Assembly (NCBI GenBank): GCA_934589145.1
Contig: CAKTNW010000008.1
Span: 5,952-69,951, forward strand
Length of the DNA: 64,000 nt
DNA from: an uncultured Oscillospiraceae bacterium
GTDB taxonomy: Bacteria; Bacillota; Clostridia; Oscillospirales; Oscillospiraceae
Reading direction: 5' to 3'
A program made the position numbers and the translations under genes. Below, one piece after another: positions 1-64,000 of the stretch (positions within the stretch are counted from its first letter, which is position 1; each line of letters opens with the position of its first letter). The notes below the pieces were generated by a model. That model made no database searches. It had not been told where the DNA came from and worked only from the letters and a program-made list of their open reading frames with translations.

Positions 1-280
1 CGCTGTTGGCGCTGGCGGTGATGGGGGTGTCCATCCGCAGCTCGCCCCGGTCGATGGCCTCGAACACCAGCAGGGCCGTCATCACCTTGGTGATGCTGGC
101 GGGATACTGCTTGGTGTGGGCGTCCTGATCCAGCAGCACGGTGCCGGTGGCGCCGTCCACCAGCAGGGCGGCGCGGGCTTCGATCTGGATATCCTCCACG
201 GCGTAGGCGGTGACGGGCAGAAGCTGGGTCACCAGTAGGGCCAGTAGCAAAAAAACGGTGCAGAAACGGCGGAATTTCAT
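1..280 (-). CDS. D-alanyl-D-alanine carboxypeptidase (PBP5/DacA-like), N-terminal part
   Basis: This is a partial gene running off the left edge, with about 93 residues visible. It opens with a signal peptide (residues ~1-27, hydrophobic LLLALLVTQLLPVTAYA). A typical DacA start follows, with VDGATGTVLL and the serine-acylation motif S-I-T-K at residues 62-65. Such enzymes trim the terminal D-Ala from peptidoglycan stem peptides outside the membrane; in spore formers, paralogues (DacB/DacF) shape the spore cortex. It is divergently transcribed from the response regulator next door. Which Dac paralogue it is cannot be decided from this fragment. Confidence 0.85.
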   Translation of the reverse strand, partial: MKFRRFCTVFLLLALLVTQLLPVTAYAVEDIQIEARAALLVDGATGTVLLDQDAHTKQYPASITKVMTALLVFEAIDRGELRMDTPITASANS

Positions 281-281
281 A

Positions 282-309
282 ATGACATTTTCTCCATATG
301 TGCTATAAT
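282..309 (+). promoter_or_regulatory. Probable sigma-A promoter of the two-component operon
   Basis: ATGACA at 282-287 is followed after 16 bases by TATAAT at 304-309. It points at the response regulator whose start is at 450, leaving a ~140-base leader. It overlaps the start region of the divergent carboxypeptidase gene. Confidence 0.45.
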
Positions 310-449
310 GTTGGTACCGAATGTATGTCAGGACATGGGCCGCCGGGCGGCCCATGGGCAGTGTTCAACTCATTATTATAAACGACATGGCCCCTCCCGT
401 CAACGGGGAGCGGTTTGCCAAATGTAAACATTTTTCAGGAGGTGACGCC

Positions 450-1145
450 ATGAAGATACTTGTGGTGGACGACGAAAAGCTGTTGGTGAAGGGGATCACC
501 TTCAATCTGGAGAACGAGGGCTATCAGGTCACCGCCGCCTATGATGGCGAAGCCGCCGTGGAGCTGGCGAAAAAGGAGGATTTCGACCTGATCATCCTGG
601 ATCTGATGATGCCGGTGCTGTCGGGCACCGAGGCGTGCATGAAGATCCGCGAGTTCTCCGATGTGCCCATCATCATGCTGACGGCCCGCAGCGAGGATGC
701 GGACAAGCTGATGGGCTTTGCCTGCGGCGCTGACGACTATGTGACAAAGCCTTTCAATATCCTGGAGCTGAAGGCCCGGATCCGGGCGCTTCTGAAGCGC
801 AGCGCCGGCCGCTCGGACGCGGTGCGCACCATGCTGACGGTGGGGGATCTGAGCCTGGACACCCAGCAGCGGGTGGCCATCCGGGACGGAAAGACCATCG
901 ACCTGACCGCCAAGGAGTACGACCTGCTGGAGCTGCTGATGAAGAATCCCCGGCGGGTGTACAGCCGGGAGAGCCTGATGGATCTGGTGTGGGGCTATTC
1001 CTACGCCGGGGATTACCGCACGGTGGACGTCCATGTGCGCCGCCTGCGGGAGAAGCTGGAGCGGGTTCCGGCGGAACCGGCCTATATCATGACCAAGTGG
1101 GGAGTGGGTTACTATTTTCAGGGGGAAAACCAGCCTACAATTTAA
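450..1145 (+). CDS. OmpR/PhoB-family DNA-binding response regulator
   Basis: The 231-residue protein has an N-terminal receiver domain (acidic pocket D7-D8, phospho-acceptor D51 in IILDLMMP, conserved lysine in DDYVTKPF). A C-terminal winged-helix domain ends in the typical RRLREKLE and YIMTKWGVGYYF motifs. Phosphorylation by the adjacent histidine kinase should control its DNA binding. The start at 450 is chosen because AGGAGG lies seven bases upstream; the longer upstream reading has no ribosome site. It is followed directly by the kinase and a lipoprotein, forming a three-gene operon. The stimulus cannot be read from sequence. Confidence 0.93.
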   Translation: MKILVVDDEKLLVKGITFNLENEGYQVTAAYDGEAAVELAKKEDFDLIILDLMMPVLSGTEACMKIREFSDVPIIMLTARSEDADKLMGFACGADDYVTKPFNILELKARIRALLKRSAGRSDAVRTMLTVGDLSLDTQQRVAIRDGKTIDLTAKEYDLLELLMKNPRRVYSRESLMDLVWGYSYAGDYRTVDVHVRRLREKLERVPAEPAYIMTKWGVGYYFQGENQPTI

Positions 1146-1167
1146 GTTTGGCGTCAGCTATATCCTG

Positions 1168-2535
1168 GTGATCGCCGCGGTGCTGGTGCTGCTGAACACC
1201 TATCCGCTGCTGCAGTCCCAGACCATGGTGTTCCAGTCCAAGGAGACATCCATGAAGAGCTCCGTAAAGCTGATCGAGGCGTCGCTGAGCGGCCTGAAGC
1301 AGCTGGACGAGGAGAATGTGTCCAAGGCGCTGAGCTCCATGCGGGACACCGGTGTTTCCCGCATCCTGGTGACGGATACGGCGGGCCGCATCCTGTACGA
1401 CACCCGCGAGGCGAACGGCGCGGTGGGTCTGTACGCCTTCTATACGGAGATCGTCCAGGCCCTGGAGGGCTATGACGCCTTTTACTGCAACTACGATTCC
1501 ACGGCGTTCCTCAGTCGCATGGCCTCGCCGGTGGTGTACCACAACCAGATCGTGGGCGCGGTGTATACCTATGAATACGACACCAAGCAGGCGGATATTC
1601 TGAAGAGCTTCCAGTCCAACCTGATGAAGATCTCGGCGGTGATCGCCCTGGGCGTCATCGGCCTGTCCATCCTGCTGAGCCGAGTGCTGACGGCCCAGAT
1701 CACCGACCTGCTGTCGGCCATCCGCAAGGTGCGGGAGGGCGCGTACAGCCACCGTGCCGCCGTGACGGGCAGCGACGAGATCAGCCAGATCGCGGCGGAG
1801 TTCAACAGCCTGACGGATCGCCTGCAGACCACCGAGGACGCCCGGCGGCGGTTCGTATCCGACGCCAGCCATGAGTTGAAAACGCCTCTGGCGGGCATCC
1901 GGCTGCTGACGGACTCCATTCTGCAGACCGGCGACATGGACGCGGACACCACCCGCGAGTTCGTGGGCGACATCGGGCGGGAGGCGGAGCGCCTGACCCG
2001 CATTACGGAAAATCTGCTGCGGCTGACCCGGCTGGACAGCGGCGCGGTGCCGCAGGTGGCGCCGGTGGCGGTGGCCCCGGTGCTGGAGCGGGTGGCCCGG
2101 ATGCTGGCGGTGCTGGCACGGGAGAAGAACGTGACGCTGACCTACGAGGCGGCGGAGGACGCGGTGGCCCTGGCCACCGAGGACGATGTCCACCAGATCC
2201 TCTATAACCTGATGGACAACGGCATCAAATATTCCGGCACCGACGGCTTCGTCCACGCCGCCGCGGCGGTGGAGGGCGACTGGGTGGTGCTGACGGTGGA
2301 GGACAACGGCATCGGTATCCCGGAGGAGGATCTGCCCCATATCTTCGAGCGGTTCTACCGGGTGGACAAGATGCGCTCCCGCGCCATCGGCGGCACGGGC
2401 CTGGGTCTGTCCATCGTGAAGGACACGGTGGAGAACCGGGGCGGCCGGATCACCGCCGGGCCGCGGCAGGGCGGCAGCGGCACGGTGTTCACCGTGTATC
2501 TGCCCCGCGCGGAGGAAGGCGGTGAGGACGCGTGA
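1168..2535 (+). CDS. Sensor histidine kinase of the two-component system
   Basis: This is a membrane histidine kinase with a first membrane segment, an extracytoplasmic sensor of ~120 residues, a second membrane helix (~153-172), HAMP, and a HisKA box with H235 in DASHELKTP. The HATPase domain has DNGIGIPEEDLPHIFERF and GGTGLGLSIVK. The start is a problem. GTG at 1168 has no ribosome site and removes part of the first membrane helix. The same frame stays open upstream (LQFKFGVSYILV from 1135) past an AGGGGGA at ~1120, but contains no ATG, GTG or TTG there. The true start may be unusual, or the junction with the regulator gene may be mutated. The end overlaps the lipoprotein start by four bases. 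Confidence 0.9.
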   Translation: MIAAVLVLLNTYPLLQSQTMVFQSKETSMKSSVKLIEASLSGLKQLDEENVSKALSSMRDTGVSRILVTDTAGRILYDTREANGAVGLYAFYTEIVQALEGYDAFYCNYDSTAFLSRMASPVVYHNQIVGAVYTYEYDTKQADILKSFQSNLMKISAVIALGVIGLSILLSRVLTAQITDLLSAIRKVREGAYSHRAAVTGSDEISQIAAEFNSLTDRLQTTEDARRRFVSDASHELKTPLAGIRLLTDSILQTGDMDADTTREFVGDIGREAERLTRITENLLRLTRLDSGAVPQVAPVAVAPVLERVARMLAVLAREKNVTLTYEAAEDAVALATEDDVHQILYNLMDNGIKYSGTDGFVHAAAAVEGDWVVLTVEDNGIGIPEEDLPHIFERFYRVDKMRSRAIGGTGLGLSIVKDTVENRGGRITAGPRQGGSGTVFTVYLPRAEEGGEDA

Positions 2536-3401
2536 GAGGAAAGCTTTCATGTCTCGCGGCACTGGCCCTGGCGCTGTGCCTGCTGGCGGGCTGCGCCGCC
2601 GGTACCGTGAGCGGCAGGGACGGCCTGCGGCTGTACTACGCCGTGCCGCTGGATACCCATCCCGGCGGCGACGCCATCGACAGCGTGACGGTGGACTGGA
2701 ACAGCCTGCCGGAGGGTGACAAGACGGCACGGGTGGCGGCGGTGCTGGCGCTGCTGATGGGCGAATGCCACGAAAAGGGCTTCCAGAGCCCCATCCCTGC
2801 TGGAACCACGCTGCGCTCGGCGGAGGTGAAGGGCAGCACCGCATGGGTGGACTTCACCGGAAGCTATGGCCAGCTCAGCGGCATGGATCTGACCATCGCC
2901 GACTACTGCGTGGCGCTGTCCCTGACGCAGCTGGACGGCGTGTACGCGGTGCGCATCACCGTCAACGGCCAGGAGCTGGCCTATCGGGACAGCAACCTGT
3001 TCCTGGCCAGCGACGTGCTGCTGACCTCTATGGACGACGTGGTGCGGATGCTGACGGCCCAGCTCTACTTCCCGGACGGCGAGGGTGCGCTGGTGCCGGA
3101 GGAGCGGCTGCTGACCCAGTACGAGGGCCAGTCGGCGGCGGACGTGGTGCTGGCCGCTTTGGCGGACGGCCCCACGGAGGACGGCCTGCTGCCGCTGATC
3201 CCGGAGAACGTGGAGGGCATCACCGCCCGTGTGGAGGGCGGTGTGTGCCAGCTGAACCTGCCGTCCGAGGTGATCGCGGCCATGGACACGGATGCCGCCG
3301 GAGAGATGGAGCAGGGCATCGCCGCCTCGCTGCTGTCTCTGGAGGGTGTGTCCGCCGTACAGATCTACACCGACGGCGTGTATGTGGATGTATATGAATG
3401 A
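2532..3401 (+). CDS. GerMN-domain lipoprotein
   Basis: The 289-residue lipoprotein has a lipobox LLAGC with C21 as the likely lipidated cysteine. Two GerMN-like repeats follow, each with the pattern PEGTTLRS...WVDF...LT and EERLL...V. GerM-type proteins act in spore germination or sporulation, but GerMN lipoproteins also occur beside two-component systems such as LpqB with MtrAB. That makes this a plausible accessory of the kinase. GTG at 2532 overlaps the kinase stop (GTGA), so translation is probably coupled. A strong terminator follows. Confidence 0.8.
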   Translation: MRGKLSCLAALALALCLLAGCAAGTVSGRDGLRLYYAVPLDTHPGGDAIDSVTVDWNSLPEGDKTARVAAVLALLMGECHEKGFQSPIPAGTTLRSAEVKGSTAWVDFTGSYGQLSGMDLTIADYCVALSLTQLDGVYAVRITVNGQELAYRDSNLFLASDVLLTSMDDVVRMLTAQLYFPDGEGALVPEERLLTQYEGQSAADVVLAALADGPTEDGLLPLIPENVEGITARVEGGVCQLNLPSEVIAAMDTDAAGEMEQGIAASLLSLEGVSAVQIYTDGVYVDVYE

Positions 3402-3402
3402 G

Positions 3403-3437
3403 AAAGAGGCTCTGACCATCGGTCAGAGCCTCTTTTT
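3403..3437 (+). terminator. Rho-independent terminator of the two-component operon
   Basis: A perfect 15-bp stem (AAAGAGGCTCTGACC with its complement) around a three-base loop is followed by T residues. It lies directly after the lipoprotein stop. Confidence 0.9.
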
Positions 3438-3475
3438 GATATAAGGTACCTGCGGACGGTCCGGATACCCCGCCC

Positions 3476-4492
3476 TCAGAACCGCGCGGCGTCCAGTTCC
3501 ATGGTGGCGTAGCCGTTGAGGGTCATGTCGCCCCGGACGCCGGACTGGTACTCATAGTAGCCCTGGGCGCCGATCATGGCGCCGTTGTCGCCGCACCATT
3601 TCAGCGGCGGCAGATAGAGCTTCACGCCCCGTCTTTCGCACAGTCTTTGCAGGTCGGCGCGGATGATGGAGTTGGCGGCCACGCCGCCTGCCGCCACCAG
3701 CACGGTGCGGCCCGTCTGCTCCAGCGCCAGGGCCGCACGCTCCGTCAGCTCGTCGCTGACGGCCTGGGTGAAGTCCCGGGCCAGGGCGGGCTCGTCCAGG
3801 GGTTCGCCCTTCTGCTGGGCGTTGTGGGCCAGATTCACCACGGCGGTTTTCAAGCCCGAGAAGCTCATGTCCAGCGGCGCGCCGTCCACATGGGCGCGGG
3901 GCAGGGTATACACCCCGCCGGAGGATTGCTGTGCAAGCTGATCCATGGGCTTGCCGCCGGGATAGGGCAGGCCCAGCACACGGGCGGCCTTGTCGAAGCA
4001 CTCGCCCGCCGCGTCGTCACGGGTGGCGCCCAGCACCTTCATGTCGGTGTAGTCCGCCACATCCACGATCAGCGTGTTGCCGCCGGAGATGGCCAGCGCC
4101 AGGAACGGCGGCTCCAGCTCCGGAAAGGCCAGATAGTTGGCGGCGATGTGGCCCCGCACATGGTGCACCGGCACCAGCGGCACGCCCAGCGCCCACGCGG
4201 CGGACTTGGCGAAGCTGACGCCCACCAGCACCGCGCCGATCAGCCCCGGCGCGTAGGTGACGGCCACCGCGTCGATGTCCCGCTTCGTCAGTCCCGCGTC
4301 ACGGAGGGCCTGATCCGTCAGTCCGGCGATGGCCTCCACATGCTTGCGGGAGGCGATCTCCGGCACCACGCCGCCATAGAGGGCGTGCATGTCCGCCTGG
4401 GAGAGAATGGCGTCGGAGAGCACCTTGCGGCCATCCTGCACCACCGCCACGGCGGTCTCGTCGCAGGAGGATTCAAAAGCCAGTATGTTCAT
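3476..4492 (-). CDS. tsaD: tRNA N6-adenosine threonylcarbamoyltransferase TsaD
   Basis: The enzyme transfers threonylcarbamoyl to A37 of ANN-decoding tRNAs together with TsaB and TsaE. The 338-residue length is normal. Visible family marks are the N-terminal ESSCDET nucleotide-binding loop, the metal-binding HxxxH (H111 and H115 in HHVRGH), SGGNTL, and the C-terminal NG motif in WCGDNGAMIGAQG. Its ATG overlaps the stop of rimI by four bases (ATGA), so the two are co-translated. tsaB and tsaE, often neighbours, are not in this window. Confidence 0.96.
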   Translation of the reverse strand: MNILAFESSCDETAVAVVQDGRKVLSDAILSQADMHALYGGVVPEIASRKHVEAIAGLTDQALRDAGLTKRDIDAVAVTYAPGLIGAVLVGVSFAKSAAWALGVPLVPVHHVRGHIAANYLAFPELEPPFLALAISGGNTLIVDVADYTDMKVLGATRDDAAGECFDKAARVLGLPYPGGKPMDQLAQQSSGGVYTLPRAHVDGAPLDMSFSGLKTAVVNLAHNAQQKGEPLDEPALARDFTQAVSDELTERAALALEQTGRTVLVAAGGVAANSIIRADLQRLCERRGVKLYLPPLKWCGDNGAMIGAQGYYEYQSGVRGDMTLNGYATMELDAARF

Positions 4493-4959
4493 GCGTTCGC
4501 CTCCTCAAAATCCCGGGTCAGGATCAAAGCGTCCTCCTTGGGAAGGTCATAGTAGTTACGCCGCCGTCCCCGCTCCGTAAAGCCGAAGGACTGGTAGAGG
4601 GCGATGGCCGCGGCGTTGCTGGGCCGCACCTCCAGCGTCAGGAACGCCAGATGCTGCCCCGCCGCGAAGTCACAGAACACCTTCAGAAGCTTGGCGGCGA
4701 TGCCCTGGCGGCGGTATTCCGGGAACACCGCCACGTTGGTGATATAGCCCTCGTCCGCCGCCACCAGCAGTCCGGCGTAGCCCACCACCTTGCCGGTCAC
4801 GGCGTCCAGCGCCGTCAGGAAGGCGGCGCACTGGTTTTCCAGCTCCTCGGCCAGCATATTGCGGGACCAGGGGCGGGAGAAGCACACCCGCTCCAGCGCC
4901 GCGATCTCGTCCAGATGATCGGCGTTCATGGGCACGATCTTTACCTGTATCTTTTCCAT
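4489..4959 (-). CDS. rimI: Ribosomal-protein alanine N-acetyltransferase RimI
   Basis: This is a 156-residue GNAT acetyltransferase. The acetyl-CoA loop RRQGIA lies near residues 83-88 after VAVFPEY, and the typical RimI ending has NAAAIALYQSFGF and RRNYY. It acetylates the N-terminus of ribosomal protein S18, or related substrates, in the cytoplasm. The gene precedes tsaD with a four-base overlap, a very common Firmicutes pairing. The ribosome site before 4959 is weak; an inner methionine at residue 11 is an alternative start. Confidence 0.9.
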   Translation of the reverse strand: MEKIQVKIVPMNADHLDEIAALERVCFSRPWSRNMLAEELENQCAAFLTALDAVTGKVVGYAGLLVAADEGYITNVAVFPEYRRQGIAAKLLKVFCDFAAGQHLAFLTLEVRPSNAAAIALYQSFGFTERGRRRNYYDLPKEDALILTRDFEEANA

Positions 4960-5041
4960 AGTATTTAACCTGCTTTTTCAGATTTTTGCGTGCCGCTGTG
5001 TACGAAAATCGTGTAGCGGGCGGGCTAGAACTCCGCCCTAC

Positions 5042-7705
5042 TCAGCCTTTTGCGTCCAGCCAGTTCTTGCCGCTGTGGGCCTCGGCGGTTAGGGGAACGG
5101 CCAGGGCCGCCACCTGCTCCATCTCCTGCCGCAGCAGCTTCTCCACCGCTTCACGCTCTTCCTCCGGGCACTCCACGATCAGCTCGTCGTGCACCTGCAT
5201 GATGAGCCTGGCCTGCAGGCCCTCACGGCGCAGACGGTCATAGACCCGGAGCATGGCCAGCTTCATGATGTCCGCCGCCGTACCCTGAATGGGCATGTTC
5301 AGCGCCACCCGCTCGCCAAAGGAGCGCTGGATGAAATTGGAGGACTTCAGCTCTGGCAGCGCCCGGCGGCGGTGGTACAGCGTCTCCACATACCCCTGCT
5401 CCTTGGCCTTTTCCACGATGTCGGTCATGTACTGCTTCACGCCGGGGTAGGTGGCGAAGTAGCGCTCCATATAGTCCTTGGCCTCCGCCACCGTCACCTG
5501 GATGTCCTGGCTGAGAGAGAAGGCGGACATGCCGTACACGATGCCGAAGTTCACCGCCTTGGCGCGGGAGCGCATCTGATGGGTGACCTCGCTCTCCGGC
5601 ACATGGAACACCTTTGCCGCCGTGACGGTGTGGAAATCCGCGCCGGACAGGAACGCCTGCTGCATGGCCTCGTCCCCGGCCATGTGGGCCAGCAGCCGCA
5701 GCTCAATCTGGGAGTAGTCCGCGTCCACCAGCACATTGCCGTCCCCGGCGATGAACAGGCGGCGGATCTCGCTGCCCAGCTCGGTGCGGGTGGGGATGTT
5801 TTGCAGATTCGGCTCCGTGGAGCTGAGGCGGCCTGTGGCCGTCACCGTCATCTGGAAGCTGGTGCGCACCCGTCCGTCGGGGGACACCGCCCGCAGCAGG
5901 CCGTCGGCATAGGTGGAGCGCAGTTTGGCATACTGCCGGTATTCCAGCACCTTGTCCACGATGGGCGCCTCGTACCGCAGCTTTTCCAGCACCTCGGCAT
6001 TGGTGGACCAGCCGGTTTTTGTCTTTTTCCCGTGGGGAAGCTGCAATTTGTCAAAGAGGATGGCCCCCAACTGCTTGGGGGAGTTGATGTTGAAGGTCTC
6101 GCCCGCCATGTCGTAGATGGACTGCTCCAGCGTCACGATCCGCTGCTGCAGATCCTCGCCGAACCGGGCCAGGGCCGCGCCGTCGATGCGGAAGCCCGCC
6201 AGCTCCATCTCCGCCAGCACCCGGCACAGGGGCAGCTCCATCTCGTGGAGCAGCGCCGTCATGTTCAGCTCCTCCAGCCGGGGCGGCAGCACCTCGTACA
6301 GGGCGGCGACGGCGCTGGTATAGCTGCACAGGGCCGCCTCCGCCGCAGCGTCGTTCCCCAGCAGGGAGAAGGCATCCTTCTCCAGATGGGCCGGGGCGGG
6401 CAGCTCCGCGCCACAGTAGGCCACAAACAGCCGCTGCAGGTCATACCCTCCGGCGGTGGCGTCCAGCAGATAGCCCGCCAGCGCCGTGTCGAAGACAAAG
6501 CCCTCGGCAGGAAGGCCACGCTCCAGCAGGGCGCGGGTCAGATCCTTCACATTGTGGGCCGCCTTGGCGATATCGCAGCTGAAGAGGCCCCGCAGTAGGG
6601 CATCCCAGTCGCCGCCGAAGCGGTCGAACCGCAGGATGGCCGTCAGGCTGCTGCGCTCGTCGATGTCGCAGGCCACCGCCAGCACGGAGAGGTCGGCAAG
6701 GCCGTACACCGCCACATGGGGCGCCTTCCGCCACAGCGCCAACAGCCGCGCGGTGTCGGCGTCGGTCTCCGGCGTCTCCACGGTGGCCACATAGTCCTCG
6801 TCGTGGGTGACGGCCGCCGGTTCCGGCGCGGGCGCGGAGGGTGTCAGGCCGTACTTCTTGATGAGCTTGGTGAATTCCAGCTTTACGAACAGGTCGTAAA
6901 GCTCCGGCTTATAGGGCTGGCACAGGGCGTCCTCCGGGTCGAACTCCAGGGGCGCGTCGGTGACGATGGTGGCCAGCCAGTAGCTGCGGCGGGCGGACTC
7001 CTCCCCCTCCGCCAGCTTCCGCAGTGCGGCGGGCTTGGCCTCCACCTCCGGCATGGCGGCGTACAGCGCGTCGATGCTGCCGTAGCGCTGCACCAGGGCC
7101 GTGGCGGTCTTTTCGCCGATGCCCGGCACGCCGGGGATATTGTCGCTGCTGTCGCCCATCAGGGCCTTCAGGTCGATCATATGGATGGGGTCGAAGCCGT
7201 ACTGCTCCCGGAACAGGGCGGGGGTCATATCGGCGGTGGAGGTCTGGCCCATGCGGGAGGTCACCAGCTTCACCCGCGTGCGGTCGGTGATGAGCTGCAG
7301 GCTGTCCCGGTCGCCGGTGACGATGACGCACTCCCAGCCCCGCTTTTCGCACCGGCGGGAGATGGTGCCCAGCAGGTCGTCGGCCTCATAGCCCACCATC
7401 TCGTAGCAAGGGATGGACATGGCGCACAGCACCTGCTTCATCACCGGCATCTGCTGGGCAAGCTCGTCGGGCATGCCCTTGCGGGTGGCCTTGTAGCTGG
7501 CGTCCGCCTCGTGCCGGAAGGTGGGCTCCTTCCGGTCAAAGGCCACGCACAGCGCCTCAGGCTGTTCCTCGTCGGTGAACCGCTGGAGCATATTCAAAAA
7601 GCCGAAAATGGCGTTGGTATACAGTCCGTCCCGGGTGGTCAGGGGCTTCACGCCGTAAAAGGCGCGGTTGATGATGCTGTTGCCGTCAAGAACCATCAGT
7701 TTCAT
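5042..7705 (-). CDS. polA: DNA polymerase I
   Basis: The 887-residue protein has three regions. An N-terminal 5'-3' exonuclease contains VLDGNSIINRAFYG, YEADDLLGT and DSSDNIPGVPGIGEKTA. A middle 3'-5' exonuclease-like domain follows. The C-terminal family A polymerase has motif A DYSQIELRLLAHMA, motif B RSRAKAVNFGIVYG and motif C VHDELIVE. I see no DxE catalytic pair in the middle domain (it reads HVAVYGLADLS), so proofreading is probably lost, as in Bacillus PolA. The start at 7705 has AAGGAGG eight bases upstream; a longer GTG reading has none. It acts in Okazaki-fragment processing and repair. Confidence 0.96.
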   Translation of the reverse strand: MKLMVLDGNSIINRAFYGVKPLTTRDGLYTNAIFGFLNMLQRFTDEEQPEALCVAFDRKEPTFRHEADASYKATRKGMPDELAQQMPVMKQVLCAMSIPCYEMVGYEADDLLGTISRRCEKRGWECVIVTGDRDSLQLITDRTRVKLVTSRMGQTSTADMTPALFREQYGFDPIHMIDLKALMGDSSDNIPGVPGIGEKTATALVQRYGSIDALYAAMPEVEAKPAALRKLAEGEESARRSYWLATIVTDAPLEFDPEDALCQPYKPELYDLFVKLEFTKLIKKYGLTPSAPAPEPAAVTHDEDYVATVETPETDADTARLLALWRKAPHVAVYGLADLSVLAVACDIDERSSLTAILRFDRFGGDWDALLRGLFSCDIAKAAHNVKDLTRALLERGLPAEGFVFDTALAGYLLDATAGGYDLQRLFVAYCGAELPAPAHLEKDAFSLLGNDAAAEAALCSYTSAVAALYEVLPPRLEELNMTALLHEMELPLCRVLAEMELAGFRIDGAALARFGEDLQQRIVTLEQSIYDMAGETFNINSPKQLGAILFDKLQLPHGKKTKTGWSTNAEVLEKLRYEAPIVDKVLEYRQYAKLRSTYADGLLRAVSPDGRVRTSFQMTVTATGRLSSTEPNLQNIPTRTELGSEIRRLFIAGDGNVLVDADYSQIELRLLAHMAGDEAMQQAFLSGADFHTVTAAKVFHVPESEVTHQMRSRAKAVNFGIVYGMSAFSLSQDIQVTVAEAKDYMERYFATYPGVKQYMTDIVEKAKEQGYVETLYHRRRALPELKSSNFIQRSFGERVALNMPIQGTAADIMKLAMLRVYDRLRREGLQARLIMQVHDELIVECPEEEREAVEKLLRQEMEQVAALAVPLTAEAHSGKNWLDAKG

Positions 7706-7856
7706 GGTCGGCCTCCTTGTGGGGTCAGATTTCACATAATACTTTATTATAGTCTATTTTCCGGCAAAACACAACCTCCGCTCTTGACAGTTTTTCCTTT
7801 TGTGATAGTATGGAGTGGATTTATCGTATCTCGCAAGATCTGTGACAGGAGGCGCT

Positions 7857-8711
7857 ATGAACAAGCCTTTTATCCGAAAAATACTTGAAGTGACGCTTGC
7901 GGTGCTGCTGGTGGTGTGTATCGCCCTGCTGACGTTTTACTTCGTCAACTGCTATCAGTCGAAGAAGCTGGTAGAGGCGATCAGGCAAAAAGATCTTCCG
8001 AAAGTAGAGTATATCGTGGAGAAATATCCCCATTGTGTCAATACGTTTCCGTCAGTGAGTTCACATTGGTGGCGAGCCGTAATGGGCATAGTAGCCGATT
8101 TTCCACTGGTAGAAGCGTGCGGGATCGGAGATACAGAAATTGTCAGATATCTTGTAGAACACGGTGCGGATGTGAACTGCGATGATGGTTATTCGCCGTT
8201 GAGCGTGACACTTATTGGAAAACCGGAAGGCTGGCGCGATACATTTCACTATTTGATCGACTGTGGAGCGAATGTGGACTACATAACGGCGTCCCACACA
8301 ACATCTGTGGAGGATGCCGTAAGATATAAGTACTGTAAGAGTGATGTCGATATAGACGAGGTGTGCGATGTTGTCCGTTACTTATTGAAGCATGGCGCAC
8401 CCAGTAAGGATGACGTTATGGACGCGCTTTGCCGATGCGCAGAGCAGGACAGCCGCAGTATCCCAGTTATGGAAATATTGATGAAGGAAGGGCGTATAGG
8501 GGTCAACGACAAAGGCTGGAAGAGTAATACACCGTTAATGTATGCGGCGGCCTATGGCGATGCCGAAACGGTCGAATACCTGCTGTCGTGCGGCGCGGAC
8601 GTAGATGCCGTGGATGATGACGGCGAAACGGCGATAGATTGGGCCGAGCGAAACGGGCGAACCGACATTTTGTTATTGCTGAAAGACCACAAAGAAACCA
8701 TTCCCGATTGA
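7857..8711 (+). CDS. Membrane-anchored ankyrin-repeat protein
   Basis: The 284-residue protein has one N-terminal membrane helix (residues ~10-28, LEVTLAVLLVVCIALLTFYF) and then ankyrin repeats. Clear repeat units are EIVRYLVEHGADVNC, VVRYLLKHGAP and ETVEYLLSCGADVDAVDD. Ankyrin arrays bind other proteins; no enzyme motif is seen. Codon use is more A/T-rich (many GAA, ATA, TAT, AAA) than in the very GC-rich neighbours, suggesting acquisition by transfer. AGGAGG lies six bases before the ATG. A partner cannot be named. Confidence 0.8.
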   Translation: MNKPFIRKILEVTLAVLLVVCIALLTFYFVNCYQSKKLVEAIRQKDLPKVEYIVEKYPHCVNTFPSVSSHWWRAVMGIVADFPLVEACGIGDTEIVRYLVEHGADVNCDDGYSPLSVTLIGKPEGWRDTFHYLIDCGANVDYITASHTTSVEDAVRYKYCKSDVDIDEVCDVVRYLLKHGAPSKDDVMDALCRCAEQDSRSIPVMEILMKEGRIGVNDKGWKSNTPLMYAAAYGDAETVEYLLSCGADVDAVDDDGETAIDWAERNGRTDILLLLKDHKETIPD

Positions 8712-8733
8712 ATAGATTGAATAGAGGTCAACT

Positions 8734-9936
8734 ATGGACAAGCTTGCCAGACAAGTGGATATTCACCATGCCGTGATGCAGGGCAGCTATTTTGCCGGAT
8801 TCTCCGCCATATGGGGCTTCGGGCCGGTGCTGCTGCTGTACCATGGGCTGAGCAACAGCACGCTGGGCGTGATCACGTCCCTGGCGCTGGTGCTGCCGCT
8901 GCTGATCCAGCCGGCGCTGGCCTCCCTGTCGGACGCCGATCCCCGGTGGACCAGCCGCCGCCTGGCGCTGGTGCTGTCGCTGATCACGTTGGCGGCGGCG
9001 GTGGCCATGACGCTGCTGCCGGGGCAGAAAGCCGTGCAGGTGGTCAGCTACGCCGTCATCGGCGTCATGCTGGTGTGTACGGCGCCCTTCTTCAACAGTA
9101 TGGTGATGGAGTACCATCTGCGGGGCGTCAACATCAACTACGGCATTGGCCGGGGCACCGGCTCCACCACCTATGCCATCGTGGCGCTGGTGATGGGCTT
9201 TGTGCTGGAGCGCCGCAGTCCTACGGTGATCCTGCCGGTGCTGCTGGCGGCGCTGGCGGTGCAGATCGCCGCCGTCTGGAGCTTCCGCTATCCGCTGCCG
9301 CCCGCGCCTGCGGCCCAGGAGGGTGAGCCGCCCCAGGTGCTGGGGGTGTGGGGCCTGCTGCGGAAGTATCCGGCCTTTTCCGTGATGCTGGTGGGCTGCG
9401 CCCTGCTGCAGGGCGGCCACAACGCCTGCAATACCTATATGATCCACATCGCCAGCAAGGTGGGAGCGGGCGAGGGCCTGATGGGCGTCATCCTGGCGGT
9501 GTCGGCCTTTGCGGAGCTGCCTGCCATGGCGCTGTTTCCCCGGATGCACCGCCGGTTCAGCCTGCGGACGCTGTTCCTGGTGTGCGCCGCCGCCTTCGTG
9601 GGAAAGAACGTGCTGTTTCTGCTGGCCCAGTCGCCGGTGCTGCTGTATCTGGCGGCGGCGCTGCAGTTCTTTGAGTTCGGCATCTTCCTGCCGGCCACGG
9701 TGTATTACGCAGCGGAGACGCTGGACGCGGCCAATCAGGCCAAGGGCCAGGGCCTGATCCATGTATTTTCCAACGGCGTGGGCCCGGCGGTGATGACCGC
9801 CATCGGCGGACGTCTTATTGACCGCGCCGGCATCAACACCATGGTGGCGGCCATGGCCGCCGCGGCGCTGGTGGGCTTTTTCGTGGTGGCGCTGGCCACC
9901 TCGCGGCATTTTGACAAGAGGAGCGTAGAGAAATGA
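8734..9936 (+). CDS. Major facilitator superfamily transporter
   Basis: This 400-residue polytopic membrane protein has about twelve hydrophobic helices. The first-loop pattern ASLSDADPRW and the N-terminal YFAGFSAIWGFGPVLLLYHG suit the MFS. The substrate cannot be inferred. The last four bases overlap the start of the next transporter gene (ATGA), so the two are one transcription unit. Confidence 0.85.
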   Translation: MDKLARQVDIHHAVMQGSYFAGFSAIWGFGPVLLLYHGLSNSTLGVITSLALVLPLLIQPALASLSDADPRWTSRRLALVLSLITLAAAVAMTLLPGQKAVQVVSYAVIGVMLVCTAPFFNSMVMEYHLRGVNINYGIGRGTGSTTYAIVALVMGFVLERRSPTVILPVLLAALAVQIAAVWSFRYPLPPAPAAQEGEPPQVLGVWGLLRKYPAFSVMLVGCALLQGGHNACNTYMIHIASKVGAGEGLMGVILAVSAFAELPAMALFPRMHRRFSLRTLFLVCAAAFVGKNVLFLLAQSPVLLYLAAALQFFEFGIFLPATVYYAAETLDAANQAKGQGLIHVFSNGVGPAVMTAIGGRLIDRAGINTMVAAMAAAALVGFFVVALATSRHFDKRSVEK

Positions 9937-10859
9937 TCCATTCCTTTTTGACAGTGGGCCAGCAGGTGCTGATCCTGTTTGCCCTGATGGCGGTGGGCTT
10001 CGTGCTGGGCAAGGTCAAGCTGATGGACGACCGGGGCAGCCTGGCCATGACGAACCTGGTGATGTACGCGGTGTCCCCCGCCATGATGGTGGTGGCCTTC
10101 CAGCGGGAGAAGGACACGGCGGATCTGCACAACTTCCTGATGTGCCTGCTGCTGGCGGTGGCCGTCCACGCCTTCAGCATCCTGCTGGCCCGGGTGTTGA
10201 TCCGGGGCAGGGACAGCACCGCCGGTATCCTGCAGTTCGGCGCGGTGTTCTCCAACTGCGGCTTCATGGGCTATCCCCTGATGCTGGCCATGCTGGGCAG
10301 CATCGGCGTGTTCTACGGCTCGGCCTATGTGGTGGTGTTCACAGTGCTGACGTGGACGGTGGGCATCTATATGGTCACCCACGACGCGGGAAAGCTCAGC
10401 TGGAAGCACATCCTGCTGAACCCCGGCGTGCTCAGTGTGGTGGTGGCCATGGTGCTGTATCTGCTGTCGGTGCGCCTGCCGGAGATCGTCATGACGCCAC
10501 TGAACTATCTGGCCAACATGAACACCCCCCTGCCCACCATCGTGGTGGGCTATCAGCTCAGCCACGCCAACTTCAGCCAGGCATTTTCCGACAAGCGCTC
10601 CTGGACAGCGCTGGCGCTGCGCCTGGCAGTGTTCCCGCTGCTGACCATCGCGCTGTGCTATGCCCTGCGGGTGGACAGCGCCGTGACGCTGGTGACGGTG
10701 ATCGCCGCCAGTACGCCGCCCGCCGCGCTGCTGAGTATGTTCGCCCAGAAATTCGGCAGCGACACCCGTCTGGCCTCCAGCGTGGTGTCGGTGTTCACGG
10801 CCATCTCCGTGCTGACCATTCCGCCGGTGGTGGGCCTGGCCCAATACCTGATGGGCTGA
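9933..10859 (+). CDS. AEC-family (auxin efflux carrier-like) transporter
   Basis: The 308-residue protein has about ten membrane segments. Typical AEC features are LFALMAVGFVLGKVKLMDD at the start, the NLVMYAVSPAMM core, NCGFMGYPL, and ASTPPAALLSMFAQKFGSD near the end. Members export or exchange small organic acids; the substrate here is unknown. It is translationally coupled to the MFS gene upstream. No terminator was seen directly after it; the unusual non-coding region 10860-11309 begins here. Confidence 0.85.
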   Translation: MIHSFLTVGQQVLILFALMAVGFVLGKVKLMDDRGSLAMTNLVMYAVSPAMMVVAFQREKDTADLHNFLMCLLLAVAVHAFSILLARVLIRGRDSTAGILQFGAVFSNCGFMGYPLMLAMLGSIGVFYGSAYVVVFTVLTWTVGIYMVTHDAGKLSWKHILLNPGVLSVVVAMVLYLLSVRLPEIVMTPLNYLANMNTPLPTIVVGYQLSHANFSQAFSDKRSWTALALRLAVFPLLTIALCYALRVDSAVTLVTVIAASTPPAALLSMFAQKFGSDTRLASSVVSVFTAISVLTIPPVVGLAQYLMG

Positions 10860-10900
10860 CGGCCTGTGTGCGTAAGGGAGAAATTTGAAATGACGGCGAA

Positions 10901-10928
10901 AATGCGCGCTCATTATATTATGTAAACA
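10901..10928. other. dif-like (XerC/XerD) site
   Basis: The left half is AATGCGCGCTC, the centre ATTATA, and the right half TTATGTAAACA (10918-10928). The right half matches the XerD half of the B. subtilis dif (TTATGTAAACT) at ten of eleven positions as I recall it. The left half shares the TGCGC core of the E. coli XerC half. A perfect XerD-type half, TTATGTAAACT, recurs at 11083-11093. A second AATGCGCGC block with TTATGTA occurs at 11241-11274. Confidence 0.4.
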
Positions 10929-10935
10929 AAATACC

Positions 10936-11054
10936 CGTGGATAACAATGTGTCACCTGTGTTTGCGGGTTTTCCAGAAAGAGGAAAACAGCGTCGAAGCC
11001 CTGTATCCACACAGATGTGCACCGTGTGGAAAAAGCTGTGGAAAGTGTGGATAA
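10936..11054. other. Cluster of five DnaA-box-like sequences
   Basis: Relative to TTATCCACA or its complement TGTGGATAA, there is one perfect box at 11046-11054. Three 8/9 matches lie at 10936-10944, 11003-11011 and 11025-11033, and one 7/9 match at 11037-11045. The rest of the 450-base spacer 10860-11309 holds no credible gene. It also contains an A/T-rich strip (11075-11105) and an 8-bp inverted repeat CGGGAAAT / ATTTCCCG at 11252-11280. Confidence 0.5.
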
Positions 11055-11309
11055 CTCCTTGTAGAAGTTATGGCGTGTAAAATTATGTAAACTCTATGTA
11101 AAGGAAAAAGCCTGTCGAAAAAGGCGGAAAAAGTGCGGCAAAAGGGGAGGATTCCGGGAGAGCGTCGTATTTTCGCACCTTGGTGATTTTGCCGAAGCGG
11201 AGCGAAGTCGGCGGAAAAAAGTAGTTTTTTTGCCGGGAAAAATGCGCGCGGCGGGAAATGATTACATTATGTATTTCCCGACAGCGGCGGGGGGAAAACG
11301 CCGCTGCCG

Positions 11310-11324
11310 GGCAGTGTCCCGGTG
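11310..11324 (+). repeat. Left direct repeat (candidate attL) of the ssDNA element
   Basis: GGCAGTGTCCCGGTG occurs here and again at 14449-14463. The similarity extends leftwards through CTGCC with a single extra G in this copy. CCGGG and CCCGG inside this copy can form a small hairpin with loop CAGTGT. Confidence 0.65.
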
Positions 11325-11490
11325 GGCAAATGTCAAGAAGTTTTTGCAGTATTGACAAAAAATATCAAAGTGGGGGATGAAGATACCACACCGAAAAAGT
11401 CCTGTAAAGGAGCTTTCGCGGCATAAAACCAGTGTGCGCACTGGATTTATTCCACGGTCTCCTTGACAGGGCTTTTGTCGTTGCGTGGAG

Positions 11491-11525
11491 GTGAAGAAAC
11501 ACAGCGCGCCCGCGCTGTGCTTCAC
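11491..11525 (+). other. Two-part hairpin upstream of the 61-residue gene
   Basis: GTGAAG (11491-11496) pairs with CTTCAC (11520-11525), and CACAGCGCG (11500-11508) pairs with CGCGCTGTG (11511-11519). A short T-rich run follows. It could act as an attenuator or as an ssDNA structure signal. Another short hairpin (CCAGTG / CACTGG) lies at 11429-11444. Confidence 0.5.
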
Positions 11526-11553
11526 TCACACTTTATTTTGGGAGGACGATACT

Positions 11554-11739
11554 ATGACGAACCTGAACGATCCACGTTACACGTTCTACAAGGAGCAACT
11601 ACAAGAAAGCACTGATCCATACGCCACGGCTGCCAAATTGATTGTCAACATCGGAAAAAACAAGAAGCGCACGAAAGCCGAAAAATGCAGAGAGTTTGAG
11701 ATGCTTGTGCAGGCATACAAAGATCTTAGTAAAACCTAA
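11554..11739 (+). CDS. Small hydrophilic protein of the ssDNA element
   Basis: This 61-residue protein is predicted soluble and highly charged, with KNKKRTKAEKCREFE in its second half. I do not recognise a family. GGGAGG lies seven bases before the ATG, and a 12-bp hairpin follows the stop. It is forward-oriented at the left end of the element, opposite to rep. Position and size would suit an accessory or regulatory phage protein, but that is inference. Confidence 0.6.
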   Translation: MTNLNDPRYTFYKEQLQESTDPYATAAKLIVNIGKNKKRTKAEKCREFEMLVQAYKDLSKT

Positions 11740-11743
11740 ACAG

Positions 11744-11771
11744 ACAATACCCCGGATGACCGGGGTATTGT
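11744..11771. terminator. Strong hairpin after the 61-residue gene
   Basis: ACAATACCCCGG and its exact complement form a 12-bp stem with a four-base loop. The T-run is poor on both strands, so it may terminate weakly or be a structural element. Confidence 0.6.
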
Positions 11772-11806
11772 TCTACCATGGTAAAATGAAACTACTCCAA
11801 CAACGC

Positions 11807-12169
11807 TTATTGAGGAGGTACAGGGAGATGAAGAAACGGCACAATATGACAGAAACAGAGCGGCATCAGCTGGAAGCCATGCGGCGGAACAAGATACCGG
11901 TGCGGGAGATCGCGCGACAACTGGGATTCTGTGAGCGGACGATCTACTACGAACTGCGGCGGGGCAGCTATATACATACCTGTAAATTTTGGGATGAGGA
12001 ACGCTACTCGGCGCAGAAAGGGCAGCACATGTAAAGCCTGTCCGATAATATATCCGGCTTGACCAGGCGTCCAGTTATCCCAAATAGGATAACCATCGGC
12101 ATAGGCGGACACCGACAAGGAAAGCGCCAAAACCAGAGAAAGGCAAAACGAAAGGAAAAACTTCTTCAT
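11807..12169 (-). pseudogene. Secreted protein start fused to out-of-place sequence
   Basis: The first ~45 residues look real. They comprise a signal peptide (MKKFFLSFCLSLVLALSLSV, cleavage after SAYA) and then DGYPIWDNWTPGQAGYIIGQ, preceded by a strong AGGGAGG. From about residue 46 (~12034) the frame runs antisense through the forward HTH gene and no longer looks like protein. In filamentous phages, a secreted virion protein is expected at this place. I infer a truncated minor-coat-type gene; the family is not recognised. Confidence 0.5.
11828..12034 (+). CDS. IS30-type helix-turn-helix protein, truncated
   Basis: The 68 residues match the N-terminal helix-turn-helix of IS30-family transposases: LTETER-like MTETERHQLEAM, then IPVREIARQLGFCERTIYYELRRG. 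The DDE catalytic part of a transposase is missing, and the frame ends shortly after ERYSAQKGQ, where full proteins continue. A GAGGAGG ribosome site lies about ten bases upstream. It could be a free-standing DNA-binding regulator, but the abrupt end coincides with the place where the reverse-strand secreted protein loses sense, so a recombination junction at ~12035 is more likely. Confidence 0.6.
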   Translation: MKKRHNMTETERHQLEAMRRNKIPVREIARQLGFCERTIYYELRRGSYIHTCKFWDEERYSAQKGQHM

Positions 12170-12170
12170 G

Positions 12171-12198
12171 TTGACACCTCCCTAAAATATGATAAAAT
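12171..12198 (+). promoter_or_regulatory. Promoter of the 39-residue gene
   Basis: TTGACA (12171-12176), a 16-base spacer and TAAAAT (12193-12198) face right. The -35 overlaps the ribosome-site region of the reverse-strand secreted-protein gene, so the two genes are arranged back to back. Confidence 0.55.
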
Positions 12199-12223
12199 AA
12201 AGAAAATCCGAAAGGAGCATAAG

Positions 12224-12343
12224 ATGATTCTATTATATCTTTTGGCACTGATTAAAATTGCGCTTCCCATCTTGATGATCGTATTCCTCATCAAAGGCAT
12301 CAAATACTTGAACAAGAAAAATAACGAAAAGAACAACGATTAA
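12224..12343 (+). CDS. 39-residue single-helix membrane protein
   Basis: The start is MILLYLLALIKIALPILMIV, a membrane helix, followed by a lysine- and asparagine-rich tail. AAAGGAG is placed seven bases before the ATG, and a promoter lies just upstream. Size and topology resemble filamentous-phage coat or assembly peptides, but such features are not diagnostic. It converges on the reverse-strand 37-residue gene; only 16 bases separate the stops. Confidence 0.55.
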   Translation: MILLYLLALIKIALPILMIVFLIKGIKYLNKKNNEKNND

Positions 12344-12347
12344 CCTG

Positions 12348-12363
12348 TATCCCTCGCCGTCAG
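12348..12363. repeat. 16-bp repeat at a convergent gene junction, copy 1
   Basis: TATCCCTCGCCGTCAG is repeated exactly at 12653-12668. Both copies lie between the stop of a forward small frame and the stop of a reverse small gene. Confidence 0.8.
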
Positions 12364-12473
12364 CTATCGAACCGATGAATAATCCATGCGCCGAAATGCC
12401 ACGCCAGCGAAGCGATAAGCACCAGTAAGAAGAAAACTATTGCACCGAATACGGTAGAAAGGGAATTAGACAT
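12360..12473 (-). CDS. 37-residue single-helix membrane protein
   Basis: The frame starts MSNSLSTVFGAIVFFLLVLI and continues with a hydrophobic, aromatic helix ending in IIHRFDS. ACAGGAG is spaced seven bases from the ATG, a convincing ribosome site for so small a gene. One membrane span is predicted. It is part of the reverse-strand series of tiny proteins downstream of rep. The role is unknown; a virion or assembly peptide is a reasonable guess. Confidence 0.55.
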   Translation of the reverse strand: MSNSLSTVFGAIVFFLLVLIASLAWHFGAWIIHRFDS

Positions 12474-12510
12474 AAAAGAACTCCTGTCTGATATTCAAGC
12501 GATATTTGTG

Positions 12511-12648
12511 ATGTTCGGGAACTTCTTCCGACAACTGCTAACGCTAAACAATCCAATAGGCGATGTGAAAGACCTGCTTACCACCGTTTGTATAATCATT
12601 GCAGCAATCGGAGGAACAATAACAGGTACAAAACGCCGCAAACGCTGA
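12511..12648 (+). CDS. Possible 45-residue membrane protein (start uncertain)
   Basis: Forward frame: MFGNFFRQLLTLNNPIGDVK, then a helix around TVCIIIAAIGG and a basic tail TGTKRRKR. The frame stays open upstream to ~12379 (including NTVERELDIKELLSDIQ) but has no standard start there, and the inner ATG has no ribosome site. It may be a decayed gene. The reverse strand is also open here, so the assignment is weak. Confidence 0.3.
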   Translation: MFGNFFRQLLTLNNPIGDVKDLLTTVCIIIAAIGGTITGTKRRKR

Positions 12649-12652
12649 TCTC

Positions 12653-12668
12653 TATCCCTCGCCGTCAG
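12653..12668. repeat. 16-bp repeat at a convergent gene junction, copy 2
   Basis: This is an exact second copy of the repeat at 12348-12363. It lies between the stop of the forward frame (12648) and the stop of the reverse 33-residue gene (12677). Confidence 0.8.
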
Positions 12669-12676
12669 GTGGGGGA

Positions 12677-12778
12677 TTATTCTTTATACCTTTCTGGCAA
12701 CGTCCGCAGTTCCAGAATCTCAATCCAGAGAATACCGAAGATCAGGATTGCGAAGATATCTTGCAAATCGGTACTCAT
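12677..12778 (-). CDS. 33-residue membrane peptide coupled to the gene before it
   Basis: The frame starts MSTDLQDIFAILIFGILWIE and ends in LPERYKE; one short hydrophobic helix. Its ATG overlaps the stop of the 52-residue gene (ATGA at 12775-12778), which argues for real, coupled translation. The family is unknown. Confidence 0.5.
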   Translation of the reverse strand: MSTDLQDIFAILIFGILWIEILELRTLPERYKE

Positions 12779-12933
12779 ACTTCATCCTTTTCCCGCTTCT
12801 TGCCGGGAGCGAATTTCTGAGGGAACAGGGAGCGCAGCACCTTAATGACCACCCACAGCATGGCGGAGCCGATCAGGGCGAAGATGAACAGGAACACCAG
12901 CACAAAGCCGACGTTGATAAGGAATTTGATCAT
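12775..12933 (-). CDS. 52-residue single-helix protein with basic tail
   Basis: The frame starts MIKFLINVGFVLVFLFIFAL, with a second hydrophobic stretch (GSAMLWVVIKVL), and ends in a lysine-rich tail (APGKKREKDEV). A hydrophobic helix with a positively charged cytoplasmic end that could contact ssDNA is typical of filamentous-phage major coat or assembly proteins. It sits two genes downstream of rep and overlaps the next gene by four bases. Identity as coat protein is inference. Confidence 0.55.
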   Translation of the reverse strand: MIKFLINVGFVLVFLFIFALIGSAMLWVVIKVLRSLFPQKFAPGKKREKDEV

Positions 12934-12942
12934 AGAGTTACC

Positions 12943-13125
12943 TCACACTAAATCTTTCAGATAGTTGAACAGGAACCGGCCAGCAGCATACGCAAAGCCG
13001 CCGATGATGCACCATTTGAAATGGTCGAAAAACTTCATGGTCATGTATTTCTTCCTTTTCAGCTTCCACCAGAACCGGCGCAGCTGACGAAACAGGTAAT
13101 TGTAAATTTGAAAGTGCATATTCAC
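12943..13125 (-). CDS. Small basic membrane protein directly after rep
   Basis: The frame opens with GTG at 13125, which overlaps the rep stop (GTGA), and encodes 60 residues. The first half is very basic (RRFWWKLKRKKY) and the second half is a helix (WCIIGGFAYAAGRFLFNYL). An inner ATG at 13044 has a better ribosome site (AAGGAAG) and would give only 33 residues, MTMKFFDHFKWC onward. Which form is made cannot be decided. No family is recognised. Confidence 0.5.
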   Translation of the reverse strand: MNMHFQIYNYLFRQLRRFWWKLKRKKYMTMKFFDHFKWCIIGGFAYAAGRFLFNYLKDLV

Positions 13126-14021
13126 AGATAGCCATCAAGCTTGAGCTGCTCAAAACTCGGCTCAATGGTCATGGGCTGGAAATCAGGATCAGGAGCAACG
13201 GGAAACAAGGGAATCTCATTGGCAGGCTCTGCGCCGTCCCAGAGGTACGGCCATGCCCATTCCTCGCCGTAGACCATGCCGGTCTTGCAGAAGTCATATT
13301 CATTGACGCAAAGCTCATCCAACGGACGCTGATAGAGATACACGTCGCTGGCCTTGGTGGCCTTCTTGAGCGGACGGGAATGGAAGTACAGGTGCTTGCC
13401 TATGTCAAATTCTCGCCGGGAGAGATCCTTGCTGATGTACTTTGTGATGTAGTAGGCCGTTGCTATGGGGTCTCTGATGGGTGCCAGAGAGCAAAAGCCG
13501 AAGGTGTTCATGTAGTCCGGCCAGTTGAGAAAACCGCCGTCTATAAGACGCTGGGGTGCCGGAGACGTGAAGGGGGATATCACATCATCCGGCAGCCCCG
13601 AAATCAGCCCATGGATATGCCATGCACCATCCTTATGGTGTTCCGGCACAAGCAGCACCTGTATTTGTGACTGGTACTTTTTGCGCTTGTCACGGATAAA
13701 CTGAGATAAGCGGCTCTGGTAGGTGTCCAAATCGAAACGGTCGAACTTGGCACGGTCTATGGTACCGGTGAAAAAGTAGTCCCACGGATTGCACAAGGCG
13801 TATTGCAGCACCATGTTACGGGCACGGCTGAAATTGTTGTCCAGCTTCTTGTCGTTGTGCTGTACGGCCTCGGATTGCCGGAAATAGGCATTGTCAGGAT
13901 CGCGGACACCTTTGAAGGTCACGACCTTGTAAATGCCGTTTCCATATTCGTGGATGCTGTGAACGGGGGATGCAGAATTCGTCATATTGCAGGCACTTCC
14001 CGGAATTCGATATGGTGTCAA
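13122..14021 (-). CDS. HUH-type rolling-circle replication initiator (inovirus Gp2-like)
   Basis: This 299-residue protein carries the three rolling-circle motifs: motif I FFTGTIDRAKFDRF, motif II with two histidines in WHIHGLI (the HUH metal site), and motif III TAYYITKYISKD with the nicking tyrosine and the YxxxK-type lysine. Such enzymes nick the double-strand origin and start single-strand synthesis for filamentous phages and small plasmids. The start shown is TTG with GAGG upstream; an ATG twelve codons later is an alternative. The intergenic hairpin at 14024-14063 just upstream is a candidate origin. Confidence 0.85.
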   Translation of the reverse strand: MTPYRIPGSACNMTNSASPVHSIHEYGNGIYKVVTFKGVRDPDNAYFRQSEAVQHNDKKLDNNFSRARNMVLQYALCNPWDYFFTGTIDRAKFDRFDLDTYQSRLSQFIRDKRKKYQSQIQVLLVPEHHKDGAWHIHGLISGLPDDVISPFTSPAPQRLIDGGFLNWPDYMNTFGFCSLAPIRDPIATAYYITKYISKDLSRREFDIGKHLYFHSRPLKKATKASDVYLYQRPLDELCVNEYDFCKTGMVYGEEWAWPYLWDGAEPANEIPLFPVAPDPDFQPMTIEPSFEQLKLDGYL

Positions 14022-14023
14022 GT

Positions 14024-14063
14024 GCCCTCGTCGGAGCTTTCTACTCCGACCTCTTGAGGGCAG
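14024..14063. other. Nested hairpin upstream of rep (candidate replication origin)
   Basis: The outer arms are TGCCCTC (14024-14030) and GAGGGCA (14057-14063). The inner arms are TCGGAG (14032-14037) and CTCCGA (14045-14050). It lies in the ~100-base gap between the ssDNA-binding-type gene and the initiator, a usual place for a rolling-circle origin. Confidence 0.55.
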
Positions 14064-14118
14064 CTCTGACGGTGCACATCATCACGACGTTCACAGCGAG
14101 AGTTAAGTTTCTTTGTGG

Positions 14119-14358
14119 TTACTTTGTGATCAGGAATACACCGTCACACTTGCCAAAGCGATTGTAGCTGATCTTAACCTCGTCACCCAGTTTGGGAGTA
14201 TAGCCGCAAAAAGCGAGCTTCCGGTCCAGAACATAGACACGATCACAGCTCAGGCCCTCGCCTTTGTCCATAGGCTCAGTGAGAAACAGATTGACACCAG
14301 AAACGGTTTCACCACTGTCACCCTTAAAAGAGCTTTTACGAATACCGATTACCTTCAT
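14119..14358 (-). CDS. Small ssDNA-binding-type protein of the element
   Basis: The 79-residue protein starts at MKVIGIRKSSFKG, with AAAGGAAA upstream. The end, PKLGDEVKISYNRFGKCDGV, resembles small OB-fold-like proteins encoded next to inovirus initiators in Firmicutes. A single-strand binding role like that of phage protein V is plausible from context, not proved by a motif. It is the first gene of the reverse-strand operon, and its leader contains a perfect 14-bp hairpin. Confidence 0.5.
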   Translation of the reverse strand: MKVIGIRKSSFKGDSGETVSGVNLFLTEPMDKGEGLSCDRVYVLDRKLAFCGYTPKLGDEVKISYNRFGKCDGVFLITK

Positions 14359-14385
14359 CGTTGTATTTCCTTTCGATGTATAAAA

Positions 14386-14430
14386 TTTGCAGGGTACAGA
14401 GCTTCCTTTCGGAGGGCTGTACCCTGCAAA
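14386..14430. other. Perfect 14-bp hairpin near the right end of the element
   Basis: TTTGCAGGGTACAG (14386-14399) pairs without mismatch with CTGTACCCTGCAAA (14417-14430) around a 17-base loop. In filamentous phages, a large hairpin serves as the packaging signal; it could also regulate the small gene it precedes. Confidence 0.6.
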
Positions 14431-14448
14431 CATATATTAAAACCTGCC

Positions 14449-14463
14449 GGCAGTGTCCCGGTG
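14449..14463 (+). repeat. Right direct repeat (candidate attR) of the ssDNA element
   Basis: This is an identical copy of the 15 bases at 11310-11324. It ends 11 bases before the -35 box of the tRNA-Thr promoter, so the element inserted upstream of the tRNA gene without damaging it. Confidence 0.65.
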
Positions 14464-14474
14464 AAAAATAGGAG

Positions 14475-14503
14475 TTGACGCGGCGCGGGATTTGTGGTAA
14501 GAT
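14475..14503 (+). promoter_or_regulatory. Promoter of tRNA-Thr
   Basis: TTGACG (14475-14480), a 17-base spacer and TAAGAT (14498-14503), about 60 bases before the tRNA. Confidence 0.7.
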
Positions 14504-14562
14504 ACAAAATGGCTTTTGGGCCGATAAACAGAGTACGGCGAGGAACCGGATCTCATAGAGAC

Positions 14563-14638
14563 GCTTGTGTGGCTCAGCTGGCAGAGCAGCTCACTCGTAA
14601 TGAGCAGGTCGCCGGTTCGAATCCGGCCACAAGCTCCA
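14563..14638 (+). tRNA. tRNA-Thr (anticodon CGU)
   Basis: This is a 76-base cloverleaf with encoded CCA. The acceptor arms are GCTTGTG and CACAAGC. The anticodon stem is GCTCA/TGAGC around the loop CTCGTAA, giving anticodon CGT, which reads ACG. The T-loop is GTTCGAATC. A promoter precedes it and a terminator follows. Confidence 0.95.
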
Positions 14639-14639
14639 G

Positions 14640-14668
14640 ACTCCTCGCGGATACCGCGAGGAGTTTTT
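14640..14668 (+). terminator. Terminator of tRNA-Thr
   Basis: CTCCTCGCGG pairs with CCGCGAGGAG around ATAC-type loop bases and is followed by five T. Its right arm contains GAGGAG, which also serves as the only ribosome site for the next gene. Confidence 0.85.
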
Positions 14669-14670
14669 CT

Positions 14671-14847
14671 ATGTACAAGAACAGCGACAAACGATATACA
14701 GTTCCCATGAAGAACGCGGAGGCCTCCGTCCGCATGGAGGGCTGTCAGGTGACACCCCAGATGCGGGAGCAGTGCCAGCGAGCGCTGCGGGGTGAGGTAA
14801 CTACGGCGGAGCTGCTGCGGCGTTTTGCGAAACCAGCCGAGAGGTGA
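14671..14847 (+). CDS. VbhA-like antitoxin of a Fic toxin system
   Basis: This 58-residue protein fits small FicA/VbhA-type antitoxins, with the pattern EASVRMEGCQVTP...CQRALRGEVTTAELL. In these, a short helical protein places the S/TxxxE(G) inhibitory helix over the Fic active site. SVRMEG supplies a serine and glutamate at the expected spacing. Next to it lies the very beginning of a Fic protein, which supports the family call. The GAGGAG ribosome site lies inside the tRNA terminator stem. The antitoxin is now an orphan. Confidence 0.6.
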   Translation: MYKNSDKRYTVPMKNAEASVRMEGCQVTPQMREQCQRALRGEVTTAELLRRFAKPAER

Positions 14848-14854
14848 CAATGAT

Positions 14855-14923
14855 ATGGCGTACAGCATCGACCCCATTCAGGACAACTGCTACCCCGGCA
14901 CAGCGGTGCTGGTGAACAAATAA
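14855..14923 (+). pseudogene. 22-codon stub of a Fic-family toxin
   Basis: The translation MAYSIDPIQDNCYPGTAVLV plus NK matches how many bacterial Fic proteins begin (IDPI...DCYPGTSVLIN). It then stops at TAA; the Fic fold with HPFxxGNGR is gone. It begins eight bases after the antitoxin stop, as in intact operons. A terminator follows almost at once, so the rest of the gene was deleted. Confidence 0.65.
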
Positions 14924-14938
14924 AGTGATTTCATACAA

Positions 14939-14973
14939 AAAGAGCGTTTGGAGTTCTCTCCAAACGCTCTTTC
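14939..14973. terminator. Bidirectional terminator
   Basis: AGAGCGTTTGGAG and its complement form a 13-bp stem, flanked by A on the left and T on the right. It can serve both the forward toxin-antitoxin remnant and the reverse methyltransferase gene. Confidence 0.85.
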
Positions 14974-14982
14974 TTGCGTTTA

Positions 14983-16212
14983 TCACACCACCTGGAACAG
15001 GAAAAACTTCAGATAATTCGTCTCCTCCACGCCCCAGAGGATGGGGTGGTCGGCGCACTGCTGCCGGGCCTCGATCTGCCGCAGCTGCACCCCGGCGTCA
15101 CGGGCAGCGCTGTGGAGCATTTTGATGAACAGCTCCTCGGTGGCGAAGTGGCTGCACGAGCAGGTGGCCAGATATCCGCCACGGGGCAGCAGCTTCATGG
15201 CCCGGTAGTTGATCTCCTTATAGCCGCCCATGGCGTTGTGTACCGTCTTGCGGCTCTTGGTGAAGGCCGGGGGGTCGAGGATGATGAAATCGTACTTCCG
15301 GGGCTGCTTCTCCAGCTCCGGAAGCAGGTCGAACACGTTGGCGGCCACGCAGTCCATGACGCCGTCCAGCCCGTTGCGGCGGGCGTTCTCCGCCGCGCAC
15401 TGCACGGCGAACTCCGACACGTCTACGGCGGTGACGTGAGCCGCACCACCTCTGGCGGCGTTCAGGGCAAAGCTGCCGGTGTGGGTGAAGCAGTCCAGCA
15501 CCGTCTTGCCCTTTGCCAGCTTTGCCACGGCGAGGCGGTTATACTTCTGATCCAGGAAGAATCCGGTTTTCTGGCCGTTTTCAAAGTCCACGGTGGAGAC
15601 GATGCCGTTCTCCGTGATGTCCACGCAGGTCTTCTCCGGCGGCGTCTCGCCGGGCAGAGCGTACCAGCCCTTGTTCTGCGCCATGCCCTCCCGCTCCCGC
15701 AGGGCCACGTCGTTGCGCTCGTAGATGCCGCGGATGTCCTGTCCGTCCTCCCGCAGCACCTTTACCAGCAGGGGGAACAGCCGGTCCTTGATGCGCTCCA
15801 TGCCCAGGCTCAGGGTCTGGGTCACCAGCACGGACTCGAACCGGTCCACCGTCAGGCCGGGGAACAGGTCGGCCTCACCGAAGATGACGCGGCAGCAGCG
15901 GCTGTCGGTCTCGCCCATGACGGTCTTGCGATAGTCCCAGGCGTAGCGGACGCGGCGCTCCCAGAAGGCATCGGAAAAGTCGTCGTTGGCGTTGCGGCTG
16001 AGAAGCCGCACGCGAATTTTGGAGTGGCTGTTGTAGAAGCCGCAGCCCAGCCAGCTTCCCCGGCGGCTCACCACGTCCACCAGGGCGCCGTCCTCGGGCG
16101 TGCCGTCCATGGCGGTCACCTCGCCCTCATAGACCCAGGGGTGCCCTCCCGTCAGGGCGGCCTCCCCCTTGGGGGTGATGGTGATCTTGGGATAGGGACG
16201 CAGTGCTTTCAT
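14983..16212 (-). CDS. Class I SAM-dependent rRNA methyltransferase (RlmI-like)
   Basis: The 409-residue protein has an N-terminal PUA-like RNA-binding domain (GHPWVYEGEV near the start), a central EEHxD-like region and a C-terminal Rossmann methyltransferase. The last has FTHTGSFALNAARGGA (SAM-binding), the catalytic motif ILDPPAFTKSRK, and CSCS before HFATEE. This architecture matches RlmI/YwbD enzymes that methylate cytosine C5 of 23S rRNA. The cytosine-C5 cysteines are compatible with CSCSH, but the target base is not proved. Confidence 0.88.
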   Translation of the reverse strand: MKALRPYPKITITPKGEAALTGGHPWVYEGEVTAMDGTPEDGALVDVVSRRGSWLGCGFYNSHSKIRVRLLSRNANDDFSDAFWERRVRYAWDYRKTVMGETDSRCCRVIFGEADLFPGLTVDRFESVLVTQTLSLGMERIKDRLFPLLVKVLREDGQDIRGIYERNDVALREREGMAQNKGWYALPGETPPEKTCVDITENGIVSTVDFENGQKTGFFLDQKYNRLAVAKLAKGKTVLDCFTHTGSFALNAARGGAAHVTAVDVSEFAVQCAAENARRNGLDGVMDCVAANVFDLLPELEKQPRKYDFIILDPPAFTKSRKTVHNAMGGYKEINYRAMKLLPRGGYLATCSCSHFATEELFIKMLHSAARDAGVQLRQIEARQQCADHPILWGVEETNYLKFFLFQVV

Positions 16213-16253
16213 GGCGGTTCTCTCCTGTCGTAATATCGATTTGCAGCAATTTG

Positions 16254-16751
16254 TCAGACTTCTACGTCTGTATGGGGTATCTCACTGCAGCAGATCCAGT
16301 GATCGCTGTTGATCCACTGACGCAGCAGCGGTTCTGTTTTCTTTGAATATGGCAGTACGATCTGCTCCCGGAACGCAAACCTCCACGCGCTGCGCTTCTC
16401 CGGCGGAAGCCAGCGCAGGCTGCGATAGGACAGCATGATATAGTCCTTCGTCCGTTTTTCCGTTTCGATCTGATCCTGAAAAATAATGTAATACACCGTC
16501 TTACGGCAGTCTATCTCATTGCGGTGGATAAAAGGGATCCTGGAGCGGATCGTATGGTCTTTGATTGTGATGATGCTCCACGGACAGGGAAAAGCAAGAT
16601 ACAACAAAACGACAAGCAGCACAATGGCAACGTAGTACTTCGTCATCCCGACCCAATTATCCATGACCCCCAATATCACGACCAGAGCGGCAAAGAAGGC
16701 GTCCAGACATAGAAATCCGATCACACAAAACAGAGATAAAAATACTGTCAT
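16254..16751 (-). CDS. Uncharacterised membrane protein
   Basis: The 165-residue protein has two N-terminal membrane helices (residues ~3-28 and ~40-58). A cytoplasmic part has a PH-like beta pattern (IITIKDHTIRSRIPFIHRNEI) and WLPPEKRSAWRFAFREQIV. I do not recognise a named family. It stands alone, between the methyltransferase and the divergent amidase. No function is proposed. Confidence 0.65.
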   Translation of the reverse strand: MTVFLSLFCVIGFLCLDAFFAALVVILGVMDNWVGMTKYYVAIVLLVVLLYLAFPCPWSIITIKDHTIRSRIPFIHRNEIDCRKTVYYIIFQDQIETEKRTKDYIMLSYRSLRWLPPEKRSAWRFAFREQIVLPYSKKTEPLLRQWINSDHWICCSEIPHTDVEV

Positions 16752-16884
16752 ATTTTCTCCTTACGGGGTAGTCGGCCCGGCGGGATATGTTTTCCGCGAA
16801 TGCAGCGGGACATTTATTATAGCACATTCTTTTCTCCCGCGCTACATATATATGAAGGAGAAACCGAAAAAGGAGGTCCCGCCC

Positions 16885-17628
16885 ATGCCTAACATTTATA
16901 TTTCGCCAAGCACACAAGAATATAATTCCTATATCACCGGCTCCGGCAACGAGGAATACTGGATGAACCGCATCGCCGACGCCATGGAGCCGTATCTGCG
17001 GGCCAATACCATCCGCTTTACCCGCAACACGCCGGAGATGACCGCCGCGTCCTCCATCGCCCAGGCGGCACGGGGCAGCTACGACTTCTATCTGGCCCTC
17101 CACTCCAACGCCAGCGGCGACGGCTCCAGCGAGGGCCGCCAGCGGGGCATCATCGCCTTTTACTATCCCACCAGCACCAACGGCAGGCGGGCCGCCGACA
17201 TCTTCGTGACGAACCTGAAGGAGATCTATCCCCTGCCCCAACTGGTGACGGCCCGCGCCACCACCGCCCTGGGGGAGGTGCGCCAGCCGAAGATGCCCGC
17301 GGTGCTGCTGGAGATCGGCTATCACGACAACACCGCCGACGCCCGGTGGATCGAAGAAAATGTGCAGAGCATCGCGGAGAATCTCTCCCGCTCCCTGACG
17401 GAATACTTCGCTCTGCCCTTCATCTATCCCACGACGCCCCGGACGGGCACGGTGATCACGGAGGAGAGCGCCCTGAACGTGCGGGCCTACCCGTCCATAA
17501 GCGGCCAGGTGGTGGGCAGCGTGCCCCGCGAGGCCCAACTGACGGTGTACGGCCAGTATGACGGCTGGTACAGCATGGCCTACGGCGGCCTGGCGGGGTA
17601 TGTGCGGTCGGACTATGTACGGGTATAG
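16885..17628 (+). CDS. N-acetylmuramoyl-L-alanine amidase with SH3b domain
   Basis: The 247-residue protein has an Amidase_3-type zinc hydrolase domain in residues ~1-175. It lacks a signal peptide. Residues fitting the zinc site are H in LALHSNAS and E in LLEIGYHDN. A C-terminal SH3b domain (ESALNVRAYPSISGQVVGSV...GLAGYVRSDYV) would bind the cell wall. Release could depend on lysis or on the mother cell during sporulation. AAGGAGG is seven bases before the ATG at 16885. Confidence 0.88.
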   Translation: MPNIYISPSTQEYNSYITGSGNEEYWMNRIADAMEPYLRANTIRFTRNTPEMTAASSIAQAARGSYDFYLALHSNASGDGSSEGRQRGIIAFYYPTSTNGRRAADIFVTNLKEIYPLPQLVTARATTALGEVRQPKMPAVLLEIGYHDNTADARWIEENVQSIAENLSRSLTEYFALPFIYPTTPRTGTVITEESALNVRAYPSISGQVVGSVPREAQLTVYGQYDGWYSMAYGGLAGYVRSDYVRV

Positions 17629-17690
17629 GCAGATTCGACAAAATGTTTTTCCCATGCGGACAAATTTTTCACAACAGTATGTTTTTCTTC

Positions 17691-17719
17691 TTGACAGTTT
17701 ACCGTAATGAGGGTAGAAT
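17691..17719 (+). promoter_or_regulatory. Sigma-A promoter of rny
   Basis: TTGACA (17691-17696), 17 bases, TAGAAT (17714-17719), leaving a ~130-base leader before RNase Y. Confidence 0.75.
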
Positions 17720-17851
17720 TATGAAGGATTATTATCAGACGATTTAGGGGAATTGTCTGATTATTTTCTGAGGACAGCCACCATCCCCATCCCCGCTTGT
17801 CCCCGGATGGAGGGCGATTGTCCGGATACACCATATTTACAGGAGGAAACC

Positions 17852-19405
17852 ATGATCAAAATCGTATACGCGGCGATAATGGTCGTTGTTGCGTTTGTTC
17901 TTGGCCTCCTCACTTGTATTCTGATCCAACGGCAGAAGCAGAAGCGCGACCAGGGCAAGATCCAGGATGCCGAGCAGGAAGCGCTGCGCATCGTCAACGA
18001 AGCCATCAAGAATGGCGAGAGTAAGAAACGCGAAGCATTGGTGGAGGCGAAGGAGGAGATCCTGCGCTCCAGAAACGAATACGAGAAGGAAGTCAAGGAA
18101 CGCCGCGCCGACCTGCAGAAGCAGGAGCGCCGCTTACAGCAGAAGGAAGAAAATCTCGATCACAAGACCGAACAGATCGAGAAGAAGGAAGAAGCGTTGG
18201 CCGCCAAGCACGCTGCCGCCGACCGTGAGCAGGAGGAGATCAAGCTCATCAAGCGCAGCCAGACGGAGATGCTGGAGCGGATCTCCGGCTTTACCGCCGA
18301 CGAGGCCAAGCAGTATCTGATCGCCCAGGTGGAGTCCGAGGTCACCCACGAGACTGCCCTGAAGATCAAGGAGATCGAAGCACGCGCCAAGGAGGAGGCC
18401 GATACCCGCGCCCGCGAGATCGTGGCCACCGCCATCCAGCGCTGCGCCGCCGACCATGTGGCCGAGATCACCGTCAGTGTGGTACCCCTGCCCAATGACG
18501 AGATGAAGGGCCGCATCATCGGCCGCGAGGGCCGCAACATCCGCGCCATCGAGACGCTGACCGGCGCCGATCTCATCATCGACGATACCCCCGAGGCCAT
18601 CACGGTGTCCTGCTTCGAGCCGGTACGCCGCGAGGTGGCACGCCTTGCATTGGAAAAGCTCATCGCCGACGGCCGCATCCACCCCACTCACATCGAGGAG
18701 ATGGTGGAGAAGGCCAAGCGCGAGGTGGATGCCGTCATCCGCTCCGAGGGCGAACGCGCCGTGCTGGAGACCGGCGTCCGCGGCCTGCACCCCGAACTGC
18801 AGAAGCTGCTGGGCCGCCTCCACTACCGCACCAGCTATGGCCAGAACGTGCTGCAGCACTCTATCGAGGTGTCCCATATCGCCGGCATGATGGCCGCCGA
18901 GCTGGGCGCCGACGTCCACGCCGCCAAGCGTGCGGGCCTGCTGCACGATATCGGCAAGGCGCTGGATCACGAATTTGAGGGCACCCATGTGTCTCTGGGC
19001 GTGGAGTACGCCCGGAAGTACAAGGAGAAGGAAGAGATCGTCCACGCCATCCAGGCCCATCACGGCGACGTGGAGTGCAAGACGCTGGTGGCCTGCCTGG
19101 TGCAGGCGGCCGACGCCATCTCTGCCGCCCGTCCCGGCGCGCGCCGCGAAAACCTTGAGAATTACATCAAGCGTTTGCAGAAGCTGGAGGAGATCACTAG
19201 CTCCTATCCCGGCGTGGAGAAGAGCTATGCCATCCAGGCGGGCCGCGAGGTGCGCGTGATGGTGAAGCCGGAGCAGGTCAGCGAGGATCAGATGGTCATC
19301 CTGGCCCGTGAGCTTGCCAAGCGCATCGAGAACGAGCTGGAATACCCCGGCCAGATCAAGGTACACGTTCTGCGTGAGACCAAGGTCGTGGAATACGCGA
19401 AATAA
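17852..19405 (+). CDS. rny: Ribonuclease Y
   Basis: This 517-residue membrane-anchored endoribonuclease starts mRNA decay. Order: one N-terminal membrane helix (~4-24), a long charged coiled coil (~25-190), a KH RNA-binding domain with [15 protein letters not shown], and an HD metal domain with the HD pair in [12 protein letters not shown]. The ending [17 protein letters not shown] is typical. AGGAGG is spaced correctly before ATG 17852, and a good promoter lies upstream. ymdB, its usual partner, follows after one intervening gene. Confidence 0.97.
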
Positions 19406-19470
19406 ATCAACAACACTGTGCGACACCCTCCCCCGGGGTGCCGCACAGCTGCATCTTGGGAGGATATTTT

Positions 19471-20715
19471 ATGAGACGAAAGCTTTTGGCCCTGCTGCTG
19501 GCGGTCTGCATGGTGCTGCCGGTGCTGTCCGGCTGCGGCGGACAGCCCTCCGATGTCCCGCCGTCCCAGAGCGGCCAGACCCAGCAGCAGGAGGAGCCGC
19601 AGACGCCGCCGGACGACGGCTTCACCACCGCCGTAGGCGGACGGGTGGAGGATCCGGAGGGACTGGCGGCGGAGGAGCAGAAGGCGTTGATGAACCGGCT
19701 GCTGACCGACTGGTACACCGACATCGCCCTGTTTGAGGAGCCGCAGATGGCGGCGCTGTTCGCCGACGAAAAGGACGCCGCCATGCACGAGGCGTCCATC
19801 CGTACCCTGAACGCCATCCGGCAGCAGGCGCTGACCGACCTGCGGATGCAGGACGTGGACTTTGTGCTGACCGTCACCAAGGCGGAGCCCTCTACCGAGG
19901 AGGACGCCGCGGAGGGACAGGTACATATCGAGGCCAGCGAGTCTGCGGTGATGCACTTTGCCGCCACGCCGGAGGTGGACAGCAAGCTCTATGACGTGCC
20001 CCACATCTTCGAGCTGGTGCCCGGAGAGAACGGCGGTTGGCTGATCCGGCATCACGAGGCTGACGACAACCCCTATTTCAGCCTGACCTATGAGGAGGGC
20101 GCGGCGACGGACGGACGGCTCCAGCAGCTGCTGCGTGCCATCGAGCGGCGGCAGCTCCAACGGCAGGAGACGGTGCAGGTGACGCTGACGTGCGACCATC
20201 CCTATGACCGCACGGCGGCGGAACAGTACATGCGGCAGTATGACCACCAACGCAATGACCGGTGGTACGCCTATGATGACGTGGGCGGCAACTGCATGAA
20301 CTTCGGCTCTCAGGTGCTGCTGGCGGGCGGTATCCCCATGGACGAGGAGGGCGGCAGCAAGTGGTACTGGCACGGCCAGAATACGCTGGATCTCTCCTGG
20401 ATCAACGTGGGCCGGTTCTATAGCTACGCCCGGGAGAACCGGGGCTATGGCCTTGTGGCGGACACCGAGGCCAACTACTACACCGGCCAGGTGGGGGATA
20501 TCCTGATCCTGGGCCCCGACGGCGGCCATAACCACACCACCGTCATCTCCGGCATCGTCCGGAATGAGGCGGGGGAAACGGTGGACTATCTGCTGTGCTC
20601 CAACACCACCAACTATACGGACTTCCCCGCCGGGGCGTATTACTACACCAGCCACCGGCTCATTAAAATTTACGGCTGGAACGAAAGCGCCCCTGACGGA
20701 GCACCGGGCATGTAA
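19471..20715 (+). CDS. Lipoprotein with C-terminal putative amidase domain
   Basis: The 414-residue protein has a signal peptide with lipobox VLSGC. A ~220-residue variable middle follows. The C-terminal Amidase_6-type domain contains YDRTAAEQYMRQYDHQRND, GGNCMNFGSQVLLAGG with the likely catalytic cysteine, and HNHTTVISGI with the histidine. Such papain-fold domains cut or bind cell-wall peptides; the substrate is unproved. It sits between rny and ymdB, which are adjacent in most Firmicutes, and ends in a terminator. Confidence 0.75.
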   Translation: MRRKLLALLLAVCMVLPVLSGCGGQPSDVPPSQSGQTQQQEEPQTPPDDGFTTAVGGRVEDPEGLAAEEQKALMNRLLTDWYTDIALFEEPQMAALFADEKDAAMHEASIRTLNAIRQQALTDLRMQDVDFVLTVTKAEPSTEEDAAEGQVHIEASESAVMHFAATPEVDSKLYDVPHIFELVPGENGGWLIRHHEADDNPYFSLTYEEGAATDGRLQQLLRAIERRQLQRQETVQVTLTCDHPYDRTAAEQYMRQYDHQRNDRWYAYDDVGGNCMNFGSQVLLAGGIPMDEEGGSKWYWHGQNTLDLSWINVGRFYSYARENRGYGLVADTEANYYTGQVGDILILGPDGGHNHTTVISGIVRNEAGETVDYLLCSNTTNYTDFPAGAYYYTSHRLIKIYGWNESAPDGAPGM

Positions 20716-20729
20716 TGCGCTGCCGTGCG

Positions 20730-20875
20730 GCGGCATGTGGTCATGCCGCCCTACGAAATGACCACCGATAGTGCTTTGTAGGGCGGGGTGCCCACACCCC
20801 GTCGCACGGTGGACGCAACGGGTACGGTAAGCATTTCGTAGGGGCGGGGTTCTACCCCGCCCGCCGCCATTACGG
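20730..20875. repeat. GTAGGG hairpin repeats
   Basis: Three palindromic units lie side by side. One has arms GGCGGCATG/CATGCCGCC. The others are GC-rich units beginning GTAGGGCGGGGTG and GTAGGGGCGGGG. They belong to the dispersed family seen in many spacers of the window. The 270-base gap 20716-20985 holds only these and the following terminator. Confidence 0.8.
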
Positions 20876-20910
20876 GATGGCATCCTGCAAACACCCCATC
20901 TGCAAAATAG

Positions 20911-20939
20911 GGGAGCGCTCTTGCGCTCCCTCTTCTTTT
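20911..20939 (+). terminator. Terminator after the amidase lipoprotein
   Basis: GGGAGCGC, loop TCTT, GCGCTCCC, then TCTTCTTTT. Confidence 0.8.
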
Positions 20940-20985
20940 GTGGCATAATAGCGGGGAATGAAGAAATCGTAAAAAGGAGGACACC

Positions 20986-21771
20986 ATGCTGTATCATATT
21001 CTTGCCATCGGCGACGTGACCAGCGAGGACGGCTTGAAGCATCTGCGCCGCCATCTTTCGCCGCTGAAGAAGCTGAAAAGCATTGATTTTACCGTGGTCA
21101 ACGGAGAGAATATCTCCGGCACCGGCCTGACCCCCGCCCAGGCGGACGAGCTGTTTGCCGCTGGAGCCGACGTGATCACCCTGGGCAACCACACCTTCGG
21201 CCGGGTGCAGATTGCCGACTATCTGGAGGATAACCGCTACATCCTGCGGCCCGCCAACTTCTCCGGCCGGATGCCGGGCCGGGGCTGCGGCGTGTACGAC
21301 TGCGGAAAGCTCCGCATCGCCGTCATGACCCTCATCGGCCGGTGCGACCTGGACTGGAAGGCCGCCGACCCCTTTACCACGGCGGACAAGCTGCTGCGGG
21401 AGCTGGACGAAAAGGAGAAGCCCACCTTCACCCTGCTGGACTTCCATGCCCAGGCCACCAGCGAGAAGCTGGCCCTGGGCTACTATCTGGATGGCCGCAT
21501 CAGCGCCATGTGGGGCACCCACACCCATGTGCCCACCGCCGACGAGCGGGTGATGCCCAAGGGCACCGGCTACATCACCGACCTGGGCATGACCGGCGCC
21601 ATCGAATCCGTGCTGGGCATCCCGCCGGAGCAGTCCATCGAGTCGTTCCTGGGGGGACTGGCGGGGCGCTACCGCTTTGCCGACGGCCCCTGCAAGGCCC
21701 AGGGCTGCATCTTCACACTGGACAGCGATACCGGACTGTGCACCGCCGTGGAGCGGGTGGACATCCGGTGA
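20986..21771 (+). CDS. ymdB: YmdB-family metallophosphoesterase
   Basis: The 261-residue protein is a calcineurin-like phosphodiesterase of the YmdB family, which hydrolyses 2',3'-cyclic nucleotides and interacts functionally with RNase Y in Bacillus. Metal-ligand motifs are IGDVTS, NGENISG, LGNHTF, LDFHAQATSEK and GTHTHVPTADER. The start has AAGGAGG six bases upstream. Unlike the Bacillus operon, it is separated from rny by a lipoprotein gene, hairpin repeats and a terminator. Confidence 0.92.
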   Translation: MLYHILAIGDVTSEDGLKHLRRHLSPLKKLKSIDFTVVNGENISGTGLTPAQADELFAAGADVITLGNHTFGRVQIADYLEDNRYILRPANFSGRMPGRGCGVYDCGKLRIAVMTLIGRCDLDWKAADPFTTADKLLRELDEKEKPTFTLLDFHAQATSEKLALGYYLDGRISAMWGTHTHVPTADERVMPKGTGYITDLGMTGAIESVLGIPPEQSIESFLGGLAGRYRFADGPCKAQGCIFTLDSDTGLCTAVERVDIR

Positions 21772-21808
21772 ACCGTAAAAGCAATCAATCGTAAAGGAGA
21801 TCATCACC

Positions 21809-22297
21809 ATGTCTGTTGAAAAAGTAAGAGCCTATCTGGAGCCCTACGGCGTGACCGACCGTATCCGTGAGTTTGACGTGTCCAGCGCCACGGTGGAGCT
21901 GGCCGCTCTGGCCGTGGGCGTAGAGGGCGCCCGCATCGCCAAGACCCTCAGCTTCAAGGTGGGGGAGGATCCCATCCTGATCGTGGCCGCCGGCGACGCC
22001 AAGGTGGACAACAGCAAGTATAAGCATTTCTTCGGCGCCAAGGCCAAGATGCTGACCGCCGAGGAGGCGGTGGAGCGCATCGGCCACGCCGTGGGCGGCG
22101 TGTGCCCCTTTGCCCTGCCCGACGATGTCAAGACCTATCTGGACGTGTCCTTGAAGCGGTTTGAGACGGTGTTCCCCGCCGTGGGCAGCGCCGCCAGCGC
22201 CATCGAGCTAAACTGCGACGAGCTGGAGCACTGCTGCGGCAAGAACTTCGTCCAATGGGTGGACGTTTGCAAGGGCTGGCAGGCCGAGGAAGCGTAA
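21809..22297 (+). CDS. YbaK/EbsC-family aminoacyl-tRNA deacylase
   Basis: This is a 162-residue single-domain protein of the YbaK/ProX trans-editing family. Such proteins remove mischarged amino acids (for example Cys from tRNA-Pro). Visible are EGARIAKTLSFKVGEDPILIVAAGDAK-type core segments, with the conserved lysine in IAKTL, and GGVCPFALPDDV. The specificity is not deducible. It is followed without spacing by the nuclease gene (TAA then ATG). Confidence 0.88.
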   Translation: MSVEKVRAYLEPYGVTDRIREFDVSSATVELAALAVGVEGARIAKTLSFKVGEDPILIVAAGDAKVDNSKYKHFFGAKAKMLTAEEAVERIGHAVGGVCPFALPDDVKTYLDVSLKRFETVFPAVGSAASAIELNCDELEHCCGKNFVQWVDVCKGWQAEEA

Positions 22298-23383
22298 ATG
22301 GTACGGATTCTGCACGCGGCGGACTTCCATCTGGACAGCGCCTTCACCGGCCTGGACGAGCAGCGCGCCCGTCAGCGCCGTCAGGAGAGCCGCGATCTGG
22401 CCCGCCGCATGGTGGAGTACGCCAACGACCATGACGTGCAGCTGATGCTGCTGTCCGGCGACCTGTTCGACAGTGACAGCGTCTACGGCCAGACGGCGGA
22501 GGAGCTGGCGGCAGCCTTCGGGGCGTTCCGGGGCGAGATCGTCATCGCCCCCGGCAATCACGACTGCTATACCGCCGCGTCCCCCTATGCCCGTACCCTG
22601 TGGCCGGAGAATGTCCATATCTTCACCGCCCTCTACATGACCCGCATGGCCTTCCCCCAGTACGGCTGCACCGTGTACGGCGCGGCCTTCACGGCGCCGG
22701 AGGCGTCGGAGAGCGCCGCGCTGGAGAACGTGGCGGCAAGGGATGAGGGTGTTGCCATCGGCCTGCTGCATGGCGAGGTGGGGGTGAAGGACAGCCGTTA
22801 CCGGCCCATCCCCCTGCCCCAGATCGCCGGAAGCGGCCTGGACTATCTGGCCCTGGGCCATGTCCACGCCTGCTCCGGCGTCCAGACGGCGGGGACTACC
22901 GCCTATGCCTACCCCGGCTGCCCCGAGGGACGGGGCTTCGACGAGTTGGGGGACAAGGGCTTCCTGATGGGCGAGGTGGACAAGGGCAGCGTGAAGCTGC
23001 GGTTCATCCCCTTTGCCCGGCGGCGCTATGAGATCCTGACGGTGGACGTAACGGAGCAGGAGCCGCTGGCGGCCATCCGGGCGGCGCTGCCCGCCCGCAC
23101 GGAGCCGGACATCTACCGCATCCTGCTGACCGGCGAGACCGACGGCGGCGTGGAGATCCCCGCCATCACCGACGAGCTGGCGTCCCGGTTCTACGCCCTG
23201 GAGGTGCGGGACCGCACCACGGTGCGCCGTGATATCTGGGACGGCTGCGGCGACGATTCCCTGCGGGGCCTGTTTCTGCAGAAAATGCGCCAGCGGTACG
23301 ACGCCGCCGATGAGGCGGAGCGCCGGACGGTCCAGCAGGCGGTGCGCTTCGCCCTGGCCGCCATGGAAAACCGGGATATGTAG
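22298..23383 (+). CDS. SbcD/YhaO-like DNA repair exonuclease
   Basis: The 361-residue calcineurin-type phosphoesterase has the five metal motifs: HAADFHLDS, LSGDLFDS, APGNHDCYT, LLHGEVG and LALGHVHA. The YhaO subfamily is the nuclease subunit of an SbcCD-like complex. The expected ATPase partner (YhaN/SbcC-like, large coiled-coil AAA protein) is not downstream, where asparaginase follows. It starts on the base after the YbaK stop, so translation is coupled. Confidence 0.85.
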   Translation: MVRILHAADFHLDSAFTGLDEQRARQRRQESRDLARRMVEYANDHDVQLMLLSGDLFDSDSVYGQTAEELAAAFGAFRGEIVIAPGNHDCYTAASPYARTLWPENVHIFTALYMTRMAFPQYGCTVYGAAFTAPEASESAALENVAARDEGVAIGLLHGEVGVKDSRYRPIPLPQIAGSGLDYLALGHVHACSGVQTAGTTAYAYPGCPEGRGFDELGDKGFLMGEVDKGSVKLRFIPFARRRYEILTVDVTEQEPLAAIRAALPARTEPDIYRILLTGETDGGVEIPAITDELASRFYALEVRDRTTVRRDIWDGCGDDSLRGLFLQKMRQRYDAADEAERRTVQQAVRFALAAMENRDM

Positions 23384-23413
23384 CGCCATAGTATTTCGAC
23401 GGAGGAGAAGACC

Positions 23414-24406
23414 ATGAAGAACATCCTGATGATCGGCACCGGCGGCACCATCGCCAGCGAGATGACGCCGGACGGCCTGACCCCGGAGCTGAACAGCACG
23501 CAGCTCCTGTCCTTTGTCCCCAAGGTGGGCGAGCTGTGCCACGTGGACTGCATCCAGGTGTACAGTCTGGACAGCACCAATCTGGAGCCCCGCCATTGGC
23601 TGGGGGTGGCCAACGCCATCCGGGAGAACTATGACCGGTACGACGGCTTTGTCATCAGCCACGGCACCGACACCATGGCCTATACGGCGGCGGCCCTCAG
23701 CTATCTGGTCCAGGGCAGCCCCAAGCCTATCGTGCTGACCGGCGCCCAGAAGCCCATCTGGTTCGACGGCACCGACTCCAAGCGCAATCTCACCGACGCG
23801 TTCCTGTATGCCTGCCGCGGCTGCGGCGGCGTGCAGATCGTCTTCAACGGCAAGGTCATCCTGGGCACCCGCGCCCGCAAGACCTGCTCCAAGAGCTTCC
23901 AGGCCTTCTCCAGTGTCAACCACCCTGACCTGGCGGTGGTGCAGGACGACCATCTCCTGCAGTACATGTCCTGTCCAGTGGCGGAGAAACCTACATTCTA
24001 CGATAAGCTGGACGGCAATGTGGGGCTGCTGAAGCTGATCCCCGGCACAAAACCGGAGCTGGTGGAGTTCATGACCCAGCACTACGACGGCCTCATCATC
24101 GAGAGCTTCGGCGTGGGCGGCCTGCCGGAGTACGGCAACCTGTACGAGATCCTCCGCGCCGCCGTGGAGCGGGGCAAGATCGTCGTCATGACCACCCAGG
24201 TGCCCAACGAGGGCAGCGACCTGACGGTGTACCATGTGGGCGGACGGCTGAAGCAGAACCTGCGCCTGCTGGAGGCCTACGACATGACCACGGAGGCGGC
24301 GGTGGCCAAGCTCATGTGGATCATGGGCCAGACCCACGACTTCGCGGCGGTGGAGAAGCTGTTCTACGCCCCGGTAGCCCGGGATATTTTGTACAGCAAT
24401 GAATAA
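23414..24406 (+). CDS. ansA: L-asparaginase, type I
   Basis: The 330-residue cytoplasmic enzyme hydrolyses asparagine to aspartate and ammonia. Catalytic signatures are TGGTIAS with nucleophile T12, the SHGTDTMAYTA motif, and GAQKP in place of the usual GAQRP. There is no signal peptide, fitting type I rather than the secreted type II. GGAGGAG precedes the ATG. It ends the operon that starts at ymdB or upstream; a terminator lies at 24513. Confidence 0.93.
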   Translation: MKNILMIGTGGTIASEMTPDGLTPELNSTQLLSFVPKVGELCHVDCIQVYSLDSTNLEPRHWLGVANAIRENYDRYDGFVISHGTDTMAYTAAALSYLVQGSPKPIVLTGAQKPIWFDGTDSKRNLTDAFLYACRGCGGVQIVFNGKVILGTRARKTCSKSFQAFSSVNHPDLAVVQDDHLLQYMSCPVAEKPTFYDKLDGNVGLLKLIPGTKPELVEFMTQHYDGLIIESFGVGGLPEYGNLYEILRAAVERGKIVVMTTQVPNEGSDLTVYHVGGRLKQNLRLLEAYDMTTEAAVAKLMWIMGQTHDFAAVEKLFYAPVARDILYSNE

Positions 24407-24423
24407 AGATGAGTGAAAATTTG

Positions 24424-24502
24424 TGTAGGGGAGGGGCTCTGCCCCTCCCTTTGTTTGGATATATTAGGCGGGCGGGGTAGAACCCCGCCCCTACGAACAA
24501 GT
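24424..24502. repeat. GTAGGG hairpin repeats
   Basis: Two palindromes occur here: GTAGGGGAGGGGC with GCCCCTCCC, and GGGCGGGGT with ACCCCGCCCCTAC in opposite orientation. Confidence 0.75.
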
Positions 24503-24512
24503 GCATGGCAAG

Positions 24513-24545
24513 AAAAAAGCGTGCTCCTTCGGGAGCACGCTTTTT
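24513..24545 (+). terminator. Terminator after asparaginase
   Basis: AAAAAGCGTGCTCC, loop TTC, GGGAGCACGC, then five T. Confidence 0.9.
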
Positions 24546-24599
24546 GCATAATCCTCCCATTTTCCACCCATACTACACGGGAAACGGAGGAGGATGCCT

Positions 24600-26000
24600 A
24601 TGGTGGATTTTAAGACCCGGACGGCCCAACTAGACGACCTGCTGGGTGTGGGACGGAATTTTGATATGGTGGGCCGCGATCTGTGTGTGGGCGGACGGCA
24701 GGCCCGGCTGTGGGTGGTGAACGGCTACGCCGAGGATATGCTCATCGAGCGGATGATCGGGCGGCTGATGGCCATCGGCGACCTGAAAAAGGTGCCGGAT
24801 CTGGAAGCATTTCTGACGGCCTACGTCACCGTGCCGGACGCGGCGGCGGAGACGGACGTACACAGCATGGTGGTGGGCGTTTTTGCGGGAAAAACGCTTC
24901 TGGTAATGGACGGCTATGACGGCGGCGTGCTGATGGACGCCAAGGAGTACCCCACCCGGGGCGTGGAGGAGCCGGACACCAGCAAGGTGCTGCGGGGCAG
25001 CCACGACGGCTTTGTGGAGAGCATCATGGCCAACGCCGCCCTGCTGCGGCGGCGCATCCGCGACCCGGCCCTGACCCTGGAGCGCCATCAGGTGGGGGGC
25101 CGGTCACAGACCGACGTGGCCCTGGTCTACATGAAGGGCGAGGCCAACGAGCAGCACCTGCGCCAGCTGCGGCAGAAGCTGGACAGCATCGACGTGCGCT
25201 CCATCGCCATGAGCCAGGAATCCATCGCCGAGTGCATCGTGCCCAAGCAGTGGTGGAACCCCTTTCCCAAGATCCGCTATACCGAGCGGCCCGACGTGGC
25301 CACCGCCAGCGTCATGGAGGGCAGCATCCTGCTGCTGATCGACAACACGCCCTCGGTGATGCTGCTGCCCACCACGCTGTTCAGCTTTGCCGAGGAGATC
25401 AACGACTACTACTTCCCGCCGCTGATCGGCACCTATCTGCGCATCGTGCGGCTGGTGGTGCTGTTCCTGACGGTGTTCATCACGCCATTGTGGTACCTGC
25501 TGGTGAAAAACGGCGACGTGCTGCCGGGGGAGCTGGAGTTCCTTCTCATCGAGGACGAGTACTTCGTGCCGCTGATCGTGCAGCTATTGCTGGTGGAGTT
25601 CATCGTGGACATCCTGAAGCTGGCGTCGCTGAACACGCCGGACGCCCTCAGCAACTCCTTCAGCATGCTGGGCGCGCTGATCCTGGGGGACTTTGCCGTC
25701 CAGGCCCGGTGGCTGGTGCCGGAGGTGCTGGTGTATATGGCCTTCGTGGCGGTGGCGGGTTACGCCCAGCACAGCTATGAGATGGGCTACGCCTGCAAGC
25801 TGGTGCGGATGGTGCTGCTGATCCTGATTTTTTTCTGGGACTGGTGGGGCTTTGCCGCCGGTGTGGTGGGTACGGTGCTGCTGATCGTCTCCACCAAGCC
25901 GGTGGTGGGGAAGGGGTATCTCTATCCCCTGATCCCCTTCAACGGCAAGCGCCTGATGCGGATCCTGCGGAGAAGGCCTATTGATAGGGATAATACTTGA
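24600..26000 (+). CDS. GerA/SpoVAF-family spore membrane protein
   Basis: The 466-residue protein has a hydrophilic N-terminal half with ERHQVGGRSQTDVALVYM and SIDVRSIAMSQESIAECI. A C-terminal membrane domain of 5-6 helices includes TPSVMLLPTTLFSFAEEINDYY. This is the architecture of germinant-receptor A subunits and of SpoVAF, which supports spore germination together with SpoVA channels. GerB and GerC partners are absent, and short size favours SpoVAF. ATG 24600 is preferred because GGAGGAGG lies six bases before it. Confidence 0.85.
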   Translation: MVDFKTRTAQLDDLLGVGRNFDMVGRDLCVGGRQARLWVVNGYAEDMLIERMIGRLMAIGDLKKVPDLEAFLTAYVTVPDAAAETDVHSMVVGVFAGKTLLVMDGYDGGVLMDAKEYPTRGVEEPDTSKVLRGSHDGFVESIMANAALLRRRIRDPALTLERHQVGGRSQTDVALVYMKGEANEQHLRQLRQKLDSIDVRSIAMSQESIAECIVPKQWWNPFPKIRYTERPDVATASVMEGSILLLIDNTPSVMLLPTTLFSFAEEINDYYFPPLIGTYLRIVRLVVLFLTVFITPLWYLLVKNGDVLPGELEFLLIEDEYFVPLIVQLLLVEFIVDILKLASLNTPDALSNSFSMLGALILGDFAVQARWLVPEVLVYMAFVAVAGYAQHSYEMGYACKLVRMVLLILIFFWDWWGFAAGVVGTVLLIVSTKPVVGKGYLYPLIPFNGKRLMRILRRRPIDRDNT

Positions 26001-26002
26001 AA

Positions 26003-26603
26003 GGGGAGGTTTCGCGCACCGGCGCGACCTACTTTTGAACTGTTGCGGTGCCCAAAATTTCGTTGCGGCATTAAAGCCGCCGAAATTTTGACCGCTGCCA
26101 CTCGCTCACCTCGCTTCATCTGCCACTGGCAGCGCTCGGATTGCTCCCAACAGTGACAAAAGTAGGCAAAAGCACCGGAAGGAACCTCCGGTTCCTTCAC
26201 TTCCGGGCGCGCTATGTGTTGTGCAGATTTGCTGCTGTGACAACTCAAGTTTTGCGGTGGAAATCTAGATGGATGCTACGGCGGCATAGCCGCCGAGATC
26301 GGAGGCTAAAAACATGCCACCGGCATGTTTTCTTAACGCCCCGACGTCGCTGCCGCTAATGCTTACGCCAAACAACGCTTTATCGTCTACCGCTGCAACG
26401 ATGAGCGGCAGCGGCGCAAGACGAAGGTCAATGCGTCATACGAAACGACAACAACCATGTCCCGCGAGCGCGTGGTAAAAGGCGGTAAATGTGTACACGG
26501 CATAGCGTGCGCGGATTCTTAAACCGCAGGTTTAAGCAGCGTTTTTGGGTACTTTTGCCGCTGTGGGCAAAAGTACCTCGTCCCCGAGGGGACGAAACAC
26601 CTC
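26003..26603. repeat. Composite structured repeat with inverted arms, copy 1
   Basis: No gene is seen in 26001-26722. The left arm starts GGGGAGGTTTCG and the right arm ends CGAAACACCTC. Both arms carry the same hairpin series. Left arm: CCTACTTTTG/CAAAAGTAGG (26028-26037 / 26157-26166, split by another repeat) and GAAGGAACC/GGTTCCTTC (26178-26198). Right arm, read in reverse: GTACTTTTGCC/GGCAAAAGTAC (26549-26576) and CTTAAACC/GGTTTAAG (26518-26536). A second composite lies at 46801-47470. Stem sequences differ between arms but pairing is kept. Confidence 0.7.
26042..26151 (+). repeat. 110-bp nested repeat (family C), copy 1
   Basis: The element starts GTTGCGGTGCCCAAAATTT and ends in TGGCAGCGC...CTCCCAAC. 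It sits inside the CCTACTTTTG/CAAAAGTAGG hairpin of the composite repeat. Internal pairing AAAATTTC/GAAATTTT and CTGCCA/TGGCAG is kept in the copies at 54073 and 57494. Confidence 0.75.
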
Positions 26604-26639
26604 TTGCGCCGGGGCGCAAAATCCCACCCCATAACGAAG

Positions 26640-26669
26640 AAAGGCCGCCCAAGACGGGCGGCCTTTCTT
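26640..26669 (-). terminator. Terminator of degV
   Basis: AAAGGCCGCC, loop CAAGAC, GGGCGGCCTTT, flanked by A/T on both sides, so it can work for the reverse-strand degV. Confidence 0.8.
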
Positions 26670-26722
26670 CACAGGGAAGGGGATCAATGCAAAGGGGAGA
26701 GAGAAGATATCAAAATAAAGGA

Positions 26723-27619
26723 TCAAAGCAGCGGGAGCTTGCGGTCGCGGCCCCAGAAGAACAGAGCCACGGTACCGGGGCCGGTATGGCTGCCGATGGT
26801 GGTGCCCACATAGTTGATCTCCACCTTGCCGTTCAGCTTGGGGAACTTGGCCTCGATGAGATCGGCCAGGGCGCGGGCGTCGTCGTAGCACTCGGACTGG
26901 GAGATAAAGCACTTGCCGTCGTAATCCAGGCCGTTGTCGGCGTACTGCTCCATACGCAGCAGCATCTCCTGGATGACCTTCTTCTTGGAGCGGATCTTGG
27001 AGCGGGGGATCAGGTGACCCTGCTCGTCCATGTTCAGCAGCGGGCAGATGCCCAGCACGCCGCCGATGAAGCCCGCCGCCTTGGAGATGCGGCCGCCCTT
27101 CACATAGAAGCTCAGGTCGGTGGAGAAGAACCAGTGGTTCATCCGCAGCTTGTTCTCCTCGATCCACTGGTGCAGGGTGTCGATGTCCATGCCGCCGTCC
27201 CGCAGGTCGGCCAGGGTCTCCATAATAAGGCCGTAGCCGGAGGAGGCGCCCAGGGAATCCACGATGTAGATCTTCCGGTCGGGGAACTGCTCCCGGGCGA
27301 TGAGGGCGGCGCTGGTGGCGGAGTTATAGGTACCGGACAGGCCGGAGGACAGGCAGACATGCAGGATGTCCTTGCCGCTCTCCAGAATGGGGGTGAACAG
27401 ATCCAGATACTGGGAGATGTTCACCTGAGAGGTGCTGGTCTCGGCGCCGTTGGCCATGGCCTGATAGAAGATGGGGAAGGGGATGGACTGGCCCAGATCG
27501 TCGGGGTAGGTCTCGCCGTTCAGGGTGAAGTGGAAGCAGGCGTATTGAATATCACGGGCGGCAAAATGCTCGTGGGTCAGGTCGGCTGTGGAGCAGCAGG
27601 TCAGTGCGTAAGATGCCAT
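26723..27619 (-). CDS. DegV family fatty-acid-binding protein
   Basis: The 298-residue protein is a DegV (FakB-like) carrier that holds a fatty acid for phosphorylation by FakA. Visible marks are the N-terminal CCSTADLT, the TSQVN segment, LSSGLSGTYNSA and the C-terminal TTIGSHTGPGTVALFFWG with the H-x-GPG loop. FakA is not in the window, so it works with a kinase encoded elsewhere. The gene is monocistronic between a terminator and a complex hairpin. Confidence 0.92.
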   Translation of the reverse strand: MASYALTCCSTADLTHEHFAARDIQYACFHFTLNGETYPDDLGQSIPFPIFYQAMANGAETSTSQVNISQYLDLFTPILESGKDILHVCLSSGLSGTYNSATSAALIAREQFPDRKIYIVDSLGASSGYGLIMETLADLRDGGMDIDTLHQWIEENKLRMNHWFFSTDLSFYVKGGRISKAAGFIGGVLGICPLLNMDEQGHLIPRSKIRSKKKVIQEMLLRMEQYADNGLDYDGKCFISQSECYDDARALADLIEAKFPKLNGKVEINYVGTTIGSHTGPGTVALFFWGRDRKLPLL

Positions 27620-27717
27620 GAGAGTTCCTCCGTTGTGGTTGGTATTGCAGTCCGTCTCGGACTGTGACCAGTATACGGCACCGGGCGGAAAAAGCCAACC
27701 TACGGCTGGCGAGAGGG

Positions 27718-27780
27718 CACTCTACGAAAAAGCCGGGAGCAGGATCGCACGGATAGAGCGATTCTACTCCCGGTAGAGTG
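27718..27780. terminator. Three-tier hairpin between degV and the XRE gene
   Basis: The arms nest: CACTCTAC (27718) with GTAGAGTG (to 27780), CCGGGAG (27733-27739) with CTCCCGG (27767-27773), and ATCGC with GCGAT at the top. It lies nine bases past the XRE stop and could terminate it, although there is no clean T-run. Confidence 0.5.
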
Positions 27781-27788
27781 ACGGTTTT

Positions 27789-28382
27789 TCAGCGTTTCTG
27801 GGCGCTTCGGTAGATCCGTGCCCCCAGGAACACCAGCAGCAGGGAGGGAATGGCCATCAGCCAGAGCTGCCACAGGTTGCGGCCCAGGAAGGTCAGATAC
27901 ACGGTGGCGATGATGCTGAGCACCAGGGCGGCGATGATGTACCGGTTCTTCCTGCCGCCGTTCCACACGGAGTTCAGCACCAGGAAGGTGATCAGCGACA
28001 CGGGCACGGCGTAGACGAACACCAGCCACACCACCATGCCGCAGATCCAAAGAATCACGAACACGAACAGCGCCACCGTCCAGATACCCAGAATGGTCAC
28101 TAGGGTGATCATGTTGGTGGTATAGGTGGCCTCGTTGGCGGGCTTGTTGTAGATGGCGGGCTCGATCTCGTTGTGGGGCTTGAGGAGATAGTCCACATCC
28201 ACGCCGAAGATCTCGGCGATCTGCATCAGCACGAACACGTCGGTGGTCACGTCGCCCCGCTCCCATTTGGAGATGGATTTGTCCGAATAGTTCAGTTTTT
28301 CGCCCAGCTCCGCCTGGGTCATCCCGGCGGCCAGCCGCAGCCGGATCAGGTTGCTGGCGATGGTGGCCTTACGTTCGTCCAT
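27789..28382 (-). CDS. XRE-family regulator with C-terminal membrane domain
   Basis: The 197-residue protein has an N-terminal helix-turn-helix (residues ~8-62; LAAGMTQAELGEKLNYSDKSISKWERGD) and then four membrane helices (~88-190). Such membrane-tethered XRE proteins are common in Clostridia and may sense envelope state. The target genes are unknown; the divergent or neighbouring transporter genes are candidates. Confidence 0.85.
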   Translation of the reverse strand: MDERKATIASNLIRLRLAAGMTQAELGEKLNYSDKSISKWERGDVTTDVFVLMQIAEIFGVDVDYLLKPHNEIEPAIYNKPANEATYTTNMITLVTILGIWTVALFVFVILWICGMVVWLVFVYAVPVSLITFLVLNSVWNGGRKNRYIIAALVLSIIATVYLTFLGRNLWQLWLMAIPSLLLVFLGARIYRSAQKR

Positions 28383-28495
28383 AGCTGCCTTCCTTTTGCT
28401 TGTTTTTCTCTCCTATTATTCCGAAAAAACCGCGGAATGTCAAGTAAAGGATTTCGTGGGACAGGGCCGCGGCGAAAAACATTTACGGTGCTGTT

Positions 28496-28585
28496 GTGCG
28501 GGCCGATGTGGGCATCGGCCCCTACGGGATTCTATCGTACCTGTTGTAGGGGGCGATGCCCACATCGCCCCGCAGGGCAAGGGAA
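28496..28585. repeat. GTAGGG hairpin repeats
   Basis: GGGCCGATG...CATCGGCCCCTAC and GTAGGGGGCGATG...CATCGCCCC stand next to each other. Their stems differ by paired changes (CCGATG versus GCGATG). Confidence 0.75.
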
Positions 28586-28589
28586 ACCC

Positions 28590-29993
28590 CTACGCGGCGT
28601 CCCGCAGGTCATGGGGCAGCCATTTCTTCCGCCGCAGGAAGAACAGAAACAGCAGTCCCCGGAAGCACAGCTCGATGCACATGGCGATCCACGCGCCCTG
28701 GAGCCCCCAGTGGGGCACCATCAGAAGCGTCAGCGTAACACGGACGCCCCACATGCTGGCAAAGTTCAGCACGGAGCTCAGAAGCGAGCTGCCCGCCCCC
28801 TGGAAAACCCCGGCGGCCACGATGGACGCGCCGAACAGCGGCTCGGCAAACACCACGATCCGCAGCACCTGGGTGCCCAGGGCTACCACCTGGGCGTCGG
28901 GGCTCAGCATGCCGATGATCCACGGGGCCAGGATGTACATCAGCGTGGAGGCCGCCAGCATGACGCCCATGCCCAGCAGCACCGTGACCCAGCCCAGACG
29001 GTTCACCAGATCCCGCCGCCTGGCGCCTACGCTCTGGCCTACCAGGGTGACGGCGGCGCTCTGTACACCGTAGCCGGGCATATAGCACAGCGCCTCCGCC
29101 GTGACGGCGAAGGAGTTGGCGGCGATGGCCACCGTGCCCAGCGGGGCGATGATGCGGGTGGTCACCACCTGGGCGCTGGACATGACCGCCTGTTCGATGG
29201 CCACAGGCGCGCCCAGCCGGACGGCCCGCCGCAGCTGGGCGGGGATGAAGTATAGGCGCTCACCCTTCCGCAGGCCCAGCATGGGAGAGCGCAGCAGGCA
29301 GACGCATAAAACGATGGCTACCACGGCTTCGGATAAAGCCGTGCCCAGCGCCGCGCCTGCCACGCCCAGATCCGCGCCCGGCAGCGTCAGCGCGCCGAGC
29401 TGCCGGGTGGGGAAGATCAGCAGGGAGTTGAAGATTACGTCCAGACCGCACATCAGCACCAACAGTATGCTGGGCGTGCGCATGTTGCCGCTGGCCTCCA
29501 GCAGGCCCGCCGCCAGACGGTTCAGCTGCACGAAGGGCAGCGACAGGGCAAAAATCAGAAAATACGCCGACGCGTCGGGGCAGATGGCGCTGTCCGCGTG
29601 GAGCCAGTGGGGCAGCCCGCCGGAGATGGCGGCGCCGATGGCCGCCAGCAGCAGGCCGAAGGCGATGCCGGCGCACAGGCCCTGCTTTACCAGATTCCGG
29701 GCGTCCCGTTCCTCGCACGCGCCGATGCGCTGGGCCACCATCACGGAGAAGCCCACCACCAGCGCCCGGCACAATCCGCCGAACAGCCATGTGCTGGAGG
29801 CCACCAGGCCGATGGAGGCGGAGGCGTCCCGGCCCAACCGGCCCACCATGGACGCGTCGATGTACTGCATGACGATGGAGGAGATCTGGGCCAGAATGGC
29901 GGGAATACTGAGCTGCAGCGTCAGCCTGGTCTGCTGCCGCAGGGTCAGAGGCTGTCCCTCCCGCAGCGACAGGAGCAGATCCTGCCCGGCCAT
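28590..29993 (-). CDS. MATE family efflux transporter
   Basis: The 467-residue, twelve-helix membrane protein has an internal duplication typical of MATE pumps: LSIPAILAQISSIVMQYIDASMVGRLG in the first half and LGAPVAIEQAVMSSAQVVTTRIIAPLG in the second. It likely exports cationic drugs or metabolites using Na+ or H+. Its stop lies right against the hairpin repeats at 28585. Confidence 0.9.
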   Translation of the reverse strand: MAGQDLLLSLREGQPLTLRQQTRLTLQLSIPAILAQISSIVMQYIDASMVGRLGRDASASIGLVASSTWLFGGLCRALVVGFSVMVAQRIGACEERDARNLVKQGLCAGIAFGLLLAAIGAAISGGLPHWLHADSAICPDASAYFLIFALSLPFVQLNRLAAGLLEASGNMRTPSILLVLMCGLDVIFNSLLIFPTRQLGALTLPGADLGVAGAALGTALSEAVVAIVLCVCLLRSPMLGLRKGERLYFIPAQLRRAVRLGAPVAIEQAVMSSAQVVTTRIIAPLGTVAIAANSFAVTAEALCYMPGYGVQSAAVTLVGQSVGARRRDLVNRLGWVTVLLGMGVMLAASTLMYILAPWIIGMLSPDAQVVALGTQVLRIVVFAEPLFGASIVAAGVFQGAGSSLLSSVLNFASMWGVRVTLTLLMVPHWGLQGAWIAMCIELCFRGLLFLFFLRRKKWLPHDLRDAA

Positions 29994-30071
29994 ATGATCG
30001 CCTCCTTTTCCGTAATGTCGTATCTTTCATTATACGGTCTGCGCCGAAAAAGGTCAAGATGAAGTAATTTT

Positions 30072-30290
30072 AAGAAATGCCTCGCAGAGTTCGCGGCCGC
30101 AGACGCGAAAAAGTCAAATCATTTTTCTGACGACATGTCCCCCAAGGGGACTTCCGTTGGGCGTGCGTCAGAAAAATTCTTCTCGGCCGCCAGTGTGTCC
30201 GAAGGACGCGTGCAGTCGGCCGTAATCCTGTTTGGCAACAAAATCGTAAGATTTTGTGCCAGTAATAGAGAGTATGGCGCGGCATACGCC
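30072..30290. repeat. Structured intergenic element (family B), copy 1
   Basis: The 330-base gap 29994-30323 has no gene. GCCTCGCAGAGTTCGCGGCC (30079-30098) resembles the block at 33861 and 44488. It is followed by a 12-bp stem ATTTTTCTGACG/CGTCAGAAAAAT (30121-30132 and 30166-30177). Another pairing is CGGCCG/CGGCCG near 30185-30222. Confidence 0.55.
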
Positions 30291-30323
30291 GCGCCATACT
30301 TTAGATGTTGCTTCTTTGCGCTG

Positions 30324-30542
30324 CTATCGGATCAGTCGGCGGCTGGCGGAGTACTCCTCGTTGATCTGAGCAAGCTCCTTTTCACCGTCGATATAGGGCT
30401 GGTAAATGGCCTCGATCCGGCCGCCGCCGGAGTTACCGCAGCCATTGCAGCCGTCGCAGCTTCCGCCGCAGGCGCTCAGCGCCCGGCGGACGATCTCCTC
30501 CCGCTCCTCACGGGTGGTGTCGCGGATCAGCAAAGACCGCAT
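30324..30542 (-). CDS. Small cysteine-rich protein next to spoIVB
   Basis: The 72-residue protein has a central CGGSCDGCNGCGNSGG cluster with four cysteines, after a charged helix (TREEREEIVRRALSA). I do not know its function. The ribosome site is GGAGG. It lies 15 bases downstream of spoIVB on the same strand, which suggests expression with it. Confidence 0.65.
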   Translation of the reverse strand: MRSLLIRDTTREEREEIVRRALSACGGSCDGCNGCGNSGGGRIEAIYQPYIDGEKELAQINEEYSASRRLIR

Positions 30543-30557
30543 GTGGGTCGCCTCCTG

Positions 30558-31541
30558 TCATCCCGTCATGTTCAGCATGTTTTCCATAAAAATGCCGTAG
30601 CCCCGTGTGGGGTCGTCAATGAGAACGTGGGTCACGGCGCCCACCAGCTTGCCGTTCTGCAGGATGGGGCTGCCGCTCATCCCCTGCACGATGCCGCCGG
30701 TGGCGGCCAGAAGCTGGGGATCCGTCACCCGCAGCATCAGGTTGCGGGTATCCGCGCCGCTGCCGTACAGCCGCAGGATCTCCACCTGATACTCCCGTGT
30801 CTGGCTGCCGTTGACGGTGGAGAGAATGGTGGCCGGGCCGCACTTGACCTCGCGGGCCGCGGCCACGGGGATGGCCTGGGCGCCGTCGATAAAGCTGCTG
30901 TCGGCCACCTTGCCGAAGATGCCGCCGTTGGTGTTGGCTGTCAGGGTGCCCACGTCACGCTGCACCGTGAAGTCGCCCTTCAGCTCGCCGGGATCGCCCC
31001 GCTGGCCCTTCTTCACCGCCTTCACCGTGGTCTCCATGATGGAGCCGCTGCTGAGACTCATGAGCTGGGCCGTGTCCACATCGGTGATGCCGTGGCCCAG
31101 GGCGCCGTAGCTGGCGGTCTGAGGGTCGTAGTAGGTCAGGGTGCCGATGCCCGCCATGCTGTCACGGATCCACGCGCCCAGGCGGTACACGCCGTCACTG
31201 CCGCACTGGGGCGTATCCGTGAAGGTGACCAGCCGCTCACCCCGCCGCACCTGCATGGATACCGGCAGGCTGCCGTTTTGCTGCAGCAGTGCCTGAAGCT
31301 GCTCGGTGGACTGCACCCTGGTGTCGTTGACCTTCAGCAGAAGGTCGCCCACCTTCAGGGTGTCGCTGCCCTCCAGCGACACCACCAGCGCGCCGTCTGC
31401 GAACAGCTTGATGCCCACCGCCTTGCCCAGCGGGATCAGGGTGCGCTCTCCTTCCGCCGCCCACGCGGGGGTGATAAGGGAAAACGCCAGCAGACAGGAG
31501 AAGAGAAGGGAGAACCATCGTTTTTTTCGCGTCTCATACAA
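30558..31541 (-). CDS. spoIVB: SpoIVB peptidase
   Basis: The ~327-residue serine peptidase (S55 family) is secreted from the forespore into the intermembrane space, where it triggers pro-sigma-K processing. Order: signal anchor (SLLFSCLLAFSLITPAWA), PDZ domain (SLEGSDTLKVGDLLLKVND), then the peptidase domain with YGALGHGITDVD (catalytic H and D) and GGIVQGMSGSPIL (catalytic S). TTG at 31541 is the best start because AAAGGG lies eight bases upstream; GTG three codons earlier is possible. Confidence 0.93.
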   Translation of the reverse strand: MYETRKKRWFSLLFSCLLAFSLITPAWAAEGERTLIPLGKAVGIKLFADGALVVSLEGSDTLKVGDLLLKVNDTRVQSTEQLQALLQQNGSLPVSMQVRRGERLVTFTDTPQCGSDGVYRLGAWIRDSMAGIGTLTYYDPQTASYGALGHGITDVDTAQLMSLSSGSIMETTVKAVKKGQRGDPGELKGDFTVQRDVGTLTANTNGGIFGKVADSSFIDGAQAIPVAAAREVKCGPATILSTVNGSQTREYQVEILRLYGSGADTRNLMLRVTDPQLLAATGGIVQGMSGSPILQNGKLVGAVTHVLIDDPTRGYGIFMENMLNMTG

Positions 31542-31710
31542 ATTGATCACCCTTTCGTGGCAAAGCGCAGGCCGCGCTTTGCCGGATCTGTCACCGGTGA
31601 CTGGGTTATTTTCTGTCGAAACCGCTCCGCTATGCCCGTTAAAAACAGGCAGCGGCGGCAAAGGATAGAATTCCATTTTTTGCCAGCGTCTGCGGCGTGG
31701 AAAAAGCAAA

Positions 31711-31739
31711 TTGACAAAGAGTTGTCAAATCGGTATAAT
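31711..31739 (+). promoter_or_regulatory. Consensus promoter with palindromic operator before the AOS gene
   Basis: TTGACA (31711-31716), exactly 17 bases, TATAAT (31734-31739): a perfect sigma-A promoter. The -35 lies inside an 18-base palindrome, TTGACAA-AGAG-TTGTCAA (31711-31728), which looks like a repressor site. Confidence 0.8.
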
Positions 31740-31786
31740 GAAGTATCCTATATAATAAACACTATTACATGCCACAAGGAGGCACA

Positions 31787-32977
31787 ATGGATATTTTTGA
31801 AAAATGCTATGCCCCGTCCCTGGCCGGCGAGCTGAAGGAAAAGGGCGTATACCCCTATTTCCACGCCCTGCAGTCCCGGCAGGATGTGGAGGTCACCATG
31901 GAGGGCAAGCGCCGCATCATGCTGGGCTCCAACAACTACCTGGGCCTGACCATCCAGCCGGAGGTCATCGAGGCCGGTGTGAAGGCGCTGGAGCAGTACG
32001 GCACCGGCTGCTCCGGCTCCCGCTTCCTCAACGGCACGCTGGAGCTGCATCTGGAGCTGGAGGCGGAGCTGGCCAAGTTCCTGCGGAAGGACGGCGTTGT
32101 CACCTTCGGCACCGGCTTCCAGTCCAACGTGGGCATCATCTCCGCCCTGGTGGACCGCCACGACTATGTGATCTGCGACAAGGAGAACCATGCCAGCATC
32201 TACGCCGGGTGCCAGATGAGCTACGGCAAGATGCTGCGCTATCGCCACAACGACATGGCGGAGCTGGAGCGCATCCTGCAGAAGATCGACGGCAAGAACG
32301 GCGTGCTGATCGTCACCGACGGTGTGTTCTCCATGGGCGGCGACATCGCCAAGCTGCCGGAGATCTGCGCCCTGGCCAAAAAGTACGGCGCCCGCGTTAT
32401 GGTGGATGACGCCCACGGCCTGGGCGTGCTGGGCGAGGGCGGCCGCGGCACCGCCAGCTATTTCGGGCTGGAGGATCAGGTGGACGTCTATATGGGCACC
32501 TTCTCCAAGTCCCTGGCGTCCCTGGGCGGCTATATGGCGGCCTCCGCCGAGGTGGCGGAGTTCGTGCGCCACGCCTCCCGTCCCTTCATCTTCTCCGCCT
32601 CCATCCCGCCCGCCAACTGCGCCACGGCGCTGGCGGCCCTGCGGTATCTGGAGGCTCACCCCGAACTGCCGGAGCGGCTGCGGGATCTGAGCCTGTACGC
32701 CCGCAAGGGCTTCACCGACCGGGGCATCAAGATCCGGGAGAGCGCCCTGGAGGCGCCCACCCCCATCATTCCCCTGTACACCTACGAGACCTATTGGACG
32801 CTGGAGGCCGCGGCGGAGATCTACGACCGGGGCGTGTATGTGAATCCCACGCTGCCCCCCGCCACGCCGGAGGGCGAGGCCCTGCTGCGCACCAGCTACA
32901 TGGCCTCCCACACCGAGGCGCTGCTGGACGAGGCCATGGATATCATTTCGGACGTGATGGTGAAGCGCCATGGATAA
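31787..32977 (+). CDS. Alpha-oxoamine synthase (serine palmitoyltransferase/KBL-like)
   Basis: The 396-residue PLP enzyme condenses an amino acid with an acyl thioester. Family motifs: SNNYLGL, GTGCSGSRFLNGT, DKENHASIY, VTDGVFSMGGD, VDDAHGLGVLG and the PLP lysine in GTFSKSLASLGGY. Candidates are serine palmitoyltransferase, amino-oxononanoate synthase and Gly C-acetyltransferase. No biotin or threonine gene is nearby. The next gene, overlapping by eight bases, is an SDR resembling 3-ketosphinganine reductase, which favours long-chain-base lipid synthesis. The start at 31787 has AAGGAGG upstream. Confidence 0.8.
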   Translation: MDIFEKCYAPSLAGELKEKGVYPYFHALQSRQDVEVTMEGKRRIMLGSNNYLGLTIQPEVIEAGVKALEQYGTGCSGSRFLNGTLELHLELEAELAKFLRKDGVVTFGTGFQSNVGIISALVDRHDYVICDKENHASIYAGCQMSYGKMLRYRHNDMAELERILQKIDGKNGVLIVTDGVFSMGGDIAKLPEICALAKKYGARVMVDDAHGLGVLGEGGRGTASYFGLEDQVDVYMGTFSKSLASLGGYMAASAEVAEFVRHASRPFIFSASIPPANCATALAALRYLEAHPELPERLRDLSLYARKGFTDRGIKIRESALEAPTPIIPLYTYETYWTLEAAAEIYDRGVYVNPTLPPATPEGEALLRTSYMASHTEALLDEAMDIISDVMVKRHG

Positions 32978-33767
32978 AAAAGTCGCTATCGTCACCGGAG
33001 GCACCTCCGGGATCGGTCGCGCCACGGCGCTGGCTCTGCGGGAGAGCGGCTGGACCGTCTATGAGCTGAGCCGCCGGGCGGAGGGCATGCCGGATATCCC
33101 CCACATCGTGGCGGACATCACCAGGGAGGAGACGCTGCGCGCCGCCGTGGATCAGGTGATGGCGGCGGAGGGCCGCATCGACCTGGTGGTGAACAACGCG
33201 GGCTTCGGCATCTCCGGCGCCATCGAATTCACCGACACCCAGGAGGCCCAGCGGCTGTTCGACACCCTGTTTTTCGGCATGGTGCGGATGAACCGCTGCG
33301 TGATCCCCATCCTGCGGCAGCAGGGGAGGGGCCGCATCGTCAACATCAGCAGCGTAGCCGCCCCGGTGCCCATCCCCTTCCAGGCGTATTACAGCGCCGG
33401 AAAGGCCGCCATCAACGCCTATACCATGGCCCTGGCCAACGAGCTGCGGCCCTTCGGCGTCACCGTGTGCGCCGTAATGCCGGGGGATATCAGAACCGGC
33501 TTCACCGCCGCCCGCGAGAAGATCATCGACGGCGATGAGATCTATCAGGGCCGCATCGGCCGCAGCGTGAAGCGGATGGAGCATGACGAGCAGACCGGCA
33601 TGGATCCTGCCAAGGTGGGCCGCTACATCGCCGCCGTGGCGAGCCGCGAGGGCAATCATCACCCCCTGTATGCCACCCGCATCGACTATAAGTTCTTCGT
33701 TTTCCTGACGAAGGTGCTGCCCGCCCGGTTCCTGAACTGGCTGATCTACCAGCTCTACGGAAAGTAA
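32970..33767 (+). CDS. Short-chain dehydrogenase paired with the AOS
   Basis: The 265-residue NAD(P)-dependent SDR has TGGTSGIGRATAL (cofactor), NNAG, a serine in NISSVAAP, and YSAGK with the catalytic Tyr and Lys. The C-terminal hydrophobic helix (KFFVFLTKVLPARFLNWLIY) could sit on a membrane, like 3-ketodihydrosphingosine reductases. It overlaps the AOS gene by eight bases, so the products likely act in sequence: condensation, then keto reduction. The exact lipid is unknown. Confidence 0.8.
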   Translation: MDKKVAIVTGGTSGIGRATALALRESGWTVYELSRRAEGMPDIPHIVADITREETLRAAVDQVMAAEGRIDLVVNNAGFGISGAIEFTDTQEAQRLFDTLFFGMVRMNRCVIPILRQQGRGRIVNISSVAAPVPIPFQAYYSAGKAAINAYTMALANELRPFGVTVCAVMPGDIRTGFTAAREKIIDGDEIYQGRIGRSVKRMEHDEQTGMDPAKVGRYIAAVASREGNHHPLYATRIDYKFFVFLTKVLPARFLNWLIYQLYGK

Positions 33768-33777
33768 GCGATACATA

Positions 33778-33812
33778 CGAAAAACACCGCCCATCCGGGC
33801 GGTGTTTTTGTT
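33778..33812 (+). terminator. Terminator of the AOS-SDR operon
   Basis: AAAACACCGCCC, loop ATCC, GGGCGGTGTTTTTG, then more T. Confidence 0.9.
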
Positions 33813-33851
33813 TCTGAATAGTTGTTTATTTATAGAAAGGCCTGTCTTATG

Positions 33852-34076
33852 GCTAAAAAAGCTTCGCAGAATTCGCCGCCGCAGCGGCGAACCTGTTTGA
33901 TCGTTTTTTGCCGCAGCATGTATGTGGCAAAAAACACTTTGCGCGGAGAGAGTGTTCATTCGCACACAAAGTGGGCGAATGAATGCGGGTTGGAGTGAGT
34001 CCTATCCAGACAAAAAAGCATAGCCTTTTTGTCAAGCTGCAAGGAAGCCGCCCCTTGGGGCGGCTTCCTTGCAAGA
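33852..34076. repeat. Structured intergenic element (family B), copy 2
   Basis: The 309-base gap between the SDR and proC holds GCTTCGCAGAATTCGCCGCC (33861-33880), part of a hairpin with GGCGAA. A stem GTTTTTTGCC/GGCAAAAAAC (33903-33912, 33926-33935) and a long-range CACTTTG/CAAAGTG pair (33935, 33967) follow. The right end is a terminator-like hairpin GGAAGCCGCC/GGCGGCTTCC beside proC. Confidence 0.6.
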
Positions 34077-34874
34077 TTACAGCTCCTTCGTCCGCTCATA
34101 GGCGGCGATGACGGCGTCCATGGCGGCGGCCCGGAAGCCATACTCCTCCAGTGCCCGGACACCCGCGATGGTGGTGCCGCCGGGGGAGCAGACGGCGTCC
34201 TTCAGCGCACCGGTGTGGTCGTCGGAGGCCAGCGCCAGCTTCGCCGCGCCCAGCAGCATCTGGGCGGCGTAGCGCTGGGCCTTGGCACGGGGCAGGCCCG
34301 CGTATACCGCGCCGTCTGCCAGCCCCTCCAGGAACAGATAGGCGAACGCCCCGCCGCAGCCGGCCACGGCGCTGCCCGCGTCCATCAGCTTTTCCTCCAG
34401 CTCCTCCAGCAGGCCGGAGCAGTGCAGCAGGGAGACAAAGCCCTCCCGCTGGGCCTCCGTTACGTTGTCGGAGCAGCAGTACATGGTGACGCCCTCGCCC
34501 ACCGCCACGGCGGTGTTGGGCATGATGCGGATGACGGGATAGTCGCCGCCCGCCATCTCCCGGATGCGCTGGATGGTCAGACCCGCCGCCATGCTCAGCA
34601 GCACGAAGGGAGTGGTACGCTCCTTCAGGGCGGGCGCGATCTCCGCAAGCATCCCGGCCATCATCTGGGGCTTGACCCCCAGCAGGATGTAGTCGCACTC
34701 CCGGGCGACGGTCAGGTTATCCGCCACGGAGGCGCCGATCTCGTCGGCCAGCCGCGCGGCCTTTTCCGGCGTCCGGTTGGCCAGCACGATGCTACTGCGC
34801 ACCTCCACCGTTTTGGCAGCGGCACGGGCCAGTGCGCCGCCCATATTGCCGGTGCCAATGAATCCGTAGGTCAT
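34077..34874 (-). CDS. proC: Pyrroline-5-carboxylate reductase
   Basis: The 265-residue NAD(P)H-dependent enzyme performs the last step of proline synthesis. Rossmann start GFIGTGNMGGALARA, then RIMPNTAVAVGEGVTM and the C-terminal VCSPGGTTIAGVRALEEYGFRAA that contains the substrate-binding TxxG pattern. It is monocistronic, with no proA or proB nearby. Confidence 0.95.
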   Translation of the reverse strand: MTYGFIGTGNMGGALARAAAKTVEVRSSIVLANRTPEKAARLADEIGASVADNLTVARECDYILLGVKPQMMAGMLAEIAPALKERTTPFVLLSMAAGLTIQRIREMAGGDYPVIRIMPNTAVAVGEGVTMYCCSDNVTEAQREGFVSLLHCSGLLEELEEKLMDAGSAVAGCGGAFAYLFLEGLADGAVYAGLPRAKAQRYAAQMLLGAAKLALASDDHTGALKDAVCSPGGTTIAGVRALEEYGFRAAAMDAVIAAYERTKEL

Positions 34875-34920
34875 AAATACCCCTCTTTTCTATAAATAAA
34901 TAATTGTTTCGCAAGCGCGA

Positions 34921-35595
34921 TCACATGAAACGGCACAGTAAAATGGGCAGCAGGATCGCCGGAACCATGTTCAGGATCCGCAGCTTGGTGATGCCCAGCA
35001 GGTTCAGGCTGATGCCCACGATCAGCAGGGAGCCAACGAAGGTGATCTCGTTGACCACCGCCTCGCCCAGATAGGGCGCCACCACCGAGGCCAGCAGGGC
35101 GATGGAGCCCTCCACCGCGAATACCATCAGGCCGGACAGGGCCACGCCCAGTCCCAGGGTGGAGGCAAACACGATCGACGCCACGCCGTCGATGACCGAT
35201 TTGGAGAACAGCAGGTCATGCTGGTGCTGCAGGCCGCTCTGCAGCGGGCCCATAACGGCCAGCGCGCCGATGGCGAACACCAGCGAGCCGGTGACGAACC
35301 CTTCGGTGACGCGGCTGCCGGAGAACCGCTTCTGCAGATTCTCGCCCAGCTTGTTGACGGCGGCGTCGATGTTCAGCAGCTCACCGATGATGGTGCCGAT
35401 GACCATGGAGATGATGGGGATCAGCGCGTTGCTGCTTTTCAGCAGGCCCGGCACCGCGATGCCGATGGTCATCAGCGACAGCGCCGCCATCACGGAAGTC
35501 CGCAGCCGCTCCGGCAGCAGCTTTCCGGCGAACATGCCCACCAGGCCGCCCACCACGATGGCGCCGCCGTTGACAAGAGAACCCAATAGGATCAT
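34921..35595 (-). CDS. DUF554 family membrane protein
   Basis: The 224-residue protein has about six membrane helices. It starts MILLGSLVNGGAIVVGGLVG, typical of the DUF554 (YdfK-like) family, with GALAVMGPLQSG and FASTLGLGVALSG. Function is unknown; a transport role has been assumed for the family. The ATG overlaps the stop of tcdA (ATGA at 35592-35595), and AAGGAGG is upstream. Confidence 0.85.
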   Translation of the reverse strand: MILLGSLVNGGAIVVGGLVGMFAGKLLPERLRTSVMAALSLMTIGIAVPGLLKSSNALIPIISMVIGTIIGELLNIDAAVNKLGENLQKRFSGSRVTEGFVTGSLVFAIGALAVMGPLQSGLQHQHDLLFSKSVIDGVASIVFASTLGLGVALSGLMVFAVEGSIALLASVVAPYLGEAVVNEITFVGSLLIVGISLNLLGITKLRILNMVPAILLPILLCRFM

Positions 35596-36320
35596 GGGAT
35601 CAGCCCTCCTTCGTTCAATAGATCCTGTACCACTGTGCCCGCCATCAGCAGACCCGCCACGGAGGGCACCCACGATACGCTGGCGGGGACGCTGCGCCGT
35701 CCCGGAGGCGGCGTCTCCAACTGCTGTGTCTCGCCGGGCTGCTCGGGGCTGAACACCACCTTCAGGTGGTGGATGTCCCTGGCCCGCAGCTCCTTGCGCA
35801 TGACGCGGGCCAGGGGACAGCCGGAGGTCCTGGCGATGTCGGTGATGGTCAGCAGCTCCGGGTGCAGCTTGTTGCCGGTGCCCAGGGCCGTCAGAATGGG
35901 GATGCGCCGCTGCCGCGCCTGTTCGATCAGATCCAGCTTGCAGCTGACCAGATCGATGGCGTCCACGATGTAGTCGTACCGGGCGGCAAAGAAATCCTCC
36001 CGGTGGGCGGCGTCATAGATGCCCACGATGGGGTGCACCACCGTGTCGGGACAGATGTCCCGGCAGCGGGCGGCGGCGGCCTCCGCCTTGGGAAGGCCCA
36101 CCGTGGAGTGGAGGGCGTAGAGCTGGCGGTTGATGTTGGTGACGGACACGGTGTCGCCGTCGATGAGGGTCAGCTCACCCACACCGGCGCGGCACAGGGC
36201 CTCCGTCACATAGCTGCCCACGCCGCCCAGGCCGAACACCGCCACATGGCTGCGCCGCAGCTTGTCCAGGGCCTCGCCGCCCAGGATCATTTCTGTTCTT
36301 AAAAATTCTTCATTTCTCAT
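35592..36320 (-). CDS. tcdA: tRNA threonylcarbamoyladenosine dehydratase TcdA
   Basis: This 242-residue E1-like enzyme cyclises t6A37 to ct6A in tRNA using ATP, the step after TsaD, which is also in this window. Features are VFGLGGVGSYVTEALCRAG (nucleotide loop), NRQLYAL, VDAIDLVSCKLDLI and ALGTGNKLHPE. The chosen start (MRNEEFLRTEMILG) has no good ribosome site, so initiation may be weak or further in. It is coupled to the DUF554 gene. Confidence 0.92.
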   Translation of the reverse strand: MRNEEFLRTEMILGGEALDKLRRSHVAVFGLGGVGSYVTEALCRAGVGELTLIDGDTVSVTNINRQLYALHSTVGLPKAEAAAARCRDICPDTVVHPIVGIYDAAHREDFFAARYDYIVDAIDLVSCKLDLIEQARQRRIPILTALGTGNKLHPELLTITDIARTSGCPLARVMRKELRARDIHHLKVVFSPEQPGETQQLETPPPGRRSVPASVSWVPSVAGLLMAGTVVQDLLNEGGLIP

Positions 36321-36391
36321 GGTTTCGTTCAATATAAGCGGCAAAGGACCGGCATACGCCAGTCCTTTGCGGTGGTTTTGTGGTGATCGGC

Positions 36392-37963
36392 TTAATAGCC
36401 CACATACTGCATGCCGAAACCCTCGGTCACGCTTTCGGCGGCGCTCTGCTCGGCCAGCCATGCGTTGTAGTCCTCGTTTTCCAGCTGGTTCTGGGCCAGA
36501 ACCTTCCAGTAGGGATCGCCGAAGCTGTCCAGATACATGACGTGGCTGCCGTAGGAGCTTTCAATCACACCGGCGTCGCCCGCCTTGCGGCCATCGGCGA
36601 AGCACCAATCCAGAAACTCCGGCACGAAGTTGGTGGTCTTGCTGATGCCCTGGAACAGGCCGCCGTTGGAGGCGCTGCCGGTGTCGCCGGACAGCTCGGT
36701 GGCCATCTGGGCGAACAGTTCTGCGGTAGCGCCGCCGTCCTGCCACTCCTTCAGTGCCTTCTCGGCGTCGTTGTGGGCCAGCTCCTTCAGATTTGCCAGG
36801 TCGGCTTCATAGGTCTCGGACTCCTTGTCCAGATCGGAATCGTCCACCTCGAAGAGGATGTGACGAACGTTGACCACGTTATAATCCTGGCGGGCACGGC
36901 TGTGGAACAGCGCGAAATAGATGGAAGAATCGGTGTTGACGATGTCGGCATCGCCGGAGACGCGAGCGGCGTCAAACACCCAGTTTACCAGATCGGTGTC
37001 GGCATAGGTGCCCTCCTCCTGGTGAGTGTAGGTGGCAATGTCCTCATAGCTGGCGGCGATGGCGTCCAGAGTCTCACCGGCGGCGTAGCGCTCGGCGGCG
37101 TCAGCGGCGGCATCCTCGGCATCCTTCTTGGCGGCGGCGGTCTCCTCGTCGGTGGGCTCCACGGTGTTGCCGTCGGCATCCTTGGTGCTGTCGGCGGTGG
37201 CCTTGAAGGAGATGTACTCGTAATCGGCCACGTCGAAGCTGTTCTTATCCGCGTCATAGCAGGCCTGCAGCTGGGCGTCGGTATAGGTCAGGCCGTCCAG
37301 ATACTGCTCCTGATAGTGGGAGGACAGCGCGGTCATCTCATACATGTTTTTGAAGGTGCTGACGGTCATGTTGGAGCCGTACACCAGCTTCAGATACTCG
37401 GCGAAGCTGTAGCCCTGCTGCTTGGCATAGGAGGTGATGCTGTCGATGTCGGCCTGCATCTCTTCCTTCATATGGTCGTCAAAGGTGATACCCTCGGCCT
37501 TGGCCTTTTCGCTGAGCGTATAGACCTGGGCCAGGTTTTCCTTGGCGGTGTTCTTCAGGAACTGATCCCAGGACATGTCCTCTTCCGCGGTGACGCCCAG
37601 CAGCATCTTGGCCATGGCGTTGAGGTTCTGGGTCTTCATGGAGCTGTTGTTATCCAGACCCATGTAGCTGGAATAGCTGGAGTTTCTCACGTTGTTCAGG
37701 GCGGCATAGTAGAAGTAATCCACCTCGGCGGAGGTGAAGTTCTTGCCGTCCACCGTCAGGGCGGTGGCGCTGCGCTGAAAAACGCCGGAGTTGTACAGCA
37801 GCACCACAGCGGCCACGATGACGAACAGAACGGCCACGCCGCCGTAGATCAGCTTGTTCTTTTTCCGCTCGGCAGCTTCCTTCTGCTCACGTTCGACGCG
37901 AGGATCGACATGACCCTGAGCAGCCAGTTCCTGGCGGTTTTTCTTTTCTCTGGATGCACTCAT
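36392..37963 (-). CDS. Membrane-anchored parvulin-type foldase (SurA/PrsA-like)
   Basis: The 523-residue protein has a basic cytoplasmic N-terminus, one membrane helix (~38-60), a long helical SurA_N-like chaperone part, then a rotamase-type domain (VNVRHILFEVDD ... GGLFQGISKTTNFVPEF). It would help secreted proteins fold outside the membrane. It is an anchored protein rather than a lipoprotein, unlike PrsA. GAGG lies ~11 bases upstream of 37963. The sortase gene is next upstream, 220 bases away. Confidence 0.8.
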   Translation of the reverse strand: MSASREKKNRQELAAQGHVDPRVEREQKEAAERKKNKLIYGGVAVLFVIVAAVVLLYNSGVFQRSATALTVDGKNFTSAEVDYFYYAALNNVRNSSYSSYMGLDNNSSMKTQNLNAMAKMLLGVTAEEDMSWDQFLKNTAKENLAQVYTLSEKAKAEGITFDDHMKEEMQADIDSITSYAKQQGYSFAEYLKLVYGSNMTVSTFKNMYEMTALSSHYQEQYLDGLTYTDAQLQACYDADKNSFDVADYEYISFKATADSTKDADGNTVEPTDEETAAAKKDAEDAAADAAERYAAGETLDAIAASYEDIATYTHQEEGTYADTDLVNWVFDAARVSGDADIVNTDSSIYFALFHSRARQDYNVVNVRHILFEVDDSDLDKESETYEADLANLKELAHNDAEKALKEWQDGGATAELFAQMATELSGDTGSASNGGLFQGISKTTNFVPEFLDWCFADGRKAGDAGVIESSYGSHVMYLDSFGDPYWKVLAQNQLENEDYNAWLAEQSAAESVTEGFGMQYVGY

Positions 37964-38138
37964 TTGATTTTCAGTCCTCTCAAGTGATAGGCGCAATACG
38001 CCCTTGGTCGTAAAATACCTGCCTATTATACCGTAGTTTTGCCGAATGTGCAAGTATTATATTTTGGAAGGGGGCGAAAAGTGGAAAAAAGGCGTGCATA
38101 GGAACTGACGTGATAGAGAAACTCTCTATTGAGGCATA

Positions 38139-38177
38139 AAAAAGGCATCCTGTTCCGCAAGGAACAGGATGCCTTTC
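38139..38177 (-). terminator. Terminator of the sortase gene
   Basis: AAAAAGGCATCCTGTTCC, loop GCAA, and its complement, with A/T flanks on both sides, just past the sortase stop. Confidence 0.85.
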
Positions 38178-38187
38178 TATGCGTTTC

Positions 38188-39066
38188 TTAGTTGGTCTTG
38201 GCAGCCGTATCGGCGGTGCCGGTGGCCGCGGTATCCTTCAGGGGCCAGGTGGTGGGATCGGCGGTATCCTCGATCATCTTGGAGACGATCAGATAACGGT
38301 GGTTATCGTCGCCGTTCTTGCACACCGACAGGATCAGCACCTTGTCGCCGGCCACGGGCTTATTGTCCTTGTCCAGATTGGTGGTGCCGTCGGTTTCCTT
38401 CCACAGCTGGTCGAAGAAGCTGTTGAATACCTCATCATTGGAGAAATCATGGTAGTAAATGATGTGGCTCAGGTCATACTGCACGCCGCCCACGATCTGA
38501 TAGGTCACGCGGCGATCTTTCTGATACATATAGATCAGATGCTGTTCGCTGAAGTCCATGTTCTTCATCATGCTCTGCAAACCGCCGAACATGGTGCGGT
38601 TGGCCTGATTGTGGCCATACAGCACGGTGACGGGATCGTTCAGGTCGCGGCCGTTGATAGTCTTGCCTTCGACCACGGCTTCACTGAAAATGGTACCGGC
38701 CTTATTGCTGTTGCCGTCCAGATCACGGTGCAGATAGAATTCGCGGTCAGTGGGATGCTGGGCCACAGGATAGGACAGCTCGTGATCGGTGCCCAGGATC
38801 TTGGCGAAGTCAGGCACCTCCAGCCACGCGTACACATCCTTATACTTGGCGAAGGTCTCTTCCATGCCTGCCGGTTCCACAACGGGAGCGGGCTCCACGC
38901 GATCCTCGATGGTGGGCTCGTCGATGACGGGATCATCAATGACGGGCTCATCAGGGGTGGTGTCGCCGCCGCAGCCGGCCAGCGCCAGAACCAGAACCAG
39001 CGACAGTGCCAGAATCAAGGCGCGGAGGATGGTGCGGCTGTTAAAGCGAGCAATCAATTCTTTCAT
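38188..39066 (-). CDS. Class B-like sortase with lipoprotein signal
   Basis: The 292-residue protein has a signal peptide ending in the lipobox LALAGC, then an acidic, Asp/Pro/Glu-rich linker (~33-65). The sortase domain has catalytic His in VLYGHN, Cys in ILSVC and Arg in HRYLIV. Sortases join LPxTG- or NPxTN-type proteins to the cell wall. Being held by a lipid instead of a membrane helix is unusual. No substrate with a sorting signal was seen in the window. AAGGAG precedes the start. Confidence 0.82.
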   Translation of the reverse strand: MKELIARFNSRTILRALILALSLVLVLALAGCGGDTTPDEPVIDDPVIDEPTIEDRVEPAPVVEPAGMEETFAKYKDVYAWLEVPDFAKILGTDHELSYPVAQHPTDREFYLHRDLDGNSNKAGTIFSEAVVEGKTINGRDLNDPVTVLYGHNQANRTMFGGLQSMMKNMDFSEQHLIYMYQKDRRVTYQIVGGVQYDLSHIIYYHDFSNDEVFNSFFDQLWKETDGTTNLDKDNKPVAGDKVLILSVCKNGDDNHRYLIVSKMIEDTADPTTWPLKDTAATGTADTAAKTN

Positions 39067-39217
39067 CTTATTTCTCCTTTCGCATGGCCGGAAAGTTTGC
39101 CGTCCGGCCCATGGGGAACAGCGCCGCGCAAAGCCACAGCACTTGAAGCCATGGTACCATATTATGGCGTCAAAAGCAACCATAAATTTCTCGACCAATG
39201 GGAGACAATGGAAAGAA

Positions 39218-40339
39218 CTACCAGTTGACAGGGTGATTCCAGGCGGCGAACAGCGCCTCGAACCGTGCCCTCTGGGCGGGGGTCATGCGGCTCTTGTACT
39301 GGCCCAGCAGCGTGTCCGCCTGCTGGACATTGCCGGTTTTCAGATAGTTGCCCATGGCCCTTTCCAGGCTGTCCGCCGCCGTGGAACTGAGAGAGGCGGT
39401 ATTGCCGATGCTGGACACGGCGTCGGGAACGGTGGCGGAGGTCTGCATGCCCTTCTGCTCGGCGGCGGCCTTGTCGGCAAAGTAGTTCAGCAGCATCTGA
39501 TAGTTCTTCAGATCGCGGCTGCTGATCTGGTCATAGCCGCTTTGAGCCTGGGCCATCTCCTTCTGCCACGCGGCCACCTCGTCCTGCCAGCGGTCGTACT
39601 CCGCCTCCTGCTGGCCCTGCAGCAGCTGATAGCGCTCCAGCAGCGCGTCGCCCGCGTCCCGATAGCGGCTGTACGCGGCGGACTGCAGCTGGGGCAGTAC
39701 GTCGGACAGCTTCGCCAGATACTGCTGATAGGACTGCTGCCCGGCGGACTGGGCATAGCTGGAGCCATAGCCGCCGGTGAGCTGGGCGGCCTGTCCCATG
39801 GTGTCCTCCATGGCGGCGCGGCCCTGGCTGGCGTACTGCCGGGCATAGGACTGATAGGCGCTGTCCGCCGCCGGATCATAGGAAAAGCCGGGCCGGGCAC
39901 TGATCTCCTGGTACAGCGTCTCCAGCTGGGAAGCGAAGCTGGATTCATAGTCCTTGGGCCGCAGCGCCGAAAGACTGTCCAGCAGGCTGCGGGCCGCGTC
40001 CACATCGCCGGAGGGGGTATAGCCTTTCTCCAGCTCCTTCAGCGCCGCGGCGGTGCCGTCGGATACCTTGCCCAGGGGGAGATTGGATGAGCCGCCGGAG
40101 GAAGAAGCGGGGGAATAGGTGGGCTGCCTGGCCAGCAGACTGCCCCAGGTCTCCTTGCCCACGATGCCGTCCAGCTTCAGGCCGTTCTTCTGCTGATAGT
40201 CCCGCACGGCGGCCTGCGTTTTCGCGCCAAAAATGCCGTCCACGGCCAGGTTATAACCGTGCTCATTCAGCACGGTCTGCAATTTGCTGACAGCGCTGCC
40301 GGTGGAGCCGTAGCCCACCTGGCGGTAAGTAGATGCCAT
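39218..40339 (-). CDS. Peptidoglycan-binding phage structural protein
   Basis: The 373-residue protein has an N-terminal PG_binding_1 domain (SAVSKLQTVLNEHGYNLAVDGIFG, then TWGSLLA). A long helical Gln/Ala/Ser-rich body follows, with coiled-coil character (ALLERYQLLQGQQEAEYDRWQDEVAAWQ). It is the last gene of the block. A virion protein that touches the cell wall during DNA injection is a reasonable guess; it has no lytic motif. Confidence 0.6.
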   Translation of the reverse strand: MASTYRQVGYGSTGSAVSKLQTVLNEHGYNLAVDGIFGAKTQAAVRDYQQKNGLKLDGIVGKETWGSLLARQPTYSPASSSGGSSNLPLGKVSDGTAAALKELEKGYTPSGDVDAARSLLDSLSALRPKDYESSFASQLETLYQEISARPGFSYDPAADSAYQSYARQYASQGRAAMEDTMGQAAQLTGGYGSSYAQSAGQQSYQQYLAKLSDVLPQLQSAAYSRYRDAGDALLERYQLLQGQQEAEYDRWQDEVAAWQKEMAQAQSGYDQISSRDLKNYQMLLNYFADKAAAEQKGMQTSATVPDAVSSIGNTASLSSTAADSLERAMGNYLKTGNVQQADTLLGQYKSRMTPAQRARFEALFAAWNHPVNW

Positions 40340-40376
40340 ATGATCGTCTCCTTTTCAAATGTGATGAAAGTGGTGT

Positions 40377-41951
40377 TCAGCTCAGGCGCTGCCACACATA
40401 TACCGCCAGATAGGGCGGCATCATGTCCACCGCCTCGCCGTCGCCGCAGGACTGGGTGTCCACATCCAGCGTGTGGTTGTGGCTGATGGAGATGGCGTCG
40501 GTGCGCAGCTCACGGCTGCCGGAGCCGCCGCCCCAGCTCTCGGCATAAGCGCCGGAGCCGCTGCCGCCCTGGGCGATGTTGGGGATGCCGTGGTCGTGGC
40601 TGATGGACTCCGCCCCGGTGTGGCCGGTGATGTGGTGGGCGTGGGGCGGCAGCTGCTGGGCGGTCAGCGTGCGCTGCGCCTGTCCGCCGGTGGTCCCTGC
40701 GGCATAGCTCTCGCCCGCCGCCAGCAGGAACCGATCCTGGATCCGCTGCCATGTGCCGCCCAGCACCGTGCCGGGGTCGGCATCGGCGGTGGACAGATAC
40801 AGCGCTCCCACCGGGTACAGCAGGTCGAGAAGTGTCCTGCCGCCCACCGTCAGGCTGCCTGTCGCCACCTTGCCCGCCACGGTCACATCGCCGTCGAACC
40901 CCGCGTCCCACGCGCACTGCAGCGTGGGGCTGTCCGCCAGCTTGCCGAAGGCCGCACCCACGCCTCCGGCCCGGAGATGGAAGGCCACCGCCGCGTTGGA
41001 GGAGGTGTAGCTGACGGCCCTGACGCTGCCCACCGTGTCGATGGCGGACAGCTCTACCTCATAGGTGGTGTCCTTGTCCAGCGCCTCGGCGATCTGGGCG
41101 GTCACGCCGCTCACCAGCGTGGTGTAGCTGCCGTAGACGCCGCCCACCGGACGGTACCTGGCCCGCAGCGTCACGGTGTTCCGGCCGTCCAGCGGCCAGC
41201 AGCTGCCGGATGCCTTCACCCGCAGACAGGGCCCGCCGCTGTCCTCCACCCCGGCGGCATTGCACCGGAAGGCCGCCGACGTCTGCAGCGACGGCATCTG
41301 ATAGTCGAATACCGACACCGCCGGCGCGGTGACGGTGGTGGTGCGGCCACGGGAATCGGTGACCACGGCGGTGGGCGTCAGGGTGCCTGCCATGCCGATG
41401 GGCGCCGTGACGCCGGAAAAGCCCGATACGCTCTGTCCGGCAAAGGTGAACCGGCACCCCGCCAGCGACGCGCCGCCCACGGCGCTGGCCTCCACCGCGT
41501 ACTGCAGGCAGCTCATGCCCCGCACCCACAGGCCCCACTGCTCCAGCAGCGCGTTGTCGTTCACCAGCGTCACCGTCAGCGCGGCGCTGGGCCGCATGCT
41601 GTCCGGCACATAGGCGGTAAAGGCGTAGTTCTTGGTGCAGTAGTTGGGGTTGCTGAGCTGGGGGATGCCGCTGGTAAACGCCACCGTCATGGTCAGCGTG
41701 CCGCTGCCGGACACGCTGTCGGGGATGGCCAGGGACAGGCTCTCCTCCGGCGTCCAGCGATAGACCACCCTGGTGTCGTCCTGGGATACGGTCTCCAGCT
41801 CCGCCGCCGTCACATCGGCGCTGACGCCCTGAAAGTCATAGTGAAAGCGGAAGCTGTACTGGGCCGAGGGCCGTGTCACCACCAGGGTGTTGGCCTGGCC
41901 GATGGTGATGTCACCCCAGCTGAGATTGAAATCCTTTTCCGTATACGCCAT
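40377..41951 (-). CDS. Phage tail fibre / receptor-binding-type protein
   Basis: The 524-residue protein is beta-rich in its N-terminal two-thirds, similar in style to DUF859-type phage structural proteins. The C-terminal fibre tip has YPVGALYLSTADADPGTVLGGTWQRI and several histidine pairs (PPHAHHITGH, ISHDHG, ISHNHT), ending MPPYLAVYVWQR. That ending is characteristic of phage baseplate or fibre receptor-binding domains. It is placed between two other structural genes. Confidence 0.75.
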   Translation of the reverse strand: MAYTEKDFNLSWGDITIGQANTLVVTRPSAQYSFRFHYDFQGVSADVTAAELETVSQDDTRVVYRWTPEESLSLAIPDSVSGSGTLTMTVAFTSGIPQLSNPNYCTKNYAFTAYVPDSMRPSAALTVTLVNDNALLEQWGLWVRGMSCLQYAVEASAVGGASLAGCRFTFAGQSVSGFSGVTAPIGMAGTLTPTAVVTDSRGRTTTVTAPAVSVFDYQMPSLQTSAAFRCNAAGVEDSGGPCLRVKASGSCWPLDGRNTVTLRARYRPVGGVYGSYTTLVSGVTAQIAEALDKDTTYEVELSAIDTVGSVRAVSYTSSNAAVAFHLRAGGVGAAFGKLADSPTLQCAWDAGFDGDVTVAGKVATGSLTVGGRTLLDLLYPVGALYLSTADADPGTVLGGTWQRIQDRFLLAAGESYAAGTTGGQAQRTLTAQQLPPHAHHITGHTGAESISHDHGIPNIAQGGSGSGAYAESWGGGSGSRELRTDAISISHNHTLDVDTQSCGDGEAVDMMPPYLAVYVWQRLS

Positions 41952-41954
41952 TGC

Positions 41955-42716
41955 TCATCCTCCGATCCATTTGAATGTCAGTCCGCTGCCGCTGTCCATG
42001 CGCCACGAGCCGATGCCGATGCTGTCAAGCACCGTGATGTTGGTGATATACAGCCGGTTGTTGGATACATAGGCGATCTCCGTGCTGTCCTGCCAGAAGC
42101 TCAGTTTCTGGGCGGTGAACACCGCCCGGAAGTTGTTCTGATCCACCACCTTTTTGCCGTCGGTCTCCGTGGTGGTCAGATTCTGGCCCACCGCCACGCC
42201 ATAGACCGGGGCGGGCCCGTCATAGTACACGATGCCCGTGCGGATATAGCCCTCCGTGTCCAGCCGGTAGCTGGAAAAGGCGGCGTCCACCGCCGCCACA
42301 TTGGCGGCCAGATCGCTGCAGAAGCTGTAATACTGCGTCAGCGCCGCCGGATTGGCCTCCAGATAGGCGCTCAGCCGCTGCACATAGGTGCCGAACTGGG
42401 AGGCGGCCACATATTCCTCCCCCAGCCGTACCTCAAGCTGCTCCATGCGCCGCGTCACCTGCTTGGCCGTCTTGATGATCATGGCCCGCAGATTCTGGAA
42501 CTGCTCATTGTTCTCCGACACGGCGTCGGCGGCGGAGGCGCTGGCGGCGGCTCCGGCCCGCTTCCGCTGTCCGCCTCCGGCGGATGCGCCGCCGCCCTCC
42601 AGGGCGGCCAGGGCCATGTTGATCTGCTGGGCCATCTGGAAGAGATAGGAGTACTGCTGGGTCAACTGCTGCTGCACCGACCCGTTGGGATAGGGCGGCA
42701 TGGGAAAATCGCTCAC
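41955..42716 (-). CDS. Phage structural protein, tail-associated
   Basis: This 253-residue protein starts MSDFPMPPYPNGSVQQQLTQ. It has a helical N-terminal half (coiled-coil-like around NNEQFQNLRAMIIKTAKQVTRRMEQLEVRLG) and a beta-rich C-terminal half. The stop lies three bases before the fibre gene and the start overlaps the previous gene (ATGA). The family is not recognised; context supports a tail or fibre-attachment role. Confidence 0.55.
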   Translation of the reverse strand: MSDFPMPPYPNGSVQQQLTQQYSYLFQMAQQINMALAALEGGGASAGGGQRKRAGAAASASAADAVSENNEQFQNLRAMIIKTAKQVTRRMEQLEVRLGEEYVAASQFGTYVQRLSAYLEANPAALTQYYSFCSDLAANVAAVDAAFSSYRLDTEGYIRTGIVYYDGPAPVYGVAVGQNLTTTETDGKKVVDQNNFRAVFTAQKLSFWQDSTEIAYVSNNRLYITNITVLDSIGIGSWRMDSGSGLTFKWIGG

Positions 42717-44425
42717 GGCAGATCACTTCCTCTCTCATACACGGCGCTGATGCTGTAAATGCGGCAGCCGCCGTGACCGGTGAGCCGCAGCCGGAGCTGG
42801 GGGCAGCGCACCGGCCGCACCGCCAGCAGTCCGGCCCGCAGGCGGCGTCCGTCTCCCTGCAGGCTCCCGGCATAGTGCCAGGTGCGCCCCTCGTCATAGC
42901 TGACGTGGGCCTTCACCCACGCGCCGCTGTCCGGCGAGAGCCGCAGCTCCAAGCGCTGCAAAAACTTCTGCTCCGGCGTGTCCAGCCCCAGCTCACCCGT
43001 CTCGGCGTACCAGTCGGGCGCCGCCTCGTCGCCGTCAGGCGCACCATGCAGCGCCGTGACGCCGCCCGCCGTCAGGCCGTACAGCACTCCGCCGGACACG
43101 GCGAACTGCTTCACCCGCAGCCCGTCCTGCCGGTGCCACAGCTGCCGCGCCGTGTCATAGACGAAGAGGTGATCCCCGCCACTTCGGCGGGCCGACAGCC
43201 AGTAGTGTCCCTCCGCCGCGCCGCCCACGGCGCTTTCATACCGCTCGTCGCCGAAGCAGGCGGATACCAGCCGGGGCATGCTGCCGTCAAAGGCGTACAC
43301 GCCGCCGCTGCCGTGAAAATACAGCACCCCGTCCGCCACCGCCAGGGAGCGGCTGCTGCCCTGCTTCACGCCGGGGCACTGCAGCGACGTGATCTGGTGC
43401 GCGCCTGCGGCGCTGATGTACAGCCGCTCCATGCTGTGCTCCTTGAAGAACAGCACCGTCCCCAGATAGGCCGCCGCGCCGGTGAACACGTCGTCGCTGC
43501 CCCGGTCGGCGGCGTAGCTGTCGGTGGACAGCCCTGCGAAGGCGTTCCAGTTGCGGAAGTCGCCCAGGGCGCTGCCGTACACGGCGTTGACGGTCTGTCC
43601 GTCCACGATGCCGTACTTGCAGCCCCACAGCCGGTTGCCGCACTCCACCACGAAGTCCATGTCCGGCACATAGCGCCGCACCGTCACGGCGGTGGCCTGC
43701 TCCCCCTCAATGGCGGCCACGGCGCCGATGACGATGGCGTCGTCGGCGCATTGCAGCAGCGTCCAGGTGCCGTCCGCCGCCGCCCCGGTGCAGCCGGAGA
43801 CGGTCACGCCGTCCCCGGCGGAAAAGCCCAGGCCGATGCCCGCGGCGCTGATCTTCATGGCCGCGTCGTCCACCGCCTGCCACATGACGCCGTCATAGCG
43901 CATCAGCGCCGCGCCGCTGCCGGTGTCCAGCCACAGATCGCCGCTCTCGGCACCGGCCGGAGCCGCCGCCCCGGCGGTATAGTCCTCATACTCCGTGCCG
44001 TCGCTGCGGCACAGGGCAAAGGTGACGGCGCCGGTGGTCTGACGGGTGTTCTCCAGACTGCCCTTGTCGCTGAGATCCTGGGTGTTGACGTACTTCTTGT
44101 CGGGCCAGATCAACAGATACGCCCCCATGGATACCAACTGCTTTTCCCCATCCGTCAGCGTCAGGTCGATGGCCGCCCCGTTGATGTACAGCGTGCCGCC
44201 GTCCACCCAGATCAGGCAGTCCTTGGCGCAAAGACCGTTGGGCTTGTCCAGCGCCATAACGGTCTTGCGCTTCTCCCGCACCGACAGCGTGGGATAGCCG
44301 TTCCCCGTCAGGTTCTCCATCCGGGCGAAAGCCCCCAGCGGCGTCCTGGGCCGCGCGTCATAGCCCAGAAATTTGCTGACCGTCACGCGCTGCTGCGCCG
44401 GGGCCTTGCATTGTGATAGAAACAT
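42713..44425 (-). CDS. Phage tail / virion structural protein
   Basis: The 570-residue protein is beta-rich, with repeated blades such as VMALDKPNGLCAKDCLIWVDGG, GVLYFHGSGGVYAFDG and VYDTARQLWHRQDGLRV. A propeller-like or tubular tail protein is likely. Many short-tailed Firmicutes phages carry such a large beta protein after the connector. It follows the connector gene across a hairpin spacer and overlaps the next gene by four bases. Confidence 0.55.
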   Translation of the reverse strand: MFLSQCKAPAQQRVTVSKFLGYDARPRTPLGAFARMENLTGNGYPTLSVREKRKTVMALDKPNGLCAKDCLIWVDGGTLYINGAAIDLTLTDGEKQLVSMGAYLLIWPDKKYVNTQDLSDKGSLENTRQTTGAVTFALCRSDGTEYEDYTAGAAAPAGAESGDLWLDTGSGAALMRYDGVMWQAVDDAAMKISAAGIGLGFSAGDGVTVSGCTGAAADGTWTLLQCADDAIVIGAVAAIEGEQATAVTVRRYVPDMDFVVECGNRLWGCKYGIVDGQTVNAVYGSALGDFRNWNAFAGLSTDSYAADRGSDDVFTGAAAYLGTVLFFKEHSMERLYISAAGAHQITSLQCPGVKQGSSRSLAVADGVLYFHGSGGVYAFDGSMPRLVSACFGDERYESAVGGAAEGHYWLSARRSGGDHLFVYDTARQLWHRQDGLRVKQFAVSGGVLYGLTAGGVTALHGAPDGDEAAPDWYAETGELGLDTPEQKFLQRLELRLSPDSGAWVKAHVSYDEGRTWHYAGSLQGDGRRLRAGLLAVRPVRCPQLRLRLTGHGGCRIYSISAVYERGSDLP

Positions 44426-44480
44426 GCCGTTCCTCCTTCCTTACACGGGGCGGGAGAGCATTCTCTCCCGCCCTGATTAT

Positions 44481-44530
44481 GAAAAAAGCTTCGCAGAATT
44501 CGCCGCCTGCCATGGCGGCGAATTTTTTGG
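44481..44530. repeat. Family B hairpin inside the phage block
   Basis: GCTTCGCAGAATTCGCCGCC (44488-44507) is identical to the block at 33861-33880. Here it forms AATTCGCCGCC, loop TGCCAT, GGCGGCGAATT, then T residues. Confidence 0.7.
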
Positions 44531-44537
44531 ATAAGGC

Positions 44538-44897
44538 TTAGCATAATTTCAGTGCCTTGACGCCCTGCACCGGCGCGGTGGTACGGCATACATAGTCCCG
44601 ATAGGTCAGCAGGCCGTTGTTCCAGTTGGCCGCCGCGCTGTTGTACCGGGCCATCTCGCCGTTGCAGTAGTGGATCTGCGCCTCCACATAGTGGCGGTAC
44701 AGCTCGTCATAGGGCGCCTCCACCGCCAGCGCTGCATCCTCCTCCAGCGCCGCCAGCGGCCCCGTCACCCGGCAGATCTCCCGCAGCACGAAGCCCTCCG
44801 CCTGCGCCAGCCACCGCAGCTTCTCCGCCCTGGTGTACTGATTGGGCACCAGCGCGTCCACCTGCTCCAGCACCTGCTTTGCTGTGATGTTCGCCAT
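44538..44897 (-). CDS. Phage head-tail connector (adaptor) protein
   Basis: This 119-residue all-helical protein (MANITAKQVLEQVDALVPNQ; KLRWLAQAEGFVLREI) fits small gp6-like adaptors that sit below the portal. GAGGAGG precedes the start at 44897. It lies between the capsid-side genes and the large tail protein, the standard connector position. The family call is from size, helix pattern and place. Confidence 0.55.
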   Translation of the reverse strand: MANITAKQVLEQVDALVPNQYTRAEKLRWLAQAEGFVLREICRVTGPLAALEEDAALAVEAPYDELYRHYVEAQIHYCNGEMARYNSAAANWNNGLLTYRDYVCRTTAPVQGVKALKLC

Positions 44898-44910
44898 GGC
44901 TGCCGCCTCC

Positions 44911-45132
44911 TCAGTCGGCCATTCTGTCCACATAGCGGCGGGCCTCCTCCGCCATCATGCGGCTGTTCACCAGTACCTCCGCCACATAGTCGGGCACCTC
45001 CACCTGTACGCCCTTCATGATCTTGAAGCTCCGGCCGTTGACGGAGACGATGATGAAGTTTTCCTCCTGCTTGCGGCCTCTGGGGATGGTCACGCTGACC
45101 GTCTCCGCAGCCCTGTCCTGCTTCTTTGCCAT
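44911..45132 (-). CDS. Small phage-block protein
   Basis: The 73-residue protein has a basic start (MAKKQDRAAETVSVTIPRGR) and a beta segment NFIIVSVNGRSFKIMKGVQVEVPDYVAEVL. AAGGAGG is well placed. Similar small proteins often follow the capsid gene in Firmicutes phages, but their role is unknown. It is 13 bases upstream of the connector start. Confidence 0.6.
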   Translation of the reverse strand: MAKKQDRAAETVSVTIPRGRKQEENFIIVSVNGRSFKIMKGVQVEVPDYVAEVLVNSRMMAEEARRYVDRMAD

Positions 45133-45164
45133 ATCACGTTCCTCCTTTGTTGTTGTGTGGATAC

Positions 45165-45250
45165 GGCGGGGTGTGGTCACCCCGCCCTACGCATATCTGC
45201 AAAGCCGATTTGTAGGGCGGCATGACTACATGCCGCCGCCGTATAGGGGT
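45165..45250. repeat. GTAGGG hairpin repeats inside the phage block
   Basis: GGCGGGGTG / CACCCCGCCCTAC and GTAGGGCGGCATG / CATGCCGCC fill the 135-base gap between the capsid gene and the next gene. They are of the same kind as in chromosomal spacers. Confidence 0.8.
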
Positions 45251-45267
45251 TAAATTTTCATGCCAGC

Positions 45268-46503
45268 TCAGTTACCCTTATCCTCACCGGAATAGCTGCT
45301 GCCGCACTCCACGCGGACGATGTACTCGTCGTACAGGATGGCGGCGGCATGGATGCCCTTCCAGCCCACGCTGGAGCGCTGATCCAGGGGATCGGCGGTG
45401 CCGGAGGAGCCGCGGGGCTTCACGATGACCTCGGTGCCCTCGCTGAGATCCACGACGCCGTAGGCGCCCTTGCCCACGAACAGGCAGCCGTACACGGCCA
45501 GACCGTCCTTGCCGCCCTCGCCGGGATAGATGACGTCGTTGTCCGCCAGGGTGACGGCGCTGTCCAGCGTCAACTGGCTGGCGGTGTTGGCCGTGACCTT
45601 CGCGCGCTTGCCGCCGCACAGCACATAGCGGCCCACCAGCGCTCCGGCGGCCACGGTGCCGCCGTCAAAGCTGACGGTGGCGGAGCCGTTGGCGGCGGCG
45701 CTGGCGGTCAGGGTGCGGCTGTTGCTGGCCAGATCGTCGCCGCGGAAGATCTTGGCCTCGGTGGTCTCCACGAAGCGCACGCCGTGCAGCTCGCCGATCT
45801 CGCCGGAGAACAGCTCCGTGGCGGCGGCGTACTGGTGGGCGGCCACCCAGTCGGGGTCATTGCGCAGGTCGAAGGCCACGCTGGGATGGATGATGCAGAC
45901 GTACTTGCCGTCAAAGGTGGGGGCGTTCATCTTCTTCAGCTCGGTGGCGGCGCGGGCCACCAGCTCTGCGGTCATGACGCAGGTCTTGTCCAGCCCGTAG
46001 CGGTGCAGGTTCTCCGCCTTCTTGCCGTCGGTGTCCTTGCCGGGGGCGTAGATGACGTGGGTGCCCTGCTGGATCTCATTGCGGGTCACGGTGTCCAGGG
46101 TCAGACCCATGTTGGCGCCGTGGCGGTCGGTGATCTCCAGCACCACGTCGTCGATGGCGGTCAGATCCAGCATGTCGGACACGGTGGTGTAGTCGCCGTA
46201 CTGGCTCAGCTCCTTGGTGATGTAGCTGACGGTGATGCCGCTGCCGTCGGGGGTCACGCCCTCGGTCAGGGGCGTCAGCGCCTTGTCGAAGGAGCCGAAC
46301 TTGCACCACTCCACGGTCTTGCCGCCGCCCACAGGCAGGGGCTTGGTGGCGGCGAACTGGTTGTGCACCAGCGCGGGCTTGGCGTTCTCCAGCAGCTCCA
46401 TGCCGTAATAGGTTTTCATCTCGGCGCTGAGGCTCTGGGTGCCGGTGGTCTGTACATTGCTGTCTGCAAAGCGCTGCAGATCAAAGGTATGTGCAAATGC
46501 CAT
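45268..46503 (-). CDS. Major capsid protein, N4-gp56 family
   Basis: The 411-residue protein starts MAFAHTFDLQRFADSNVQTT. It has the N4-gp56-type core: LSAEMKTYYGMELLENAKPALVHNQ, GKTVEWCKF, LTEGVTPDG, ITKELSQYGDYTTVSDMLDLTA and DDVVLEITDRHG. An Ig-like insertion-type Ala/Thr/Val-rich part (~260-330) is inside. It would form the icosahedral head. AAGGAGA precedes the start, and nothing in the frame looks damaged. Confidence 0.85.
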   Translation of the reverse strand: MAFAHTFDLQRFADSNVQTTGTQSLSAEMKTYYGMELLENAKPALVHNQFAATKPLPVGGGKTVEWCKFGSFDKALTPLTEGVTPDGSGITVSYITKELSQYGDYTTVSDMLDLTAIDDVVLEITDRHGANMGLTLDTVTRNEIQQGTHVIYAPGKDTDGKKAENLHRYGLDKTCVMTAELVARAATELKKMNAPTFDGKYVCIIHPSVAFDLRNDPDWVAAHQYAAATELFSGEIGELHGVRFVETTEAKIFRGDDLASNSRTLTASAAANGSATVSFDGGTVAAGALVGRYVLCGGKRAKVTANTASQLTLDSAVTLADNDVIYPGEGGKDGLAVYGCLFVGKGAYGVVDLSEGTEVIVKPRGSSGTADPLDQRSSVGWKGIHAAAILYDEYIVRVECGSSYSGEDKGN

Positions 46504-46659
46504 AGTGATTTCTCCTTTATAAAATTAGTGTCGGATGTTCCATGCTCCCCGGCGTCGGGAGCGCGCTGCGCCCGAAGAAACTGCTGTCTGCGGTAGCCCG
46601 CGACCCCGCCCGGACACCCCGGGCATCTATATCAAATCCCCACCCGATGCTGCACCGGT

Positions 46660-46800
46660 GTCTTATTTCCGCTCGTAGGGCGGGGCCCGTGTGCCCCGCC
46701 ATCCACCATTGCACCGGGTGTGACAAATCTCCCGTAGGGGCGGACGACGAGCGCTGTGGAGCGCAGCGGAACGAGTGCCCTTGGGGTATCCGCCCCTTGC
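46660..46800. repeat. GTAGGG hairpin repeats
   Basis: GTAGGGCGGGGCCCGTG...GCCCCGCC and GTAGGGGCGGACGAC...TATCCGCCCC lie in the 965-base non-coding gap 46504-47468. Confidence 0.7.
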
Positions 46801-47470
46801 AGGGGGCATTTCGCCCTCCAGGGCGACCTACTTTTGCCAATAGCGGCAAAAGTAGGCAAAAGCGCCAGAAGGAACCTCCGGTTCCTTCACTTCCGGGCAC
46901 GCTATGGTTTGTACGAAATGGTAAGTGCCTGCCACGCGTTCGCGGGACATGGCCGTTATCGTTACGGATGACGCATTGACTTTCTTCCTGCGCCGCTGCC
47001 GCTGATGCGCATCAACGGTGGGGAAGAAATCGTTGTACGGCGGGCCGATGAGGGCATCGGCCCCTACGGAATGTCGTCGTACCGCTTCGTAGGGCGGGGT
47101 GACCACACCCCGCCGCCCACCGCTGCACCGGCTCCCTGTTCCCGCCCGTAGGGGCGGATGACCCTGTCCGCCCACACAATAGGCGCACAATGTCCTTCTC
47201 CGTACCGCATCAGCGGCAGCGGCGCAGGAGCAGAGACGATTCGATCATAATGCGATAACGGAGATCCTGCGTGAACGTGTGGTACATGGTCACAAAATTC
47301 AAAAACGGTATAGCGCGCAAGGAAGTGAAGAAACCATGGGTTTCTTCTGGCTCTTTTGGTTACTTTTCCAGCTGTTGGGAAAAGTAACCCGCCGGAGGCC
47401 GTCTCCGCCGCCGGAGGCCGTCTCCGCCGCCGGAGGCCGTTTCCGCCCCGGAGGGCGAAACACCCCCCTC
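46801..47470. repeat. Composite structured repeat with inverted arms, copy 2
   Basis: The ends are GGGGGCATTTCGCCCTCC and GGAGGGCGAAACACCCCC. Left-arm hairpins: CCTACTTTTGCC/GGCAAAAGTAGG (46827-46856) and GAAGGAACC/GGTTCCTTC (46868-46888). Right-arm hairpins, in reverse: GGTTACTTTTCC/GGAAAAGTAACC (47358-47389) and GAAGAAACC/GGTTTCTTC (47327-47347). The middle contains GTAGGG hairpins (47035-47190). It lies between the scaffold stop and the capsid gene. Confidence 0.7.
47391..47452. repeat. Three tandem copies of a 20-bp unit
   Basis: CCGCCGGAGGCCGTCTCCG occurs three times in a row with one C/T difference in the last copy. Each unit is itself partly palindromic. It lies in the right arm of the composite repeat. 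Confidence 0.8.
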
Positions 47471-48026
47471 AAAACCGGATCTTCTCCCCTCGCTGCACCC
47501 GTCTCCGGATCTCCGCCAGCTCACCGGGGGTCAGCGCCTTGAGATCGGCGCGGGTCACGGCGCTGCTGCTGCGGCCGCCGTTCTCCGCCACGCGCCGTCC
47601 GCCGCTGGCCACGGCACGGCTGCACTGCTCCGCCGCCCGCTTCGCGCCGTAACGCATGGCCTGGGCCAGGATCTCCCGGCTGTGTACCACCTCATAGGCG
47701 GTGCGGCCATCCACCCCCGCCGCGATCAAACGGCCAAAGGCCGGGTCACGCATCTCCCTCTGCCAGTCAAAGCCGTCATATACCCGGCGGATGTCCTCTG
47801 CCTCGCGGGCCAGGCGCGCCACGCAGTCGTTTTCAAACCCCTGCCGCTCCTGGGCCTGACGGCGCAGTGCCTCGTTCTCCTGCCGCAGCGTCCGCAGCCG
47901 GCCGTCCAGGATCTTCTGCACCCGCTGCTGAAAGGGCTGCTTGCACCGGCCACGGATCAGCGCCTCGAATTCCGCGGCGCAGTCCGTCTCCGGCATGACC
48001 TGCTCCATTACCTGTTCCTCATCCAT
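47469..48026 (-). CDS. Phage scaffolding protein (putative)
   Basis: The 185-residue protein is acidic and helical at the start and has a coiled coil (residues ~30-75, RVQKILDGRLRTLRQENEALRRQA). It ends in a very basic tail (LTPGELAEIRRRVQRGEKIR). A coiled coil with a charged C-terminus between portal/protease and capsid genes is the normal picture for a scaffold. It overlaps the protease gene by eight bases. Confidence 0.65.
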   Translation of the reverse strand: MDEEQVMEQVMPETDCAAEFEALIRGRCKQPFQQRVQKILDGRLRTLRQENEALRRQAQERQGFENDCVARLAREAEDIRRVYDGFDWQREMRDPAFGRLIAAGVDGRTAYEVVHSREILAQAMRYGAKRAAEQCSRAVASGGRRVAENGGRSSSAVTRADLKALTPGELAEIRRRVQRGEKIRF

Positions 48027-48321
48027 GGCGTTCCCTCCCTGTCCGAAGGTCTCTCACCTTCACATAGTCTCCATAGTGCCGCGCCAGCCGGAGAAAGCCC
48101 TCTCCGGCCACCGCCGGCAGCTCGCTGTCCTCCGCCGCGATGATGGAGCAGAACCCGTCGCCGAAATAGCTCAGTACCAGCTTGTCCTGCCGCTCCAGCG
48201 CGTCGGCGGTGGCCTCCATCAGGATGCTGACGGCGGCGCAGAGGATGTCCTGCCCCTTGGGGGCGTAGCCGCTGTGGCCTCTGGCCCACATGGCGTTGTC
48301 CTTCAGCGTGATCTGGATCAT
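48019..48321 (-). CDS. Prp-like cysteine protease in the phage block
   Basis: The 100-residue protein matches the ribosomal-processing protease Prp (DUF464): histidine in ARGHSGYAPKGQDILCAAVS and cysteine eleven residues later. Host Prp trims ribosomal protein L27. Prp is also reported to act on phage capsid and scaffold proteins in Staphylococcus, so a phage-borne copy here probably matures the head. It overlaps both the portal (ATGA) and the scaffold genes, so it belongs to the block and is not the host rplU-prp-rpmA copy. Confidence 0.8.
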   Translation of the reverse strand: MIQITLKDNAMWARGHSGYAPKGQDILCAAVSILMEATADALERQDKLVLSYFGDGFCSIIAAEDSELPAVAGEGFLRLARHYGDYVKVRDLRTGRERHG

Positions 48322-50246
48322 CGGGGCCGCACCACCTCTCGTGACTGCTGGCGGCTGCGCTCCATGGCGCCCCGAGCCGCCGCATCGCGGGATGTGCCGG
48401 GCGCGGCGCTGCCGCCGTCTGCCTGCTCCGCCGCCAGGCGCTCCGCCAGATGGGTGCCCTTGGCCTCGTCCACCACCTGGGCCAGCTGCAAAAGCTGCTG
48501 CCGCAGCGCGGCCATCTCCGCCGCCTGGGTCCTGCCGCCGGAGATGATCCGCGCCAGCTGATCCTTGTTCTTGAAGTCCATCAGCTCCAGACACCGCAGC
48601 GCCTGATCCGCCAGATCCTCCCGGAAGAAGCCCATCTGAAACAGCTGCAGCGCCAGTTGATTGGCCTCCGCCGTGCGATAGGGGCTCTCCCGTTCCGCGC
48701 CGATCTCCAGGTCGAACTCCGGCACCCGATAGGACACGTTCACCCCGTCGTCCATCACGCGGGGCTGCAATCCGCTGCGGTCATAGCTGACGAACTCCTC
48801 CGTGCCCATGGCGCCCAGCAGCCGGAACTGCCGGGGCATCTCATAGAACTGGCGGATCAGCTCGATGCACAGCGTCACCACATCGGCAAAGGCCTCGTAG
48901 CCGTCGTCGATCATGTTGCGGCTCAGCTTGCCGCTGCTCTCCTGCAGCGCGGCGATGGCGGTACCCGCCGTCACGCCTGCGGCGGTGCCGCCGTTGGCCA
49001 CGTCCCGGTTGCCTGCCGTCTCCTTCATCTCGGCGATCTTGTTGTTCAGGATCGCCACATACACGCTGTCCAGGCTGCCCGCCCGGATAGGCGCGATGGA
49101 GTCCGCCCCCAGATTGCCGTTGGTGTGGACAAAGGGCCGCGTCTAGTCGGCGTATTCGTTTTCGTTCACCGCCCCGTCGGAGCGGATGAAGAACCGGGGC
49201 GTGGCGTTGGCCAGCGTGTTCTTCAGGATGGCCTGATTCATCAGGTCGATCTGCTTCTGGGGGCTCTTGCACAGGTCGATGTACCCGTACCCGCAGGGGG
49301 TGCCCTCCTCGGGGAACAGCACGTCGAACACAAAGGGGTACTTCCCGTGGTCGTACCAGCCCCGCTGCGCCATACTGGGGCCGCAGGGCGCCTGCCCCAT
49401 CATGGGACGGCCCTCCTTGTCGGTGCCCAGAAACCGGGTCTCGGTGGGCTGCACCGTGTCGTTCTCCGTGGCGTACAGCACCGTTTCCCCCACATACTTG
49501 CAGTACTGCAATACCCTCCGGCCCTCCACTGCCGTGTGATAGTACCAGTCCACCACCAGCGACTTCCCGGTGGTGTCCACCGTGTCGTCATAGAGATAGC
49601 GGCTCAGGGTGAAGCCGCCCCGTCCCAGCTTCCCCTCCAACTGGGGATAGTCCGCCAGCAGCCGCTCGTTGTCCACCAGCTCCGTGGAGAAGAAGTGGGC
49701 GCTGTCCTGGATGTCCGTTACCCCCGGCTCCCAGAACAGGTTCAGCAGATCCATCCGCTTCACGCTGATGTCCCCCAGTCCGCCCAGCTTCGTGCCGTCC
49801 CAGAACACGCCGTACACGGCGCAGCCGGACTTCAGCTTGTACCACCACGCGGAGGAATACGTCCGCTTGAACTGATTCTTCTTCAGCACCACCGGCAGGA
49901 TGCGGCTCAGCCGCTGCGCCTCCAGCCTGTCGTCCGGCTCACGGGGCAGCACGGTGGGGGCGGGATAGCAGTCCATGGCGTCGGCGTGCTTGGAGAGGAT
50001 GCAGTTCACCAGCCACCCGCTGGCGGGCTGGGGATCGCCGCTGTTGCCGCCCTGGCCCTCCTTCTCCATCTGCTCCCAGTGCCGCAGCTTCCAGAACTGC
50101 TCGTTGTCGATGATCCGCTGCTCCAGACGGGCCTTACCCTCCTTGTACTTTTTCAGGATGCCGTTGGCCCGCCGCAGCTCCTCGGGGCCGATCCTGGGCC
50201 GCGCCAGAATGTCGGCGGCGGACTGTGCCGTGTCGTTGTGTTCCAT
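48318..50246 (-). pseudogene. Phage portal protein interrupted by an in-frame amber codon
   Basis: The 643-codon frame starts MEHNDTAQSAADILARPRIG with a good AAGGAGGT site. It has portal features: EQFWKLRHWEQME, GWLVNCILSKHADAMDCYP, MNQAILKNTLANATPRFFI, and a helical C-terminus with a basic tail. At 49143-49145, TAG separates ...NENEYAD from TRPFVHTNGNLGADSIAP; the same frame continues without any other disruption to 48318. A TGG-to-TAG change is a simple cause. Readthrough or suppression would restore the protein. Confidence 0.8.
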
Positions 50247-50417
50247 AAGTACCTCCTTGTGATGTAGGATGGATGTGAAGAACGCCTCCACACCCCTGCC
50301 CCTGCCCCATGGCCGCCGTTGCTGCCCAAGGGGCAACACCCGGTAAAAAAGTGGTAAATTTTTTGTAACATCCCCGGAAACGGCGGAAAATGGCACCGCC
50401 CCAGCCCCTTCCCGGCC

Positions 50418-50446
50418 TTGACGGCCAGGGTGCGGCGATGTATAAT
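50418..50446 (+). promoter_or_regulatory. Promoter of the methyltransferase gene
   Basis: TTGACG (50418-50423), 17 bases, TATAAT (50441-50446), followed by a start codon at 50483. The adjoining gap 50247-50482 has nothing else clear. Confidence 0.75.
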
Positions 50447-50482
50447 AAACTGATTTATTATCTGTATGGAGGACTTGGGGAT

Positions 50483-51346
50483 ATGTGGATCGCGGACGGC
50501 TGGCAGGATTATGAATTGCTCTCCTGCGGCGGCGGAGAAAAACTGGAACGTTGGGGTCGTCAGATCCTGGTGCGGCCTGACCCCCAGGCCATCTGGGAGG
50601 CGGACAAGCGCTCGAAGCTGTGGCGGCAGGCCAACGCCCGTTACAGCCGCAGCTCTACCGGCGGCGGCCATTGGGAGAAGAACGACCTGCCCCAGAGCTG
50701 GCCCATCCGCTATAAGGAGCTGACCTTCCAGGTAAAGCCCATGAACTTCAAGCATACGGGCCTGTTCCCGGAGCAGGCGGCCAACTGGGACTTCGCCATG
50801 GACGCCATCCGCAGCGCGGGCCGTCCCATCCGGGTGCTGAACCTGTTCGCCTATACCGGCGGCGCCACCGTGGCCTGCGCCAAGGCGGGCGCCAGCGTCT
50901 GCCATGTGGACGCGGCCAAGGGCATGGTCTCCTGGGCGAAGGAAAACGCGAAGCTCTCCGGCCTGGCCGACGCGCCCATCCGCTGGATCGTGGACGACTG
51001 CGCCAAGTTTGTCGAGCGGGAGATTCGCCGGGGCAAGACCTACGACGCCATCATCATGGATCCCCCCAGCTATGGCCGCGGCCCTTCCGGCGAGGTCTGG
51101 AAGCTGGAGGATAACCTGTACCCCTTCGTGAAGCTGTGCATGCAGGTGCTGTCGGACAAGCCCCTGTTCGTCATCATCAACAGCTACACCACCGGTCTTG
51201 CGCCCTCCGTGCTGGGCTATATCCTGCACCTGCTGGCCTGCCAGCGCTTCGGCGGCAAGGTCATGTGGGACGAGCTGGGCCTGCCCTGCACCGAGTCCGG
51301 CATGGCGCTGCCCTGCGGCGCAACGGGCCGCTGGGTCAGCGAATAA
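50483..51346 (+). CDS. Class I SAM-dependent methyltransferase (RlmK/RlmI-like)
   Basis: The 287-residue Rossmann methyltransferase has the core LNLFAYTGGATVACAKAGA, HVDAAKGMVSWAKEN and IIMDPPSYGRGPSGE, the D/NPPS-type motif of RNA or protein methyltransferases. The N-terminal YELLSCGGGEKLERWG is shared with rRNA methyltransferases annotated in Firmicutes. The target is not known. TGGAGGAC precedes ATG 50483, and a promoter is visible. Confidence 0.82.
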   Translation: MWIADGWQDYELLSCGGGEKLERWGRQILVRPDPQAIWEADKRSKLWRQANARYSRSSTGGGHWEKNDLPQSWPIRYKELTFQVKPMNFKHTGLFPEQAANWDFAMDAIRSAGRPIRVLNLFAYTGGATVACAKAGASVCHVDAAKGMVSWAKENAKLSGLADAPIRWIVDDCAKFVEREIRRGKTYDAIIMDPPSYGRGPSGEVWKLEDNLYPFVKLCMQVLSDKPLFVIINSYTTGLAPSVLGYILHLLACQRFGGKVMWDELGLPCTESGMALPCGATGRWVSE

Positions 51347-51379
51347 CGCGATTACTTTCATAAGGAAACGATAGCTATT

Positions 51380-52228
51380 ATGTCAACGATGCTGAAAACC
51401 GAACACCTCTCCTTCACCTACCCGGCGGAGGAAGGGGTAAGCGCCTCCACCACAGCGCTGGAGGATGTGTCGCTGTCCATTGAAAAGGGCAGTTTTGTGG
51501 TGGTGCTGGGCCATAACGGCTCCGGCAAATCCACCCTGGCCAAGCATATGAATGCCGTGCTGCTGCCCTCTGGCGGCGCGGTGTATGTAGAGGGCATGGA
51601 CACCAAGGACGAGGCCCTGCTGCTGGAGATCCGCCGCCGTGTGGGCATGGTGTTCCAGAACCCGGATAACCAGATCGTCGCCAACGTGGTGGAGGAGGAC
51701 GTGGCCTTCGCCCCGGAGAATCTGGGCGTTCCCAGCGAGGAGATCCGCCGGCGGGTGGACGACGCCCTGGCGGCGGTGGGCATGTCGGAATTCACCCGCC
51801 ACGCGCCCCATCTTCTGTCCGGCGGACAGAAGCAGCGGGTGGCCATCGCCGGCGTCATCGCCATGGCCCCGGAGTGCATCGTCCTGGACGAGGCCACCGC
51901 TATGCTGGACCCGGCGGGACGGCGCGAGGTGCTGTCCGCCATCCGCACATTGAATCAGGAGCGGAACATCACCGTGGTGCTCATCACCCACCATATGGAC
52001 GAGGCCATGGACGCCGACCGTCTCATCGTCATGAACGACGGCAAGCTGGTGATGGACGGAACCCCCGCCCAGGTGTTCACCCAGGTGGACGCCCTCCGCG
52101 CCATGGGCCTTGCCGCCCCGGATACGGTGGAGCTGCTGTACGGCCTGCGCCAGAGCGGCATGAACGTCCCCCTGGACGCCCTGACGGTAGACGCCTGCGC
52201 CGATGCCATCTGCAAAGCCCTGCAATAA
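51380..52228 (+). CDS. ecfA1: ECF transporter ATPase EcfA1
   Basis: The 282-residue ABC ATPase of the energy-coupling factor module powers vitamin uptake with several S components. Walker [10 protein letters not shown]-loop FQNPDNQIV, signature LSGGQKQR, Walker [15 protein letters not shown]-loop ITHHMDE. It is first in the ecfA1-ecfA2-ecfT-truA cluster, usual in Firmicutes. The ribosomal-protein genes normally upstream are not here, where the phage block and a methyltransferase lie instead. Confidence 0.95.
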
Positions 52229-52251
52229 CCGCGGCACCTTCCTGAAACCAT

Positions 52252-52284
52252 CCGTAGGGCGGCATGACCACATGCCGCCGCCCA
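52252..52284. repeat. GTAGGG hairpin between ecfA1 and ecfA2
   Basis: GTAGGGCGGCATG, loop ACCA, CATGCCGCC. It is an uninterrupted copy of the hairpin that is split by a 110-bp repeat at 57476-57615. Confidence 0.85.
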
Positions 52285-52353
52285 ATATTGAACGCTTTCC
52301 TTGCTGAAAATCGTCAGATTTTCAGCAAAATCAATGAAACGAGGAACCCAACA

Positions 52354-53220
52354 TTGGAACCCATCATTCGTGTCGATCACCTGACACATACCTATAGCGC
52401 CGGAACGCCCTTCCAGCGCAGCGCCGTCAAGGACATGTCCCTGGATATCCTGCCGGGCGAGTTCCTGGGCGTCATCGGCCATACCGGCAGCGGCAAATCC
52501 ACCCTGATCCAGCACCTCAATGGCCTGCTGAAGCCCACCGAGGGGCATATCTACCTCAACGGCCAGGACATCTGGGCCGACCCCAAGAAGATCCGCCAGG
52601 TGCGCTTCCATGTGGGCCTGGTGTTCCAGTATCCCGAGTACCAGCTCTTCGAGGAGACGGTCTATAAGGACGTGGCCTTCGGCCCGAAAAACATGGGCCT
52701 GGACGAGGCGGAGATCGACCGCCGGGTGCGCCAGTCGGTGCAGGCCGTGGGCCTGAACGAGGACGTGCTGGAAAAGTCCCCCTTCGCCCTGTCCGGCGGC
52801 CAGAAGCGCCGCGTGGCCATCGCCGGCGTCATGGCCATGGAGCCGGAGGTGCTGATCCTGGACGAGCCAACCGCGGGCCTTGATCCCCGTGGCTGCGAGG
52901 ATATCCTCGCCCTCCTGCGGGATTACCATGCCCGGCGCGGCAGCACCGTGGTGCTGGTCAGCCACAGCATGGAGGAGATCGCCCGCAACGCCCAGCGCAT
53001 CATCGTGCTGGACAAGGGCGGCGTCTGTATGCAGGGCAGCCCGGTGGAGGTGTTCGCCCGTGCCCGTGAGCTGGAATCCATCGGCCTTGACGTGCCCCAG
53101 GTCACCAAGATCGCCCACGCCCTCCATGAAAAGGGCGTGGCCATCGACCCGGCGGTCTATACGGTGGAGGCGCTGCGTGCGCAGCTCCTCGCCCTGAAAG
53201 GGGGCCGCAACCTATGCTGA
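52354..53220 (+). CDS. ecfA2: ECF transporter ATPase EcfA2
   Basis: The 288-residue partner ATPase: Walker A GHTGSGKS, FQYPEYQLFEETVYKDVAFG, signature LSGGQKRR, Walker B EVLILDEPTAGLD, H-loop VSHSMEE. A TTG start at 52354 is chosen because GAGG lies ten bases before it and the protein then begins EPIIRVDHLTHTY as in relatives. The upstream ATG at 52264 lies in the hairpin repeat and is unlikely. It overlaps ecfT by seven bases. Confidence 0.94.
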   Translation: MEPIIRVDHLTHTYSAGTPFQRSAVKDMSLDILPGEFLGVIGHTGSGKSTLIQHLNGLLKPTEGHIYLNGQDIWADPKKIRQVRFHVGLVFQYPEYQLFEETVYKDVAFGPKNMGLDEAEIDRRVRQSVQAVGLNEDVLEKSPFALSGGQKRRVAIAGVMAMEPEVLILDEPTAGLDPRGCEDILALLRDYHARRGSTVVLVSHSMEEIARNAQRIIVLDKGGVCMQGSPVEVFARARELESIGLDVPQVTKIAHALHEKGVAIDPAVYTVEALRAQLLALKGGRNLC

Positions 53221-54020
53221 AGGACATCACCCTGGGCCAGTATTTCCCCGGCGATACCCTGATCCACCGGCTGGATCCCCGCACCAAGCTGCTGTGCGTG
53301 ATCCTGTATATCGTGGCCCTGTTCAACGCCAAGAGCGTGCTGACCTACGCCATTGTGGCGGTGGTGCTGATCACCTGCATCCTCATTTCCAAGGTACACT
53401 ATAAGGCCCTGACCCGCGGATTGAAGCCGGTTTATATTATCGTAGCCTTCACCGCCATCATGAACCTGTTCTTCTCCGGCGGTACGCCGGTGGCGGACGT
53501 GTGGCTCCTGCGCCACATCACCTACGAGGGCATCCGCTCCGCCATCGCCATGGTGCTGCGGATCATCATGCTGATCATGGGCACCTTCCTTCTGACCTAT
53601 ACCACCAGCCCCATCAGCCTGACCGACGCGCTGGAGCATCTGCTGTCCCCGCTGAAGAAGCTGAAAATGCCCATTCACGAGCTGTCCATGATGATGTCCA
53701 TCGCCCTGCGCTTCATCCCCACCCTGATCGAGGAGACGGACAAGATCATGTCCGCCCAGAAGGCCCGCGGCGCGGACTTCGAGTCCGGCAATATCTTCCA
53801 GCGGGCCAAGGCCCTGGTGCCTATTCTGGTGCCCCTGTTCATCAGCGCCTTCCGCCGTGCCGACGAGCTGGCCACGGCCATGGAGTGCCGCTGCTACCAC
53901 GGCGGCGAGGGCCGCACCGCCCTCCACGTCCTGCGCTACAAGGCCGCCGACTACCTGGCCCTGACGGTATTCCTGGTATTCACCGTGGGCATCATCGTAT
54001 TGAAGCACCTGGGATTGTAA
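53214..54020 (+). CDS. ecfT: ECF transporter transmembrane protein EcfT
   Basis: The 268-residue protein has about five membrane helices and the coupling motifs AQKARGADF and ATAMECRCYHGGEGR (the Ala-Arg-Gly type signatures that contact the ATPases). It starts LKDITLGQYFPGDTLIHRLDPRTK, as EcfT proteins do. It joins EcfA1/A2 with interchangeable S components, none of which is in the window. Confidence 0.95.
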   Translation: MLKDITLGQYFPGDTLIHRLDPRTKLLCVILYIVALFNAKSVLTYAIVAVVLITCILISKVHYKALTRGLKPVYIIVAFTAIMNLFFSGGTPVADVWLLRHITYEGIRSAIAMVLRIIMLIMGTFLLTYTTSPISLTDALEHLLSPLKKLKMPIHELSMMMSIALRFIPTLIEETDKIMSAQKARGADFESGNIFQRAKALVPILVPLFISAFRRADELATAMECRCYHGGEGRTALHVLRYKAADYLALTVFLVFTVGIIVLKHLGL

Positions 54021-54043
54021 GGAAAAAACGGGGAGCTTTCATG

Positions 54044-54420
54044 AAACCCTCCGTAGGGGGCGGCGTGCTCCTGTTGCGGTGCCCAAAATTTCTGCGCTGC
54101 CTTACGGCGGACGCTTGAAATTTTGACCGCAGCCACTCGTTCGCCGTGCTTCATCTGCCGCTGGCAGCGCACGGCTCTCTCCCCGCCGTTTGCCGGATAA
54201 TGTACGTTGAATGTGCGTAGGGGCGGGGCTCTGCCCCGCCCACCGATACATCGCTGTACCACCGGCGGGCGGGGTAGAACCCCGCCCCTACACCCGACCA
54301 CCGGCGCCCCTACGCATCGACTGTCGATAGAACTTCCGTAGGGCGGGGCCCGTGTGCCCCGCCGTCCGGTATGCGGCGGTTTATCACGCGGCGGGACACA
54401 CGGGTTCCGCCCTACGACAT
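54044..54420. repeat. Dense GTAGGG hairpins between ecfT and truA
   Basis: The 437-base gap has no gene. It holds at least four palindromes (near 54051, 54220-54290, 54340-54420). One, GTAGGGGGCGGCG...CGCCG, surrounds the 110-bp repeat at 54073-54184. Confidence 0.75.
54073..54184 (+). repeat. 110-bp nested repeat (family C), copy 2
   Basis: It starts GTTGCGGTGCCCAAAATTTC and ends CTGGCAGCGCACGGCTCTC. It is very similar to the copy at 57494 and less so in the middle to that at 26042. It sits between the arms of a GTAGGGGGCGGCG-type hairpin. Confidence 0.75.
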
Positions 54421-54457
54421 TTACCGCCGTCCCCCACCACCCCATGAAGGAGAACCT

Positions 54458-55216
54458 ATGCGCAATATCGCCCTGACATTGATGTATAACGGCAGCGCCT
54501 ACCACGGCTGGCAGGTGCAGAAAACGGAGGTCTCCGTGGCCCAGACGCTGGAGCGTGGCCTCAGCATGGTCTGCGGCCACCCGGTGAAGCTCACCGGCTG
54601 CGGCCGCACCGACGCCGGTGTCCACGCCGAGCACTATGTGGCCAATTTCCGCACCGACTCCCGCATCCCGCTGGATCGCCTGCCCTTCGCTGTCAATACC
54701 CATATCCCGGAGGATATCGCCGTCAAGGCCGCCTTTGAGGTGGCGGACGATTTCAACGCCATCGGCTCCTGCGTCAAGAAGGAATACACCTACCGTATCT
54801 ATAACTCCCGCATCAAGAATCCATTTTATGTCAACCGCGCCTATTTCTATCCCAAGAAGCTGGACGAGGCGGTGATGGATCGTGCCGCCCGGATGTTCGA
54901 GGGCACCCACGATTTCGCCGCCGTCCGCTCTGTGGGCACCAATGTCCGCAGCACGGTGCGCACCATTTACTACTGCCGGGTCACCCGCAGCGGGGAGCTG
55001 CTGGAGCTGAAGGTATGCGCCGACGGATTTTTGTATAATATGGTACGGGCCATCACCGGCACCGTGCTGTACGCCGCCGAGGGGAAGCTGACGCCGGAGG
55101 ATATTCCCGTCATTCTCGACAGCGGCAACCGCACCCTGGCGGGGCCGACGGCGCCGCCGGGCGGACTGTATCTGACCCGGATCTGGTACAACGACCCGCG
55201 CCTGGAGCGGGAATGA
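54458..55216 (+). CDS. truA: tRNA pseudouridine synthase A
   Basis: The 252-residue enzyme makes pseudouridine at positions 38-40 of tRNAs. Motifs: YNGSAYHGWQVQ, catalytic aspartate in GCGRTDAGVHAE, NFRTDSRIP, DFAAVRSVGT and GFLYNMVRAITGTVL. AAGGAG is seven bases before ATG 54458. The gene belongs to the ecf cluster, but the palindromes in the 437-base gap may uncouple it. Confidence 0.95.
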   Translation: MRNIALTLMYNGSAYHGWQVQKTEVSVAQTLERGLSMVCGHPVKLTGCGRTDAGVHAEHYVANFRTDSRIPLDRLPFAVNTHIPEDIAVKAAFEVADDFNAIGSCVKKEYTYRIYNSRIKNPFYVNRAYFYPKKLDEAVMDRAARMFEGTHDFAAVRSVGTNVRSTVRTIYYCRVTRSGELLELKVCADGFLYNMVRAITGTVLYAAEGKLTPEDIPVILDSGNRTLAGPTAPPGGLYLTRIWYNDPRLERE

Positions 55217-55238
55217 GCCAAAAATAAGGTGTAAAAAC

Positions 55239-55293
55239 GGTACAATAAAGGCCGTAATTGGTACAATAAGGGCCGTTATCCGGTACATAAACC
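55239..55293 (+). repeat. Short tandem repeats upstream of the DUF5711-like gene
   Basis: GGTACAATAAAGGCCGT (55239-55255), GGTACAATAAGGGCCGT (55260-55276) and a shorter GGTACATAAACC (55282-55293) have a spacing of about 21 bases, close to two helical turns. TACAAT in each could also act as a -10 box. Confidence 0.7.
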
Positions 55294-56520
55294 ATGGTGA
55301 AAGGGGGCAACAAGGCCGTGAAGAAGGACACAAAGAGCATCTATGACCTGCCGCCCGGAGATCTGCAGGAGGAGCAGCCCCGCCGCCTGCGCCAGAAGAA
55401 AAAGCCCCGCCGCTGGCTGTGGCTGACGCTGGCGGTGGTGATCGTGCTGGGCGTGGTGGCCGCCGCTGTCCTGTGGGACGCCAACAGCTTTGACGGCCTG
55501 CGCCGCGGCATCATCTACGCCCGGGCCGAGAAGGACGAGACCGGCTGCGCCAAGCTCTATTACTATGAAAACGACGCCACCAGCCGCTTTGCCGCCCTGA
55601 ACGGCAGCCTGGTGACGGTGGCCGCCAATCAGGTGCGGGTGCTGGACGAGCGCAGCCAGGTGCTGTATCAGAACAGCGTCCGCTTCCTGCACCCGGATCT
55701 GGTGTCCGGCGGCGACGTGGCCGTGGCCTATGACATCGGCGGCACGGTGCTGTACGCCCTGGACAGCAAGGGCCTGCGCTGGCAGCAGGAGACCGAGGGC
55801 GAGCTGCTCTCTGTCACCGTCAACCCCCACGGCTATGTGACCGCCACCTATAATAAGAGCGGCGCCAAGGCCGCTGTCACCGTGTGGGACAGCAGCGGCG
55901 CGGCGGTGTTTACCTATCTCTCCTCTCAGCGGTTCGTCATGACCGCCGCTCTGGGCCGGGACGACCGCACGCTGGCGGCGGTGACCATGGGACAGGAGGA
56001 CGGCGGCTTCCAGAGCTTCCTGGTGCTGTACCGCACCAACAGCGATAAGGAGGTGGCTGCCACTGCCATCAACGGCGGCGCGGTCTACGCCCTGGAGACC
56101 ATGCAGAGATCCTTCTGCGCCGTGGCGGAGCAGGGGCTCTATCTGCTGGACACCGACGGCAAGCTGCGCTCCAGCTATTCCTACGGCGGCCAGTATCTGC
56201 GCCGCTGCGCCACCGGCGACGGCGACTGGGCGGCGCTGCTGCTCAGCCGGTATAAGTCCGGCGGCTACGCCAGCCTGATCACCGTGGACAACGACGGCAA
56301 CGAGCTGGGCGGCTGCGACATTGACGGCGAGGTGCTGGATCTGTCCACCGCGGGCCGCTATGTGGCGGTGCTGTTCAGCGACCGGCTGACCATCTATGAC
56401 AAATATCTGACGGAGGTGGCCATGCTGCCCGACGTCAGCGAGGCGCGGGCCGTCCTGATGCGTGAGGACGGCAGCGCTGTTCTGGCGGGCGCCACCGGCG
56501 CTTCGCTGTATCTGCCGTAA
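55294..56520 (+). CDS. DUF5711-like membrane-anchored beta-propeller protein
   Basis: The 408-residue protein has a basic cytoplasmic N-terminus (RRLRQKKKPRRW), one membrane helix (~43-62, LTLAVVIVLGVVAAAVL), then an extracytoplasmic part. That part has repeated propeller-like strands (RVLDERSQVLYQNSVRF, LYALDSKGLRWQQE, YLLDTDGKLRSSYSYGG). The family occurs in Clostridia with no known function. ATG 55294 has no ribosome site; GTG at 55318 follows AAAGGGGG and may be the true start. cvpA follows 17 bases downstream. Confidence 0.7.
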   Translation: MVKGGNKAVKKDTKSIYDLPPGDLQEEQPRRLRQKKKPRRWLWLTLAVVIVLGVVAAAVLWDANSFDGLRRGIIYARAEKDETGCAKLYYYENDATSRFAALNGSLVTVAANQVRVLDERSQVLYQNSVRFLHPDLVSGGDVAVAYDIGGTVLYALDSKGLRWQQETEGELLSVTVNPHGYVTATYNKSGAKAAVTVWDSSGAAVFTYLSSQRFVMTAALGRDDRTLAAVTMGQEDGGFQSFLVLYRTNSDKEVAATAINGGAVYALETMQRSFCAVAEQGLYLLDTDGKLRSSYSYGGQYLRRCATGDGDWAALLLSRYKSGGYASLITVDNDGNELGGCDIDGEVLDLSTAGRYVAVLFSDRLTIYDKYLTEVAMLPDVSEARAVLMREDGSAVLAGATGASLYLP

Positions 56521-56537
56521 GGGCAAAAGGAGAACTT

Positions 56538-57209
56538 ATGAGCATTTCCCTGATCTTTGATGTGGCCATCGCGGCAATTTTGCTGCTGTGCCTGGTGATC
56601 GGCGGCAGCCGGGGCTTCGTCAGCAGCCTGCTGAGCGTAGTGATCCTGGCGGTGGCCCTGGTGGGCAGCGGCATCGTGGCCAATCTGCTGGCTGACCCGG
56701 TCACCGAGTGGGTGACGCCCCGGGTGCAGGAGCGTATCCTTGACCGGCTGACCGACGGACACAGCGAGGAGGCCGTCACAGCCGCCGCCGCGTCCGACAA
56801 CGAGGCGCTGGCCAGTCTGGTGGACTTTGACGCCATCACCGGCATCGCCAGGAAGGCCATGGACAGCGCCGTGGAGGCGGGCAAAAACCTGCTGGAGGGC
56901 GCCGTCACCGGGCTGGTGCGGTCGCTGGTATACGGCGTGCTGTTCGTGGTGTCGTTTCTGCTTTTGTCGCTGCTGCTGCGGCTGATCACAAGCCCCCTGC
57001 AGCTGGCGGCCCGCGCCCCGGTGCTGGGCTTTCTGAACCGCCTGGGCGGCGCGGCCCTGGGGCTGTGCCTGGGCATACTGGTGATGTTCGCCGCCGCCAG
57101 TGTGGTGCAGTGGACAGGACTGGTGGACGCCGCCACCCTGCGCCAGACGTACCTTTTACAATATTTCACCCAGCACAGTCCCATGGATCTGATCGCCATG
57201 CTGTGGTGA
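56538..57209 (+). CDS. CvpA family membrane protein
   Basis: The 223-residue protein has four membrane helices with the CvpA-type start FDVAIAAILLLCLVIGGSRGFVSSLLS and a second pair after ~140 (SLVYGVLFVVSFLLLSLLLRL). CvpA proteins are linked to colicin V production in E. coli and envelope functions elsewhere. AAAGGAG precedes the ATG. It likely forms an operon with the propeller protein. Confidence 0.85.
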   Translation: MSISLIFDVAIAAILLLCLVIGGSRGFVSSLLSVVILAVALVGSGIVANLLADPVTEWVTPRVQERILDRLTDGHSEEAVTAAAASDNEALASLVDFDAITGIARKAMDSAVEAGKNLLEGAVTGLVRSLVYGVLFVVSFLLLSLLLRLITSPLQLAARAPVLGFLNRLGGAALGLCLGILVMFAAASVVQWTGLVDAATLRQTYLLQYFTQHSPMDLIAMLW

Positions 57210-57244
57210 GCGAGCGTGGGAGAAAAACATAAGGGTACGCCCCA

Positions 57245-57640
57245 TCGTTGTAGGGGGCGGCGTCCCCGACGCCCCGTCGTTTACCGCAAATGCCGTCGTA
57301 TACCGTGCGGGCCGTCGAGGACGCCGGCCCCTACGGACGATGATAAGAGCCCGTTGCGTGATATGGCGGGCCGATGTGGGCATCGGCCCCTACGGATTTC
57401 TACCGATGGTGCGCCGCATTTACGGCGGCGGGGTGAGGTCACCCCGCCCTACGACCCAACCGACGACACCCTTCCGTAGGGCGGCATGATCCTGGTGCGG
57501 TGCCCAAAATTTCTGCGCTGCCTTACGGCGGGCGCTTGAAATTTTGACCGCTGCCACTCGTTCGCCGTGCTTCATCTGCCACTGGCAGCGCACGGCTTTC
57601 TCCCCACATGCCGCCGCGCAATCATGCAAACCCCACCCGA
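57245..57640. repeat. Dense GTAGGG hairpins before the clpE-like gene
   Basis: The 497-base gap 57210-57706 has no gene. Palindromes include GTAGGGGGCGGCGTC / GACGCCCC, GGGCCGATG / CATCGGCCCCTAC, GGCGGGGTG-type / CACCCCGCCCTAC, and GTAGGGCGGCATG / CATGCCGCC, which is split by the 110-bp repeat. Confidence 0.8.
57494..57605 (+). repeat. 110-bp nested repeat (family C), copy 3
   Basis: It runs from GGTGCGGTGCCCAAAATTTC to CACGGCTTTCTCCCC. The outer hairpin arms GGCGGCATG (57480-57488) and CATGCCGCC (57607-57615) flank it. The undisturbed form of that hairpin, with loop ACCA, is at 52258-52279. Confidence 0.85.
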
Positions 57641-57706
57641 AAAACCGCAATTCTATTGGCTATGGGCACAAAATGCTTACGCCAGTTTCTGATTTGGAGG
57701 AACCAT

Positions 57707-60043
<2,337 letters not shown>

Positions 60044-60069
60044 GGCCGGCAAGAGAGAGGGAGGGAACC

Positions 60070-60282
60070 ATGAAGCTGTTCCGGAAGAATATCGAGCCCC
60101 GCTGCGCCTACTGCGCCAGGGGCAGCCGCATTGACGCGGAGCATGTGGCCTGCGTCAAGCGGGGTGTGGTGGAGGATACGGAGAGCTGTCCCGCCTTCCG
60201 CTACGATCCCCTGCGCCGCGTGCCGCCCCGGCCCGCGGAGTTGAATACGTCCAAGCTGTCGCCGGAGGACTTTCAGGTCTGA
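60070..60282 (+). CDS. Small cysteine protein after the Clp gene
   Basis: The 70-residue protein has CAYC near the start and two further cysteines (HVACVKRGVV, ESCPAFRYDP), so a metal-binding knuckle is possible. GAGGGAGGG precedes the ATG. I have seen this type next to various Clostridia genes without a known role. It may be co-transcribed with clpE (26 bases apart). Confidence 0.65.
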   Translation: MKLFRKNIEPRCAYCARGSRIDAEHVACVKRGVVEDTESCPAFRYDPLRRVPPRPAELNTSKLSPEDFQV

Positions 60283-60311
60283 CGGCCTGTGTGAGAGAAG
60301 GAGGGGTCACC

Positions 60312-61130
60312 ATGTCCATTGCCGCCGTTCACGCCGTGTATTTCAGCGGCACCGGCACCACGGAAAAGACCGTCCGCCGCATTGCCCGCCGTCTGGCGGA
60401 CAGGCTGGGCGCACGGTACGGGGAGTACAGCTATACCCTGCCGGAGGCGCGGAAGAGGGAACTGATCATCCCGGCGGGCGATCTGGCGGTGGTGGGCTGC
60501 CCTACCTACGCGGGGCGGGTGCCCAATCTGTTGATGCCGTATCTGCGGGATATGGTGCGCGGTGAGGGGGCTTTGGCCGTCCCGGTGGTGCTGTTCGGCA
60601 ACCGGAATTATGACGACGCCCTGATGGAGCTCAGCAAGCTGCTGGCAGCCGATGGCTTTGCCTGCGTGGCGGGCGCGGCCTTTGCGGGGGAGCACAGCTT
60701 TTCCCGCACGCTGGGCGCTGGCCGTCCCAACGACGCCGACATGGCGGAGATGGACACCTTCGCCGACCGTATCGCCGCCAAACTGGCAGCGGGGGACGCC
60801 GCGCCCATCACCGTAGGCGGCTGCGACCCCATCCGGCCCTACTATACGCCCCGTGACCGCCACGGGAACCCCATCAATATTCTGAAGGTGAAGCCCAAGA
60901 CGGACATGACCAGGTGCGGGAATTGCGGCTGGTGCGCCGCCCACTGTCCCATGGGCAGCATCGACCCCAACGACCCGTCCCAGGTGCCCGGCATCTGCAT
61001 CAAGTGCTGCGCCTGCGTCAAGGGCTGTCCCACCGGAGCCAAATACTATGATGATCCCGGCTATCTCTATCACAAGAGCGAGCTGGAGGAGGTCTACGCC
61101 CGTCCGGCGGAGAATGATCTGTTCGTGTGA
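60312..61130 (+). CDS. EFR1-type flavodoxin-ferredoxin protein
   Basis: The 272-residue protein combines a flavodoxin-like N-terminal domain (VYFSGTGTTEKTV, the FMN phosphate loop; VGCPTYAGRVP) with a C-terminal 2[4Fe-4S] ferredoxin (CGNCGWCAAHCP and CIKCCACVKGCP). Such EFR1 proteins transfer electrons in anaerobic clostridial metabolism. AAGGAGG lies six bases before ATG 60312. The partner enzyme is not evident. Confidence 0.88.
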   Translation: MSIAAVHAVYFSGTGTTEKTVRRIARRLADRLGARYGEYSYTLPEARKRELIIPAGDLAVVGCPTYAGRVPNLLMPYLRDMVRGEGALAVPVVLFGNRNYDDALMELSKLLAADGFACVAGAAFAGEHSFSRTLGAGRPNDADMAEMDTFADRIAAKLAAGDAAPITVGGCDPIRPYYTPRDRHGNPINILKVKPKTDMTRCGNCGWCAAHCPMGSIDPNDPSQVPGICIKCCACVKGCPTGAKYYDDPGYLYHKSELEEVYARPAENDLFV

Positions 61131-61171
61131 CGACATTATCCTCTACCCTCTGACCGGAAAGAACTGACAAC

Positions 61172-61720
61172 ATGGAAAAATTCGTATTTCTCCCGTCCTT
61201 TCTGACCCGCCGCACGGAGCGGCTGCTGGAGAAAATGAGCCGTCGGGGCTATCGCCTGTATGACGTGCGGGAGGCAATGCCCTTTGGCTATTATCTGACC
61301 TTCCATACCTGCAGTATCGTCCCGCGCCGTTACTATGTGTTCTGCGTGGACGACATCGGGAGGGCAGACCGCTTTTCCTTTGGCGAACTGGAACGGCAGA
61401 AGCTGGGCGACCGCTGTGAGCCGCCGGTTTACAGCGACAGCAGAGTGCTGTTTGCCGCCATATGGCCGGATGTGCCGGATCAGGAAATCGACGCCCTGAT
61501 CTGTGACCGTTTGAAGAGTACGATCCGCTATCACGCGGAGATTATGCTGGTTTGGCTGGTGTTGCCGGTGGTGCCTGTCTTGCTGTCGGCATTGTGCGGC
61601 GATAAGATATCACATTTCGACGCAGGCTGCATGCTTGCCGGACTGCTGGCCGCCTTGGAAGGCGCGGTGGCGCTGTACTGCCAGTGGGAGCGCCGCCGGT
61701 TGCGGCATAATAAAACATAA
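61172..61720 (+). CDS. Uncharacterised protein with membrane C-terminus
   Basis: The 182-residue protein has a soluble N-terminal part starting MEKFVFLPSFLTRRTERLLE, followed by RRGYRLYDVREAMPFGYYLTF. Two membrane helices lie near 128-170. The beginning resembles DUF2812-type proteins, which start with a short charged sequence and a W/Y-rich fold, but the match is uncertain. It stands between the EFR1 and yjjG genes. Confidence 0.55.
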   Translation: MEKFVFLPSFLTRRTERLLEKMSRRGYRLYDVREAMPFGYYLTFHTCSIVPRRYYVFCVDDIGRADRFSFGELERQKLGDRCEPPVYSDSRVLFAAIWPDVPDQEIDALICDRLKSTIRYHAEIMLVWLVLPVVPVLLSALCGDKISHFDAGCMLAGLLAALEGAVALYCQWERRRLRHNKT

Positions 61721-61732
61721 GGACATACATAT

Positions 61733-62413
61733 ATGAAATACCCCTATTTACTATTCGACGCGGATAATACCCTGTTCAACTTTGACAAAGCCAACCGCAA
61801 AGCGTTCCACGAGATCTGCCGTCAGTTCGACATCCCCGACAGCGACGAGACGTTTGCGCTCTATGAGCGCTGCAACAACGAGATGTGGGCTGCCTTTGAC
61901 CGGGGCGAATATACCAAGGAGTTCATTGTGGTGCAGCGCTTCCGCAACTTCCTGTCGGCCATGGGCCTTGACCGGGACGCGGAGGGCTGCAACGCCCTGC
62001 ACCTCGCCACCCTGGGCCAGTGCGCCTTTATGCTGCCCTACGCCGAGGAGGTGTGCCACACCCTGGCCCGCAGCCACAAGCTGTATCTGGTCACCAACGC
62101 GGTGGCCTCCGTCCAGCGTGGCCGCCTGGCGAAAAGCCCTATCGTCCCCGACATCACTGCCGCCTTCATCAGCGAGGAGGCGGGCGCCGCCAAGCCCTCC
62201 GCAGCGTATTTTGACTATGTGTTCGCCCACATCGACGGCATCACGAAGGACAACTGCCTGGTGATCGGCGACAGCATCTCCAGCGACATCCGGGGTGCCA
62301 ACAACTACGGCCTGCCCTGCTGCTGGTACAACCCCAAGCACACCCCGCGGCCTGCCGACGTGCGCATCGACTACGAGATCGACGACCTGCGGGCGCTGTA
62401 CGATATTGTATGA
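61733..62413 (+). CDS. YjjG-family HAD nucleotidase
   Basis: The 226-residue HAD hydrolase has the nucleophile pair D9 and D11 in LLFDADNTLFNF, a T/S motif in LVTNAV, K in AAKPSAAYFDYVF, and the DS motif in VIGDSISSDIRGA. YjjG enzymes dephosphorylate nucleoside monophosphates, including noncanonical pyrimidines, for nucleotide-pool cleaning. It starts 12 bases after the preceding gene. Confidence 0.88.
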   Translation: MKYPYLLFDADNTLFNFDKANRKAFHEICRQFDIPDSDETFALYERCNNEMWAAFDRGEYTKEFIVVQRFRNFLSAMGLDRDAEGCNALHLATLGQCAFMLPYAEEVCHTLARSHKLYLVTNAVASVQRGRLAKSPIVPDITAAFISEEAGAAKPSAAYFDYVFAHIDGITKDNCLVIGDSISSDIRGANNYGLPCCWYNPKHTPRPADVRIDYEIDDLRALYDIV

Positions 62414-62477
62414 CCATGAAGAGAGCCATCCTTCCGGGATGGCTCTTTTGAAAAAGTAATATAAGGAGGAAGCGACC

Positions 62478-63530
62478 ATGGCCTATACCCTTCGCCCCGC
62501 GGCGGCCAGTGACATCGACGCCGTATTTGCCCTGTTTGAAAAGCGGGTGGACTGGATGAACGAACAGCACATCCATCAGTGGAACGACACGGACTATCTG
62601 AACGCATATCCCAGATCCTACTATGTGCAGCAGTGTGAGCTGGGCAATCTCTATGTGCTGGCGGACAACGCTGGCGGTGTTGTGACGGGCGCTGTCGTTC
62701 TGCTGCAGAGCGACGACCGGTGGCTGGATCGGGCCGGTTTCCCCGCTTACTATGTCCACAATCTGGCCACCGACCCGGCGGTGAAGGGGGCGGGCCGTGA
62801 GCTGCTGGCCCAGGCGGAGCGCCTTGCGGCGGAGCACGGCAAGCGCTTCATGCGGCTGGACTGCGCCGTGGACAACGCCTTTCTGAACGGCTACTATGAG
62901 AATATGGGCTATCTGCCCGCCGGTATCTGCGAGGACGGCCCCTACAAGGGCAACCGCCGGGAAAAGGTGCTGCCGGCGGCGGAGAGCGCCGAAAAGACCA
63001 ACTGCGGCAACCCGGTGCTCAACACGATCTTTGACCGCTCCAGCTATCGGGGCGCGTTCCGGGACATTCCCGTGCCGCGCCATGATCTGGAGCTGATCCT
63101 GAGGGCGGGCATCGCCGCGCCCTCCGGCTGCAACCGCCAGACCACGGCCTTTGCGGCGGTGGACGATCCGGAGAAGGTGCGGGCGGTGAAGGCCATCTTT
63201 GACCGGCCCTCCTGCCAGAGCGCCCCGGCCTTCATCATGGTGTTTGCCCAGGAGGCAGTGGCCGCCGACGGACACTTCTATTACATGGAGGATTTTGCCG
63301 CCGCCATGGAGAACATGCTGCTGGCCATCAAGGCGCTGGGATACGAGAGCTGCTGGTATCAGGGCAATGTCCGGGACTGCGCGAAGGAGCTGGCGGCGGT
63401 GGTGAACATGCCGGAGCGCTATCAACTGAAGGGCCTGCTGCCGGTGGGCGTACCGGCGGACGAGCCGGTGAAGCTGAAGCGGAAAAAGCCCTTCGAGGCC
63501 CGCGCGTGGTTCAACGAATATTCGGAGTGA
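62478..63530 (+). CDS. GNAT acetyltransferase-nitroreductase fusion protein
   Basis: In this 350-residue protein, residues 1-167 form a GNAT domain (VHNLATDPAVKGAGRELLAQAE, FMRLDCAVDN, YYENMGY). Residues ~180-350 form an FMN nitroreductase-type domain (FDRSSYRGAF, AGIAAPSGCNRQTTAFAAV, MEDFAAAMENMLLAIKALGYESCWYQG, LLPVGVPADE). There is one uninterrupted frame with no internal ribosome site. Each half is complete, so the two activities may serve one pathway. AAGGAGG precedes the start. Confidence 0.85.
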   Translation: MAYTLRPAAASDIDAVFALFEKRVDWMNEQHIHQWNDTDYLNAYPRSYYVQQCELGNLYVLADNAGGVVTGAVVLLQSDDRWLDRAGFPAYYVHNLATDPAVKGAGRELLAQAERLAAEHGKRFMRLDCAVDNAFLNGYYENMGYLPAGICEDGPYKGNRREKVLPAAESAEKTNCGNPVLNTIFDRSSYRGAFRDIPVPRHDLELILRAGIAAPSGCNRQTTAFAAVDDPEKVRAVKAIFDRPSCQSAPAFIMVFAQEAVAADGHFYYMEDFAAAMENMLLAIKALGYESCWYQGNVRDCAKELAAVVNMPERYQLKGLLPVGVPADEPVKLKRKKPFEARAWFNEYSE

Positions 63531-63570
63531 TAAAAAAGGATGTAAGCGAGAGCTTGCATCCTTTTTTCGT
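63531..63570 (+). terminator. Terminator after the fusion gene
   Basis: AAAAAAGGATG and CATCCTTTTTT with an inner GTAAGC/GCTTGC stem, followed by T. Confidence 0.85.
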
Positions 63571-63581
63571 TCGGCGATTGG

Positions 63582-63880
63582 TGTGTAGGGGAGGGGCTCT
63601 GCCCCTCCCACTCGGTACACGATGGCATTGCCGGTAAACGGCGGGCGGGGCAGAGCCCCGCCCCTACGCACGGTAACACGCAATTGTTGCGTTATTTGCA
63701 TGGAGCGTTGGGGACGCCGCCCCCTACGCTCCGTTTGCCGATAGACTACTGTAGGGCGGGCCCCGTGTGGCCCGCCGCACGATGCTCGCCGCAGCGACGG
63801 TGGCGGGGCACATTGGCCCCGCCCTACAAAAGCACTACTGGCGGTCGACGCGTAGGGCGGGGTGACCTCACCCCGCCGCA
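63582..63880. repeat. GTAGGG hairpin repeats at the right end
   Basis: The 369-base gap 63531-63899 holds five or more palindromes, such as GTAGGGGAGGGGC/GCCCCTCCC, GGGCGGGGC/GCCCCGCCCCTAC, and GTAGGGCGGGGTGA/TCACCCCGCC. No gene is seen. Confidence 0.75.
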
Positions 63881-63899
63881 CGGTAGAAGCAAAAGTCTG

Positions 63900-64000
63900 T
63901 CACTGCTCATCGCCGAAGTCGGTTCTGTACGCCGCGGCCAGCTTCTCCGGCCAGTCGCCGATGGGCTTCAGCACGCCGGTGAAGAACCGCAGCGTGGCGG
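63900..64000 (-). CDS. C-terminal end of an unidentified protein
   Basis: The reverse-strand frame reads ATLRFFTGVLKPIGDWPEKL and then AAAYRTDFGDEQ before TGA. About 32 residues are visible; the rest lies beyond the window. No family could be assigned. Confidence 0.45.
   Translation of the reverse strand, partial: ATLRFFTGVLKPIGDWPEKLAAAYRTDFGDEQ

Follow-up and report, generated by a model that had tools for sequence, protein, structure and literature searches.

IS1397 and IS621 insert in REP palindromes. Rickettsia palindromic elements, Bcr1, NEMIS and ERIC are palindromic and non-coding, and the double-hairpin elements of fungi are small mobile hairpin elements. Insertion in REP palindromes is described for ISPsy8, ISPa11, ISPpu9/10 and ISRm19/22 (as recounted in PMC1525189), and in A. 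variabilis, T. roseum and H. neapolitanus longer palindromes harbour inserted REP dimers (PMC3733652). The latter account also treats Rickettsia palindromic elements, MITEs such as Bcr1, NEMIS and ERIC as short dispersed elements (PMC3733652). In yeast mitochondria, palindromic GC clusters are small and mobile, have the target motif AG and undergo palindrome mergers, the cluster described there being 42 nt long (PMC4478555). REPs as targets, nested palindromes and mobile yeast GC clusters are thus already in print (PMC1525189, PMC3733652, PMC4478555). In the portions of the open-licence literature available to us, we found no paper naming an element like the one described here or a preference for tRNA D-loops.

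The window, that is, the whole stretch of DNA analysed, comprises 64,000 nucleotides from an uncultured Oscillospiraceae bacterium. An earlier note on this DNA had described a repeat of about 110 bp (its family C) at three places, each within a hairpin loop, and had pointed to empty forms of two of these hairpins nearby. The repeat, which we call element E, is present at all three places, and both empty hairpins were found. The features of E are read on the minus strand. The copies below were scored with covariance model R1, and the arms and empty hairpins were read from the sequence.

26028 to 26037, plus strand: left arm CCTACTTTTG of the hairpin hosting copy 1
26041 to 26150, minus strand: element E, copy 1 (113.3 bits)
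26157 to 26166, plus strand: right arm CAAAAGTAGG of the hairpin hosting copy 1
about 46827 to 46856, plus strand: empty CCTACTTTTG/CAAAAGTAGG hairpin
52258 to 52279, plus strand: empty REP hairpin GGCGGCATG-ACCA-CATGCCGCC, with the loop ACCA
54053 to 54065, plus strand: GTAG-tagged REP arm GTAGGGGGCGGCG to the left of copy 2
54072 to 54185, minus strand: element E, copy 2 (124.6 bits)
57480 to 57488, plus strand: left arm GGCGGCATG of the REP hairpin hosting copy 3
57493 to 57606, minus strand: element E, copy 3 (124.1 bits, E = 3.1e-32)
57607 to 57615, plus strand: right arm CATGCCGCC of the REP hairpin hosting copy 3

The three copies are 110-114 bp long, share one orientation and all lie between the larger ORFs of the window, as judged from the ORF list. 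A 23-base core of E occurs three times in the window with at most three mismatches and in none of 100 window shuffles; for a 16-base piece, three matches were reached by 1 of 100 shuffles. Copies 1 and 3 are enclosed by perfect arms, while the framing stem of copy 2 is weak, short and imperfect and its right side consists of CGCCG only. In a strict test, which demands a perfect stem of at least 7 bp with inner ends no more than 10 nt from E, two of the three window copies have an enclosing stem. The flank of the empty CCTACTTTTG hairpin matches positions 26147-26222 over 76 nt at 89%, and the GGCGGCATG/CATGCCGCC palindrome has additional window copies at 45212 and 20727. Folding of one filled site gave z = -5.5 as RNA and -3.6 as DNA.

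Two observations concern the surroundings of copy 3. The ORF called from 57608 has its formal start inside the REP arm; a better in-frame start, behind GGAGG, lies at 57707 and is probably the true one. In genome G047, where an empty orthologous site of copy 3 was sought, a gene lies almost directly upstream of the clpC-like gene and there is no REP cluster.

On its sense strand, E is composed of GG, a hairpin P1, a linker (GTGGC or GGCGC), a second hairpin P2 and a tail (AACAGG or AAGAGG), its 3' end usually reading ...ACAGG or ...AGAGG. P1 has an outer stem with compensatory changes, an inner CYGCC/GGCRG hairpin and a conserved asymmetric loop, and some copies carry two normal pairs in place of its GA/GA step. 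P2 has a GCGGT/ACCGC foot with a GGG(C/T) bulge, followed by a freely varying stem. The ends, GG.. and ..CAGG, are by eye not inverted repeats, and both hairpins are subterminal. In copy 3 they were placed by hand-counted coordinates as follows.

57564 to 57596, minus strand: hairpin P1, a covarying stem with an inner CTGCC/GGCAG hairpin and a conserved asymmetric internal loop (covariation on alignments A2 and A5)
57497 to 57551, minus strand: hairpin P2, a GCGGT/ACCGC foot, a CAAAATTTC/GAAATTTTG stem and a variable tip (fold and covariation)

The internal pairings noticed earlier, CAAAATTTC/GAAATTTTG and CTGCC/GGCAG, are real and belong to two covarying hairpins. P2 was invariant on the first alignment because the search pattern had fixed it, at least in part. 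Alignment A5 comprises 77 matches (73 of the rows distinct) at loci detected by covariance model R2 and was aligned to the model's own structure. Pairing in A5 extends to 96.9% of cells, and 19 of its 24 pairs show changes on both sides; both-side-change cells number 338, compared with a shuffled mean of 93 and at most 71 when partners were slid. In a descriptive comparison, whose cells are not independent, G.T pairs make up 15 of 1651 standard pairs in E (0.9%) but 96 of 1181 (8.1%) in the acceptor and T stems of 103 distinct tRNAs from the fetched loci. A.C pairs in E number only 7. The strong covariation together with the few G.T pairs points to selection on folded DNA, and the low G.T and A.C counts argue that pairing is kept at the DNA level.

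The initial search, with an exact gapped pattern, hit 16 stretches of Clostridia genomes and another 2 in IMG/VR contigs. Model R1 was built from 20 of the 21 first copies, the copy at locus L001 being left out, and R2 from 65 matches. Collecting copies with these models, as the earlier note had proposed, revealed a widespread family spread through gut Clostridia. Among 295 genomes sampled from the order to which G002, an Oscillospiraceae MAG, belongs, E was found in 100, and in a phylum sample it was found in 4 of 398 genomes, the query genome among the 4; both searches used stricter filters that lose weak matches. A search of 11 family members found it in 5, G047 having 22 matches, most of them divergent, and G016 having 14. 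On the replicon pMM35_01 of Vescimonas fastidiosa MM35 there are 37 matches; 24 belong to a subfamily of 114 bp and 13 to one of 106 bp. Across the family, E measures 106-124 bp. Rfam, at gathering and relaxed thresholds, returned no family for E in the window and 10 of the 18 first loci. We found no E in annotated phage records and no match for an empty phage site of locus L018.

For the site analysis we assembled 180 copies: 73 of the 84 matches of the first R1 set (3 duplicates and 8 weak opposite-strand matches were dropped), plus 31 and 76 of 77 (1 cut-off match dropped) from two later sets. The 60 fetched loci come from the upper part of the ranked order-search list rather than from a random draw, and the copies are not independent of each other. 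Of 134 copies, 61 have their closest relative at another locus of their own genome; in 17 of these 61 cases the target label differs, with 'no label' counted as a label. Two loci, L095 and L096, hold half elements consisting of P1 alone and ending in ACAGG.

Of the 24 main-subfamily copies on the Vescimonas replicon, 20 immediately follow TGG or TAG within the loop of a GGGCCGATG-type REP; the remaining 4 follow TGG in a CGTC-type REP (both by eye). On the 800 kb read, hairpins with exact GGGCCGATG-type arms are empty in 51 cases and filled in 12. A filled GGGCCGTCGGGG[E]ACGCCGGCCCC in G002 (L063) can be compared with the same sequence without E in G004, beside L016. In those REP cases that were read, the loop bearing GG is on the same strand as E. 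The strict test found enclosing stems in 14 of 24 copies of Vescimonas subfamily 1, 0 of 13 of subfamily 2 (106 bp) and 7 of 12 in G004. A general enclosing-hairpin test on 64 copies was weakly positive (mean -12.1 kcal/mol versus -11.1, sd 0.38, for permuted flanks), with at least 1 of 100 permutations lower than the real flanks. Hairpin loops as the target, which the earlier note had proposed, fit the window and the Vescimonas fastidiosa REP loops but are too narrow a description for the wider sample. Many copies outside palindromes had been named there as evidence to the contrary, and this was borne out in part: a strict stem encloses 13 of the 159 copies from sources other than the window, G004 and Vescimonas, compared with 61 of 5000 random positions of a relative's replicon. 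The description of E as short, non-coding and resembling elements that target REP palindromes stands.

The 106-bp subfamily (GGGGAAATCGGC...GGCACGACG) occupies 13 places in NZ_AP023416.1, for example 96490-96595 and 357388-357493. Several of them are flanked by a pair of inverted GTAG REPs, in a REP-E-REP-like arrangement rather than in a single loop.

In the wider sample, the commonest site is a partial tRNA gene copy, with E in the D-loop or anticodon arm. An intact tRNA lies within 500 bp of 94 of the 180 copies, on the same strand in 88 of the 94; the other 86 have none within 500 bp of the examined stretch, some of these loci ending close to E. The leading neighbours are tRNA-Ser(CGA) downstream (16 copies, 14 genomes), tRNA-Pro(TGG) downstream (11) and tRNA-Met upstream (11). 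A tRNA-like sequence was detected in at least one of two flank windows for 104 of 180 copies, at a score threshold reached by 11 of 400 single control windows. Where a sense tRNA left flank reaches E (n = 55), the junction falls in the D-loop in 39 cases, in the anticodon arm in 11 and elsewhere in 5. To the left of a further 30 copies lies an antisense tRNA piece; 18 of these also have a sense tRNA piece on the right, forming fold-back joints. In the loci read, the E-bearing tRNA sequences are mostly partial copies, not working genes, with an intact tRNA beside them; typically a 5' part precedes the intact gene or a 3' part follows it.

Other arrangements were also seen. At L203, within about 1-250 of the reversed locus, E sits near the variable arm and T stem of an almost complete tRNA-Ser(GCT) copy that lies directly upstream of the intact gene. 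Arrays of 2-3 truncated tRNA plus E units occur at L193, L157, L213, L214, L189 and L166, most of them beside an intact tRNA gene.

GG is found at the left end of E in 151 of 174 copies and directly to its right in 137 of 174. In the intact tRNA, GG stands at the junction in 44 of 55 cases, against a background of 36%, and is absent in 11. We tentatively favour, with somewhat less than even confidence, the reading that E is a non-autonomous mobile DNA element of two conserved hairpins, which enters loops usually 3' of GG and is moved in trans by a putative enzyme. E would be recognised as a folded single strand rather than via terminal inverted repeats, and would enter a structured target strand at an unpaired loop, in most cases immediately 3' of GG. 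Such GG sites would be supplied by the loops of REP palindromes and of tRNAs (the D-loop after GG and the Pro anticodon loop). The sequences themselves show the family, its covariation, where its junctions fall, the duplicated flanks and the strand bias; a single-stranded DNA substrate, an enzyme acting in trans and selection behind the duplications are inferences from them. Single-strand insertion 3' of GG is favoured because GG stands at the junctions, E lies on the GG-loop strand in the REP cases and the pairing is DNA-like. As evidence of mobility we count the 37 copies on one replicon, the nearest relatives within the same genome and a pgk-tpi region that is occupied in some genomes and E-free in others. 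The base after GG is often changed from T to A (by eye), which counts against this reading since a clean insertion would not alter it.

At L130 (G170 contig C13, 24-244), two E copies lie head to tail without a spacer, the second beginning right after the terminal GG of the first, as a GG rule would predict.

It is possible, though we think it unlikely, that E entered a REP loop or a tRNA copy only a few times and that the composite was then multiplied by REP dispersal or by tandem duplication of tRNA loci. The clustering of 20 of 24 main-subfamily Vescimonas copies in one REP type is consistent with such a history, as are the two or three tandem units at L193, L157, L213 and L214, which duplicate the flank too. 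However, E has three different hosts in the window, two of them clear palindromes, and 4 Vescimonas copies occupy the unrelated CGTC-type REP. Related copies of one genome also stand beside different tRNAs (L088/L085, 90%; L205/L210, 81%).

A duplication of the flank abuts E in 71 of 151 testable copies, compared with 0 of 275 control positions; the aligned duplications run from about 20 to more than 100 bp. Flank duplications are absent from all 3 window copies and 11 of 12 in G004 (present in 1), and present at 70 of 136 elsewhere; in Vescimonas, counted separately, they were seen in 3 of 37 copies and not in the other 34. The contrast between REP copies, mostly without duplications, and gene copies, which carry them, is in line with selection to keep an intact gene next to the insertion. 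Under the mobile-element reading, insertions in single-copy genes or tRNAs would survive only beside an intact copy and would therefore be seen with a duplicated flank. At pgk-tpi in G004, E lies between the intact pgk end and a second pgk 3' segment of about 77 bp; in G136, G040, G126, G082, G133 and G101 the pgk end is single and E is absent from this place. In G016, the pgk end carries its own divergent E, with a duplicated stretch of ~30 bp and 20 bp of filler (by eye, two contigs). The pgk-tpi gap of G047 (L242) holds an unrelated-looking insert with a short repeat of the pgk end, in which we found no R2 match and no E core.

Flank duplications are not expected from simple single-strand transposition and count against our favoured reading; a staggered break or a template switch is a conceivable origin for them. 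Host DNA repair might even account for E as a whole, if a polymerase stalled at a GG-ended hairpin copied E up to its terminal GG and then switched back, often upstream or onto the other strand. The duplications at 71 of 151 copies, the filler bases between E and the duplicated flank, the GG at both ends of E and the snap-back hairpins adjoining E in tRNA-Ser cases (CGGGGC/GCCCCG) would all suit this proposal. It leaves unexplained, however, the order-wide compensatory change in the stems of E and the preference for D-loops, and we judge it distinctly unlikely.

The tRNA loci bear on a further alternative, in which E acts as RNA, is inserted into loops of tRNA or REP transcripts, and the chimera is copied back into DNA near its source gene. 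The sense orientation in 88 of 94 copies, the junctions in tRNA loops and the 5'- or 3'-truncated tRNA copies with fold-backs are in keeping with this, but a G.U share of only 0.9% and a reverse transcriptase domain in only 12 of 25 E-rich genomes make it improbable. Less probable still is that E is immobile and serves as a cis-acting leader or trailer of tRNA operons: it does lie upstream of tRNA-Ser(CGA) on the same strand in 14 sampled genomes, sometimes in arrays, but for 86 of 180 copies no intact tRNA lies within 500 bp (some loci ending close to E), and REPs, the pgk-tpi region and two IMG/VR contigs also contain E. A self-splicing intron in tRNA was rejected, the E-bearing copies being mostly truncated with an intact tRNA adjacent in the loci read.

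In search of a mobilising gene we compared 25 E-rich with 20 E-less genomes, 'E-less' meaning no match under the stricter order-search filters, so that weak copies may be missed. Y1_Tnp was detected in 13 of 25 versus 8 of 20, the MAGs being incomplete, RVT_1 in 12 of 25 versus 5 of 20, and the IS110 cut-off was passed in 2 of 25 versus 4 of 20 and in 0 of 1 Vescimonas record. None of the three showed a consistent link to E, and the IS110 and RAYT connections suggested earlier thus found no support in these genomes. Around the single Y1 gene of the Vescimonas record, which looks IS200-like, no GTAGGG palindrome was seen in the surrounding 3.4 kb, and no IS605-like guide pairing was seen by eye. 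The lack of a mobilising gene in these searches and the 0 of 13 strict stems in subfamily 2 count against the favoured reading. It is doubtful, if conceivable, that the target is read by shape, as GG-bearing single-stranded loops in tRNA-shaped DNA and REP hairpins, by a putative loop-specific trans enzyme other than a Y1, IS110 or reverse transcriptase protein.

If our reading holds, roughly one in three of the genomes sampled from a gut order would carry an unnamed structured element in partial tRNA copies, and E would mark tRNA D-loops as insertion sites. E would also account for the truncated tRNA copies that these genomes have alongside intact tRNA genes, and would offer a natural test of whether mobile DNA enters through the single-stranded hairpins of transcribed genes.

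We file E under the broad kind of small non-autonomous palindromic mobile elements and in none of the families tested. It shares subterminal hairpins without a terminal inverted repeat with IS200/IS605-derived (Y1) elements and RAYT-driven REPs, but the Y1 transposase did not follow its carriers. The terminal tag and single short hairpin of the GTAG/CGTC class of REPs were not found at the ends of alignment A2, nor were the inverted ends and short fixed target duplication of a MITE of a DDE transposon, and the hosts did not bear out the DEDD transposase of an IS110-type element. With the fungal mitochondrial double-hairpin element, E invites a works-like comparison only. Yeast GC clusters resemble E as small mobile hairpin elements with a short target motif and palindrome mergers, and differ in being mitochondrial, 42 nt long and, in the account available, without tRNA D-loop targeting (PMC4478555). 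The Rickettsia elements, Bcr1, NEMIS and ERIC are, like E, short, palindromic, dispersed and non-coding, but E lacks terminal inverted repeats and has loop-specific sites (PMC3733652, as far as described there). REP dimers and E both place a palindromic element inside another palindrome and are likened by arrangement, the REP being the guest in the dimer cases and the host for E (as presented in PMC3733652). REPs and REPINs with their RAYT transposases are, like E, short, palindromic and non-autonomous, with a possible single-strand mode; by the accounts given, E differs from them in having no GTAG tag and two dissimilar hairpins, and it nests inside GTAG REPs (PMC2817692, PMC3116915). The REP-targeting IS elements, as described, share with E the REP palindrome as target, but they are full insertion sequences, whereas E is a non-coding element of 106-124 bp that is also found in tRNA loops (PMC1525189).
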